64,000 nt of DNA, taken from contig NC_060252.1 of assembly GCF_921293095.1 (NCBI RefSeq), forward strand, positions 2,728,001 to 2,792,000, in the 5' to 3' direction. Made by a program: the position numbers and the translations under genes. Position 1 is the first letter of the stretch; each line of letters begins with the position of its first letter. This stretch comes from Ischnura elegans (Eukaryota; Arthropoda; Insecta; Odonata; Coenagrionidae). The notes under the pieces were generated by a model, which ran no database searches, had not been told where the DNA came from, and was given only the letters and a program-made list of their open reading frames with translations. This document shows, in pieces, positions 1 to 64,000 of the stretch.

Positions 1-1112
1 TCCATGAATATGCAATATGGCAACGAGTTTTAGAAATTTGGGTTTTGCATTGTAACAAGTTTTTGTACATTCTGTTCTCTAGTTTTGTAACTGACTATGT
101 CATTCAAATTTATAATGATTAAAAATGTTATTGACTTGAGACAACCTTAGGATATCTTTTAACATGCATTGGGCCATCTCTAAACCAACAGAATAATGAC
201 CTGTATGAACATTATCTTTTTACTAATTATGAACCGTTACTTTACATTATAAAATTAGTAGACTACTTAATACATGACCACCTAGGGACAGATTTCTAGG
301 TAATGGGAATAGCCAAACCCATCAGGAACGCATATAGAACAGATATGCATCTCTTGCCTGCACACTGATGCCATTACAGTCTAATTCTTCCTTGTTAACG
401 TTGTTCACTATATCTATATATTCCAATTTAATTTTTATTGATATAAATTGACGTGTCCTATATTTGTACTTGTATTTTGTGTACAACATACAGATCTTTG
501 GACAAATAAAAATATTATTATTATTATACTTCCCTGTTGAGACCTATAACGCTGCATGGGTTCTAGAATTTCAAGCACTTGCTGGCAGGGATGGACTTGA
601 AGTATGTATATCCTTGAGTGTTCTTGGGTAAGTAATTCCTTCACAGCGTACTTTGAAATGTTAGGGAACATTTTTGGAAATTGTTTTCCATTAAGTCCAT
701 GCATATTAATTAAACCTACTAAATGATTTAGAAAACCTTGGTATGGTGATGGCCTTCTGGGGCTAAAGAAGGAATTACTCTCCTAGTGCCAGTCTTACAG
801 TTTGAGTTACATTCAGTGAGATAGATCAGACACAAGTAAAATTAAGAAGGAACTATCATAGATGTACCAGGATAGCCTAAAGTAATGCATACCAGTGTTT
901 TATACTTAATACAACTACATAATAAAAGCAAGGCTATGTGGAAGGTGATTCATAACGAGGTTGGTGACGTTAAAAATAATTCAGGCTTTCCATTCAGTAC
1001 CTATTGATCAGGTAAGTGATTATTTTGTTCATTCTATAAAGAAAATGATGTCAGTTGTAAACACTAACCTTGACAAAATTGAAATTTTCATTAATAATCT
1101 ACCCCTCATAAC
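1..1112. other. AT-rich stretch without recognised gene; LINE-type tail
   Basis: No open frame here resembles a known protein. The one structured signal is at about 440-531, where an AATAAA-like run leads into an ATT/TTA microsatellite. The same kind of ending is seen at 5368-5392, 16599-16621 and 26381-26401, so this is probably the 3' tail of a truncated LINE or SINE on the plus strand. The rest is unassigned. Confidence 0.45.
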
Positions 1113-1780
1113 TTAAGATTGAAATTAGTCTGCTTCCCATTGGGATATTATTACAACAGTATGGAAGATGAAAATAATCTTATGGTAGAGATATGCAACC
1201 TCTCTAATTCTTTCAATCATCAAAGAAATCATTGAATTTTAGTGGAACCCTTAGCTCTACTCTTTAACTGTGGAATAGTAAGGGGGAGTTTCCAAATCAT
1301 CTCAAATTCTCTGAAACTGTTCCAATCCATAAAAAAGAGATGGATACATCCTTACCAATTATAGACCGATTTCTATTTAAGAAGCATTAGGAAAAATATT
1401 TGAAACTCTGATAATGAATCAAATCTGTGAGTTTTTTGAGACAATAACTTGTTTTCAAGTTCCCAATTGGGTGATCATGAAGGAAAATCTAAAGCAATGC
1501 ACATCAGAAATATAACTTACAATACTTTAGTACTATAGCATACTAAAGTACATATGTATTGTGATTTATATTTCTGATGCATTAGGATAAGGATTCAGCC
1601 GTATTTTGACCTCAGAAAAGCATTTCACTGCGTCGAGCATTCTGACTTACTCAGAAAGCCAGAGCGTAATGAGTTTAAAGAAGGAGAATTAAAACTAAGA
1701 TTTAAATTTGTCTACTTCTCCTTGGGATATTATTACAACAGTAAGTAAGACAAAAATAATCTTTTGGTAGAGATATACAT
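1113..1780 (+). mobile_element. Degenerate non-LTR retrotransposon RT fragment
   Basis: Broken plus-strand frames carry reverse-transcriptase landmarks in the right order. Around 1275-1345 a GEFPNHLKFSETVPIHKK-type segment matches the fingers region before the NYRPISI block, which is seen near 1350-1380. A FDLRKAFHCVEH-like segment at about 1600-1640 matches the first catalytic aspartate block. The frames are shifted and the distance between blocks is too short, so internal sequence is lost. Near-copies of one ~85 bp segment lie at both edges (1113-1196 and 1695-1780). I infer an old CR1/Jockey-like LINE remnant. The clade is uncertain. Confidence 0.6.
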
Positions 1781-2035
1781 CGTATGGATCATATTTTTTT
1801 AGTCCAGTTATTTATGGCAGTGAAAGGTAAGGTGGCATTTATTCCAGGGTCGTATGAATTCTGAGTCTTTCATAAAAATCAGTGCAATTGAAAACTCCAT
1901 AGAAAGTGGAAACATCAAACGTTTGGAATTATTGAATCATTTTGCTTAAATATTATGACAATGCCACTGATAAAGCTAAGGGTGTACAGTACCATGTATT
2001 CATGATTGTAGGCAAGGTGACCTTCAGCATAACTA

Positions 2036-2094
2036 TTCGAGACCTCGAATATCGAATACTTATGAGTATTCGCGGATACTATTCGCACATCTCT
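2036..2094. repeat. Solo hAT-type terminal sequence
   Basis: Several copies of a TCGAATA/ATTCG motif lead to an ending that reads ATTCGCACATCTCTAG. This matches the layout of the right end of the hAT-type element at 54317-55974 (clustered TCGAATA motifs, then CCCATCTCTA). I found no partner end upstream, so this looks like a truncated or rearranged copy. Confidence 0.45.
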
Positions 2095-2099
2095 AGTTG

Positions 2100-3460
2100 T
2101 AACGCTATTTCAAACATGGCCGAAATATGAGTGATACACAGTGGATACCCAAAGATTGCATGCCATGCAGCTGTGGCAAGGTATGCTTGGGACAAAGAAC
2201 ATAGAGAGAGGGAGAGCCATGGAAAGCAAACAATTTCACAGCCACGGAGCATGCACCAGCAGCACCTGGGAAAAACGTACACTCAAGTGCAATTGACATA
2301 GAATCTGGGAGCTCCCATAGAGAAGCCATTGAGATATTTGCACAAACAGCCACAAAACTTCAATCATCAGAATGGATAACCATTGTTACTGGAAGACTGC
2401 ACAGAAACGACCACTTAGGATGAAACCTGCCATGGAAAAGACAACACCAACTTGAGAAAACTAATGGACCAATCAGAGAACAGCACCACTTATGAACGAC
2501 AGCCAAATCCCAGCAATAATCACTTCCAACCTGAAGATGTCCAATGGAAAGTAGGCACATATGCATTCATGTAATGGCTATCCTTCAGAATGGAGAATGG
2601 GGTACACATGCAATGAGAATCGTGACACAGAGAGTTATTAGAAATTTATTGAGGTTAGTGATGTAAGTACAAGAATGAATGTCCTCGGCTGTGTCACCAC
2701 AATGTCTCGAGACTGAGGCACATCACCCTGCAGGACTGCACCCACCCCCACCATCCTCCGGCTCTCCTTGTTGGGACAGCGCTTCCAGAAGCTCTGTGGC
2801 CAGGGTTGTGTGCACCGTGCTGCCCTCCGATGGCTGCGGCCACAACCGGCCCACAAGGTCACACACAGCCTCCGCATGTTCCCCTGCGAGTAGACACATT
2901 GTCCTCCCAACAAATGGTGTCCAACAAAGACATCACCAAGCAATGACCTAGTGATGACAGTGACCTCATGTCCCCAAGTTTAATGGAGAGGTCCTTAAAT
3001 GTTTTGCTTTGATAGCAAAAAAATTTAGAATGGATGATAAAATTTGCCTGTTCTAATTTCTCTCACAAAATCAGGCTTCACTAATGCCCTACAGTTAAGA
3101 TTAGATGGGATAGGAAATTAACTGATATCACTGTGATATCATACAGTGAACTTACTAAATAAATATGATATCCAAACACCTTGACTTTAACAGGATTAAT
3201 ATTTGTAGTCATCACTAGGGAGAGAGGTGGGTTATTCCACCTCAATTCATTGAATGTTTGTCCAAATGTTAGGGTGCCAGATTTTAATGAAACATATGTA
3301 TGGGTATATATCCACCTCAACCCTAATACCCAATGACAGTTTTGCAGTAAAAAAATCTTTTGAGAATTTGAATTTTTCACATTTTTGCCAAAAAAAGTGT
3401 CTTGAATCATGCGATTCCTTCTTGTTTCCCATCACATTGACGTTGGGCCATCATTAATGG
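2100..3460. other. Unassigned region with GC-richer unrecognised ORF
   Basis: 2638-2943 on the minus strand is an open frame of about 100 codons in locally GC-richer DNA, and the opposite strand is also open for 90 codons. The product is rich in Arg, Cys and Trp and matches nothing I recognise. 2100-2600 looks like decayed coding sequence with no clear family. There are no splice or promoter signals strong enough to call a gene. Confidence 0.25.
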
Positions 3461-3463
3461 CTG

Positions 3464-4884
3464 CCCAGCCAGCACAAAAGATAATTTAGAAGGAAATTAT
3501 TTTGGTAATTTGGGGAAAATTTACCCAAGTAGCATTTACCCTTTCTTTACCGCATAATTACTCCCGTGCAGAATTGCCAACAGTGATAAGTATAAAAAAT
3601 ATACCGTGAGGCATTTAATTTATTGTATGAGGTTGAGAAAAGTTTAAAGTATAAAAATAAAGTTCAATATATCCACAGCGACACTGTAGTGATATTTTTC
3701 AAATTATTTATCGATTTCATTTCGAAAATAATTTCACATTATACACGCTATTGATGAAAGGCTGTGGTCATTTACAAATATTCAAGTACTTAAAAATTAT
3801 CTGATTATTTTCATAGATACAAAGAGAAGAGTACTAATTTTCATTGGATAATTATTTTTGCTAAAATCATTTTATGAAAGGTCGAATTCACATCTTGACG
3901 GTTGGCTATTTTGGATCCTCAACTGTGATTTGCGAATATTGGACTGTAACGTTGGCTACGACTGGACAAATAAACAATGAAGGAAGAACATGAATACGGC
4001 TGCAAACTCCAAAGCAACGTGCCTGGCAATTATAATTTCTTACCATTCCTGGAACATGAAGTAAACTAAAGGAAGTATGTACTAAGTTACCTGCTATAAT
4101 GCTGCAAATAGTAAAATTGAATTCAGTGGAAAATTTAACCAGAGAGTTACATCACTTTTTGTTATGACGCCATGGTGAGACAATACTTTTTAATGACCTT
4201 TATAACTGTAATTTGGTTCTCTCAACCTCTGCTAAAGTATAGCGCTCTTAAAGATTTCATTGAAAAATTCAGGTGAAAAAGGTTTGGAAGAGCAGTTATT
4301 AGGATTCAGGTTTGAGCGACTTTGTTTCCTTGTAATCATGCCTTGAGGAGTTCAGTGTGGAATCTGATGTCGCCAAGTGCTCAACGGAAGAAAATTAGTT
4401 CCAAGTTTAACATTGTTTCTATTTTAAAAGAAATCAAATCGGCAATTCCTCTTAAAACATATTTGTTATTTATTTCGGCCATTCCTCTTTCATCGAGTCC
4501 GTACGTCCTCATGAATGTAGGTTTTATTTTTGCTATTATTTCTCTTTCACCAAGTGGTTATTACCCAATATAAATGTCGTATTTTTCATCAATCAATAAA
4601 CAGCTATTCTTCAATATCAATGTCGATTTTGTTCATTTATCGTGCATATGAATGCCTACAACAGATATGTGCTGTTAGTTCACAATAGAACCGATAGAGG
4701 GGGTGACGTCATGTTTCTTTTAAAGCTCCACAGATGGCTCCGATGTTGCATCGGGAAGTTTTGCCATGAAAAAGTACGGATTTTACCCAAGTTTTACCAC
4801 CAAATTACCCAAATTTTACCACTTAAATTTACAGATATGTAAATAAGGGTAATATGGGGTAATTTATCTTTTGTGCTGACTGGG
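3464..4884. mobile_element. Unclassified TIR DNA element, non-autonomous
   Basis: The left end begins CCCAGCCAGCACAAAAGATA, and the right end read backwards begins CCCAGTCAGCACAAAAGATA. That is about 21 bp of terminal inverted repeat with one mismatch. Just inside both ends are several TTACCC/GGGTAA motifs. The 1.42 kb interior has only short frames (for example 4322-4573 plus) with no recognisable transposase. I see no clear target-site duplication, so the superfamily is open. The element at 43843-45168 starts with a similar CCCAACTAGCACAGATTT end, which suggests a related family. Confidence 0.65.
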
Positions 4885-5249
4885 TTATTTTAAAGCTAAT
4901 ACTATGAGGCAAAATATATATATACAAATTGATATGTTAAAAATTCATTTTTAACATATCAGTTTATTACCTTAACTACTGTGTTGTAATATTATTGTGT
5001 TTAAATATTTAAAAATATGTTAAATAACTTTTCTCAAAACTTTAATTTTTATATCTGAAACCATCTAAGTTACTAATCCAAAAATAAAATTTAGTGGTAA
5101 GTTATAATAGTTAGTAATATTCAAATATGTATTTACATTTTTCTCCTGCTCGGCGTTCTGGCTCCTCTATTAGAATTATAAACTGTAGGCTTAAATACAA
5201 TGCTGTATGGGTAATAACAGCTGGAGACCAAAGTAATCTGACTTACAGC

Positions 5250-5392
5250 TTCAATTACAATATCACCAATATTTGCTATCTATATTATTTTGACTTTGTA
5301 CATATTACATATATGACTTTGCATTTGACGACACCTAATATGGCATACTCCATTCATCACAATGAATAAAAATATTATTATTATTATTATCC
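5250..5392 (+). repeat. LINE/SINE 3' tail with ATT microsatellite
   Basis: The segment ends in AATAAAAATA followed by repeated TTA units. This matches the 3' tail style of the LINE ending at 26401 and the SINE ending at 16621. The upstream coding part is absent, as expected for strongly 5'-truncated insertions. Confidence 0.45.
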
Positions 5393-5523
5393 TTTAATTT
5401 TCTTCAGTTTTCACTGAGTTGTTTTAGTGTAAAGAGCACGGGTTTTCACCAAGGTAACTCTGAACTGTTGAATTGCGTTGAGAAATTTTCTCGTGATATA
5501 ATCATCATCACTGGTCAACAATC

Positions 5524-6189
5524 CTAGGATTGGTTTGACACAGCTCTCCACTCAGTTCTCCTATCAGCTAATCTTTTCACTCCTACGTATTTCTTCTCTT
5601 TCACATCTCTCTTTACTTGTTCCATATATTTTGTTCGGGGTCTTCCTTTTCCATTCTTGCCTTCCACCTGTCCTTCGACGATTGTCTTCATCAGGCCATC
5701 ATGTCTCAAGATGTGGCCTATAAGGTTGTTCCGTCTTCTTATTAAGGTTTTCATGAGGCTTCTCTTCTCTCCTACCCTTCTTAGGACTTCCTCGTTACTA
5801 ACTCGGTCGATCCATTTGATTTTCATCATTCTTCTGTAGCACCACATTTCAAAGGCCTCTATCCTTGCTTTCTCCGCTGCGGTCATTGTCCATGCCTCAC
5901 TTCCGTATAGGAGCATACTCCAGATGTAGGTTCTTATAAATTGTTTCTTTACTTCTATATTTAAGTTTCCCGCTGTAAGCAGGTCTCTCTTTTGGTGGAA
6001 TGCTCTCTTCGCCTGGGCTATTCTGCTGATAATTTCTTTCTTGCTTCTCCCGTCAGTAGTTATCTTGCTTCCCAAATAACAGAATTCATCCACCTCTATC
6101 AGTTTCTGCCTCCCTATTTTAATGTTGGTCTTGACTTCTTCTCTTCTGCTGCATACTAAGATCTTGGTTTTCTTCGTGCTTATTTTCAA
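5524..6189 (-). pseudogene. 5'-truncated RTE-like LINE, RT C-terminal part
   Basis: An uninterrupted 221-codon frame encodes the end of a non-LTR retrotransposon polyprotein. It begins just downstream of where the catalytic YxDD box would be. It has the YLGSKIT thumb-region motif (residue ~38), then LLYGSEAWT (~94), a MWCYRRMMKIKW block (~114) and a terminal IGHILRH...GKGRPRTKYM block (~157-188). These are typical of RTE-like endonuclease/RT proteins of arthropods. The EN domain and RT core are missing, so the copy is dead although this stretch has no stop. A 42-bp inverted duplication lies at its truncated 5' end (6147-6244). A related, more decayed copy lies at 61803-62400. Confidence 0.85.
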
Positions 6190-6244
6190 TTGATATCTAC
6201 TCTGAAAATAAGCACGTAGAAAACCAAGATCTTAGTATGCAGCA
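6147..6244. repeat. Near-perfect 42-bp palindrome at LINE 5' end
   Basis: 6147-6188 and 6203-6244 are inverted copies with a single mismatch, separated by a 14-base loop. The left arm is the first retained part of the truncated LINE. The right arm is the same sequence flipped. Confidence 0.9.
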
Positions 6245-6399
6245 AAAGAGATATGACAGGTTGAAATTATTACAACCTTTTGCAATTTGATGTATGTATT
6301 CGGATGGAGGTTGAGTATTTTGAAACTATTTCGTATATGTTTTGGGATGATACTGGTAGCTGAGAAGAAAATTGGAGCTGTTCCATATTATTTTTATTT

Positions 6400-8570
6400 C
6401 TATTGCCAATTCTTGGTACATATTTATTTTTCCGGCTATTGTATTTTCGATGTTACGCAACAGTAGCACAGCAATATCAACTATATAATAAGTTCTATAT
6501 TTCTTGTCAACATTATATCTGGTATATTATTAACTATAGTTTTATCTGTTTGGATAGGCAAATTGTAGTAAATTTTAAATTCGCTGTTTTCAAGCACTGT
6601 TTCGGGGTAGTACTCATAGTATGGGGTCTTGGTATCTATTAACTTGTGTTGGTAGGCCAGTTTTTGGTGCATGATTTTTGTAACTTGATTATGTCTACTT
6701 AAATACTTAAATATTCTGTATCAGCTAACATCTTACAGCCAGATATAATGTGTAGGATTCTTTCAGGCACTTGAAAAAATCTTCTACATTTGTCATCTGT
6801 TATGCTTCTATCACCCATGATGTACTTTGCATAATTTTTAGCGCGGGTAACCTGGTCTTGTATTGCAAGCATGAACCCTTGGGTTTCTCCATAAAGTTCA
6901 CCAAATGACAACCATTTGTTTGATGAGATTTTATGGTTGATTGAGGTCATTGATGTGTCGTCCAACTAATTCCTTCTGGGCCCATAGTTCTACCTTTCTA
7001 GAACGGCTCTTGTGTTGGTTGTTCCATTGGTCGTGCCATTTTTTATAGATTTAATGGTGTTAATTTATTGTTGGCATATACTACTGATTTGTGCAGCATC
7101 GAACTGTTTGATTTATCGTAAAAGAAATGTTTTAGTCCATGAATTTGATTTTTGAGGAGCTGCTGTATATCAATTAACCCCCTACCTCCCTTATAGCGGG
7201 ATAGCATTAGTCTCTCCATTGCAGCCTTTGGGTGATGTAAATTAAATTTTTTGAATGATGTACGTATTGATCTTTCTATGCCTGCTATTTCGGTTTTGGT
7301 CCAGTTAACCACTCCAAATGTATACGTCAACACAGGTACCAACACAGGCAAAAGTATTGATGGCTTTGATTGTATTTCGTGCATTTAATTCTGTTTTAAG
7401 AATAGATGTTAGTATTTTATTGAATTCAGTCATTAATTCCTTCTTGATCTGTTTATGTTATATTGATTTTGCTTGCAGGAATCCAAGGGATTTGTAGTTC
7501 TCATTTGCTTCCATAGATTGAAGTTACGATGCTTGATTTTCCCTTTTTCTATGTGAAGCAATCTGCATTTATCAAATCCGAATCACGTGTTTATATCAGT
7601 GGAGAACCTACTTGTGACATCCAAAAGGTACTTGAGCTGCATTTCATTTGAGGCATAGATTTTAATATCGTCCATTTATATACAAGGTGAGACAAAGTAA
7701 AACTGGTGTTTGTACTATTTTTTTTATTTAGTATCCATATTTAGTGCTATTGAGGGCATTTGATAATGGGTTCAATGCCAGGAAAAACCAGAGTGGACTC
7801 AATGAGTCTCCTTGGAATAAACCCCGTTGTATGTCAATGGTTGGTGTTGTAAAGCCTTTACCCGATTTATTGACCATTAGGGCTGTTTTCCACTTTGCCA
7901 TAATTGCCTCTAAAAATTTAATGATGGTGCCGTGGATTTTGTAAGTAGTCAGAACTTATAACAGCCAATTATGTGGGACACTGTCAAACACCTTACGGTA
8001 GTCAATATAAGCAACATGAAGGTTTCTGTTATTTTTGCGTGATTGTTGTAGTATTACAGAATCGAATGTCAATAGCTCCTTGCAACCCATATGAAACTTC
8101 CCGCATCCTTTTTGCTCTTCTTCAAGTATGTTATTCCGGTCAATATGGCTATAGATTTTATTTGTGATACAAGATGTGAATATTTTATATATAGCAGTTA
8201 GGCATGTTATGGGTCGATATTGTGTAGGATCTTCCGTATTCATTGTTTTAGGCGTCATGTATGTTATCCATGTGGTGAAGAATTCAGGGAGGTTTGTTGG
8301 ATTATTTATAATATCAGTAAAACATTTCGCTCTGGCTCCATGTAGAGACTTAAACTTTTTATACCAGAAGTTTTGAATTCCATCAGGACCTGGTGATTTC
8401 CAATTATGTGGATTTCTTTCTTGAAACTATTTTAAAGTCCTCGGTTAAGATTTTAGTGAACTGCATTTCAACTAAATTGAGGAGTAAGTTTTCTTCGTTT
8501 TCAATTCAGCTTGCACTGGAATTGCTTTCTGTTGGGGCCGACCATATTGAGGACCAGAAGTTGCATACTC
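6400..8570 (-). pseudogene. Degenerate non-LTR element, R2/Dong-like with C-terminal endonuclease
   Basis: Successive minus-strand fragments in different frames follow the order of one polyprotein. 7956-8258 has the RT block with QYRPITCL and the catalytic YIDYRKVFDSVPH box. 7043-7384 has the thumb and linker (WTKTEIAGIERSIR, then SRYKGGRGLIDI). 6699-6965 holds a GDRSITDDKCRRFF segment. 6481-6672 carries DKTIVNNIPDIML, which resembles the PD-(D/E)XK core of restriction-like endonucleases found C-terminally in R2-superfamily elements. Frameshifts separate all parts, and the 5' end and YADD box were not located. Assignment to the R2/R4/Dong group rests on the C-terminal architecture and is moderately sure. 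Confidence 0.7.
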
Positions 8571-8579
8571 CATCCTGAT

Positions 8580-10319
8580 CTTATTATTATTATTATCATT
8601 ACTGACAATATGTGTACAATCTAGTTGACTATCAACATTTTTTGTAATTTTGCAAATACATCATGCCGACAATACCAGTTGTGTTGAGTTTTTGAATGCT
8701 TCATCAGTACATCAGTCAGTTGAGAAAATTGGCCGAAAGGTTCACTGAAATATGGCATGATTCGGTGGTCGAAGATATTTCTCCCTAATGGAACTGTAAA
8801 CCACTTTCTTCTTTAATATCACACCATTTATGGGCAGTCCTGCAGACCTATTTTGACAAAACCACTTGAATAGTGCACATTCCATTTGCGGTCCCATGCC
8901 GCAAATGTTTTTGGCTGCTAAGTGTTCCTAGCAATTTCACTACTGCACGAATTTTATCTTTCTTTATTACCGTGTACCACGTAAATGAAGAGACACCAAA
9001 CCGCCTTGCTATAACAGTCTTTTAAGTCCAGCTAATTTTGCACTTGTCTATAATTTTAATTTTGTTATTAAGGCCCAAATATTTATGTTTCCCAACATGA
9101 TGCATTTGCGCAAACCACCTGATACTACTACGCCCCTGAAACTGAGTACACTCCGCCCCTCCAAGCAAGTAAACTCCACCCCTTACCCACACCCTAACTC
9201 TCCGTTGTCGTGTGATTGGGCGCATCCAGTCCATGGGATGGTACAAGTTTTTCAATCGCTCTCCTCTGCTGAATGCTGAGGCCCCATAAATCAGCCCTCT
9301 GCCTTGGATCATGCTCAACGGATCAGGTGCATTGAGTCCACCCCTCTATATAGTCCGGCCACCAAGAATTGTCTGAGGACAGCCACAAGGGCCTAGTTCG
9401 GAGAAGGGGTAAGGTTATCAGGCAAGAAAGGGAAATGCCCACGTTACTTGTAAACAAAATGCTTCCCTGAAGAAAGGAGCCAGAAGGGATGACGACAAGA
9501 GCGTGAAGGACCCAAAGAAGGAATCCCTTGTTTTGGTGATTCAAAGGAGAGTCTTGTTTTGGTTTTTCAAGCTTGTTTCTTTGCTTCATATGCATGTGAC
9601 AACTGTTGCATGACAAGGCGTGGGTGTGAGGTGCATTTTGGGGGCAGTGATTGGCTGCAATCCTTGCTGGCCCATGATTCTCCGCCCCTCCTCTCGGGCT
9701 GTCATCAGACAACTCTTGCCTAGAAGAGGATGTCTGCTATCAGCACAGTAATTCTGCTTTTACAATTTTTTTTACAGTTGATCATTTGACGGTGCAGACT
9801 CCTCACTCGGTAACCTAAGGTTGATTTTTATTTTACCATCTAGGTAATAATTGCGATTTTCCTACATGGCAATAGCTAACGATGTCTTGATTGAACGAAA
9901 TTCCTATGCATAAATGAAAATATACATTGCCCGATGGCATGCAATGACAGGTAACTTTACTCTAGCTTTCCATAAGTAAGTTCCCATGTTTAAGACGTAG
10001 TCTATTATTCTATTATAGTGGGAAAAGCAGCCAAAGAGGATGGAGGAGGGAACTAACTCCCTCTCCCACTGTCATCTTCCTCCCATTCCCTTCCCACTGA
10101 TAACTTGGCATAACAAAAGAAAAACATAAAATGGGAGTCCGCAGAGTGAATTCAAGACCATAAATCATGTAAATGCTTGGACATAACTCGCTTTACGTGT
10201 TGTAGATTGAACGCACATCTTATATTTTTAGTTTAATAAACAGATAATACAAAACATAATTGTTAATGCTCGCTCAGCAATGCGTCGCCCTCGAGAAATA
10301 TCTGTCGTGATACAGAGCA
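8580..10319. other. No recognised gene
   Basis: A short TTA microsatellite occurs at 8580-8600. 9022-9712 is more GC-rich, with frames open on both strands (minus 129 codons at 9323-9712), but none looks like a known domain. It could be a decayed repeat. Nothing else is supported. Confidence 0.4.
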
Positions 10320-10321
10320 TA

Positions 10322-10463
10322 CACAGTGGAATTATCTTTTTGACCTCACTAAATCCGATTTATTTTACATGTAAAACATAGGCCGTTTAGCAGTACAAAG
10401 ATTATCACTTACTAAAATGCGATTTTTGTTAAATGCCGTACTCTCTAAACCGGGCTTCCACTG
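10322..10463. mobile_element. Tc1/mariner (Tigger/pogo-like) MITE
   Basis: A TA dinucleotide lies at each edge. The left end reads CACAGTGGAA, and the right end reversed reads CAGTGGAAGCCCGGTTTAG. The CAGTGGAA core is typical of Tigger/pogo-type terminal repeats with TA target sites. At 142 bp it cannot encode a transposase. Confidence 0.6.
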
Positions 10464-10469
10464 TATTCA

Positions 10470-11539
10470 GAAATGCAGAATCTGTGAAAAGTCTATAATT
10501 ATTTAAGACCATTTTAAATAATGACCCTGTTTACAATTGAAGCCTTGGCATGGGAAAGGAAGTAAGAGAGAAAAAAATCGAAATTTTGTTTTTTCATGGA
10601 GAAGGTTGTATGTAAGAATGGCATGGACAAGGTCGATAGTCAATTGCTACAATACATATAAATATATTTTAGGAGCAAATCGTAATACCCAGCAAAAGCT
10701 ACGTACCCGGCTGGGTATTACAGATATGATTTTTTTTCACAATCAATTAATATCTTCTGCTAGCCATTTTGTCTTGAAATTTCGAAATTTTTAATGAAAA
10801 ACGTTAAAAGTGTAAATAATTTTTATTTGGTTTTAGCAAGCACTCATTTTTTCCAGTGGGGTATAACATTGGACTTTCCTTGATATTTCAGACCAAATAT
10901 GTCAGCTCTATTGCTTTTCATTATCGAGAAAATGACCTTATATCGTACCCCCGAAAGCAGTTTTTGGGGTAGGCAACCCGCAATGCGCAGGTTTTTTTTT
11001 TTTAATTGCTTCATTTTTTTCTGTTCTTTGATCAGAATATTAAGTCTATTTCCATGTAAAGTCACAGTGTATTTTTATTTTATAATGTGTTGTGATACCA
11101 ATGTAGTGAAGTTTGCCGTCTGCGGTTGAAATGACCAGTAAAAAAAAACAAGTGAATGCCAAAAATGCAGACGACATAGAGAGTGATGCATTCTGGAGGC
11201 CCTTATACCTATATAAGGCTCTTCCCGAGGTAAAGCGAAGAGAAAAAAAAAGGTGGAAATTTAGGAGGATTGAGGGAGAGACCACAGTTGTGGTCGAGAG
11301 GTTCGCAGCAGGGAGCCCGCCGTCATAGTGGAATCAGGAAGCCAAGGCACGAGAACGCGGCCAAGTGAACAGCAAGCAGAACTCTGCAAACAGTGGTGTG
11401 CCGGGCAATATTTGAGAGCTGATATCATCGCCTCACTGACCCGCCTTTCAAAACCCAAGGTTCCTGCACGATCCATTCCCGCTCAACAAAAAAAAAAAGT
11501 TGTAAGAATTCTCATTCCATCAACAACATCCTTCGAATG
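10470..11539. other. Unassigned AT-rich flank of the hAT element
   Basis: A 13-bp inverted repeat (TAATACCCAGC around a short loop) is visible at 10680-10722. The small frames on either strand show no recognisable domain, and I could not identify a 3' exon of the SAAL1-like gene here. Confidence 0.35.
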
Positions 11540-11758
11540 TTCCGAAGTAGTGATGGCATAAACGACTCTTTTTGGTGAGCTGCTGCACCGCTCACAGCGC
11601 ACTTCAGAGTGCCGCTCGCACAGTGCGACTCAACAAGGTGTTTCTCGGTTTGGGGGAGGGGGAATGATGGGTCATGAGAAAGGGAGGGGAAGGTGTATAG
11701 GGGGGGGGTTGAGCGAACATTTAAAATGCAAAATTTCCTTCATCATTATATGAAATAT

Positions 11759-12445
11759 TTATTTAAAATTAATCACGTTTGCATTAAGAAACAAAATCTG
11801 GGAAACTTTCTTCCCAGAAAGTTTATTTCGTCTCTCAGTAATAATTTGTCCAGCTTTAGAAAATATTCTTTCGCTAGGAACTGAGCTACCAACGACACCA
11901 AGCACCTTTTTTGCCATATTACATAATTCGGGGTACTCTGATTTATGTTCACTCCACCATTTCAAAGAGTTAGCAGTCCTATTCAGAAGAGGCTCACTAA
12001 GGTAATTGTTCACTTCCACAATGCTGCTTGCTCGAGAATTTGGCTTTTGCACTACTCCTGCCACACATTCGTCAAAATCTTTCCAAATATCAGATGTTCC
12101 CACAATAATTCCTTTATTAGCAGCTGCTTGCGGGCTAGTGGTGGTCAGAACCTCCTTCTCTTTCATTTGACTTGCAACCTCAGTTATTACTCTCTCCTTG
12201 CACTTTTCAAAATCGTTTGTTTTGGTGAATCCGTAATGTTTAAATCTAGGATCCAAGAATGTCGCCTCGGCTAATAGTGGATTTTCTTCCACAGACTTGA
12301 ATCTTTTATCCAGTCCCTCTGCTAATCTTTTCGCAGGTGACGTGACTCTTCTGGATATGCCTTCTTTCTTTGTCCACTCACTACACCAGTTCATTAAATA
12401 ATGGTTGAGAAGAATAACTTTAGAAATTTGTAACCTGCTTTTCAC
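11759..12445 (-). pseudogene. hAT transposase, C-terminal part with hATC dimerisation domain
   Basis: The 228-codon frame contains AEATFLDPRFKHYGF (residue ~59), the conserved ...NSLKWWSEHKSEYPEL block (~159) and the hATC signature SSVPSERIFSKAGQI (~187) followed by RRNKLSGKKVSQILFLNAN. These are the insertion/C-terminal catalytic and dimerisation parts of BED-type hAT transposases. It continues the frame that ends at 12514, after one or two frameshifts at about 12440-12570. The start methionine is only the first ATG after the break and not a true initiation site. Confidence 0.9.
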
Positions 12446-12513
12446 AGCTCATTTCCTCTGTAACCTCTTTGAAAGGTTTTAAAATTTGACAACAATGGGA
12501 AATTAAAGTCATT

Positions 12514-13475
12514 TCACTGCCTGAGATGTTTACAACATCCGGATACTCTATAGCAATCAGAGACATTACCGACTTTTATTTTCAGCATCCTCTCTAGCAT
12601 GTCGTAGGTGGAATTCCATCTTGTTTTCACGCTTTGTTTCACTTTTAAAGTAGGCTGCTGCATCTGCATTTGCATTTTCTTCAATTTTTCTGCAGCTTGG
12701 GGGCTTCTTTTGAATAATTCCACTGTGGACTTCACCTTGCTAAGTAAATCTTGAATTTCTTCAAGCCCCTGCTGAACAATTAGATTAATGTTGTGGGCAA
12801 AGCAGGGATAGTTTCTCCATCCAGCTAATTTAATGGCAGCAACAATATTTGCAGCATTGTCACTGATTACCGCAACAATATTTTTTTCTATATCCCATTC
12901 ATGGACAACTCTTTTCAACTCTTCTGCCAGATTTTCATCCGTATGCCTCTCAGAAAAAGGGAAACACTCTAGTAAATTACTTTTCAGTTCAAATTCTTCA
13001 TCAATAAAGTGCACAGTCACGGAGAAGAAATTTTGGTTTGCCTCGGAAGTCCAACCATCTGTGGTGATACTAAAGTACCGTCCATTCCTTAACTGTTTTT
13101 TAACTCTTTCCTTCGTCATATTAAATAGATGGGGGATTAGATCATTAGAAATTTTCTTCCTTCTTGGTAAGCAATAGGAGCTGTTCAATTTTTTCACAAA
13201 GTTTTTAAAATAAACACTCTCCACTAATTGGAAAGGCAGATAGTTTTTCACCAATGTTTCCACTGGGGTAAAATTTAAGTCCTGATTTTTTTGGGGGGTC
13301 AACGGTTTCTTAACAAACTCCGACAATGTTGTTAGTACACTTGGGCGGTGCTCAGCATGCCCGTACTCTGGATCACTCATCTCACCAACCATGTTTCTTT
13401 CTTCTAAATTTTGGAGACGGTTGCCCTCTGTTGACGTTGACGTACTTGCTCCATCTTGATGCACCACATTGGAAT
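12514..13475 (-). pseudogene. hAT transposase, central part (RNase H-like core)
   Basis: This exon opens after an AG acceptor at 13476-13477 and reads through an acidic linker into FKNFVKKLNSSYCLPRRKKIS. A YFSITTDGWTSEANQNF block (first catalytic Asp region) follows, then ISDNAANIVAAIKLAG with HNINL, and RWNSTYDMLERM. These are classic hAT/ZBED catalytic-domain motifs. The last ~20 residues are out of frame, because the expected sequence continues in another frame from about 12570. The 137-bp intron at 13476-13612 joins it in phase to the BED exon. Confidence 0.9.
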
Positions 13476-13612
13476 CTGCATTGAATATTCATTTGGAATT
13501 GATTAGCATCAGAGGTAGTAAAATTCTACTTTTTATAAGTTGCTATCAATTATGCTAACTATCCTTGTAATAAAAAACAATTATGTTATTAACGTCCGTA
13601 TTAAATACTTAC

Positions 13613-13742
13613 CCAGCCGAAGTAAAACTGTGGGGTGCAGCATACGCAAATATCTTGTTAAATTGAAATTACTTCCACCTTTGTGGGATAAAATCTTTGA
13701 ACAAAAATTGCACTTCGCTTGTCCAGATCGTCTTTGAAGTAC
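13613..13742 (-). pseudogene. hAT transposase BED zinc-finger exon
   Basis: The minus-strand frame contains AKCNFCSKILSHKGGSNF ending in RMLHP, i.e. CxxC plus the downstream L..H of a BED-type DNA-binding finger. It ends at a GTAAGT donor (13607-13612). Splicing to 13475 keeps the frame (phase 1). A TAG lies in frame just upstream at about 13743, so either the true start is in an unseen exon or this copy is damaged. Confidence 0.75.
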
Positions 13743-14939
13743 TCCCTAACTCTGCTAGTTTTCTGTTTTACTCAAGGTGCCATATCTTGAAATGAGGTGT
13801 TAACAATAACCCAAATTACAATCGTCGAGTTGGACCGTACCCGATTATAAAATCAGCTTCTAAAGGCAATAAAATTTCAGTTTTCGTCGAAGCCAATGGG
13901 AAGGTGTCAGGCCGATCTTGCACATGAGACTACACTGAGGTCGGAAAAGAAAGCGCCCAAGGCCTAAGACAAGCAAATAGCCTTTGCAAAGGACAAAGTA
14001 AGAAGATGGGAGAAAAAGGAATAGGAAGGGATAATTCCGATGGCTCATTTCCTTGTGACAACATTGTATCACTTTTAATGCTAAGCGAGGGTGCGAGAAG
14101 CAGTTGGGGTTCAGCGATTGGGAGCGAAACATGCAGACGTCAGGCTTCCTCCCCCCTCCAACTGTTTCTTTTGCGCTGTCATTAGGTATCTTTTCGCTAT
14201 GGCAACTATCATACATTGTCATTTTCATAATTGACTCTACGTATTTTAAATTTGTATTGAAGGCACTAGGATTTCAATCTCACTTTACAGTGGCAATTGT
14301 GATGGTCCAATACTTTGTGCTTTATTTGCCACACATGTCTTGATAGTAAAATTAATTGGTACAATTATACTAACCTTTTGATGTAAACGAACCCAGAGGT
14401 GTAGCATCAAAGGAGTAAAAGGTCGGGGTGGGAAGTCGGGATTCGCCATCGGGCCAGCGACCAGCAACACCGCTGAATGAACCCATGGGTATGCAACTTA
14501 ATTTTAAACGTAGTGTATTCGAAAATTTAAAATTTTTCTTACTGATTTTTGTCTAGTAATGCTTAACAGGAGATATAGCTTACCATTTCTGCAGATACGT
14601 AATATCTTTCATGGAATATGGGCAATATAATTTGTCTCCCGAGCTTAGAGATGACAATTTCAAATAATTCTGTTGCAACAAAATATTCTCTCCAAAACTA
14701 CATGATCATGTTAACAATTCATAATGAATTTCCTCAATTAATCTTAGTTGTTGGTGTTAGAACAAATTTTCACTTTTGTCTCGTATTATTTTCATAAATT
14801 TGCCGTTTCCGAAAACTTTTACATGAGCATCTTCCACCATTTTTCTTCCACGATGCATGTAATATGCATGAGAGAGAATTATGATAAGATTATTTAGAGT
14901 ATTACCCAGAAAATGGATCGGGATAATCTTTCAAGCAGC

Positions 14940-15390
14940 GTGAAAAGGTGAGCAGTGGGCTACCCGCAAATAGTGCCGTGTGCTCCCTTTGATCCGCCAA
15001 ACGTGCGATGAGCCTAGCACAGAAAATGTTTGTGGAAGGAGTCGGGTGCACATAGAGCCCGAATACCACCACAGTCCGCACACGACTCCAACCTGCACAT
15101 TGTGCGATGAGGGAGTCGTGAGCGCCGGGATTCTGACTTCGCCTCACACAATTCCAGTGCACAGTGTGCGCAAAAGGAGTCGTGTGCCCTTTGAGTCTGA
15201 CTCCCACCGCATACGACTCCAACCAGCACAGTGTTCGCCGAGGGAGCCGTGTGCGTACTGCGGAGGGGAGGGAGCCGTGTGCGGACTGCGGAGGGGAGGG
15301 AGTCGCGACTCACCAAATAAGACTCTCTCGCCTTACAGCTCTATCTGCTGAGTCGCACATTTGAGCTGACTCACTCGCACAGTGACCATC
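14940..15390. repeat. hAT subterminal repeat cluster
   Basis: GC-rich DNA inside the right TIR contains many direct and inverted copies of GGAGTCGTGTGCG/ACGACTCC-like motifs. It includes two adjacent ~28-bp units at about 15242-15298 that start GGGAGCCGTGTGCG. Similar GTGCGACTC motifs occur near the left TIR at 11590-11630. Repeats of this kind bind transposase in characterised hAT elements; that role is inferred here. Overlapping frames (14902-15364) are by-products of the repeats. Confidence 0.75.
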
Positions 15391-15402
15391 ACTATTCCGA
15401 AG

Positions 15403-16430
15403 GTTCCCACATTTCAATTATCATTGACTCCCTACATATTCTTTTGGATGGCGAACTCTCATAACTTACCTCGGTGTCTTGTCCTTCCTTGGTCATTAAA
15501 TCCTCAGAAATAGAAGACAAGAGACAATGAACTTTAAGAGAAATTCTCTATTTCCGAAAGTGTGTTAATCACGGGCATTCATTTGAGGCGATGTCATGCG
15601 CCTTGCCCCCAATCCCATCTGCTATCCCATTTCAATTATTTTCTATTTTAAGGTGATGCCATGTGTTTTGAAGGGTTGATTATTTTTTTTGTCTAAAGGT
15701 GACGCCGTGTATGTTGTAAAGGGTTATTTCTGTTTTGTCTCTATATTTTTTTTCGTTAAATTTGTTGTGAAAAGGACATATTTCGTTTATCTTGCCAAAA
15801 TCGTCGAAACATCCTTCACTCGATCGATCGCCTCTCAGAGTACCAAGGCGGTGCAAGCGGAACCTGGGGAACCAAAACTGTGCCCTTATTTCATTTACAC
15901 AACAAAAGTCTGGTTGTGGAGTGGCATCAATCGCTCTTCGACCGTACGGTGTCATCGCCTGTCACGGCCGAACAGCACCACCTTTATTTAGCAGAATCCC
16001 GACTCATCATCCCCAGTTAAAGGGAAGACAAAAAGGCACAAACTTTGTACACTTCACTGACTTACAAAACTTTGACTCAACTGCTTTCAATCATCAGGAT
16101 TGTGATGATCTCAATAATTTATTGTACATTCTTAGTATGCAAGTCTATATTCTGCACAATAGGTAGGCATAGCTATTAATAGTAGTTGTGATGCAAAAAT
16201 TTCACCAGGTTTTCTTGCTGACAATTGAAGACCTGAGTGGAAGACCCTTATAATTTAGGAAAAAATGAGATTTCCACAGACACAATAAGCCCCTCCTCCC
16301 CATTACCAGCACCAGACATTATTTTTTTTCAACAATAAGTTCCAAATAAATTCAGCAGATATTTTTGAAAACATACATTCTATCGTCTTGAGAGGAACAA
16401 CCATAATTTTTTTCTCCAAACTTCACCTTT
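15403..16430. other. No recognised gene (3' of SAAL1-like exon 4)
   Basis: This is where downstream exons of the SAAL1-like gene would be expected, but no minus-strand frame aligns with that family. The overlapping plus frames at 15689-16166 look like chance. Confidence 0.35.
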
Positions 16431-16432
16431 GG

Positions 16433-16621
16433 TTTGTCGGTGGCACCGGGGTAAAGTCCCCGACTGCTAACCTAGAGGTCGCGGGTTCGAATCCCGCCTG
16501 GGTGGCTTGACCACCATCCAGGGCATGGATGTTTGTGATTGTCAAACAAGTTAATAGTAAGAGAGGACTATCTAGTCATAAATTCGCTTGTGAAATAAAG
16601 ACGACATTATTATTATTATTA
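16433..16621 (+). mobile_element. tRNA-derived SINE with ATT tail
   Basis: The head folds like a tRNA. It has a GTGGCACCGGGG A-box region, a GACTGCTAACC anticodon-arm-like segment (GCT, as in tRNA-Ser) and a B box GGGTTCGAATCCCGCC. A ~100-bp unique body follows, then AATAAAGACGACATTATTATT. The microsatellite tail matches the LINE tail at 26381-26401, which suggests a shared mobilising RT. It lies 3' of exon 4 of the SAAL1-like gene, antisense to it. Confidence 0.85.
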
Positions 16622-16726
16622 TGCATCTGGTTCTTGCTCATATGTCTTCAATTGAGTTTTAATGCATAAAGTAGTGATAATTAATTATAATGCAGACTTC
16701 AGAGCAGCATCACCTGGCCTACTTAC

Positions 16727-16984
16727 TCAACGCATTTCTTCCCTGGTGATGGTAAGTCATGCGGTGCACCACAGTGATCCAGTGAGCACAAGCCGCCTCT
16801 ACCCTGCGCAGGTTTGCTTGGCTGTCGGACTCATCTCCTGCGTGCGACGTCACCTCCTTGAGTGCCTCCATCAGCGCTTGGATGCACTCGACCGTCGAGA
16901 ACTGCTTACAGAAGTGATCACCGCTGTACCAGGTCAAGTTGAACAGCGACTCAAGCAGTCCCAGAGTGGCAGTGAGCAGCTCCG
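16727..16984 (-). CDS. SAAL1: SAAL1-like protein, exon 4
   Basis: This exon continues exon 3 in phase 1. The G left over from exon 3 plus CG gives Ala, so the junction reads SSRN-AELLTATLGLLESLF. That aligns with the SSSTNVDLLVKVGEVVDKLF region of vertebrate SAAL1. FSTVECIQALMEALKEV then matches the following helix, and a SHAGDESDSQANLRR insert is specific to this copy. The exon ends at a strong GTAAGT donor (16721-16726). The acceptor CAG is preceded by only a modest pyrimidine run. About 180 further residues are expected from the vertebrate length, and no later exon was found at lower coordinates. Confidence 0.78.
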
Positions 16985-17639
16985 CTGCAACGACCACAGT
17001 TCAGGTGAAGACGGCATGGACAATCCAAAATCACAATCGCGTCACATCCCACTCTAAATTTAACAGATCAATCTAAGTTTCAGCAAAGCATTGCTATTCT
17101 CAAGGTGTTAATTACGCCGGCCAAGATTCTTGCACATTTTCAGCTAACCACCAGATGCCATCAATTCAAATTCAGCAGTACATTTCTCCAAACAGCACTA
17201 GTTTTTTTTAACAATAGAAACTAAATAAACCGTGAATAACATGGCAGGAGTTAAAGTTGTGGTTTCGACAGCAATGAAAATACATAAAGAACAGAAATAC
17301 CTGTCTGGCCTAAACAGTTAAAACTGCTCATCAAATGGATCAATTAACTGCATCAGCTCGCATTCACAGCAAATGGCCAAGCACCCTTAGTCTATATAGG
17401 TCGTTGTTTTGTGGGGGAGACATCACTACTGCCTCGGTTGTAATGCATCTGAGGCCTCGTGGTTGTAGGCATGCGGCTTTTAGAAATTCACTAATTTTTT
17501 GAAACTTTGTTTTTTAAGCTTTTGAAATAAACATTTTGATTTGATCTGTTTAATTTTTCCAGTCATTATGGGGGCAGTTGGGGGGCTGCTGGTAATGTGG
17601 TCTCAGTGAGGTTGACGTTGCCAAGCCATAGGTCTTATT

Positions 17640-20600
17640 AAAGGCCTGAGAAATGCCACCTGTTTCTTATAGGCTCTGCCAGCGAACCAGACCACAGCGT
17701 CCTAGTCGCACCCCCTGGGCAACGCTGACCATGGAATGATGAAAGGTGAGTTTCCGGTGCCTTAAAACCGGATCAATTTGGCCAAGGGAGGGAAAGGGCA
17801 GGCAGAAAATCCAAGAACCTCCACCAATGTAGTGGGGATTGGGCGTGAGGCCGATAACCTCACCTTGGACAAAGTTTCGGAAACAACACAAAAGCCTCAG
17901 TTGGACAGGAACAATGGATCTCGACAATGGAAATCAAAAAGGAACACGAATAAGGATATCATATGTGCAACTAGGAATGTTAGGACAACGTTAAAGCCTG
18001 GTAGGATGAAAGAAATTGCCCAGGAATTAAATAAATTTAGAATTGATGTGGTAGCAATCCAGGAAGTAAGGTGGCAAGGACAAGGGTGCATAGACAAGTC
18101 TGATTTCATTTAAAGGTAGATTTAGAAACATTACCCTAATATCAGCCCATGCCCCAACGAAAGACAAATATGAACTTGAGAAAGACCATTTCTATGATGG
18201 ATTAGAGAGACTTCTGTTAAGGACACAAAATCATGATAGGATTATAATAGCTGGGGACTTTAATGCACAAGTAGGGCAGATCCATGAATGTGGGGCGCTA
18301 GGTACTCACTACATCAGACTAGCAATGAAAGTGGCGTTCTCCTTCAACAATTTGCCTCGAGAAATAACTTGGTAATTTGGTAATTAAGAGTACCTGTTTC
18401 CCACACAAAAGAATCCATTTGGGCACATGGACAGCCCCGGGTTCAGGAATTGTCAAGCAGAAAGGCCATGTTCTGACTAATGGCAGACATTCATCATCAA
18501 TAATAGATGCACGCAGCTGCAGAGGGCCAAATTGTGACTTTGATCACTCTCTAGTTAAAGCCACAGTGCGGGAAAAGGTAGTCGCTCAAAAAAGGTCAGA
18601 AATGCTGAAAACGAAAAATTGGAGGCTAGATTCATTGAAAGGCAAGGAAGTAACCCTGTTTCAAAATGAAATGAAGAGAAATTTGGCCAAGGTCAAAGAG
18701 TGTGTAGATGTGGAGGATGAGTGGAATGAAATCGAGCAAGCTATTAAAGAAACAGCAGATGAGGTGCTAGGAGAGGAAAGGAAGACATGAAACTAAGATT
18801 GCTTTGATGAGGAATGCAAGATGGCTTTGGAAGAGAAAAATACTGCTTGGAAAAGGATGAATCAAGAGGAGAACCAGAAAAACCTGCAGTGAATACAAGG
18901 AGCTAAGAAGGAAGGGCGACAAGATTATGAAAAAGAAAAAGAGACAAATGTTATAAAGAAATACTGAAAAAATTGAGGAACTGTGTGAACAAAATGAAGT
19001 GAGGCAATGCTTCATAGCAGTAAATAAAATGAAAACTGGATTCATTCCCAGACTAGGGGGATGTACAGATAAGGCTGGAAATATTATAAACGAAGGAAAG
19101 AAAATGATTGAGAGATGGGCTGAGCACTTGCAGGAACTCCTCAGCAAGGAAGAGGGGAGTGAGAGAGAGTGATGATTCAGAGGGTCAAGAAGCAACAAAT
19201 GAGGATAACGAGGAAATGGCCTATGAACCCTCTAGAGAGGAGGTGGAGGAAACCCTCAGGAAAATGAATGAAGAATAACCGCTCCCCAGGAGAAGACAGC
19301 ATCGTAGCTCAACTGCTAAAATGTGGCGGTGAAGAACTTTTAATCAAATCTCATGAGCTAATCACTAATATATGGCGGAATGAAGTAATGCCAGAGAAAT
19401 GGAAGACAGGTATAATATGCCCCATACATAAAAAAGGAGACACGCTCTTGTGTGGACACTATAGAGGTACATATCACGCTGCTGAATGTAACATACAAGA
19501 TCCTGTCAGGAGTGATAAGCAAGAGGTAGGCAGTATTCCGGGAAAGCATACTAGGGAGATACTAATGTGGATTCCGGCCTAATAAGAGCACAACAGACCA
19601 AGTTTTTACGTTAAGACAAATTATAGAAAAGTTTTATGAGCATGAATTAGACATACACTTTTTATTCATCGACTTCCAACAGGCATTCAATAGCATAAAC
19701 CGCAGGGAGCTCGTGAAACACCGATCTGGCTCCAAATCTCACCAAAACTAATCAGGTTAATGGGAACCACATTGAGAGGAACAAGAGCAAGAGTTAAAGT
19801 TGAGAATAGGATGAGTGCAGAGTTTAAGTTCAATAGTGGAGTTAGAAAAGGCGATGGGCTGTACTCAGCTGTACTCTTCAACCTGGCTCTCCACAAGGTA
19901 GTAGAAGCCATAGATTTGAAAAGGAACGATATTTGAGAATTAAAGTCAGATCTGTGCATATGCGGATGATACTTCGATTGCAGCAAGAAGACTAGTAGAC
20001 TTGTAGAAAAATTATGTGATTTTGAAAGGGGAATGCAACAGAATAGGCCTTAAAATTAATATAAGTAAAACTAAGTACATACATACATGGTGATGTCAAC
20101 AGTACAGAACCGAAGAGAGACCCATGACTTAACAATTGATGGTGACACCTTTCAGCTGGTGTAAGCAGCTTTACTTACCATGGATTGAGCATTAATAACT
20201 ACGTATGTAGTGACAATAACCTGAGGAGGTGCATACATAGGTGAATGAATTGAAATAGGGCTTTCTCTGTCAATTGAAAATTATTTATGAATACATCAAT
20301 CAGTAAATGAAACTTTAAATGACATAAGTGCGGCCAGTGGCATTGACATATTGCTCAGAGGCCTGGACAATGACAGCATCGGATGAAGAAAGACTCAGAA
20401 CCTTCGAAACACATATCCTTCGTAGAATATATGGCTCAGTGTACTGTTTGGAGGATAAGATATAATGAGGAAATAGAACAACTGATCGAAGGAAAGAACA
20501 TAGTAAAGTTCATCAAGGCACAGAGGATACGATGGATGGGACACGTTGAGAGAATGTCAGGAGATGAGATAGCAAAACGGATGGTTCAAGGGAGGCTATT

Positions 20601-20835
20601 CAAAGGAAGGAGACCCAAGAGCAGATGGATGGACCGAGTGCAGTGTGACCTGGGCAAGATGGGAGGGAGAGGTTGGCGGGAGAAAACTGCCAATAGCTGC
20701 ATGCGGACAAATTGTGCAGCAGGTGAAGGCCCACACTGGACTCTAGTGCCACGAGAAGAATGGGGGAGTAGAACAGCTGCTACAACAACAGCTAAACACT
20801 TTCAGACTAAGGTAAAAATTTTAACTTCCCCGTGA
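17640..20835 (+). mobile_element. RTE-like LINE, near full-length but degenerate
   Basis: 17778-18113 gives the apurinic-type endonuclease start (ATRNVRTTLKPGRMKEIAQE, then AIQEVRWQGQG). About 18115-18370 holds AGDFNAQVG in another frame. 18377-18790 has the end of the endonuclease (NCDFDHSLVKA). 19268-19582 begins the RT (NNRSPGEDSI, PIHKKGD). About 19570-20080 carries [15 protein letters not shown], an RKGDGL block and the catalytic AYADDT in shifted frames. 20383-20835 holds the C-terminal IRWMGHVERM...GRRPKSRW block. The order is intact but stops and frameshifts occur throughout. It lies antisense in SAAL1-like intron 3. Confidence 0.88.
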
Positions 20836-20839
20836 TCCA

Positions 20840-22150
20840 AAAATTTTTTTTTCGTCATTTAAGCTTAGAAGTGTTACATTCATCAAAAATGATCTAAATA
20901 GGTAAGTCATTATGCAAAAAAATTTATATTATTTAAGATTTTTTTTGCCATCATCGATGACACTCATCATTGATCTGGAGAAGGCTTTGGCACTCCTAAA
21001 AACTCCTACACAGACCAATTGATCTACTCCAGTTGATGACACTGTCTATCTCAGAAGTTATCAGCCTTTCACAACATGTTCCCCAGGTTACTGCTTATTC
21101 CGATGTCCCCTTCCAATTTCAATAAGGAATTAAACACAATTGAACTAATTGCTAAAAATAACAGCTACAACGAATAGCTAATTGATAGTTTACACCGGAA
21201 ACAATAAAATAAACAAGCAGTGAAAGAAATTTATGGATCCCAAAGAATCCACAGCCTAGTGGCATATAATCCTTTATTTAAAGGACATTGGGCCGAAGAT
21301 TCACAAAAAGGTGCCAGAGGATAAGATTAAAGTTGCATTTTAAGATAAATCCAACCTCAGGAACATTCTTACCCTCACAAAAGATCCCATCCCAAGAGAA
21401 GAAAGGAGTGGGGTGCATTGGTAGTGTGGTAGGCTTTCCATAAAAAATAAGATAATACATAAAAAAACTTCAACATGGTGTTATTTCCAGGACAAAAAAT
21501 GCAGCCAATACAAGTAACCATATATAAAGTCATATTTACTGTTCAATCTCTTGGGAAGATTCAGGTTGTGTGCCTGTCCTGTTTTGCCTTAAATTTTCCA
21601 CAGCAGAAATTCTATTGCAGTTCTCCTTAGAGAGCTTTTAAAAAAAATTGTTCATGAGTGGGACAAGCATCGCAGTGCAACGGCATATGCTAAGAGAGGA
21701 TTGGAACTCTCTCAACTCCCTCTTATGGGATGTTGCATTCACAAAAGCATTGATTTTAAATTTTGCATTCCAATTTTCTTTCTTCAACGAATAGGGATGT
21801 GAAGTATAAGGTGGAGGGCATTATCAGTGGATATTTGGATCCAAGGTATCCGATCCAACCATCCCTAGTTAGCATCATAAGGTTAAGACTACAAAAGAAT
21901 ACCTGCTTATCTCTGAACGCTAAACATATCGTGTAAATTTAGCTGAAATATGCCAATTAAATTTTTAATATTGAAAGTGGGAATTTTTATTACTGTCGAA
22001 AGTCCAGGCATTCGTCAGCAAAACCATGGCATGAGATAACAAAAAATTTGCAATTTTTTTTCTTAAGCTCCAATGCTCAAAATGCGTCTCTTACACGCAT
22101 TTATACGTAATTAGTGTCATAATGACTTTCCATACACATGTAAACCGTTC
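20840..22150. other. Intronic AT-rich DNA without gene
   Basis: It holds one copy of a 76-bp direct repeat (21445-21520; partner at 22651) and a small TAGGGATG...CATCCCTAG inverted pair at about 21793-21869 that resembles a minimal hAT-like MITE. Nothing coding was recognised. Confidence 0.4.
21445..21520 (+). repeat. Direct repeat, copy 1, flanking SAAL1-like exon 3
   Basis: It matches 22651-22727 base for base apart from one inserted T, in the same orientation. The two copies lie on opposite sides of exon 3, about 1.2 kb apart. Confidence 0.9.
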
Positions 22151-22181
22151 ATGCGATTGAAAGTAAAATGAGATCATTTAC

Positions 22182-22506
22182 CATTCCTGGAACTGGCAAG
22201 AATGAAATTGATACTGCGGCAGACCAATTCACTCTCCTCTCGTAGGCACCTTGTCCACAGGCAATCGCCTTCTTCCAAGCTGTCAATTTCAGCCACATTG
22301 TCCCCACCTTCTTCAACGGTAACCTTCGTTTCCTTGGCCACATTCCAGATGCAAGTAGTCAACAGTCTCACCAATTGTAATAATGTTGGGCTGTCAGTGA
22401 AAGTCAATAGGTTGATGATGATCTTGATGAGTTCCGCGTTAGAGCCAATTAGCCTCCTCACTTCCTCTTCGCACGCCACATTCCCAAGGATCCCAACCAT
22501 AATTTC
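22182..22506 (-). CDS. SAAL1: SAAL1-like protein, exon 3
   Basis: The exon starts after a TTTTGTAG acceptor with EIMVGILGNVACEEEVRRLI. This closely follows the REICVGILGNMACFQEI segment of SAAL1. It continues with LLTFTDSPTLLQLVRLLTTC (vertebrate LYDSDPPTLLETSRLLLTC) and ends SELVCRSINFILASSRN (SICFIMSSSTN). It therefore covers the second and third armadillo-like helical repeats. A 20-residue acidic insert (TVEEGGDNVAEIDSLEEGD) separates two helices. The donor is GTAAAT. SAAL1 is a conserved, poorly characterised armadillo-fold protein linked to cell proliferation in vertebrates; the role here is inferred from family membership. Confidence 0.9.
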
Positions 22507-22650
22507 CTACAAAATGATTGTCATTCGACAATTATTAATTGAGAACAATCTTAGCACTCCTTTAATACCTACATAATTAGATGAATTTTGTTCATCATCA
22601 ACATATAAACATGACTATAGATTTCTTAGTGCAATTTGAGTGACCTGATT

Positions 22651-22727
22651 AAATAAGATAATACATTAAAAAAACTTCAACATGGTGTTATTTCCAGGAC
22701 AAAAAATGCAGCCAATACAAGTAACCA
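22651..22727 (+). repeat. Direct repeat, copy 2, flanking SAAL1-like exon 3
   Basis: It is near-identical to 21445-21520. The high identity implies a recent duplication or two recent insertions of the same element. Confidence 0.9.
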
Positions 22728-23327
22728 ATGATGGGCTGTGGCAGACGCAGGATGAATAAGCAAACTGTCAGTAACACACACATTAACACAATGACTCTTC
22801 GTATCCACTATCCATATTGACACATTCAATGCGGGCCCAATTTTCATTCAAAGTCGTCAAAATCCGAATAAGTTAAAATAAGAAAGAAAAATAGATGGGA
22901 GGTTTCCAGGCCACAACTTCCGTTCAAACACTGCTATTTGCATACGGCGCATACGGTTTGAAAGAGGGAAGGCCATGTCTGAAGACCATGCACACGATCG
23001 GAAGACTTGGAAGTGGGTATCAGTCACGTACGTACGGAGGCGGAGAAGTAGGCTACCGAACCGACCAGCTGCTGAGCACATCAATTGACGTGCTGGGAAT
23101 CACTGAATGTGTTGAAGCCGTTGGCTGCATCAGCCGTAGAGGTGGCTGCTAACAATAGAGCAACTGCTACAAAATTATTGGTGTTAGAGTATCTATCAAA
23201 GCCCCCAAGCAATGAGAGGGTTTTGAGATCAAACTCTGGAAACTTAAACCATAAAACTGCTACAAACTGCTCTTGACTAGAAAACCATAATTCCCAGAAT
23301 GACTGTTGTCTTGATATAGGTTTAAAA

Positions 23328-23714
23328 GTGAAAAATGCTGGTTTAAAATTTCTTTTTGTCAATATTCAGAGTCTTAAAAATAAAAACCTTGAGCTCGAAC
23401 TACTACTGAATGAAATAGGTACTGATGTTCTAATTCTCGCTGAGCATTGGCTATGTAAAAGTGAAATATCCATTTATGCCATTGAAGGTTTCCATCTAGT
23501 TTCATCTTATTATCGACAGCAATTCAGATGTGGTGGTGTTGCTCTCTACTGTCGTCCTAAGGTACATATCATTGATTTAAATATTGATCACTCTATAGAG
23601 AAATTGTGTGAATGCCTAGCTGGTCTACTGAAAGTTAATCACCAAACTTTTGCCGTTTTATCTATATATATAGGGTACCCTGTGGAAATTTTAATGATTT
23701 TCTACATGTTATGA
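23328..23714 (+). pseudogene. LINE endonuclease N-terminal segment
   Basis: The frame opens with LKFLFVNIQSLKNKNLELEL (the first endonuclease motif with its Asn), followed by DVLILAEHWL (catalytic Glu region). The frame is then lost in a TATATATATA run near 23660-23672. The endonuclease sequence continues in the frame of the next ORF (GNFNDFL, then IFGDFN). The lesion looks like dinucleotide slippage. Confidence 0.85.
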
Positions 23715-25711
23715 ATGATGTTCTTGTGTTTGTTCTAGCCAGAAACGTTGATGGCTTAATAATATTTGGGGACTTTAACATCAACTACTTAAAAGACTCA
23801 AGCATGAAAACTGATTTCCTAAATCTACTCAACTCCTTTGGTCTTCATGTTGTAAACACTGATCCCACAAGAATAACCCCACAATGTCAGTCCCTTCTAG
23901 ATTATTTCATTACGGACATTCCAACATCCAAGCTGGTGTGTAAGACTCTTAATACTGGCCTCTCAGATCACTTAGGCCTTAATGTATATATTGATTTTGG
24001 TAAAGCCACATGCAAACCCTCCCCAACATATTTAACTAAAAGACATTTTCATTATGACTCACAGACTGAATTCTCAGTCTACCTGGCACAGGAATCCTGG
24101 GATAATGTTTATGATGCTTCTGATGGTGATAGTAAGTTTAATGCTTTCTATAATGTTTTTGTAATGTACTTCAATTATGCATTTCCACCCAGAAAGACTA
24201 AGCAAAGGAAAACAGACAATACTCTAAAAATTTACTCTCCAGAGCTCATAGCTATGTCCAATCATGTTCGTACGCTTCACTCTCAAAGGAAATTGAATGA
24301 TCCAGCCTCACACCAAACATATCTAAAAGCAAGAAAGGAATTCAAGACCCTACTCTCTGCTACCAGAAAATCTCTAATAGATAATTACATAAAGAACTCT
24401 AGTAATGTAATAAAATCAACGTGGGATGTCATTGGGAATCTGACAAGAGCTTCCTCTCAGGAAAGTCACCCGACCTCTATGAAATTCAATGGCTTCAATG
24501 CCACAGAGCCTATGAGTATTGCTGACATGTTCAACACTTATTTTTGCAATATTGCTTCTCAGCTTACAGCTAACATACCATCACCCAGCACTAGCCAAAG
24601 TCATTCACTTCATGCAATGTTTCTCTATCCAACTGATTCCTCTGAGATTATAAAAACAATAAATTCTTTCGACAATAAATTTTCTGCTGGGCTTGATGAA
24701 ATCCCTATGCCTGTTTTAAAAACTGCCTCCAATCTCATTTCTATGCCCTTGGCTGATATAGTCAACTCATCCTTCTCTTCAGGTCAGTTCCCATCAGCTC
24801 TAAAATGTTCTCGTGTGCTCCCTGTTCACAAAAAAGGCTCTCGTAGTGAAGCTGATAACTACAGACCAATATCTATTTTGTCAGTTTTCTCCAAGCTATT
24901 TGAAAAATTATTTTATACACGACTGCTGGGCTATTTACTATCTTGCAACTCACTCTGTGACAACCAGCATGGCTTTAGACCTGGCAAATCCACTATCTCT
25001 GCCTCTTTTGAGCTAGTTGATAACATCTTACTTGGCCTAAATGACAAACTCCTAACTGTAGGAATTTTCTTTGACTTAACTAAGGCCTTTGACCTAATTG
25101 ATCATAGTATCCTAAAAAACAAGCTCATCACTCTTGGCATCACTGGTCCTGCCCTAAAATGGATTATGTCCTACTTAAGTGACAAACAACAAGTTGTTTG
25201 TTATCCATATAGATCCTCAACTATAAAATCTGGTCCCTTGAAACTAACCAGAGGTGTACCTCAAGGATCTCTCCTTGGTCCACTGCTTTTTTTACTTTTT
25301 ATTAATGACCTTCCGAATCACTTGTCACATGGTAGAACCATTCTTTATGCAGATGACACCTCCACCATTGTCACAGCCAAAAGTGCTCAACATTTGGTGG
25401 ACATCACTAATTTGACCATTAAGGAAATGCATCAGTGGTGTAAAAACAACAACCTCATTATTAATGAAGATAAAACTCTCTTCATACAATTCCTCATTAA
25501 AAGCTCTAACAAGAGAGTTCTTCTCCCTCATATTAATAATATTAATCACTCCACAAATGTAACTTCAACAAAGTTCCTGGGGTTCCTAATCTCAGATGGC
25601 CTCGATTGGTATCCTCATATTCAGGCCATAATCAATAAAATTTCTGTGGGTACTTATATGATCAGGAAATTATCTCCTATTGTGTCATTTGAAATCCTGA
25701 AAATGGTTTAA
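23711..25711 (+). CDS. LINE polyprotein: endonuclease C-part and reverse transcriptase
   Basis: This is 666 codons long. Endonuclease motifs GDFNINYL (~residue 22) and GLSDHLG (~88) come first. An RT follows with VLPVHKKGSRSEADNYRPIS (~372), FDLTKAFDLIDHS (catalytic Asp, ~450), RGVPQGSLLGPLLF (~517) and the catalytic YADDTSTIV (~548). A TKFLGFLISDG thumb motif lies near 625. The frame stops at 25711. Homologous C-terminal sequence continues with stops and shifts to about 26150. As EN and RT are in two frames, this copy is probably not active without the slipped bases. Confidence 0.9.
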   Translation: MNDVLVFVLARNVDGLIIFGDFNINYLKDSSMKTDFLNLLNSFGLHVVNTDPTRITPQCQSLLDYFITDIPTSKLVCKTLNTGLSDHLGLNVYIDFGKATCKPSPTYLTKRHFHYDSQTEFSVYLAQESWDNVYDASDGDSKFNAFYNVFVMYFNYAFPPRKTKQRKTDNTLKIYSPELIAMSNHVRTLHSQRKLNDPASHQTYLKARKEFKTLLSATRKSLIDNYIKNSSNVIKSTWDVIGNLTRASSQESHPTSMKFNGFNATEPMSIADMFNTYFCNIASQLTANIPSPSTSQSHSLHAMFLYPTDSSEIIKTINSFDNKFSAGLDEIPMPVLKTASNLISMPLADIVNSSFSSGQFPSALKCSRVLPVHKKGSRSEADNYRPISILSVFSKLFEKLFYTRLLGYLLSCNSLCDNQHGFRPGKSTISASFELVDNILLGLNDKLLTVGIFFDLTKAFDLIDHSILKNKLITLGITGPALKWIMSYLSDKQQVVCYPYRSSTIKSGPLKLTRGVPQGSLLGPLLFLLFINDLPNHLSHGRTILYADDTSTIVTAKSAQHLVDITNLTIKEMHQWCKNNNLIINEDKTLFIQFLIKSSNKRVLLPHINNINHSTNVTSTKFLGFLISDGLDWYPHIQAIINKISVGTYMIRKLSPIVSFEILKMV

Positions 25712-26599
25712 TATGCCAAAGTACATGCTCATATTTCCTATGGAATATTGCTTTGAGGAAATTCAACTGCTCAGAAAAAGGCAATTAAGACTATGCATCA
25801 AGTTCCTATCCGCACCCCTGGCAAGCCCCTCTTTGCTGCATCAAAATCCTAACACTCCCTTCTCTCTATATCCTGACATGTGCCAACTTTATTAAAGCAA
25901 ACCTTGATAAATTTCCTTCTAATGCCACCTTCCACCATCACCACACAAGATCAAGTAATCATATACACCACCAGCAGTACTCCAGCTCCCTCTGTTTAAA
26001 GGGTCCCAGGCATTCAGCCTCTGCTGTATTTAACAAAATCCCTGACGAAATAAAAGATTGCACCTCAATTTATGTATTTAAGAACAAGCTGAAACTTCTT
26101 CTCTCTAAAAAGTGCTATTACAGCATTTCCGAATATATGGAAGATAATTTGTAAATATGATAATCTCCATGATGCTAGTTGTGACATCTTATTTTGTCCA
26201 TACTATTGTATTGTACTTATTTATTTCATCAATTCTTATGTATTTAGAAATATTATTTTTATTGTTTCTATGCAAATTGTAAATCTTGATGACACATCAT
26301 CATTGTATTTTTATTTGATATTAGTATTAGCTTTTTTATGACGTAGCCATGCAATTGTACTATTGCCAATCGGTGAAATAAATTATTATTATTATTATTA
26401 TAGAATAGTAAACGTTTCGTAAATCGCATTGGATTTCTGATGCCACAGGCGACCTGGATCACTTTTTAAGCACGAGTTGTGACCAAAGTAATCATTATGA
26501 CTGCAGTACTTCAAAAACAGTCAAATTCATTTTGGATTCATTTCCAATGATATTCTTGCATGTCATGAGCAAATCGATACCGCGCACCTAATAGATATC

Positions 26600-27640
26600 G
26601 GGTTGGTTACTCAGGGAGTCAATGTACTTTTTCTTGACAAGAACAAAGTTAGAAGGGAAAGAGAAAGATTGCGCATGTCTCTTAGGAGGAATGTGGGAAC
26701 TGTTAAACTGCAAGCTCTTTACTTCGACGAGAGGAAAGACTCTGCTTTCATTTATAGTCAATCAAAGTGAAAAACAATAGGTGAGGAGCATGTAACTCTC
26801 GTTCAAGAGCCCGGTTCACGCTACTTATGGCATGTCACCCCATGTGTCAGCAAAGCTCTAAGATTCCATAACGAATTTTCTAGGGGAGGAAATGATCATT
26901 ATCAATGGACTCCAAGCAATTGTGTGCGATGGAACTGAGGTTAACACCGGAAGCCATGCCGGAGTAATCAGGAGAATGGAAATGGCCCTAAGAAGACCTT
27001 TGCATTGGTTTGTTTGCCTGCTTCATTGCAATGAACTATCGTTCAGAACCGTCAAAAGAACTGATGACCCTGGGAAAATTTGTTATCGAAGTTTACGCTC
27101 CAATGCGGTTTTCAATAAAATTGAGATAATATTGAACAGAAGTCCTGAAGTATATTATGAACATGATTCTTCTTATGAAATATATAAATAGAGACATCAA
27201 ATTACGCCGCTACTCTATGATTCAGGGAAATGTAATTTTGCTCACCCAGAGAATATTCCGCTTGCAATGTTAGCCGATGAACGCAGACAAATTTGTGCAA
27301 TGGCCATCACAAATACATTGAAATCGAGAGAAACTCAGCAGGAGGAATTGAGGAAATTCGAATTTTCCAAAGCTAACCTTTGATGACTCGGTCGGAAATC
27401 GAAACGTCGGCAGATATGGAGTTCCTGACCCGGCGGCGATCCCGAGAACTCTTCAATCAGTCCATTCGCCGGGAAAGCACAAAATCTTTCTAAACTTCGA
27501 TGCTCAAAATTATATGGACTTGGTTGACTGTGAACCAATTGAGGTAAATCAACCACCAATAGTAGCTGGGATGGCAAACAAAAACTTGGTAGACCTTGTT
27601 ACGGAAAGATCTGTATTAGAAGTACACTTTTCCCTGCCAT
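26600..27640 (+). pseudogene. Decayed copy of a repetitive arthropod ORF family
   Basis: Plus-strand frames in sequence give RREREREMSLRRN-like, EEHVTLVQEPGSRYLWHVTP, then (26892-27191) a stretch with AIVCDGTEVNTGSHAGVIRR and RRPLHWFVCLLHCNEL. A NIPLAMLADERRQICAMAIT segment and NFDAQNYMDLVDCEPIEVNQPP follow. I recall CDGT-VN-GG-VIR...PL-W-VC-LHANEL proteins as multi-copy uncharacterised ORFs in arthropod genomes, possibly transposon-borne, but I cannot name the family. Stops and shifts are scattered. 27378-27450 looks like an inserted foreign piece (see finding). Confidence 0.55.
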
Positions 27641-28700
27641 ACACAAGCAGTTGAAAGGGCGGTACAAATGATAATGTTAATATCAAAATCCGTGTGCAGT
27701 ATAGAACGCAGGCATGGATGGGCATTATCGTGCATAATAGAGGGATAATAATAATAGAAAAGAATATTTTTCTCAGTAATTTATGTGCTTTCACAATCGT
27801 GTCCTTCGAAAGGTTGGCTGGGGGGACACGGGTGGAACTCGATGGTAGCCTCTTCCTCGTGGTGAGTTCTGGGTAGTTTCTTTACGAAACTAGCAGAGAG
27901 CTACTAAGAGAAATGCTTAGTGTTCAGGTTCTGTTTTTTCTCAGCCTTGGCTGAATTTCTTGTTGAAAATAGCTCCACAGGTACGTTATTCGTCATTATG
28001 ATTGATGTTAAATTCAAATAATTTACCTTATTATTACTTTTTGTGGGATTATTTACTACCATATGATGACTTATTTAATAAGAAATGAAATTCAATCGAA
28101 ATAAATATTATTTTACCTGTAATTTAGCCCCCAAAATGGAGTTTTAGAAATGTAGGCAAAAATGAGATGTGTTGTGCGGGTGGTCTATACTCTAATTTTG
28201 TTGTTAATTCATAGACATTTTTTTAACCATAGATTTTGTCAAAAAAACTTCAAATTTCATTTTCATAAACTATAAACATGTATCCACTCTTTGATATTAT
28301 CCATTATCCCATATTTTTATAACATTCGTCTTCATAGCCGTTTGATTCTGAAATCAGCCTGATTTTTCGCAAAATTTTAAACTTTAGAGCTCGGGCGGCA
28401 GTGGTTAATATTATCCGATTTGAAAAAAAATTTGTGTGCGAGATCCTTATATCATTTCGCAACTTTCCCGCATAGGGCAAATTTGATCAGGAAAAAAAAC
28501 CTTTTTTCGGCCCACCCTAACGCACGCATCTTCTTTCTTCGCATCACCATTTCCATTTTTAATGCTCCCTGCATGAACTTATTTCTGAAAGTTTTAGGAA
28601 AGTAGTAGTCAAAATATATTTCTGTCTGGAGAGTTTTTGAGTAGTTTTGACTTCTTCCACTCTTACTAAGTATTGTGTCACTGAATACACATCAGAGAGG

Positions 28701-28920
28701 CAAGGGCGTACCCAGGATCAAAACTAGGAGGGGGACGAGGGGGAAGCCATGCTTGCTCAAGTTATAGGTAAGATTTAAGCATGGAAGAGGTGAATGAAAC
28801 CAACATTTTAAGGAAACTGTAACAGCTCTTTATTAGTTTTTTTTTAATTATTTGCTAGAAAACATATTATTTTCCATAAAGAAATTTGCAATTTTTGCTT
28901 CTAAGGTGGGGTCCTTCAGC
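28701..28920. mobile_element. MITE, hAT-like, GGGCGTACCCAGG end
   Basis: It starts GCAAGGGCGTACCCAGGATC and matches the copy at 38161-38403 in reverse orientation almost throughout, including the central AAGAGCTGTTACAGTTTCCT stretch (reversed here). The right terminus is missing or diverged, so this is a truncated copy in SAAL1-like intron 2. Confidence 0.7.
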
Positions 28921-29506
28921 TCCCCTCCTCAACACATTTGCTGCGGATCTCCCCAGGTTCAGACTGCCCACAGTGGGACCCACTCTCTCTTAGGCTTGCC
29001 TTCCAGCCACTACCCCCCTCTGGGACCTTCAGCCGATGGGATTGGGTGGAGGGGACGTGGAGGAAAATGTCACTGCTGCTGGGGACGCCCTTTTCTGTGA
29101 GTGGATCGTGAATATGGCATGCGTCCACTGCCAGGACTCATTCACTGTCATCCAGGGACTATGCTAGAGGCTGCTGCCCTTCCAGTGCAGCGCCTCTACA
29201 ATGGGCTTTCAACGTGGCCTTCAAAACTCTTTTTGAGGGCTAAAATGTGTCTAGTACTTCATGTGGCGATGCAACGACTTAAGAAGACCTTACTTTTAAG
29301 TTTACCCTCGTATTACTCTTGTACTCCGTTCCTTGAAATTGTTCCTCAGTACATATTCTACAGGATGTCATAGAACCAATGGCAGGGCATTCAGGCATCA
29401 ATTTTAACGATGTGAAAACAATGCAAATTAAAGGTTGAAATAAAAATTAACTAAGGTTAAAAATGATCTGGATATTTTCATAAAGACCTTTTGAAACCAC
29501 CATGTT

Positions 29507-30410
29507 TTGCGATGTGGAAAGCAAGGGGAAACCACCACAGTAACATCCCGAGGAGTCGCAGCAACTCCACTGACTTTATATCATGACATGATGGAGTGCT
29601 CTCGAGTAAAATATTCTGGAGGTAGAATAGTCCCACATTCAGATCTCCGAGCGGTGGAGGCTACTCGAGAGGGTACACCGATCAAATGTGATAGAATGTT
29701 AATGACAGGAACATGGAAACGTTAGATCGCTTTGCACCTGCGGTATGTTGGGAAACTAGAAGGTGTGGAGATGTGAAGAATGAACCTCAACATATTAGTC
29801 ATCAACGAAATGAAGAGGCCTGAAGTGGGAGACTTTTTGGAGTTGAAGCTACAGAATGATACATACAGGATCAATAAATAGTTATACTGGAGTAAGGATA
29901 ATACTTAGTAAGAGCGCCGGGAAACATTTTATAAGTTATCTGCAGTTTAATGAAAGGATAGCAAGGGTGAAGATAGAAACTAAACCTGTAGCTACTGTAG
30001 TGAAGCAGGTTTACATGCCTAAATCAATTTATGAAGTAGAAGATGGAGATATAAAGGAAGTAATCAAGCGGGTAAGATGGGAAGAAAATCTAAATATTTT
30101 AGGTGACTGGAATGCCATCGTCGGCAAATGTGAAAACAGAATGATAACTGAGAAATATGGATTAGGAAACTGAAATGAAAGAGGAGAAAGGCTACTCAAA
30201 TTCTGCACTGAACAGAGGCTAGTGGATGCCAACACTTTCGAAAAATTTCATTTGAAGAAGATACACGTTGAAAATACTGAGAGACGTAAGAAGATTCCAA
30301 ATCGACTACATTATAGGGAAATAAAGATTCAGGAACCAAGTGAAGGAATGCAAAAGCTACCCCATGGCAGATATCGACGGTGACCATAACTTAGTGAAGA
30401 TGAAATGCCA
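29507..30410 (+). pseudogene. RTE-like LINE endonuclease fragment
   Basis: Broken plus frames read, in order, SREKV-like leader, NLNILVINEMKRPEVGDF, YTGVRIILSKSAGKHFISYL with RIARVKIETKPVATVVKQVYMP (29856-30173) and LGDWNAIVGKCE. ERGERLLKFCTEQRLVDANTF and an IDYI...DGDHNLVKMKC end follow. These are the successive motifs of an apurinic-type LINE endonuclease; GDWN replaces the usual GDFN. No RT follows, so only the N-terminal part of the element survives. Confidence 0.8.
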
Positions 30411-31482
30411 CCTAAAATTGAAAAAGTTGAAGAAATCCATTTACATATCCCCATTGCTTAAACAATGTTAGTTATTGTTATGAAATAGTAAATTAACGAT
30501 ATTCAAAAACAATATTTGGTTTAAACAAGCACTGATAATCCAATAAGCTGACCGTCAATACTAAGACAGGGTTACAGGGTCTAGTGCAGTGACTGGGGAA
30601 ATTGGCGGGCAGCCCTTGCATTGAGTACTTAGGGTCCCAAATTGGAGGGCAACTCCACCCCATAAAAGAGTTCTATGCAGAGAGGTTTAAAATATTCTTC
30701 TGCTACTTGTAGCATGGGAAACGTTTTCCTCCCATAGAGTTAATTTCTTGGACCCCACAAGGACGAGGGTCCTTTCCACACAGGTACAGCAGGAAGGGAC
30801 CAAGGTATGGCCTCCACACAATCGAAACCAACCAGGAAAAATAATGTGATGTGAACAACAGAAAATTGCACTAAAATAGAAATTATTCAAGCAGCACAAT
30901 AGCACAAATCGGAATTTTTTGGTTATCCAAATAAATGAGGTAAAGTTTCATTAAATGAGAGTTTTGGAACAGCACATACGTGATATACTGTAGGCCAATT
31001 ATTTAAAATTCTAAGGCTTCTTGAGCATCGACCACATCAGTCATGCAAAGTTTGAGATGACCTACCTAAAATATGACAAGTGAAAAGGCTCTCTTATTTC
31101 CCAAAACTGTTCCCCAAATCCTCTCGACCAATAGAAGTCGTTGCTCTATCTAAGAAATGGGTATTGACCATCCTGCAAGGCCTTTCCTTCTCGCATATCC
31201 AGTTTGGGGACAGAGAGAGGTACGCAGCCACCAAAGTCTCGCTGGTGTTGGAGCCACTAGCCGAGCTCTTAGCCCGGTGGTTCATTTTGTAATTATTTGT
31301 TCAATTAAATTAGGTAATTAATGATTTATATAATTAAATTTTGGCGGGGGAAGCTTCCCCTGGGTACATGCTTCATTACAATGAAAAAGCAAAACTTCTT
31401 CATTGAACTCAAGACTCTTTTGGGTGCATTGGGTGATGATATGACACAAGAAAATTATACAATCTATATAATTACAACTCAC

Positions 31483-31659
31483 AATTAACCGGGGAGAGCC
31501 ACTAAATTTTAATACGTCCATTATGATATCCAACGCGTTGTGGTCCATGAGATATTTTGCTACGTCCGGCTCAATCGTCATGTCCCATAATAGGCCTAGA
31601 TCACCTTCAAGATCAGATTCCAAGCGATAGTCGTCAGAACTGGTATAGTCCATGTACTT
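31483..31659 (-). CDS. SAAL1: SAAL1-like protein, exon 2
   Basis: This phase-0 exon of 59 codons lies between a TTACAG acceptor (from 31660) and a consensus GTGAGT donor (31477-31482). After an acidic segment it contains LLWDMTIEPDVAKYLMDHNA and then LDIIMDVLKFSGSPRLI. Vertebrate SAAL1 has [37 protein letters not shown] in the same place, which is the first armadillo-like helical pair. Splicing to exon 3 gives SPRLI-EIMVGILG, matching the family across the junction. Confidence 0.92.
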
Positions 31660-31756
31660 CTGTAACGTTTACAAAAAAAGTGTATGTTATAAATCTCACA
31701 CGATAGCAATGTGGAAGAAAATATAATTCAACATAGTAAAGGTAAAACATCTATAC

Positions 31757-31876
31757 CTCCGAAAGCTTAATTAGAGTTTTCAAGACCCAGCGTTCACTAT
31801 ACATCGTATTCCCAATAGCATCGCCCTTAATTTTGTCAGCCTCCTCTTGCATACCACTCGGCAGCGTAGGATTCAT
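31757..31876 (-). CDS. SAAL1: SAAL1-like protein, exon 1 (start codon)
   Basis: The first coding exon is 40 codons from ATG at 31874-31876 to a GTATAG donor at 31751-31756. It encodes a short leader, then GDAIGNTMYSERWVLKTLIK. The family's conserved N-terminal motif is GDCIGSTVYSKHWLFGVLSGLI. It is phase 0, and a 97-bp intron separates it from exon 2. This start was chosen because it gives a leader of family-like length directly before the conserved IGNTMYSERW motif. The promoter region beyond 31876 shows no obvious core element. Confidence 0.88.
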
Positions 31877-33045
31877 CCTGAAAAAGCTTTATGACGACAA
31901 CTAAAACTCGATTCTATATACAAAAATCCAAAACAGCAAGATGCGTACAGTAGTGCGTGAAAGTCTTTCAAAGGAACGCCTGGGAAAAAATTTCAGGAGG
32001 TTCAAATGGACTATTTATCTGCAAGAACAGAGGACAGGGCCTAAACCTTGGACAGGACACTTGCAAAAAACGTGATGTCCTCGGTGCCATCCTCCTATCT
32101 TCTCTCCACTACTTTTCTCCGCGAGGAAATTTAAATTCACACAGTTCCATTGTAACATGAAAGAATCGGCAATTAGAAATACGCAAAGCAAACAGTGTCT
32201 CCTTCGATGAATGAGGGTGAAACTGGTGCAACTTGAGCCTCGTTAAGCCAAACACAAACATTTAAGATAATCTCTAATCTCCGTTTGCATGTTGGGGCTA
32301 GACTATTTCAAATATATCACTATATGCTTCAAGTCTCCAGTAGACTATGCTTCACTAAGCACCAAAGATTCTAAGCACCAAGCACATTCTCCCCTTCCCA
32401 CTGATCAAGTGAAAGAAACACACAAACCACCAGCTTCATATTTTGTTGATTTAACTGGATCTAATATTGGACTGGATTTGGATTCAACTGGATTAAATAT
32501 TGTCCGAGTAGGAATATTCAATATTCATAAATATATATTCGAGATGCTCCTCTCTACAACCGTTACCCAATCCCAAAACTTCCACATCTAAAGATGTTGC
32601 GAAATTGCTACGAGAACGGAAACGATTGCCACGCCCCCAACATTGTACTAAAATCGCATACATTTTTCCCGCTCAAGTTCTCAAGCCTCACAAGACTACT
32701 TATTTTTCGCTCGGGCATCCATTTTTACGTTAGGCATTATTATTAGGCACAATTAGGTATTTAGGGGGAGGGGGTCAAGCCGATTCTCACGTGGAGGAGA
32801 GGGGGTGTCCTGGCAAACATCACGTAATTTTTTTTCCGCAAGAAACAAGTGTAAAAAGTAATTCTAGACTACGATCAGTAATCTTATGCTAGCCTTAGGT
32901 AATCTCAAATAAAAATAATTAAACAATTTCTCAAAAAAAGAAATCCAAGGCAATGAAGCATAGATTATCAAATCCTGAAAGTACGCATTTTGAACAATTT
33001 CACGGTAGAGGGAGGGGGTCGAGCCAAGTCTCACTATTGGCAAAT
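31877..33045. other. 5' flank of the SAAL1-like gene
   Basis: AT-rich DNA with no supported gene. It should contain the promoter of the SAAL1-like gene, but no clear TATA or initiator could be assigned. The plus frames at 31957-32160 and 32289-32591 match nothing known. Confidence 0.4.
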
Positions 33046-33047
33046 GG

Positions 33048-33300
33048 AAGGAAATCCAGGTGGCAGCACTAAGTTAGGTGTCATGGCCGAATAGGGAGGA
33101 TCGCCCACTTTAGTACGTTTGTTTGTGTGGAACGATAACCTGCGAATACCCGAGTTTTATGTTCTTATTGAAAGCGTCATTGTTCTTATTGACAATTGCA
33201 TCTGGAAGGGAATCCAGGTGACAGCACTAAATTAGGTGTCATGGCCGAATATGGAGGATCGGATGCATTTGTACGCTTGTTCGTGTGAAACGTTAGCCGG
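33048..33300. repeat. Diverged tandem duplication, ~158-bp spacing
   Basis: A segment with AATCCAGGTG, CAGCACTAA, TTAGGTGTCATGGCCGAATA and GGAGGATCG occurs at about 33050-33105. It recurs 158 bp later at about 33208-33263 with a few substitutions. The downstream TTTGTACG(T/C)TTGTTTGTGTG parts also correspond. A third, reversed and more diverged relative ending in CCGATCCTCCAT lies at about 34880-34960. Confidence 0.85.
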
Positions 33301-33336
33301 CCAGCACTATACCGTTTAGCCGAATATCAATGGCAT

Positions 33337-33535
33337 CAGGGGCGGATCCAGGATTTTTTTCTGGGAGGGGCACAAGCAAGGCCGTATCCAGGATTTTGTT
33401 CTGGGTGGGGCACAAGGATACCTCGTAATACAAAACGAATGCAATGATAATGGGACCGTATTAAAAATCTTGCATATTTTTGAGGGTCTGGGGGGGGCAC
33501 GTGCCCCAGTGCCCCCCCCCCTGGATCCGCCTATG
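33337..33535. mobile_element. hAT-type MITE, 8-bp TSD
   Basis: The 8-bp repeat AATGGCAT lies at 33329-33336 and 33536-33543. The ends read CAGGGGCGGATCCAG and, reversed, CATAGGCGGATCCAG. It is 199 bp and non-coding. The 8-bp duplication supports hAT mobilisation. The related short element at 45308-45478 also has a GGATCCA terminal core. Confidence 0.88.
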
Positions 33536-33959
33536 AATGGCATTATGATGAAAAACTTAGAAGGAAAAGTTCATGAGCAACAAAATGTGCGGTGTTTATG
33601 ATTGCACCGACTAGTGTGAGACAAAAGCTATCTCTCTACATAGATTCCGCAACACACCTAATTTGGGAAAGAAGTGGGAGCACGTCATGAGAATTGGCAA
33701 GAGTGAGCTAGCATGCTAGTTTTATTTAAGAAAAAAACAAGAATGGGTCATAGAGAAACATATGAAGGCATGACACCTTCATTGTATCATTTAATGCCTA
33801 CTTAAAAATTGTTTGCGTAAGTATGGAGGTGTCAGAGGATGAGATGCAGACGGAAAGAAGGTTGAACAAACTTGCAATAACTATCAATGAATTTTCAGAT
33901 ATCCAATAAGCCAGGAAAGTTAAGGTTGGGGAAATGATTCGAATCGTGACAACTGAGAA

Positions 33960-34430
33960 TTATATGAATATTCCCGGCCGACTACCCACCAATTGCCGGG
34001 GCTAAGTCTGCTTGAGACAAGTAATTTCTCCCAAAGTCGCACAAACTTTTCCCAGGCGATCCCCCCCACGATCGCCGCCACATCTTCCGCCCGGGGGCCG
34101 GTCAAAACCGGGTCGGCCCTTAAAACATCTGTCTCTTTCTCATTCAATAACTAGGCCCTGCTCTTCCGAATACGATGCGGTACGAAACCCCGACGTTTCT
34201 AAGGCCTGCGTGCTTCGTTGGGTTAAAGGATTTCTCGAGTCGCTTTGCCCAAATGGCCAAAATTCCGGGGCCGAGGCACGGAGACCCTCGCGCGACCCGT
34301 CTCGCCACTTCCCCATCGATCTTCGCTAGCCGGTGGGAGTCGAGTGACTCCACATAGCAGTCAAAACGCCAATGCAAGGGGAATTCCACTCACGACCACA
34401 CCGACGTCGAATTCCCTTAAGAAGAATAGA
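33960..34430. other. GC/CpG-rich patch of unknown origin
   Basis: This stretch is clearly GC- and CpG-rich relative to its surroundings and has open frames on both strands (for example minus 34144-34389 and plus 34012-34329). I considered rRNA, a retroelement gag and a CpG-island promoter, and could confirm none. It may be a fragment of a GC-rich repeat or foreign DNA. Confidence 0.4.
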
Positions 34431-34448
34431 TTATTGAGGACGGATGGC

Positions 34449-34775
34449 TTATGTGAGTAGATGCCTATCATATTGTTCAATGATTTTAATAATGATATAT
34501 CTCTTGTAATGATGGTGGATAAAATCGTCAAACAATACACACGAAAACGGAAAAAGAAGCACCAATTTTCTTCTGAAAAGCTTGTATCTCGTGTGACATG
34601 CCATTAATAACGCTTGTTTGTATGCTAAAGCCCATTGCAAGAACCAAATACTCCAACAGTGCTTCAACCATGACAGGTTACAGTATTCCGCCTCATAGCC
34701 CTCAACGAGGGACCTCTTGATGTCTCTATTGAACTCCAAAACGTCAGATGTGGAGACAATTACTTCATCCATCAT
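34449..34775 (-). CDS. Unrecognised putative coding exon, possibly frameshifted
   Basis: It opens with a tandem ATG and reads MMDEVIVSTSDVLEFNRDIK then RSLVEGYEAEY, which looks like real coding sequence. After about 35 codons the composition changes. A different frame from about 34670 downward offers a more protein-like continuation (MVEALLEYLVLAMGFSIQTS and then VINGMSHEIQAF). This could be a frameshifted gene remnant, a sequencing error, or chance. No domain was recognised. It lies between the SAAL1-like and phosphatase genes on the same strand. Confidence 0.35.
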   Translation of the reverse strand: MMDEVIVSTSDVLEFNRDIKRSLVEGYEAEYCNLSWLKHCWSIWFLQWALAYKQALLMACHTRYKLFRRKLVLLFPFSCVLFDDFIHHHYKRYIIIKIIEQYDRHLLT

Positions 34776-35833
34776 TCACAACTGAGATTTACCATTTACA
34801 TCAGTATTCGCTTCACAAAATTGCTGAAAACACATCCGTTTCGCACACCGCTAGGCTGTAGCATTAGTAAACAAACCGGCCGATCCTCCATGTCTCATTT
34901 CTGAAATTGGCCACCAGATGTCAGCTACTTTGATTCCTGTTGCCAATAGTCACAACATATGCTAGTATATCAGGATGTATTAAGTACGATCTTTTTCTCT
35001 CTTTCAAATGCCAAATACGAAACTTGGCTGTTCTTGTATTTTACACTGTTGTTATCATCACAGTCACATTTGGAATTTGTTGAAGTAAGCAAAAGCACAT
35101 TAGTCACTCAAGTAGTTAGCTGTGATTATTAAGTTCAGGATAATAGGCGATGAGGTATGAATGCTACTTATGAAATTTTAAAATAAAATGTTCAACCTCA
35201 AAAGTATCTCTTTCTTGGGTGTCATACAATCCCAAAAAACTTACAGTGGAAAAGCCTATCCAACCTAATTATTCCATTCGAATTATAGTTCCTTCTGCTA
35301 TCGTAAATGTTAATTTGTTCCCTCAAAAGCTTCCATTTCGATTAACAAAAACTTGTTGCCTGAATGGAAACTTCAGAAACCACATGAAAATTAAATCATT
35401 TTCCGTAAAAATCTGAGGAAATCATAAACCTTTCACCTACAGACTTATATTCCCAGTCGCCTTCCATTGCCCATTTCAATTCAAATTTGCCCTTTTAATT
35501 AGTGTGCCGGTACAGGCATGTCAGGCACTGAGTGGAGCTTTTTCCCTATATCCATAGATGCACCCCTGGCGTGTACAGGTTAATAGAGGAACAGAAGAGT
35601 ATGACCACATTTTCGTGAAAATCATTGCCAGTTCAGAACCAAACACATTTAATGTCAATATAAATAACATATGTATTTATGGAAATAAAACAACAGCAGA
35701 TAACAACAACTAATAGACCTGATTGCACATAAATATTAACAAATATCAAATATTTAGAGAGAGTAAGAAGCATCGAGTAAGATGCCCCTCTTCATCCCTG
35801 CGTGCAGCAATGGCAGCAAAAGAGAGGACAGTA
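34776..35833. other. Intergenic; 3' side of the phosphatase gene
   Basis: It should contain the 3' UTR of the phosphatase gene, but no canonical minus-strand AATAAA was found within ~250 bases of its stop. A CCACCAGATGTCAG motif near 34910 resembles a weak CTCF site. Nothing else is supported. Confidence 0.35.
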
Positions 35834-36011
35834 TCACAGGAACTGGATAAGGTCACCGAGCTTGTTCACATAGTAATCGGGCACCAATGACCTCTCCTCT
35901 GCATTCTCTGAGCACTGCCACTGTGCAAGCTCCTCCTTGGATGTCACACCCGTCATGACGAGCAGTGTTTGGAAGCCACACTTTGTTCCCAGCAGGATAT
36001 CCGTGTTGCCT
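35834..36011 (-). CDS. HAD-family phosphatase (PGP/PDXP-like), last exon
   Basis: The exon begins after a TTTCTTGGCAG acceptor. It completes an Arg codon split by the intron and reads [20 protein letters not shown], then [11 protein letters not shown], ending [18 protein letters not shown] and TGA. In phosphoglycolate/pyridoxal phosphate phosphatases the C terminus is GDRLDTDILLG..CGLKTILTLTGV...VPDFYVDSIADL, so the match is residue-by-residue. It supplies HAD motif IV residues (the GDR-x-x-TDI segment spans the splice). The family dephosphorylates 2-phosphoglycolate or pyridoxal phosphate in the cytosol with Mg2+. Which substrate applies here cannot be told from this part. Confidence 0.92.
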
Positions 36012-36929
36012 CTGCCAAGAAAGATAAGAAGATCAACACTAAACACTGTGAGTCACGTCAAAACAGCAGAACAGTTGCCAAAATATGTCAGCTATGTATG
36101 AACTCAAGCCAGTAACTTTACAATGTGATTCAAATTTATACATGGTATACATATGGTACTGCTGCTGGTATAAATATGGATTTGTGCAATTTCAGTGTTT
36201 ATTGGAAAGAGGAGAATGAAATATATGATTAAAATCTGTAATAAAAATAAATATTACCTTCACAAAGAGACAAGGATGATATTTATTGACCAGCAGGTAT
36301 TAATTTTACAACCTTACATGCACACCACATTCTTCATTTTTGATAACTGAAATGTTCTTCTAACACTTGATGTAACTTTCCCAACAAACATTTAAAATTT
36401 TCAATAATAGGAGAGGCCGTCAGCAGCTTTCTTTTCCTCTTTTTAATAAAAGATATTTTTTAGAAAAATAATATTTCTAAAAAATTATAATATTATTGTT
36501 GACCTTTTAGTTTTGTTAGAGTGAAAAATGGCTACACGAGGAAAAAAAGGCCTCCCAAGAGCCTCAATCCCCTGCACAAGAGTTACCCCATATACAAACT
36601 GGGCTGCTTAATGTGGAACTTAATGTGTTCTGAAGAGACTTCAATACATCTGTAATGTTTTCAGTACTTCTAGTGAATTTTGGTGGCCATTTTTCCTACC
36701 ATTCTCCAAATTTAATTTTTATTTCCAAGTATTTCTTGAGATACTGTTCCGATCATGGTAATAGTCACCCAGTTCTGAGCTATCCTGAAAATTTTGGCAT
36801 TTGAGCTAATCAGGAAGTGGCAGAATTTGAGATGCAAGGTATTGCCCAGGAGAATAATCAAACAAGAAAGTGAGTACAATAAAACATACTACAAAATTAA
36901 AGAGACTTGAGAAAATGTTAGAAAATGAT

Positions 36930-37520
36930 TTACGCTATGGTTAGGACAGCAAATGTTCTGCTTTTTATGAAGAAACGACGTAAGAAGCCACGTGTTTGCT
37001 CGCTTTGGAGAACTTGTGGCGGTGGCATTTCCTCTCCTTGCACCCACTCTCCCCCATCCTGATTTTTGCGTTTAGGTGTGCGCTGCAAGGGGGGCAAGTG
37101 CGTCCCTGGCTTTTCAGCTTCTATCACTTGGCAGCTCTCCTTAGGATAAGGGAGCAAAGATTGACCCCACGGTGCCACATACACAACATACACTTGCCAC
37201 CCAGTATCGAGGTGACAATACCATCCGGAGAATGCCATCTGCTGTGTGTGGCGCAGACAACTGCGAGAGCACAAGGGCAATTCAGAACGTAAAGTACTGC
37301 ACCACAACTCGTCAGTATATGTGCTTGCGCTCCACTTTGCACTTTGTGCTAAGGCTATGGTGACTTTCTGTCTTTTCTCCAAACTTTCAGGTGACCTTGG
37401 GTCAATGTCCCACAGGTGAAATGAGGCAGTTGCCACATCTGCCCCTCTGGCAGGAAACAAATGGCATTGAATTAAAGTTATCTGAAAAAAGTAGATAGCA
37501 TTTCCAAGTTTACTTTGCAA
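36930..37520 (-). other. Unrecognised 196-codon ORF inside the intron
   Basis: This long frame is open on the host-gene strand. Its product has SFHLWDIDPRSPESLEKR, a Cys/Ser-rich middle and a basic Pro-rich C-terminal part (PLQRTPKRKNQDGGEW). The opposite strand also has overlapping frames, and the DNA is GC-richer than its surroundings. No domain, intron signals or promoter could be assigned. It could be a decayed transposon ORF, a retrocopy or chance. Confidence 0.3.
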
Positions 37521-38160
37521 AAATATCTGCTAAGCAGTACAAATTCTAATAACTTAGAATAAGACGGCTATGACAATGATTGTGCACAAGTTTTACCTCG
37601 ATTTAACAGATGATATATTCTGAAAAGCAATTGCAATATTGCATCAGATAGTAACAACAGAGTTAGTGTTTGTTAAATTACCAAGAGTATCAATTCCTCT
37701 GCATTTCAGTGTCAAATGTTGTTTTCTCAATCTGGCAGTGTTGCAATGCACATGTAAGATGATTCTAGCAAAAAACTGACAAGGCCCATTCAAGAGGTGA
37801 CGACGAAGATGAAAGTGGGGAAATAATTCCACCTCATTAAAATGAAGTTTACGCAGCCCTCCAATTAGCCATGTGGAAGTGGCAATGGAGAAGAGCAAAA
37901 AGCAACAAAAAAAAACAAACGATTTTTTGGAATATCTTTTATGTATGTATATAGTAGTTTTCCAGAATTAACAAGTTATATGTATATCTTAAATATTGGG
38001 CTCTATTTTCCACCATTCCAAAACCTTTGTTCACTCTCTCCTGACACCAAACTTAATCATCCCAAACCCCCCTCCACTACCATTTCTCCCCTTCCCCAGC
38101 ATTTACCGAAGATCACCTTGAGTGCGTTGTAAAAAAAACACGGTCCCCAAACGTAGTCTT

Positions 38161-38403
38161 AGGCATGGGCGAACCCAGCGAGGGGCAGGAGGGGGCAGCT
38201 ACGCCCCCCTAGAAGCAAAAATTGCAAATGTCTTTAAGGAAAATAATATTTTTTCAAGCAAATAATTTTAAAAACTAATAAAGAGCTGTTACAGTTTCCT
38301 TAGAATGTTGATTTCATTCACTTTTTCCATGGTTAAATCTTACCAACAACTTGAGCAACCATGGCTTGCCTCCCCCTAGTTTTGATCCTGGGTACGCCCT
38401 TGG
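38161..38403. mobile_element. MITE, hAT-like, GGGCGTACCCAGG end (second copy)
   Basis: The ends read GGGCGAACCCAGC and, reversed, GGGCGTACCCAGGATC. Flanking GTCTTAG and GTCTCAG look like an imperfect 7-8 bp duplication. The interior matches 28701-28920 in reverse orientation. It is about 243 bp and non-coding. Confidence 0.7.
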
Positions 38404-39042
38404 TCTCAGGCAAGGCTGGAGGCCCTTTACCCACCCCTCTTCCACCCACCCGCTGCACCCCTCTTATCCTGCCTCCACTTCCTCAACCAGGCAATACCCA
38501 TCCCACCCTCACTTACACCACCCCTTTTGAACGTTTTGCAGTCGTGGAGAAGGACATGATTCACATCTCCCGGCAATAGAGACAAGTTTCCAAGCGGGGA
38601 AAGGCTGGAGAAGTATTTTCAGTTACCAGGTAAATTAATAGGAAAAGGTTGCTATCCACATTCATTTTACTGGCTACGACACGAGTTTTGTCATTTCTTG
38701 ACATATTTTCAGTCTGTCCTTGCTGCCGTGAGACATGCATTGCGGATTGGCATGCCCTCCCACTCAGTTCACGCAAAGATACGGCTGCAGGGCCAACTGC
38801 CTCGCTAATATGTACCATAATTCACCCTGATCATATTCACCAAAACATGTTGCCTAGTTAGGAGGCGAGAGTCGCGTATTGGAGAGAACTTAAAGAAACA
38901 CCAACCTTTTTTAGGTAATTATTTCATCTCAATGGATTAAAAAATAAGAAATCTGCCTAATATTTTAAAAAGATAAAGCCAAAACATGACTTCAATCTGA
39001 AATTATGAGCTTATTATTTGATTTTATTAAACTACTATACAC

Positions 39043-39162
39043 ATTCATGGTGAAACAAAAACACAGTACTATTCCACAAAATTTATCTTGGCTGTATTTA
39101 TCTTAAAAGACAGCTAAGATAAATTTTGTGGAATAGTACTGTGTTTTTGTTTCACCATGAAT
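39043..39162. repeat. Near-perfect 53-bp palindrome
   Basis: 39043-39095 and 39110-39162 are inverted copies with one mismatch (a G-T wobble position), around a 14-base loop. No TSD was noted at the outer edges. The flanking 38404-39042 and 39163-39890 are AT-rich with nothing recognised. Confidence 0.93.
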
Positions 39163-39888
39163 ATTTCATCATTCCACCAAGTATCGCCCTAATCAGTTGA
39201 TTTTATACGATAAACATGATAAACTGAAATGATTCCAGGAATATGTTTGGGCTCATTATTTTCTGAATGTGGTGTGGATAATTTGCAATGTTAGTATACT
39301 TCGTGAACTCTTGAAATTATACCTCAACACATTGACCATCCTTAGTTTTCGAGTTACATTCTTCACAGTACTTAAAAGATCCTAAGTAATGTTGATAGAG
39401 AAAAAAGATTTTTTTAGTTTTAGGATAAGAAATAGGCGTGCCATAAAAGGAAATATGTATTAGCGCGGAAGGAGAAAGGAAAAAACCGATAAATTATCAA
39501 ATTAAATTCTTCTCAAGTTTCCATCCAGGTAAGACATCTACGGAAAGTCGTGAAATTTCCTTCCTTAAATGGAATTTTTTCTTTTCTGTAGAAACATTAA
39601 ATAAGTCACGAAAAGTGTTTGCTTTTGTACCCACCACCCTTTTTCTGTCTCTATTGACCTTGTTTAATGTTTTCAGTGGCTATTTAAGATGGAATTCAAA
39701 AAAATTCTCTTTAATATTGCTTTCATTGTGTGAAAAATTGTTAAAAAATCATACGACCAAATGATCTTAACGCTAAAGAAATTCCCGTCCATTTTAGAAA
39801 ACTTAATCAAATAACTTCTCGAGAATTTTTGTACAAGAATTTAATCTTGAGAATTTTGTGGTCAGTAGCTAATAATAACTATTATACA

Positions 39889-40000
39889 TGCATAAAGCTG
39901 ATGTCCCATGGTCAAATTTGCATCAAAATTTGATGCAACTGACGCACACCTGTCCCACGGTCAAAATTTCATCCAACTGGCTTTTGGTCCTATCGTTCGT
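39889..40000. repeat. MITE-like terminal repeat, GTCCCA family (left)
   Basis: It begins CTGATGTCCCATGGTCAAAT followed by TTGCATCAAAATTT. The reversed sequence of about 48142-48183 (GCCGGTGTCCCACAGTCAAA and then TTTGCATCAAAATTT) matches it over roughly 38 bases. A second GTCCCACGGTCAAA motif follows at 39954. Whether it is a separate MITE copy or one end of a large composite is unresolved (see finding). Confidence 0.65.
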
Positions 40001-40228
40001 ACAAAACACCGTTTTGTGTAAATGGATAGGACAGGCTCTAAATTTTCATGTTTTCATCCAATTGGATGAAACCAACCAATCACAGGGCCTTTGACAAAAA
40101 AGCATCGCCAAGCGCTGACACACAGGCCATATAGGTTAAACTTATTTATCGTCTGCATGAGCATTTTAATTAATAAATATATATATATATACTACTTCAT
40201 TCATTCACACGACGCCTTAAGCGTAAAC

Positions 40229-40686
40229 ATACAAATAAATTCACAGGTAAGGAAAGAAAGGGATAGGAACATGGAATAGAAAAAGGACAAGGACAACGGT
40301 GCTGTGGTAGGTGGAAAAAAGCCAGAAATCAGAGGGTAAAAATGCGGCCTGACTGGGACTCGAACCCAGAACCTCCTGGTTGCCGGCCAGGTGCTCTACC
40401 AGTTGCGCTACCAGGACGCTTAGATTTACCATGATTTCGGCGGGGGTTTATACACAGGAAACTCCCTTTGCTTTGGCCCACAAGAGTAACCAATAGATGG
40501 CACTGGGGCAGCTCACCACTCACCAACGGAAGGAATGGACGAGGAGACAAGGATGAAAGGAAAGGTACACACTCACACGATAGCAGGAAAGAGACAGGAA
40601 CCACCTACCACAGCACCGTTGTCCTTGTCCTTTTTCTATTCCATGTTCCTATCCCTTTCTTTCCTTACCTGTGAATTTATTTGTAT
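40229..40686. repeat. Inverted SINE-body pair (86-bp perfect arms)
   Basis: 40229-40314 and 40601-40686 are exact inverted copies as far as I can check. The left arm is the body and tail of a minus-strand SINE whose tRNA-like head is at 40346-40417. The right arm is the same body on the plus strand without that head. TA microsatellites flank both outer sides. Confidence 0.92.
40346..40417 (-). mobile_element. tRNA-derived SINE head (tRNA-Ala-like, GGC)
   Basis: 72 bases fold as a tRNA with a five-pair anticodon stem (CCTGG/CCAGG), a five-pair T stem (CTGGG/CCCAG), box B GGTTCGAGTCC and box A TGGTAGAGCAC. The anticodon position reads GGC. The acceptor stem has a mismatch at pair 2, the D stem has one, and the base before the anticodon is C instead of the near-universal T. 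The head leads directly into a repeated SINE body, so I treat it as a SINE head and not a working tRNA gene. Confidence 0.75.
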
Positions 40687-40710
40687 ATATATATATATAT
40701 ATATATTATG

Positions 40711-40887
40711 GACACAAAAATAAACTTTCTTGTATTCCACACAGTATGCATTAAAAACCCAACCGGTTTCCACCTTTTCAGGTCGTTATCATTATTGTAA
40801 ACCTCTAGATAAAGACCTGAAAAGATCGAAACCGGTTGAGTTTTTTCATTAGTACTGTATGGAACACTAAAAGGTTTAGTTTTGAAT
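40711..40887. repeat. Inverted pair of Penelope-type 3' tails
   Basis: 40711-40790 and 40808-40887 are diverged inverted copies (~80% by eye). Each reads GACCTGAAAAG, then GAAACCGGTTG and a T-rich stretch with TACTGT(G/A)TGGAA. The CTGA...GAAACCGGTT layout resembles the remnant hammerhead-like ends of Penelope-like elements. TA repeats lie outside both arms. Confidence 0.6.
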
Positions 40888-42664
40888 TTATAATGTCACC
40901 ATATCACGAAGTGAATTCACAAACATTATTTCAAATATATATATATATATATGTTCGTGATCGTATATTTCATCGCCTGGTGTGGTCCTAAAAGTAAAAA
41001 TGAGCAAAAATTGGTCTGGATAGGTGATGGAAACTCTCAACTAGAAAATTCGTAATAATGAGTTGATCTTTAATAAGAAGGGAGTGATCTTTAGAATCGC
41101 AATACAAGGAGGGATGTTTTGGAAGGAATAAAAGATTTACTTAGGGCCGGTTTTATAATGTCTGGTTAAACTGGAGTTTAAGCTAAGCGTCGGTTAAGTC
41201 CCAAAATTCTGTTTTATAATCGATGGTTAAGTCAAATCTGAGCGTTAAAGTGGTAGTCAAGCTAAACCATGGATTTCCCTTGGGTAAAAGGTTAACGTGA
41301 AGTTTAAATTGTTGAAAATGGCGGATGTTTTGAAATTCTGAAGTACCCTACGATAATATACGGAAGAAATAATCGACCAAGCGCAGCATCCTCCGTTTTT
41401 ATCCGTGTCTACGATATCAGCATTCAATTTCCAATATTTTTAGCACCATACTAGCAATTTAATAAGTGAAATATTTCCATAAGACCGGTGATATATCCGG
41501 AACGGACCACTGTTTTCATGCTATTAGACGTATTCTACGGTATACGCTACGAAATCTTTACAAACATCTCAAGTTTGATAATAATCACCATCCAATAAAT
41601 AATATTGTCTATTCTATGGACTGCAGTCGGAGATCGTGTGCGAAACCCCTGAAAATGTTGAAGTTATGCAATATTTGTGCCGGCGTAGGAGTTTGTTATG
41701 ATTTGTGCCAGCCAAGTGAGTTGATGAAAAATACTAGAATTACATATCGGAGGGAAGGAAGGAGGTGTAACAGGAGTGTAGGTATAGAAATCTGTTATTA
41801 CCTGGTTTTGCTGACTTCATCAACGATTTCAAAATGTGTCGGTGTTTACAAAGACAGTTTGAATTAGAAGAACAGCCAAGTTTCGTATTTGGCAATCGAA
41901 AGAGAGAAAAAGATCGTATCTACTGATTGCATTCTGATTTACTAGCATGTGATGTCACTATAGAATTCATAATTACTTCTGAGGATATATGTTATGAGGT
42001 GAAAGTATTTTCGTATTTCCTTTTCCAAAGGATGTTTGTCAAAGTACTACTATAAAAATTGTAGGTAAGTCCATTAACAATATTTGGTGTACGGCTTGGT
42101 ATTTCTTGGAGATAAATATATAGAAATAAGTGAGGCAAGTGAAATATTGCGTGAAAAAGAAAGTATTTAGCACGTTTCGTACGTAATGTATACAAGATAC
42201 TGTTTGAGTTTTAATTTTATTCCATACATTTGAGCCTTAATTCAAGAGAATTTGGACCCTTGTACCTGAAGACTCATGGAAAATATGGAATATATGATAT
42301 CAAAGCCAGATCAATCAAATAAATATTATTTTAAGGTTCTTAAGAATTGTCTGCTAAGGGAATATATTTATTGAGGTTCTCAAGCATAGTCTGCTAAGGG
42401 AATGTTTGAAACAATCAGAGTCAGTTGTATTTCTTACAATATTGAGCCAGCTGGGCTACTCTTGCTTGCTATTGGGGAAAGCTGTTGTCTGTGTACATAT
42501 GTATTTGCTCATGAGGATGAATTTACAGGAAATGACTGCATTCACCACCATTCCATTCATTATTTTCTATGCTTATCAGTGACCACTGAAATTTTTTCAT
42601 CGATAAGCTCTTTCAAAGTACCTTGTATGATATTGAGCAAGATATGGTGGAAGTTCTTCATATT

Positions 42665-42766
42665 AGTAAAATAAAACATTGCAGTATTTCCACTGATTTT
42701 TATTATAATAAAATCAGTGGAAGTATTGCAATGTCTAATTTTACTAATGACTCTATCAAAGTCTTA
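42665..42766. repeat. Hairpin-forming inverted repeat
   Basis: TTAGTAAAATAAAACATTGC and then AGTATTTCCACTGATTTT pair with ATAAAATCAGTGGAAGTATT and GCAATGTCTAATTTTACTAA across a short TATTATA loop. The arms are about 40 bp with three or four differences. Confidence 0.8.
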
Positions 42767-44020
42767 AGTGGGATCCTTGGTATGGTTTCTTCCTAAAATA
42801 TTAACCCTTACTACTACTTGTCGACGTTTAATTAACTAATATGTTTAATAAGTCTTCAAAGGATAAGTGAAGACATATTCCTATAACAGCCAATTTACAT
42901 CACATATCTGGTACACTCGTTAGTTTCTTGGGATTTCAATCCCATACGTAGCTTTTATTAATTCTTTCATGCTCCATCCATTGAACTGTCACTAATGAGT
43001 ACATACGTTCAAAAAATCGATTAGGTATAACATCATCAACACTTATAATCATGCATGACTTGATATCTCATTCCATTCCTTACTGTTATAAGTGATTTAC
43101 TCATTAAGGTTGACATATTTCTTAGTAACATACATGGTTATTCCATTTATTCCAGAACCATTGTCTCCCTGCCCTTGCTTGTTACTCAAAATCCTTACCT
43201 TAATCCCTGTTGTCAGCATTTCAAGCTTGATGAACACTTCACATTCATCTCCTGCATTAATTCCCTTGCCTCATTTATCTCGTCTAGCACTTCCTACTTC
43301 CTTTTCCTCTGTCAATCTTATCTATACATTCCTGTATCTATACATTCTTATCCTCCTTCTGGGTCAAAAATACCAGTTCCATAGCAAACCTTACTCCATA
43401 TATCTTAACCAGACTTCTATTTGCACTTTGGTCCTGTGATTTTCCCTTTAATTCTCCTCTTTTTATTTATTCCAAGGATTATCTCTGTCTCATCTGTCTC
43501 GCTGCGATCTGCATCACTAAAGATATATTTTAACATGCATAGCTGCAACGTATGTAATGAGAAACAGTCTATGTTCATGTCACATAGGCAAATTTTCTTA
43601 ATAGATTTATGGAAGTGGAGTGGATGTAAGGGAAATTGCTTCTATGATCACTTCATAAATAGAACATGGTACGGTAAAATTCTGTGAGGAAGTCATACTA
43701 TTGCATTTATGATAGTGGAAGCACATACATTAATTATAAGTGAGTGATGTCAGTGTGGTGCATTCAGAGATGACTTGGTACAGCATTCAAAAGGATTACC
43801 CCAGAAGTAGGTAGTAAAAAAAATTACTTACTGTGACTACATCCCAACTAGCACAGATTTTGCCTTATCCCTAAATACGAGGATATTATACATATATGCC
43901 GTGACGAAACCTATCTGAAAGCAGAGATAAAGTATGAATAATCCACGCCGTTTTTTGGGATAAATCGGAGATGCACTTCCGCATTTTTTGAGATATGCCT
44001 ATCCTTACGCCGTATAATTG

Positions 44021-44035
44021 CCGCTAGGTGGCAGC
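44021..44035 (+). promoter_or_regulatory. CTCF-like motif
   Basis: CCGCTAGGTGGCAGC matches the conserved CTCF core (CCGCNAGGNGGCAG) very closely. It lies inside a nested TIR element within the phosphatase intron. Binding is inferred from the motif only. Confidence 0.4.
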
Positions 44036-44114
44036 TGTTTCGCGTACGATCGCTGCGCTGCCACGCGAGATTCATGAGAACTACGTGAAAATAATGTAAT
44101 AACCGTAATAACAT

Positions 44115-44392
44115 AAATTGGCTTTCGATGAGGAAAGATTCAATGCATTACTTTTCATCATTGTATTTTATTATATTATGGTATCCCTTATAGCATCAAA
44201 TATGCCAGAGACATCTCACGAGGCATATATGACCACTCTGTCTATGAGGTCTGTATCAGGCCTATGAGATCATATCTCGTGAGATTCCTCTGAGATATTT
44301 GATGCTACATGGGATACTGCAATACAATACTGTATAATAACATACACGATGAAATATAATGCACTGAATCATTCGCCATCGAAAGCCAATAC
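44115..44392. repeat. Long imperfect palindrome (~110-bp arms)
   Basis: The left arm starts AATTGGCTTTCGATG, passes GGTATCCC and AGCATCAAATAT, and ends ATCTCACGAG near 44222. The right arm mirrors it from CTCGTGAGAT near 44275 to CATCGAAAGCCAAT. Identity is about 80% by eye. It is central to the element at 43843-45168. Confidence 0.85.
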
Positions 44393-45307
44393 CGCATTAG
44401 TCTCCACAATGAGGTTTTTTTCACTATGTTACACATTCACGCACGTTTAGGAACATACCAAAAAATCCGTTAGAAGAAGGTGGAAAATAAACAAAATTAT
44501 TGCTCTAAAAACGATATATTTAATGAATGATTCATCTTGAAACGATATACAATACACTAGAACACGGAGCAGTCCTTATACCTTCATCGGTAAACCATAA
44601 ATCTTACTGTTCAATTCCTTACATCACATTATAGAGGAGACTGGTGAATTACCTTACGTATGGTTTCTAAAAGCACAAATTCGAAATCCATTACCGTTAT
44701 ACCCAAGAATTTGGCAATTACGATCACTAATACCTCGCATTTGTTAACAAATCACAGCACTGTCGATGATTCCTTCATTAATATCCACGACAATCCGGGA
44801 TGTTTTGATGTGTCGCCACAACTGTACGTACCGTCGTAGCCTACATCGAACTCAGGCACACAAAAACGATGCTTAGGTCGCATTATCACTTTAACTATTA
44901 TTGTATACACAAAATAATCAACGATTTTTACTCACAAACACCACTATACACAACACCAAAAATGTAAACACGAAGCCACTATAATGGCTTTAACGGTAAT
45001 GGAGGACTTCAGCGCTGCTATGCGGCCAATTTTGGCAATATGGTACCATGACATCCCCTCCCCAAACGCTTGAAATCGTAGAAAAAAGGGATATTACACA
45101 TGGAGGATAAGCTTATCCCCACAATATCTGATTTCTCCAAGGATAAGTTCAAATCTGTGCTGGCTGGGATGTAACAACATAATTCTATTGGAAACTCATA
45201 TCCCAAAAGACAGTTGCAATGAAGGAGTCATCATGATGGAGTCCTTATGCTTTGCATTTGATACAAATAAATTCTTTAAATGCTGTATAAATAACTGTAT
45301 CTTTGTA

Positions 45308-45478
45308 CCGTGACGGATCCATGGAGGGGGGGGGGGGCTAAGGAGGGTATCCAATTTACTCCCCTTGGGTATCCACTTTACACTAGATAGAACGGTGGTT
45401 TATTTCCGACTCCCACTACAGCTGGAATTTTAACCTCACCTAGCCCACCCCCTTGTCCCTATCCTGGATCCACTACTG
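45308..45478. mobile_element. hAT-type MITE, 8-bp TSD
   Basis: TCTTTGTA lies at 45300-45307 and 45479-45486. The ends read CCGTGACGGATCCA and, reversed, CAGTAGTGGATCCA. It is 171 bp, with a run of 12 G near the left end. It sits inside the 41144-47456 element, so it inserted later. Confidence 0.85.
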
Positions 45479-48059
45479 TCTTTGTATAATTTAGTAATCT
45501 GCTAAATATTTAAAACATGTTCAATGAAAGCTTCATATTTTGTGGGCTGAGAATAAAAGAAAATATCTATCACATATATAGTATAGTATTCATAAACACC
45601 ACTGAGAGTTGAAAATTAATGCTTTCATTCTGATTAGATATGTTTTTTGACAGATTATTTATAAATTGAACCCAGAAACTTTAATATCTTTGCACCCCAT
45701 CTCTTTCCCTTGAATCTTAAATACAACACAAGCCTTTGCTGTTGATTAGATATGAAGTTCGTAACGTTAGCACTTAAAACTTATTCTTACACAAGGTTTG
45801 CAAAAATAGTATTTACATAAAGAATTGATCCCCCATCCCAAGCTATGAGCCAAAAAGAGTTGCAATATTTTGTTACAGATGCATATTGTCATAACAACAT
45901 GCAGCCTACTTGTAAAGTATGAAAGGTTTGCTGAAAAGTGTACATTTATTCAATAATTGGATGGCATGAGCCCTTGAAGTAACTGTGGTAGGGTTATGCA
46001 TAAGTTATTCAAACTTTATTCATTCTTCTCTAATTCTAATTGTAGACTGTGAAGTTATGTTCATAATCAGTGATTTCTGAACATCCATTCAATTTTATGT
46101 TGGCAATGAGTACATTCTCAATGGCATTACCATAAAGACTCACAGTCATCCCTATTACAGTATCAAATACAGTATTGACAGCCAGTATCGAAGTATGTTT
46201 AACTTTATACTTCAATGGTAAGGGCTACTTGGTGTCATGCAATAGGTTTTGATCTCTCTAATGAAGAAATTTAAACTTAGTTCTGTCCCTTATTGAAAAT
46301 TTATATGCCAGAGATTATGGATTTCATGAAACATATTGCTTCTCAACAGTATATATATATAGTCATAAATAAGATGAGATAATTTAAAGTTATGAAATAT
46401 CTGCTGCTAGCTAACAATTATATGGCTCAAATATTTTCGTGTCTGTTACACGAGTGGCACATGGATGAATATACCTCCTTATTGTGAACATTTTAATAAA
46501 ACTGAAAATGCTCTATAAAAACACAAAAATCATCAAAGGAATTACCATGAATTGATCATAACAATGACATCATTGTGACAGAAGCCTCGTTATCGTTTTA
46601 ATGAACACTGATGAATTTTTCTATTAGACAGTGGTTGGTTATAAATTCTGTTATTTAAATTATGGCCATGGTGAGTACTTTGAAAACGGGAAAGGCTTTG
46701 ATTATTCACAACTTGCAGGCTGTTCCTAATTCCGTAGGGAACGCAGAGATGATAATAAATTAGCGTAGGGGCCATACTAACGCTAAGAAGATATATCTTA
46801 CTGCAAAAGTATGATTAAAATTTATCGTCATTATGATTAAATTGTAGCCTCAAAATGTTCCTAAAATCGCTCTGGTGGCGTACTCAATAGAAAACCATTT
46901 CAATTGGTTTCACAATACAAATGAGAATCTTCGTTCTCGAATAATAAGCACAAACAAGGTTAATCTACCACTATTTCTTGCAAAGGGACTCCACCTTGAT
47001 TCAATCCATTAACAAATAGTAATTCATTATCTCCGTGTAATTTATGGTTTACACAATTAACACTTATACTTGCCAAATATTCACAGATCGAGGCAAGTAT
47101 TTTTATTTTAACGACACACTGATGATTGACCATAAGATCGTCAACGATTAAAACCGAAAATATTGGTGTCATCTTCGTTTTCAAAGCTAACCATCACTTC
47201 AAAACAAACGTAAACAATTCTTTCACCACTCTCCAACTCGATTTTTTTCAATTTTGACTTTCGTCTGTTTCACTTTTCGCGATCAATTGTTGGTATGAGA
47301 ATTACAGTAGCTGCGCTTTCCTCTCGTTAAAGTTCCCATCAGCCAACCGGCGGTAGGATTTGCTTTATAAAACACAACCTCTCGTTAAACTCCACGTTAC
47401 TGTAATCTCCACGTCAACTTAACGTGAGGTTTAACCAGACATTATAAAACCGGCCCTTAAGGTATCGAGGCCGAATTCCACAGATTAGCTTTGTGGAGGG
47501 CATGCAATCCGAGCGAGCAGCTGGAGAAATGACTAATATAAAATGACGATTATACCCGTGAAACACTACAGCTGCCCATTTCTATCACTATGATTACAGG
47601 ATAAGGACCTTATTCTAGCAACTGCTAGATTAGGAGAGAAAAAATGTGATTTAAATGCACGTTTACAGCACTATTCATAACATCTTCTCAACCACAATGT
47701 CCATCATTTATTAATAACATTTTCCTCGCAGGAATGAATTGCCTCACGTTTGTATCCTGGCGTTTTATTCTGCTCTCAACCTTGCTGATATGGGACATGA
47801 AAATATCCTCACTTATCGTCAATTATTATCGATAATATAAGGGAAGATCGGCGACCAACTCCTTCTCCAACATGTTAAGCATGCTTATTCCAATGCTTTC
47901 ATGCCCCCTTTCCAGCCAAGGCCAAGTTCAGCATTCCTTCTTTTTTCTTTTTTTTGCCTCTTTAATGTTCAAGAGGCCTGTTCAGACAATTTCGCCTGCT
48001 AAAAAAACAGAATCCTTACCTTCCACAAGTTTCCAAATTTGTTTACATAAATATCGTCT

Positions 48060-48184
48060 ATCATTTGTTTTTGGTCCAAATGAGATGCATCGTGGGACAC
48101 CCCCGTCCCGTTGCATACAAATTTTTGCATCAAAATATTTGGTCCAAAAATTTTGATGCAAATTTGACTGTGGGACACCGGCTA
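48060..48184. repeat. MITE-like terminal repeat, GTCCCA family (right)
   Basis: This is the reverse-oriented partner of 39889-40000. It ends TTGATGCAAATTTGACTGTG and GGACACCGGC, followed by TAAAG; TAAAG also precedes the left copy. An internal GTGGGACACCCCCGTCCCG stretch repeats the terminal motif. Confidence 0.65.
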
Positions 48185-48258
48185 AAGATAGAAAGAAATT
48201 TGTTTCCAACGCTTACGAAATTTTAACAACAGCTGTCCTCCTCAAAACCCAAGATATA

Positions 48259-48403
48259 GTTGGATTTTGCGCAGAAAGAATGCAGCTTATTCTTTTCGGT
48301 AGCTCAGCCTTTTATTTCTCTTTACTTTAGAAAGGCACGTAAACTAGAACAACAATGGTGACAACAAACTGTTTACAAACATCAGCTGTTACTATATCTC
48401 CAA
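48259..48403 (-). repeat. Copia 3' LTR
   Basis: 145 bp, matching 52391-52535 at every position I compared. The terminal inverted bases are TTGGA...TCCAA. Confidence 0.93.
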
Positions 48404-48416
48404 CACCCCCACTTAA
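48404..48416 (-). promoter_or_regulatory. Copia polypurine tract
   Basis: On the minus strand AAGTGGGGGTG lies directly upstream of the 3' LTR. This is the usual position for plus-strand DNA priming. Confidence 0.7.
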
Positions 48417-48420
48417 CAGC

Positions 48421-49210
48421 TTATGTCGTCAGGCCCATTCCATTCCTTAATTCTTCAAATTTTATTTTTGGAAGTGGCTTCGTCAGTGCATCAGCAATCA
48501 TGTCCTCACTCCTGCAGTAAACAAGCTGAATAACATTATTTTTCATTAAATCTCTTATAAAATGGTGCCGGACATCGATGTGCTTCGTTCTGGCACTAAA
48601 TTTTTCAATTGAAGCTATTTTTATGCATCCCTGGTTGTCTTCATAGATTATTATTGGTTCATTCTGCACCTCCCCCAGATCATGCAGTAATTGTCGTAGC
48701 CAAACACCTTCCTGACTGGCAGATGCTGCAGAAACATACTCAGCCTCTGTTGTAGACAGAGCGACAGAAGACTGCTTCCTGCTGGACCAGGAAATTCCAC
48801 TGTTTCCCAACTTAAAAATATATGCACTTGTAGATTTCCTATCTTGTATATCTCCACCCCAGTCGGCTTCTACATATCCAGTCAATTTAAGATCTTCACA
48901 GGCATAAATATTCAATGCCATATCACTGGTTTGCTTGAGATACCGCATTAGTTTCTTTAAAGCTTCCCAATCTCGCTGTCTGGGATTACTAACCGGTCTG
49001 CAGAGAATACTCATTGCTCCAGAAATATCTGGTCTAGTAGTTGTTGAAATATACAGAAGTGCCCCCACTGCTTCCCTATATTTGCCATTATTTGGCAAGG
49101 CATCATTCTCTCCTTTCAATTTGGGGTATTCAGGATCCATCGGTATAGATACACCTTTTGCATCTTCCATCCCGAACTTTTTCAATATTCCATCTACATA
49201 TTTTGGATTT
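48421..49210 (-). pseudogene. Copia Pol C-terminal part: RT end and RNase H
   Basis: The frame reads KKFGMEDAKGVSIPMD, YREAVGALLYISTTTRPDIS, DWEALKKLMRYLKQTSDMAL and then the RNase H motif LTGYVEADWGGDIQDRKSTS with YVSAASASQEGVWLRQLL. It ends ...DALTKPLPKIKFEELRNGMG. These are the standard C-terminal copia blocks. The frame is one base out from the main pol frame. The break is near 49200-49215. Confidence 0.93.
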
Positions 49211-51310
49211 CTGATTTAACTGAAAACTTCCATCCTCTTTTCTCTGGATTTGTATTCCTAAATAGTTAGTTGCATCTCCCAAGTCTTTTACTTCAAAGTG
49301 ATGATTCAACATTTGTCTTAGTTCCTTAATTTTATCTTCATTATCATGAATTATAATCAGGTCATCTACATAAATCAGAATATACATCCTTTTCTCATTT
49401 TCATTCTTCGTATAAAGACATGGATCTGCTAGGCTGCGCTGAAATCCTTTTTCAAGCAAAACATCATTTATTTTGACATTCCAAGCTCTTGCTGACTGCT
49501 TCAGTCCATATATTGATTTTTGAAGCTTGCAAACTAGCTTATCTTCAGTGGTTTTTGTGTAGCCCGGTGGTTGTTTCATGTATAATTCTTCTTCGATGTC
49601 GCCATTAAGAAATGCTGTTTTCACATCAAAATGTCGGACAAACAGCCTTCGTACTGCTGCTACGCTCATAAGGACTCTAAAGGTGCTTTGTCTTACAACT
49701 GGTGCAAAGGTTGAATCGTAGTCTTCTCCATATTTTTGAGAGTAACCTTTTGCAACAAGTCTTCCTTTTCGTCGACAAATATCTCCATTTGAATCATATT
49801 TTGTTTTGAACACCCATTTGCATCCAATGGCATGTTTTCCTTCAGGCAATTTAGTTAAAATCCATGTTTTATTTTCTTCGAGAGATTTTATTTCTTCACC
49901 AGCGGCTTTCATCCACTCCTCTCTTTCATTTGCAGGCAATTCCATTACCTCTTCTAAAGACTCTGGATCGGGCTTTGGGTTAATTTTAACAGTGTATGAT
50001 AACCATTTTGGTGGCACCCCCTTGCATTCTCTTGATGATTTTCGAACTGGCTGATCTGTTCTGTCCATTTCCAGTTTGGTGTTATCATCTATCTTGGTGA
50101 TTGGTATTTCTCTTTCTCTCATCAACCTATCATCCTGGTATGTATAACGCTCAGATGATTCTAGGTCGATATCCTTGATTAATTCCTCTTTATCTGTAAC
50201 ATTTTCATCAAATACTACAGTTCTGCTGATGATAATTCTATTCGTACTGGGTTGTAGGATCCTGTAACCTTTGGACGTTTCATTATATCCTACCATAATT
50301 CCTTTTTGAGCACGTGAATCCCACTTGCTCCGTTTTTCTTTGGGAAGATAAGCATAAGCTTTGCTTCCAAATACTCGTATATGCTGAAGATCAGGTTTTT
50401 CAGCAGTCCACAGCTCATATGGGGTTTTATCAATGGCTTTACTGGGCAAGCGATTTTGCAAATAGCATGCAGTCATGATAGCTTCTCCCCAATACTGTTT
50501 TGGCAAATTCGCATCTAGCAGCATGCATCGAGCTGATTCAACTAGAGAACGATTCTTTCTTTCTGCTATTCCATTCTGCTCAGGGCTGTATGGCACTGTG
50601 GTCTGAAACTCAATTCCTTCTTTCTTTAAAATATCCTGAGTTTTCTTTCCTATATATTCACCACCATTGTCCGTTCGCAGAATTTTTGGTTTTCTTCCGA
50701 ATTTAGTAGAAACTGCTGCAACATATTCTTCCAATTTGATTGACACTTCTTCCTTTAAGCGTAGCAGATATACAGTTGTGTAATGAGAGTAATCATCAAT
50801 AAATGTGAGAAAATAACGTTTCTTCCCTGGAGTTTCTGTACTCATTGGACCACAAATATCTGAGTGAATGAGTTCTAGGGGTCTTTGAGCTTTATAACTG
50901 CTTGTTTTGGGAAATGATTTCTTCGATAATTTTCCTTTTACACAGTCCCAACACCTCAAGAATTTATTGCAGTTATCAATTTCTATTCCTATAGCAAGTT
51001 TATCATCAATTAATCTTTTCACTGCAACTGGGTCTCTATGTCCAAGCCGCCTATGCCATAGATGAATACAATTCCGTTGATTCCCTAACTTTGCAGAATT
51101 AGCTATTTCTTGACATGATAATTTATAAAGATCACCATCAATCTTTCCCACAGCTTGCATTGTGCTTTTCTTATCAATTATGCAGTCATTCTCCTTGAAA
51201 GTCACCACATAACCTTCTTTAGCTAATTTCTTTACCGAGAGTAGGCTTCCTCGCAAATCAGGTACATACAGAACATCCTTCAATCTGTTTATTTGTCGGA
51301 GATATCTTGC
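49195..51310 (-). CDS. Copia Pol: integrase and reverse transcriptase
   Basis: In order: the GAG-pre-integrase zinc region LWHRRLGHRDPVAVKRL with CWDCVKGK; integrase catalytic residues in HSDICGPM, LRTDNGGEY and PEQNGIAERKNRSL (D,D,E); a RVFGSKAYAYLPKEKRSKWD C-terminal block; and a variable linker. The RT has KWVFKTKYDSNG, HFDVKTAFLNGDIEEELYM, SIYGLKQSARAWN and the catalytic YVDDLII. The main open frame runs 49130-51364, but the family-like sequence spans about 51300 to 49210 between the two frameshifts. All catalytic motifs I checked are present. Confidence 0.94.
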
Positions 51311-52034
51311 AATTGAGGTATCCTTCACCTGTCCCTTCAATAGCAATGAATTCCCCATTGGCAACGATTACCTTTCCTTCTTTATTTCGACGAATTCTTG
51401 CAAAGAAGTCAATATCATTTGTCATGTGGCTCGTAGCGCCCGAATCTACGTACCATGAACAAAACGCAGTAGCATACGATGCGTTCAGGCTGGCATCTGT
51501 AGCACCTCGCGCCTCGTAACTGTCTTTTTCCTTTTTGAACTCTTTCATTTTTGCTTTCCATATTCTGCAATCCTTCTTTAAATGTCCCCGTTTCTTGCAA
51601 ACGAAACACTCGCGAGTCTCTTTATAATTACTTCTTTCCGATCTGGATTCATGTGGTTTTCGTGTTTTCAAAGCTGACTCCGATTGCAGGTTGCGTGTTT
51701 CATCGCATATTATGGACTCATTCTTACGTGTGAATTCATCAATCAGTTTTCCTTTTACGTATTCTATTGTGAGTTCGTCATCTGGACGCGTATCAAGGGC
51801 TGTTACAAGGGTGCTATATTCATCTGTCAAACCACTAAGCAAGAGAGCAGCTATATTAAAATCTTTAATTTCTTCTCCGATGCTCCGCAAACGTTCGATT
51901 CGTTCTAATGTTGACTTTATATATTCTTGCATTGATTGACCCTTTTTAAGTTTCGATTGATAAAGTTTTCGAAGTAGATACAATTTATTGCTTAAATTGG
52001 CCCTTTCATGCACTTTTTGCAATTCTAACCACAT
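51258..52034 (-). pseudogene. Copia Gag (C-part), zinc knuckle and protease
   Basis: After the upstream in-frame stop the frame gives MWLELQKVHERANLSNKLYL, the Gag helices RLRSIGEEIKDFNIAALLLS, the knuckle CFVCKKRGHLKKDC (C-X2-C-X4-H-X4-C, about residue 143) and the protease active site WYVDSGATSHM (about residue 194). The protease is then frameshifted near 51300 into the pol frame. It is in the same frame as 52080-52283. Confidence 0.92.
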
Positions 52035-52079
52035 TTCTCTGGCACTTTTACACTTGCAAATGTGTATTATCTGACCATC

Positions 52080-52283
52080 CTAGACACTAAGGGATATGGT
52101 ACTTTGTGCTTTCGCGTCCTTTCCTTTCCATCCCGCCTCGGATTTTTCTGGTTTATCTTCATCAACTACTTTCCACGTACCTTCTCTTATTAGCACCATT
52201 CTCATCTTGAATTTCCATGCTTGATAATTATTATCATTTAGCTTCTGGACGATTATTCTTTCGCTATGAGCATCCGCTGACAT
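52080..52283 (-). pseudogene. Copia Gag N-terminal part, ended by in-frame TAG
   Basis: It begins MSADAHSERIIVQKLNDNNY followed by QAWKFKMRMVLIREG, typical of copia Gag starts. A single TAG at 52080-52082 interrupts a frame that otherwise continues without shift into 52034. The ATG lies about 105 bases inside the 5' LTR edge. Confidence 0.9.
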
Positions 52284-52375
52284 CGTGAAAAATTAAATTG
52301 TCCGGATTCTGTTTCTTTTTCTTCTTTCACGATTTTACTTTCTATTACTGCGTTCTTCTTATCCTTGCGTAACCT

Positions 52376-52390
52376 CTGGGTCCATAACCA
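52376..52390 (-). promoter_or_regulatory. Copia primer-binding site
   Basis: The minus strand reads TGGTTATGGACCCAG directly after the 5' LTR. Copia-like elements use an internal part of initiator Met-tRNA with a site of this type; the pairing itself is inferred. Confidence 0.65.
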
Positions 52391-52535
52391 GTTGGATTTT
52401 GCGCAGAAAGAATGCAGCTTATTCTTTTCGGTAGCTCAGCCTTTTATTTCTCTTTACTTTAGAAAGGCACGTAAACTAGAACAACAATGGTGACAACAAA
52501 CTGTTTACAAACATCAGCTGTTACTATATCTCCAA
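52391..52535 (-). repeat. Copia 5' LTR
   Basis: 145 bp, apparently identical to 48259-48403. It is expected to carry the element's promoter. No TATA-like element was singled out. Confidence 0.93.
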
Positions 52536-53013
52536 AAGATATAACATCCGAACCATCCATTGACCTATGCCAAGGAAGCTTTTTGAGAATAATAATGCAA
52601 TAATAATAATAATAATTAAAGGCCAGGAAAACTTTTGCGGTCTCAGCAAAAAGTTAAATACTTTTATTTTGCATTCTCACACAACACAACAATCTAAACT
52701 AACATGCATTTTAATTTTGAAACATTCTCCTTCCATAGGTGTGGAAATAAATCATATCTTACCTGGCCATTATTTCATGAATAAACATTTTAATCACATC
52801 ATATATGTATGTTCATTTTTCCCTGAAACCATAAGTTTAGCTATTGCATTGATTTCACTTTCCCAATTAACGTTCTGTCAATGATGTAAATAAATACTGG
52901 CAACAATGATAGCTTACTATTAAATTTATAGGTCATGTAAAATTTGCATGTAGCAATACGTCAATATGCACACTTTACTTTATGCCTGCCACTTTATCCA
53001 ATGCATTTCTCAC

Positions 53014-53155
53014 CGGTCTCCAATCATGAGCGTTCTCTGTGGATCAAGGGTGTGGAACTTGGCGATCGCATCAGCCACGTACGGATTTGGCTTCCCAAGC
53101 ACCAGAGGGCTGCGGGCAGAGCAAGCCGTCACCGCGGCAACCAAACTACCTGTTC
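53014..53155 (-). CDS. HAD-family phosphatase (PGP/PDXP-like), penultimate exon
   Basis: The exon starts after a strong TTTTGTCTCTCTCAG acceptor and encodes (P)GTGSLVAAVTACSARSPLVL, GKPNPYVADAIAKFHTLDP and QRTLMIGDR, ending at GTGAGA. The family pattern is PGTGCLVRAVE...GKPS..IF......P.RT.MVGDR. It includes the HAD motif III lysine (GKP) and the motif IV GDR acid. It begins in phase 1 and ends in phase 2, joining the exon at 36011. Earlier exons with the DxDG nucleophile motif were not found up to 64000. Confidence 0.93.
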
Positions 53156-54308
53156 CTGAGAGAGACAAAAGAGGACCAATGACGACATTATTTAGTTTTC
53201 AGCCAAAATACACGGAGAGGGAAGACCACATCAGCCATCCTTTTATGCAGCGGCAGAAAATTTTAATGCAAAGCTCAGTGGCATTTCTTACAAAATTTTG
53301 TCCTCATCATACACTCCTACAACAAGAATTTTTAAACTACATACGCCTTGTAGAGGAGAAATTCAATCATATGCGTCGCAGTACAAACAACACGTAAATG
53401 CCTCAACTTAGGATTCTTCCTCAAATTTTCAGTACCATACTTTCGCCGACTATACTTTCACCAAAATGGAGTTTACACTTGTCATATAGGATATCTGCAA
53501 ACACAACTGACATTTTGGATATTGCAACCCTTAAGAGCACAATCATTCAGGTGGTGCAGTGGGCAAAGTATCAAAGTAGCTATGAACACAGGTGGTTCTA
53601 TGGATCAAATCGTGGTGATTGACGAATGATTGGGAGGGTGCACACACAATGAGGACAGACATCATTGAAACTTTGCAGAACCTCGTACGAGGTCCAGGGA
53701 TGTCACATGATTGTTAGATACGTAAGCACTTGTTAATTTGTTGAAATATAACTCCTATCTCTACTGCAATAGGGGCAGTAGACTGTCAAGTGAATTTTGA
53801 TCACCTTTTCTGCAACGTCCAGCCCTTCTTTCAGTACACCTCACCATTAACTGCAAGTGTGATGAACCACAGCCTCTGCTTCCTCCCCCTTTCCTAGGGA
53901 AGACTCTGTGGAGTTCATCAATCAAATGGAAAGAATGTACTTAAGCCACTTTGAAGTATCAGAGAAATTGGTTCTCTGTTTTCAATTCAGTATTGCAACG
54001 CTTTGCTGCAAACACATATTTGAATAAGAAAATAATTAAAAGCTAGAGCTCGATCAACTTCATGTCTATCTGAAAATAGGTTTAAAGGTCTTATAAATTC
54101 TACAACCTGACATGAATCAGAAATAGGAAAACTATGATTTTTATCTATAGCCAAGTTCGTGTGACAACTTCAAAGATTAAAAATATTCAATTTGTTGGAA
54201 AGTAACTCCATGATTGAGTAAGTAGGATAGGATTACCTAATTTTATTTTTAGAGTTTTTATCCATTCGTATCAAAAATCAAATATTAATTATATTTTGAC
54301 TCAATATA
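53156..54308. other. Upstream intron or flank without recognised exon
   Basis: AT-rich and unassigned. The plus frames at 52966-53397 are antisense shadows of the phosphatase exon or chance. Confidence 0.4.
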
Positions 54309-54316
54309 TAATTAAT

Positions 54317-55974
54317 CAGAGATGCACGAATAGTACCCACGAATAACTCGAATACTAGAAATTATTCTATATTTTAGATCTCAAATAATTATGCTAAAGT
54401 TACCATCTCGAATACCTCGAATAGTTTGAATTTCACGTCATACACTATCACACGCACGCCGTTGATAGTTGACTCAGAAAAATGTAGAGAACTCTAGTCA
54501 TTTAGTGCATGCAGCACCATTTTAGGAAAGTTGACAAACTACATCAAATTCATGGATTAGAGCGATGAAAAGAGTTCGACGTGGGGAACCAAAAATGATT
54601 GGGTGAAAAAATCCAAAAATCCCTGGTTTCCCCCACCAGGAGAATCTCAGTGCCGTGGGATAGTAACTACGTAGCAAATTCCCAAAATCCGCTACCCCCT
54701 CCATCCATCAGCCCTCGGCCCCTCCTCCGACATCTTCCTCCTCTCCGAAATCAAACAAAAGGCCTCAGCTCACGCAGGGTTTGTATTATGAAGACCATAA
54801 ATCAAAAGCTTTAAAAGAAAATATCAAGTTACAGGAGAGTAATAGAATCGTGTTTCACCCTTCCCTCTTTCTCCCCCACTGACCTTTTTCTGCCTACATG
54901 CTTCGCATTTCCCCATTTCTGGAGGTCAACTGCTGCATGAGTTGTCTATTAACCCAAAAGGTGTCTAACAATGACTTTTGGCAAGCACACCTTTATTGGA
55001 TTGAAATATTAGTAATGTGTGCGTGATTTAAAAAAGAATAAAACCAAACATGACGTATTTATGACTTTATTTCAGCATTTTTCGCAAGGAAATTAATGTC
55101 AAAATACGACGGAGACTTAGCATTCTGGCAAAACTCAATATCCTCGCAGCTGAGCTTCTAGTAAGTTGATGCAGTATTTTTTTCCGAAAACATATTTCAA
55201 GTTACAATTTATGAGTTATGCTATAAATCTCTATTGTCACAGACGAAGGGATATTTGGTTTCTCCCTGATAGCAATTTGAATTCATCTGTTTATCTCGTG
55301 AGAACTTCCAAAGATGGACTGAAAATAGTTGAAGAAGAAGAAAATACGGTGGAGAAGCGCGTGTATTTTGCAAAACACCTCGGATTGTCCGCTAGCACTT
55401 GACAGTAGGATTGGTGCTAAAGCTACCTGTTGAAAATAAGAATTTGGATGAAGCCGAATATCAAATGGGCGTGCCGCTGAAATGGAATAAGAATGCATAC
55501 ATCACACAGAAATCCATCGTAGCAATGTAAATGCCGAGACGGCATGAAATCATTTTTTTGCGAGGTGGTGTGTCGCCTTAGGATATTCGAAAGAGATTTT
55601 AGTTGAATCAACTATATCGCCAAATTGTTTCCGTAAAATTAAAATATTCCATTAATCAGCAAAATTCCTGTTTGAATCCTTTAAAGGAAATCACAATTAC
55701 TCACCAAAATCCTGAGTTTTACAGCTGCATAGGCAACCTAGTCAAACATTCCTGCATTCATCATTTTTGTGTCAATCCCCTAGATAAACGATAGATCGAA
55801 GTTCCACTGTAGACCTTTTTATTTATACATTCATCAAGAGAAATAGAAGAAGAAACATACGTTTAATACGCTTTGCGCAATTCTAGTATTTGAGGTATTC
55901 GAATATTCGAGCAAATATTTAATATTCAAATTCGATATACAAGTTTGAGAAATCTGCTATTCGACCCATCTCTA
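54317..55974. mobile_element. Non-autonomous hAT-type element, 8-bp TSD
   Basis: TAATTAAT lies at 54309-54316 and 55975-55982. The ends read CAGAGATGCACGAATAG and, reversed, TAGAGATGGGTCGAATAG. Clusters of TCGAATA-like motifs fill the first and last ~100 bp. The 1658-bp interior has no transposase (the largest frames are under 80 codons). The CAG(A/T)GATG start is shared with the elements at 11548 and 59418. Confidence 0.9.
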
Positions 55975-56251
55975 TAATTAATATTTGATTTTGATAGAAA
56001 TCAAGAAATGATACATTTTCCACATAAATTTTATCGATGTATATTCTTGTATTAATTTCCTTCAATCGAACTGAAGACAAAAGCAGGATAGATTTCGAAA
56101 CTGTCGTCACTCGCAACAGACAAATGCAACTGGAGTAACCAGAAAAATGCACCCATTGTTGGCCTGACGCCAATAAAGCTTAATGCATATTATTCATTAC
56201 CATTGGTAAATGAAGAGCAAACTTAGTGCATGTCCACAGTAATTTTATTTG

Positions 56252-56294
56252 GTACGACGCGTTTCAGCGACCTTACTTCGCTATCATCAGGTAC
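56252..56294 (-). ncRNA. Hammerhead-ribozyme-like motif, left Penelope end
   Basis: The minus strand reads GTAC, CTGATGA, a 5-bp stem AGCGA/TCGCT closed by AGTAAGG, then GAAA, CGCG, TC and GTAC. This is the order of a type I hammerhead (stem I GTAC/GTAC, conserved CUGAUGA and GAAA boxes, very short stem III, cleavage after the UC). One unpaired T sits between CTGATGA and stem II, so activity is uncertain. Minimal hammerheads with short stem III are established in Penelope-like elements. Confidence 0.7.
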
Positions 56295-56311
56295 AAAATG
56301 CCATATTTTCG

Positions 56312-57465
56312 TCAAGAAGTCATATATATATATACAATCATGCAAATGGGAGGGGTATATTTATGAGTCGGCGGAAGTGGGAGAGGGTTTGGGGGGGTAA
56401 AGGATGGGGGAAGGGGGTGGGGAGGTGGTTGGGATACGTAAGGATTTGGAGTTCGGTTGAAGGTTTTGAGAGGGGGGAGGGCTAACAACGGGGAATGACT
56501 CAGGAACTCAATGTCATTCAAAAGATTTTCCTTGCGTTTTCTCCTACTGGTAATTTCCCATTGCTCGAGTGCGTCGAGCCGACGTCCTTTTCCTTCGAAG
56601 GCCAGTATTTTAGGCTGGAAACTGCATGAATGGTTCTCGTTGATAAGGTGAGTGGCTAGCTGGGATTTGGTGTCTTTCTTATCAAAACATCTTTTGTGCT
56701 CTGCTGTCCTTACTTTGAAATTCCGACCAGTTTGTCCTACATATGTTGAATCACATGAGTCGCAGCTGATTGCATAAATGCCGGATCTTAAAAGAGGGTC
56801 CAATTTATCTAATGATTTGTCAAATAATTTTTTAAGCGTCACTAGGGAATAAAAACAGAATTTAAAACGGTCTCTCGGGAAGCACTTGGAAACTTTGTAT
56901 GACTCTTTACCTACGTATGGTAGCTTCACCCACTTCTTTGTGTTTGAGGTCTGCTTAAGGTCTGTGATTTCTTTAATGGCATTTTTCCTTCGTGAATTCT
57001 GCAATATCCTTTCAATTAGATACCCATCGTAGCCGTTAACAGTAGCAATGTGATGAATGTGGTTTAGTTCTTTGGCAAAGGACTCCCGTGAAAGTGGAAT
57101 ATTCATGAGTCTATTAATCATAGAGTGGAATGCTGCCATTTTGTGACTGAAGGCATGGCACGAATCAGATGGAATGACCATATCTGTAGATGTCGGCTTT
57201 CTAAAGATGTCAAATATATGTTTATCCCCGAATATAGATATTTGCAAATCTAAAAAACTTAAACTTCCATCTGTATCTTTCTCCATCGTGAAATTAATGT
57301 TTTTATGGCATGAGTTTAAAAGGTTTAAGAAATTATTGGCTTGCCGTAAGCTTCCGGTCCAACAACATAAAATATCATCGACATATCGAAACCAATAAAA
57401 TACGTTCTTTACAAGTGAGTCATTGGAGTTAAAAATCTTTCTTTCAAAATTGTCCATAAAAATTT
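56312..57465 (-). pseudogene. Penelope-like RT C-part and GIY-YIG endonuclease
   Basis: The 381-codon frame starts FMDNFERKIF. It has the RT catalytic box FRYVDDILCCW (residue ~24), TMEKDTDGSLSFLDLQI (~58) and a long linker with HHIATVNGYDGYLIERIL. The endonuclease follows with SGIYAISCDSCDSTYVGQTG (about 247-266) and RNFKVRTAEHKRC. GIY...YVG, the downstream Arg and the E/H residues are present. A Pro-rich tail follows. It is out of frame by one with the upstream RT half, and the break is in a G/C homopolymer near 57477-57490. Confidence 0.93.
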
Positions 57466-57468
57466 CGG

Positions 57469-58881
57469 CTAGTAATGGGGAAGGGGGGACCCCATTGATA
57501 AGCCTTCGTCTTGTTGATAAAATATACTATTAAAAAGAAAGTAATTTTGTTTAACACATACCTCCAAAAGAATGGCCAATTCTTGTATGGCAACTGGGTT
57601 TGCTTGTGAATTGTTGAGGATATTTTTGGCCATTTCTAAGGCTTCTTTCACGGGTATGGAAGTGAAAAGGTTCTTAACGTCAAAGGAAATTAGTTTGGCG
57701 TTCCGGGGTAACTTGATGGGTTTAAGTTTTTCGGCAAGTACTGTAGAGTTTTTTATACTGAATTTAGGGGTAAACTTAGTGAGCTGACGGAATAGGTGAT
57801 TAATTCTATGCAAAAGTTTATGTGTTGGAGATCCAACACCGGAAACCACTGGTCGTATGGGAATATTTGATTTACGGATTTTTGGGAGTCCATATAACCT
57901 AGGAGGAAGGGGATTCATTTGTAACAAGTGATGTTTGTAACACTGTGTGAGTACACCAGGGCACGCGTTGATTGCTTCTTTCACTTCCTTTTGTAGCACT
58001 TTGGTGGGGTCACTGCGAGGAACTGAGAATGAATTCTCACGGATGAAGGAGAGGCACTTGTCCACGTTATCTTTCCTATTGAGGATCACAGTACTATTGC
58101 CTTTATCTGATTTGATCACTACTAGGTCTTCACTGTTAATTGTCCGGCAAATAGACTTAATTACATTATTGTTATTTCGTTTATCTGATTTACATCGAGA
58201 TTTGTTGTTGAAGGAGTCAATGAGATTATTAGCACATAATTGTTTGGTGCCCAATGGCTCTCTACAAAGGGCCACTTCACAATGTATCGAGAGCTGTTTA
58301 AAAGAATCAAAAGTTTTTGGGGTGAGGGAAAACTTCAGACCTTTGTCTAGTACTCCTTGTTCCTGTGGTGAGAACTTGTGCGAAGAAAGGTTGATGGTTC
58401 TGGGATGAAACTGGAGGGTGGTTCCCCTTGGCAAGACCGGTGCCACGAACGGGATGGATGGCTTTCGGTCCTGGATGAGGCGGCTCAGCTTGCTGTTGAT
58501 GGTGTCCTTCTTCTTCTGGGTGATGATGCTGGAACGTTGTCTTACGTTGTCATCAAGCGTAGAAAATTGCACTGGATGTAGACTGGTGGCCAATTCTGAG
58601 TGTAGGACGTACAGGTAATGAGATCAAGCGTCTCTTCTCCCGTACCAGATCTTCATCTCCTGCTGGACCCACACTTTCCTGGCCACTTGCACTGCTTGCT
58701 TAGCCGCTGGTGACTCCAAGCGGCATCTGATGTTGACATATCTGGGCGTAACTCCAAAGGATAAGCATTGGGCATTGAAAAAAATATTCAATCCCGCTAT
58801 TTGAAACTTGACGAACAACTTGGAAAATAACTTCGCCTGGTGTGCCGTACTGGCGTTACAGATGTATTCAACGGTGTTCAA
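57469..58881 (-). pseudogene. Penelope-like polyprotein N-part and RT first half
   Basis: The frame from 58881 encodes a short N-terminal region, is cut by TGA at 58624-58626 and continues in the same frame. In order: SDKGNSTVILNRKDNVDKCL, RLYGLPKIRKSNIPIRPVVS and the catalytic SFDVKNLFTSIPV, ending DEGLSMGSPL. KGxxxVI, GLPKIHK-like and FDV-LFTSIP motifs are standard for Penelope-like RTs, which are related to telomerase. Together with 56312-57465 this is one polyprotein with two visible lesions. Confidence 0.92.
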
Positions 58882-58883
58882 AT

Positions 58884-59417
58884 TCTATTTTTATTCCCTA
58901 GTGACGCTTAAAAAATTATTTGACAAATCATTAGATAAATTGGACCCTCTTTTAAGATCCGGCATTTATGCAATCAGCTGCGACTCATGTGATTCAACAT
59001 ATGTAGGACAAACTGGTCGGAATTTCAAAGTAAGGACAGCAGAGCACAAAAGATGTTTTGATAAGAAAGACACCAAATCCCAGCTAGCCACTCACCTTAT
59101 CAACGAGAACCATTCATGCAGTTTCCAGCCTAAAATACTGGCCTTCGAAGGAAAAGGACGTCGGCTCGACGCACTCGAGCAATGGGAAATTACCAGGAGG
59201 AGAAAACGCAAGGAAAATCTTTTGAATGACATTGAGTTCCTGAGTCATTCCCCGTTGTTAGCCCTCCCCCCTCTCAAAACCTTCAACCGAACTCCAAATC
59301 CTTACGTATCCCAACCACCTCCCCACCCCCTTCCCCCATCCTTTACCCCCCCAAACCCTCTCCCACTTCCGCCGACTCATAAATATACCCCTCCCATTTG
59401 CATGATTGTATATATAT
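58884..59417 (+). pseudogene. Truncated inverted Penelope copy: GIY-YIG part
   Basis: It begins inside the linker (FYFYSLVTLKKLFDKSLDKL) and carries the whole GIY-YIG domain and Pro-rich tail. It is nearly identical to the minus copy at 56330-56860; one visible change is RRRKR for SRRKR. It continues after the hAT insertion at 61619. The preceding in-frame residues from 58808 are antisense of the other copy's start and not part of the protein. Confidence 0.9.
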
Positions 59418-61610
59418 TAGTGATGGGTCGATTCCAAAATTTTATCGATTCCGATCCCGATTCCGATTCTGACATTTCGATTCCGGTTCTACCGATACCG
59501 ATTCCATCGATTCTGATGCCATAGGCTCCAAGAAAAATATCACTTAATTCCAGGCAACAAGAAAACCACTTCTAAAAATATTACTCTGTGAAAGAGTCAG
59601 TTGACAAAAGCATCTTTCAAATAATCACTATGTAATTAAAATTTAATAGCTTAATTTCAAAACAGAACATACCTGAGTACAGAAATTTTCATAGCTGTAA
59701 TAAAGATTACATACTACGTATATGAATCATGTAATATTTGGCCCTTTCAAATTCTCAAGCAGAAAAACCAATTATTCTACATGCTCAGCCAGCAGGTTTT
59801 GACGTCTCCATGTTACAGTATTACTGCCTGCCTGAAAATTGCCTTTTGCTACACATGTGTGTTATTGGGCAAGTACTTTCCCACCAAAATTGCAAGATTT
59901 CGGAGACTTTGGAATTTTTATTAAAAATTATATCAACGATTTTTTGGATCTTGAATCTTCATGGAATTCAAGTGGTCGAAGCGAACAACTATAGAACTAA
60001 ACTTTAGTTTTGTAGAGCCAAAAAAAATGCTATACTTCTCACGTCATTTAATCAACCTTAAAATCTCTTGCTTTTTTTAAGTTCAATAAAGAAACTAAAC
60101 GCTACAAATGAATATCACATCGGACGGTCGCAGTAATAAAAAAGGCTAAAAGAGCCTTGTGGTGTGAAAACTCCCCCTACCGCGCGACTCACCTCGGCGA
60201 AGGTGGAAAAGGAAAAAGGGTATCGGTTGTTGCCTTTCACGGAAATAGTTCTTTTTTCTCTCTCTTAAGCATGCTGACTTAATCTCTTCACTTTACTTCA
60301 ATACCCGAGGCATATTTCTTATGCGTGGGATGGTTCCAAAAAATACCCAATCCTTAGTATTTTCACTCGAGTAATGCGCTAAATGGTCAAGTCGATCTAT
60401 ATATAATCCTTTTTAACATCCTCAGTTTAGTGTTTTAAGTCTATAAAGACGATTATCTATGCTTTAAATGACGATTTTCAAGACTAATGTTTTAAAAAAC
60501 TTGAAAAATCGGCCTCAGTTACCGAGCCTTAAAGTTCCGCAACGTGTAGCTCAGCCTTGACGCGCGATTGAAAAATCGCTCTTATTTCCTTCGTCGCAAA
60601 CTTTTTTTTCAAGATTTCTTATTAGTACTCTTTATAAATCTCTACTTTATATTGTGGTACAAATTTTCCGAGTTATATTTTTCGTAAACGAAAGATAATG
60701 TCTACTTTATGTCAAATTTCACGTGAAAAACGGGTCGGCCATTTTGCGTTGTAAAACCCGACAGATGAGAGCCAAAATCTTCGAAAGTCATTGAAAGTAT
60801 AGGCAAAGCACCAGATCAAAGGAATATTGCGTTTTATATTCCATAAAACTCACACCAACGCAAAACCACTTGGATAAATTCAAAGATTTTTTTAGGAAAA
60901 ACGATATCTCGCGTGGCATTGAAAAATTGGTCATGCTTGGGCCTCTGTATCTCACTAAAGGTTCGTATTTATATGAAATGGCATATAAAGCAATATTTGG
61001 TAATGATGTATGAGTATTTATGCTGAGTTTCAAGTCTCTATCCCCAAAAAGGTCATTTTGGACTTTATTCCAGCTTTTTCCGATTTCAGACCAGTGTGCT
61101 CCGGGTAGGAAGACGATCGGCCGCCGCGGCTGGCGTAAAGGTATTCGGCGCCCACGTCGACAACTATAGTGTATTCGGCAAGCTGAAACTACCAGGCCAA
61201 GGCATTAGAATGACTTATCGGCTTTAAAAACTGCATTATTACATGAGTTTCATGATAGCGCTTCCTGTCGGCAGATTGCTGGACTTACTAGCCTCGAAAG
61301 CACTGTAACCTTAACTACTCGACTCGACATTCGTAATGCGACTCGAAACGCTCGAGTCGAGTACTAACTACTCGATCGACCTGAATTTTTGAGTACTCGC
61401 ACATCCCAAGAAGATATGTGTTTTGTTATTACGATTACGTGGCGCGAAAATTCAAATGACTGTTGGAAACGCGGTCGTTTATTTTGTTGTTTGAAGTACT
61501 ACTGGAATCGGAATCGATTTTTCGCCTTGGCAAGTACTCGTTTTCGATTCCGGTTCTTGGCCGAGAATCGAGGAATCGAAGAATCGAGGAATCGAACCGA
61601 CCCATCACTA
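59418..61610. mobile_element. Non-autonomous hAT-type element nested in Penelope copy
   Basis: The ends are TAGTGATGGGTCGATTC and, reversed, TAGTGATGGGTCGGTTC. ATATATAT lies on both sides (59410-59417 and 61611-61618), inside the Penelope TA run. GATTCCGA/GAATCG repeats fill both ends (59430-59515 and 61500-61600). No transposase is encoded in the 2193 bp. Near 61310-61410 ACTCGAGTCGAGTACT motifs and a GTACTCGCACATCCCA ending suggest a fragment of another hAT element inside it. Confidence 0.92.
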
Positions 61611-61649
61611 ATATATATATATGACTTCTTGACGAAAATATGGCATTTT

Positions 61650-61692
61650 GTACCTGATGATAGCGAAGTAAGGTCGCTGAAACGCGTCGTAC
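61650..61692 (+). ncRNA. Hammerhead-ribozyme-like motif, right Penelope end
   Basis: It is identical in sequence to the left motif, on the opposite strand: GTAC 61650-61653, CTGATGA 61654-61660, stem II 61662-61666 with 61674-61678, GAAA 61679-61682, CGCGTC then GTACC. The predicted cleavage lies after C61688. Confidence 0.7.
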
Positions 61693-61802
61693 CAAATAAA
61701 ATTACTGTGGACATGCACTAAGTTTGCTCTTCATTTACCATTGTATCATTATGTTCCACAACATCTCGCCGAACACCGTTGAATACATTCATTACCATTA
61801 GT

Positions 61803-62400
61803 CAGCTACCCTAAGATTACTTTGACGCAGCTCTCCATCTTTCTCTCCTATCCGTTACCCTTTCCATAGCAACGTATTTCTTCTCTTTTACATCCTTAAT
61901 AACCCTTTGTCCTATTTTAATTCATTTGGGGCCATCCCTTGCCCTTCTCCCTTCCACCTGTCCTTCGACGATCATCTTCAGCAGGCATCTCATAATGTGG
62001 CCAACTAAGTTGTCCCGTCCTCTGCTTTAGGTTTTTAGAATACTTCTCTTTTCTCCCACACTCCTTAGCACTTGTTCATTACTTCACAGTCAATCCATCT
62101 AATCTTCATCACTATTCAGTAGCACCACATTTCGAATGCTTCCACTCTTGACTTCTCTGCTGCTGTCAACATCCAAGCCTCCCTTTCATAGAGAAAAATA
62201 CTCCATACGTAGCATCTGATGGATTGTTTCCTTACTTCTAAGCTTATATTCTTAGCTGTAAGAAGGTTCTTCTTTTTATAGAAAGGCCTCTTCACTTGCA
62301 CCTTCTACTATTTCTTTCTTCGTTTGTCCATTAATTGTAATTCGGATTTCTAGATAACAGAACTCTTTTACGCCTTCAATGTTATGCTTTCCTAGGTCAA
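61803..62400 (-). pseudogene. Degenerate RTE-like LINE C-terminal fragment
   Basis: The minus strand matches the element at 5524-6189. 62116-62301 contains RPFYKKKNLLTAKNISLEVR, YVWSIFLYEREAWMLTAAEK and SRVEAFEMWCY, and lower coordinates follow the same DNA with indels (for example the ACGTATTTCTTCTCTTTTACATC stretch, in part). Frames are broken. It lies directly outside the Penelope target duplication. Confidence 0.8.
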
Positions 62401-64000
62401 TCTTTGCCTTAAGGGTGTTCTATACCTCCGCGAAAAACGGCTCTGCAGACTTCAGGTTGCTCGCCATTTGCTCGCTTATTATACACTCTGGAGAGAACTT
62501 GTTTTGGATATGGTTTAAGCTAAGACTATTGTTCTCGGCAAGCGAAAAAAAAATATTTGAAAAGCATTTGTTAATTAGTTATTGGCGCTGAAAAACACAA
62601 TAAAACGCCTGTTTTCTCGATGTAATTCTACCACGTAGAAAGCGCGATTTGAATTTTTTTTTTCGGGAAATGAGAACATTCTTCCTTCTTCTTGGAAATA
62701 AGATACGTTTCATCAATGTGATCTTTGTAATAACCACGCTATAGCCTAATTTCCCGAGCGTGTTTTCTCAACGTCAAGCGCCTACGATCTTTTCTTCCAT
62801 GGCGCTGCTGTATGACCCCCCACTCTCGGTGAAAGAGCTTCTCACCCCACAGCAGTCTCTCTCACTACCTCCCCTCCATCGTCTCTTGGGTCCCCTCCTT
62901 CTGTTTTTTTTTCCTCTATGCTTTCCTCGACCTAAGAAGCCCGTCGGACCCAGCACGCCAACAGTTTTCTTTTCGTTATTATCCGAAGCCCTGTGTTCTT
63001 GTGTTGCGAGCGGCATGTTTGAAACGGGGCTAGCGCGAGTTTTCAAGTTTTCTGTTCTTATGCATGGAAAGTGAAAGGAAATCAAAGAGGAAGCATATCT
63101 TATGTGGGAAGGTGGAAAAGAAGTACTAGGAATAATGGTGAATATATAAATCCTTTTGAAGTGTGCTTCATTAATAATAGTTTGTACATCTTTAGACACG
63201 TATTTTCATCCACGTAAAATCTCTAATAACGTGATGCAGCTAATAAATAGACTATCAAATTATTTTAACCATTTTAGTCATTACAAACCTGCAACAATAG
63301 ATGTTATTTACACTGCAGAAGGAGAAACTGCTTTTAAGTAAGTACCTCTCGATAATGTATTGGCTATGACTATAATATATTAATTTTTTGTAACCAAGCA
63401 TTGAAAATAAGATGAATATAGAGAATATACTGCACATTATCAATTAGATTCTAGGTTACACCATTGCCTTTTAAGTTCTCGCAGACGATAATCAAGAATA
63501 AATATTTCACCGAGTAGGTAATATAACGTGCATATCTTCATTTCGTGTCTAAATATTTTCAAAAGTAACCGTTATGTCATCAAAACACGATATGAAAAGT
63601 ATCACGCTGGTTTATTTGTCTTGCATTTCCGACATATATGTTTCTCGATAACTTGCAACCGAGGGGGAAAACTTCGAAAAGTTATTTTCTTATAAAATAT
63701 TCTTATCATTAAAATTACTATTATTAATTATTACGTGAGTCACCCAAAAGAAAGAATTTGAACTTGAACCACCGTATCACTAAGCAGGGGTTGATGTTTG
63801 GTCGATGTAATACAGCGATGACGTCAAGATAACCGAATTTAATCGTTAACTATCTCCTATTTACGAAAATATGCTTGTTGTATGCAAAAAATAGATACAC
63901 GAGATCCTGCATGCGAACCAGTTTTACAAGTATAAGGCAAGAATTTTACTTGTGTAGCAGGAATGACGAGAAAACAAACAATACACACGGATAAAACTTG
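62401..64000. other. No recognised gene
   Basis: 62760-63199 is moderately GC-rich and open on both strands, but neither product shows a domain. 63200-64000 is AT-rich with no structure noticed. Early exons of the phosphatase gene, expected on the minus strand beyond 53155, were not found. Confidence 0.4.

Follow-up and report, generated by a model that had tools for sequence, protein, structure and literature searches.

Head-to-head Penelope-like element copies in Ischnura elegans with one tailed and one tail-less outer end inside a single target duplication

Inverted pseudo-LTRs enclosed by one duplication, with a tail optionally on one of them, have been published for Adineta vaga in the portion of the report available to us (PMC3846280). 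As that portion describes them, Pen2a_Av and related Penelope copies have an ORF between pseudo-LTRs, an adjacent inverted pseudo-LTR, a TATA box in the pseudo-LTR, one duplication of 9-10 bp and an optional 31-bp tail on one inverted pseudo-LTR; the elements analysed here are similar. Inverted pseudo-LTRs and short 3' extensions are also mentioned in the available section of a curation guide (PMC8969392). For the Penelope-like element (PLE) of Anolis carolinensis, both strands are cut and extended in vitro, and two reverse-transcription start sites bound the tail (PMC11167929). Our elements resemble this PAc/Poseidon PLE in the two adjacent starts bounding the tail and in a hammerhead-like motif near the start region. 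Drosophila virilis Penelope, likened here by its description in the available part of the same paper, falls in the Penelope/Poseidon clade; it has motifs of both RT and GIY-YIG, and its tail of 30-40 bp is optional (PMC11167929). How PLE integration is completed is unsettled in the literature consulted here, where self-priming on an antisense template, target priming and a novel pathway have been considered.

The locus analysed here lies in a 64,000-nt stretch of Ischnura elegans DNA (the window). A single composite insertion spans 56192-61799 and consists of a duplication, a minus PLE copy, a plus PLE copy, a tail and the duplication again. Two reverse-transcription end points are named throughout, S1 for the tail-less end and S2 for the tailed end. 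The features are as follows.

56192-56204, no strand: left target-site duplication ATTCATTACCATT, 13 bp, by sequence match
56205-58879, minus strand: PLE copy with the tail-less 3' end (S1) at 56205 and the 5' end at 58879, reading frame broken, by alignment
56256-56290, minus strand: motif resembling a hammerhead, CTGATGA...GAAACGCGTC, within the terminal region at the 3' end of the minus copy, by eye
58877-58880, no strand: head-to-head junction, where the cDNA ends overlap by 2-3 bases at 58877-58879, by alignment
58880-59417, plus strand: part one of a 5'-truncated PLE copy (endonuclease region onward), by alignment
59418-61610, no strand: hAT-like insertion, later than and separate from the PLE event, by its 17-bp inverted ends
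61611-61739, plus strand: remainder of the plus PLE copy, ending at CATTTACC, which is S1 (61739), by alignment
61654-61688, plus strand: hammerhead-like motif of the plus copy, by eye
61740-61788, plus strand: PLE tail between S1 and S2 (GAATACA), the latter being the second start site, 47-49 bases, of which the final 2 are common to the duplication
61787-61799, no strand: right target-site duplication ATTCATTACCATT, 13 bp, by sequence match

The initial annotation had read this locus from its letters as a head-to-head pair of PLE copies, and alignment of the minus copy with the plus pieces joined across the insertion bears this out, with matches in 662 of 666 columns. The same 13 bases were said to enclose the whole pair, and ATTCATTACCATT (GC 0.385) is indeed exact at both outer edges and has no third occurrence in the whole 64,000-nt window. 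Other points need small adjustments. The minus copy, described as complete, does run from 58879 to 56205; it has its reading frame split into pieces and begins 31 bases later than the natural unit found in another family copy, L009. The arms meet head to head as proposed, at 58877-58880 with a 2-3 base overlap rather than at about 58883. The piece of about 45 bases behind the plus copy exists at 61740-61788; it is the PLE tail that marks a second reverse-transcription start and no chance remnant, and its final 18 bases equal the 5' end of the minus copy (58862-58879). The hAT-like insertion sits in a TA/TATA run of the plus copy. The type of the right flank of the locus, a LINE 3' end, was assigned by eye; a 72% relative occupies 5496-6042 of the window.

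Family membership was assessed partly on L009. Its 863-aa open frame matches RVT_1 with 48.5 bits (cut-off 29.6), and RVT_1 was not matched in the broken frames of the window copy. A GIY-YIG match lies in the expected C-terminal place with 19.0-20.9 bits, which is below the 22.6 cut-off, and a GIY...YVGQTG motif was recognised by eye. L009 is a natural tandem in which terminal repeat, 31 bases and a nearly full unit are contiguous, so its pseudo-LTRs come from a partial tandem; among the fetched loci, only L009 has this arrangement. A tail of about 48 nt, duplications of variable length and AT-rich targets are further PLE-typical traits. A DNA transposon with long terminal inverted repeats was rejected on account of the reverse transcriptase frame in L009, the outer ends that differ by the tail, and arm lengths that vary freely. 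Relatives were sought in viral contigs and none were found. The CTGATGA...GAAACGCGTC core is one that we take to be hammerhead-like; the region of the plus copy folds no better than shuffles (z -0.33). Rfam recognised neither of the two motifs in the window, and a search of a 179-base stretch that allowed E values up to 10 likewise returned no hammerhead.

We searched the host genome (1.72 Gb, window included), to which the sampling is confined. With the minus copy as query, 61 matches from the 40 scored of 757 candidates gave 39 loci. One of these is the window; the remaining 38 were retrieved as L009-L046 and aligned to the L009 tandem. Positions along the L009 unit are given as u coordinates, with S1 at u2705 and S2 at about u2753. 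A 40-base hammerhead pattern occurs at 337 places in the genome and at none in the reversed control. Among the first 100 of these places, all exact matches, a hand count found 21 nearby inverted pairs, 20 spaced within 500 bp and one at 1.6 kb. The 20 close pairs were fetched as L047-L066. The next batch, L067-L086, took in order the first 20 places that had no partner and were new to the set. Finally, for the diverged subfamily B (the type of L016, whose identity to L009 is 86% across the whole and about 81% within the terminal repeat), a search in which 40 of 718 candidates were scored provided 10 of 11 visible inverted pairs and the 10 best unpaired matches, L087-L106. The total is 99 loci (39 + 20 + 20 + 20, window included).

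A 3' end at both outer sides is present in 62 of the 99 loci, 30 of which had been fetched because both arms were visible. By batch, two-sided loci number 16/39, 20/20 (fetched as pairs), 12/20 and 14/20 (10 fetched as pairs). They were scored as 47, a further 13, L105 (second arm of about 12 bases, by eye) and L041 together with L107. The other loci comprise 27 with a single arm, one duplicate (L012, a duplicated stretch of L017 and left out of counts) and nine with an internal second arm, which were not counted as two-sided (L020, L023, L024, L028, L033, L036, L039, L045 and L106).

Duplications in the 15 long loci measure 9-15 bp, and 210 cross-locus pairings gave at most 8 bp, which excludes a chance origin. 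A perfect repeat of at least 9 bp is found in 52 of the 62 two-sided loci: 43 of 47, 8 of 14 in subfamily B, and L041. The ten without one are L051, L059, L077, L083, L092, L093, L094, L097, L103 and L105. The length is 12-14 bp in 41 of the 62, and L010 has 13 bp. Duplications have a GC content of 0.284 compared with 0.347 in the flanks (39 sites). At the start sites, the apparent overlaps of 1.6 and 2.4 bases were not above the shuffled control; hence, we make no claim of microhomology. Dozens of loci, each set in other flanking DNA, have the same layout, which makes it unlikely that 58883 is an assembly artefact. These copies also support the proposals that one integration event produced the pair and that both outer ends are 3' ends of the element: the layout is the same, most have their own single duplication, and separate duplications for plus and minus copies, which the initial annotation had named as the outcome that would speak against it, were not seen.

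Two separate insertions at the same site could be imagined, since PLEs prefer AT-rich sites and nested hits would follow. The pair has a single duplication around it, and its layout is repeated at dozens of sites. Moreover, the 21 nearby inverted pairs within the first 100 of the 337 places are without exception head-to-head, with no tail-to-tail case, and source alleles agree between arms (see below). We regard separate insertions as scarcely conceivable.

The central finding concerns the outer ends. Exactly one tailed and one tail-less end are present in 62 of 62 two-sided loci, 15 of them in the diverged subfamily. One end of L038, L051 and L054 has no tail and stops 8-19 bases before S1; these ends were scored as tail-less. 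Among 47 loci, 22 carry the tail at their left end and 25 at their right end. Of the 27 single-arm loci, a hand tally gives 12 tailed, 14 tail-less (including L098, which extends past S1 by only a few bases of tail and was entered as tail-less) and one unscorable (L032). As single-arm copies end at either site, independent choice predicts that about half of the pairs would have two ends of the same type. If the two end types were equally likely and chosen independently, and loci are treated as independent, the probability of 62 mixed pairs is 0.5^62, about 2e-19. The PLE tail marks S2, a second start of reverse transcription that lies about 48 nt past S1. The window locus is a well-preserved example of an already known type, since inverted, tailed PLEs have been described; the novel part is the strict one-tail rule, of which we found no statement in the open-licence literature searched, a scope that leaves older PLE reviews outside.

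The two arms also share a source. In the long loci, comparisons between arms at subfamily sites agree in 42 of 42 cases. Of eight arm differences in these loci, seven are private alleles, and the eighth is C at u2048, which adjoins the window junction and is also present in the diverged L016. In L014 (1/664 differences), L017 (0/747) and L022 (0/560), the closest sequence to each arm in the whole set is its sister arm. Other loci are closer than the sister arm in the window (8 loci; the arms differ at 3/540), L027 (20) and L040 (13), and the arms of L010 and L031 are identical and too short to discriminate. Across 46 loci (L016 left out), shared variants agree in 88 of 91 arm comparisons, compared with a shuffled mean of 0.68, and none of 2000 shuffles was as high. 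At the best site, C/T at u2704, the arms agree in 38 of 39 loci; in the sole exception, L050, the base falls inside the duplication overlap. This agreement could partly reflect subfamilies active at different times instead of one RNA.

Near-identical arms would also be expected from self-priming or copy-back, in which a single cDNA (or an antisense template) loops back on itself and its copying yields an inverted repeat. In the available portion of the Adineta vaga report, this was proposed for Penelope from palindromes at head-to-head junctions, and it was offered there as the explanation for the few copies described (PMC3846280). The Ischnura elegans loci differ from these in having one tail in 62 of 62 cases and arms that share source variants. 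Since the tail is in one arm only in all 62 loci, neither arm is a plain copy of its partner. In 48 of the 62 loci, one arm reaches more than 3 bases further 5' than its partner. The junctions of 47 loci show short overlaps (up to 13 bases) or fillers (up to 60 bases). A 13-base near-palindromic overlap such as self-priming predicts is present in L062, whereas the other junctions overlap by at most 10 bases or contain fillers. Copy-back is therefore very improbable as the source of these pairs.

The inner ends are informative about the template. Arms stop at u2600-2618 in 39 of 94 cases, and both arms do so in 15 loci, which are short composites; L063 (5' end at u2603) was left out and would add one to each count. 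In subfamily B, 4 of 34 arms stop there. A TATA run lies at u2578-2588, and the distance from where it begins to the stops at u2606-2612 is 28-34 bases. The clustered stops look like cDNA run-off at the transcript start. Only 6 of 94 arms stop near the hammerhead cut (u2645-2665), a count weakened by the choice of 20 pairs: both of their arms had to contain the hammerhead pattern, so that arms stopping there were excluded. That the template RNA retains an uncut hammerhead is only suggestive from these data; it agrees with the Anolis PAc system, where uncut RNA works as template (PMC11167929). Of the 62 loci, 34 have a tail arm that stops before its partner and 14 one that stops after it, while in 14 the two stops are no more than 3 bases apart, so any order of the arms is not strict. 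The 34 of 48 have a two-sided binomial probability of 0.0055. Some tail arms end near S1 (L041 at u2706, L042 at u2698, L038 at u2691). These stops of the tail arms lean towards S1 being used first and towards one RNA, without settling either.

An internal start for the second arm is the hallmark of L1-like twin priming, in which the second primer lands inside the RNA. The nine loci in which an arm, or each of the two, is an internal piece in inverted orientation would be compatible with it. In the window and 61 other loci, however, the second arm starts at or near the fixed S1 or S2 and not at a random internal point, which makes twin priming a highly unlikely general explanation.

The pairs very probably arise by double-ended target-primed reverse transcription in one event. 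The PLE endonuclease would make a staggered break in the target, and both target 3' ends would prime cDNA on element RNA. One cDNA would begin at S1 and give the tail-less end; its partner would begin about 48 nt further 3' on the RNA, at S2, and give the tailed end. The two cDNAs would be extended to different points and then joined end to end, giving a head-to-head pair within one target duplication. A single duplication, fixed outer ends, free inner ends and junction overlaps or fillers are what such double-ended priming predicts. Our confidence applies to double-ended priming as such and does not extend to the number of RNA molecules. While the anatomy, the single duplications, the one-tail rule and the shared source of the arms are observed, we infer the order of the steps and the single use of each start site.

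Single use of each site would be explained most simply by one RNA serving both arms, with S1 hidden by the first cDNA. On this fuller reading, to which we give roughly an even chance, one RNA would serve both target strands and reverse transcription would start at S1 and then at S2 as the first cDNA hides S1; hence, every two-sided insertion would have exactly one tail. A first start at S2 would lead to one-armed tailed copies, and the template would be an uncut transcript starting just 5' of the hammerhead. A single RNA would require the second cDNA to displace the first, because both arms reach the likely RNA 5' end in 15 loci. These loci are easily explained by a variant of double-ended priming in which two RNAs are held on an asymmetric protein dimer whose subunits differ in their start, S1 for one and S2 for its partner; a dimer has been predicted for the Anolis protein (PMC11167929). 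This variant needs an extra rule to bar starts at the same site, and the shared alleles would require both RNAs to come from one locus. We consider it a real possibility that falls somewhat short of an even chance.

In the Anolis PAc system, by contrast, the strands show no difference in start site in vitro, and the main text is silent on how the two strands of one product pair, a rule that the Ischnura elegans loci show (PMC11167929). The one-tail rule turns the in vitro result, two starts with both strands extended, into a specific prediction for the products of single integrations. Together with the shared variants of the arms, it disfavours copy-back as the way in which PLE integration is completed. 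The host genome makes the window locus a clean test, and the outcome favours double-ended target priming with two start sites, each used once.

Besides the head-to-head Penelope-like element (PLE) pair, three stretches of the window were assigned to other mobile elements:

59418-61610, hAT-like insertion with 17-bp inverted ends, interrupting the plus PLE copy within its TATA run
11759-13488, minus strand, pieces of a hAT transposase with domain matches to Dimer_Tnp_hAT and DUF659
48421-52079, coding region of a Copia-like retrotransposon with RVT_2, integrase and gag domains

In a frame scan of the hAT-like insertion, the longest stop-to-stop frame did not exceed 138 aa. The TATA run is also interrupted in the PLE copies L041/L107 and L045 elsewhere in the genome. 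Of the transposase pieces, Dimer_Tnp_hAT (11759-12448) scored above the cut-off and DUF659 (12514-13488) just below it. The Copia-like region is bracketed by identical 146-bp repeats (48258-48403 and 52390-52535). An inverted repeat of ~112 bases at 6138-6253 (self-match 89%) matched several microRNA models, all below the model cut-offs.

Among the PLE loci elsewhere, the L017 stretch (contig C13) is duplicated, flanks included, as L012 (C17) at ~99% identity, with a deletion. The second arm of L106 (1274-1327) covers only u2605-2658 of the PLE unit: it begins at the probable start of the RNA and ends slightly beyond the putative hammerhead cut. This arm looks as if its template was a cleaved 5' piece of the RNA.
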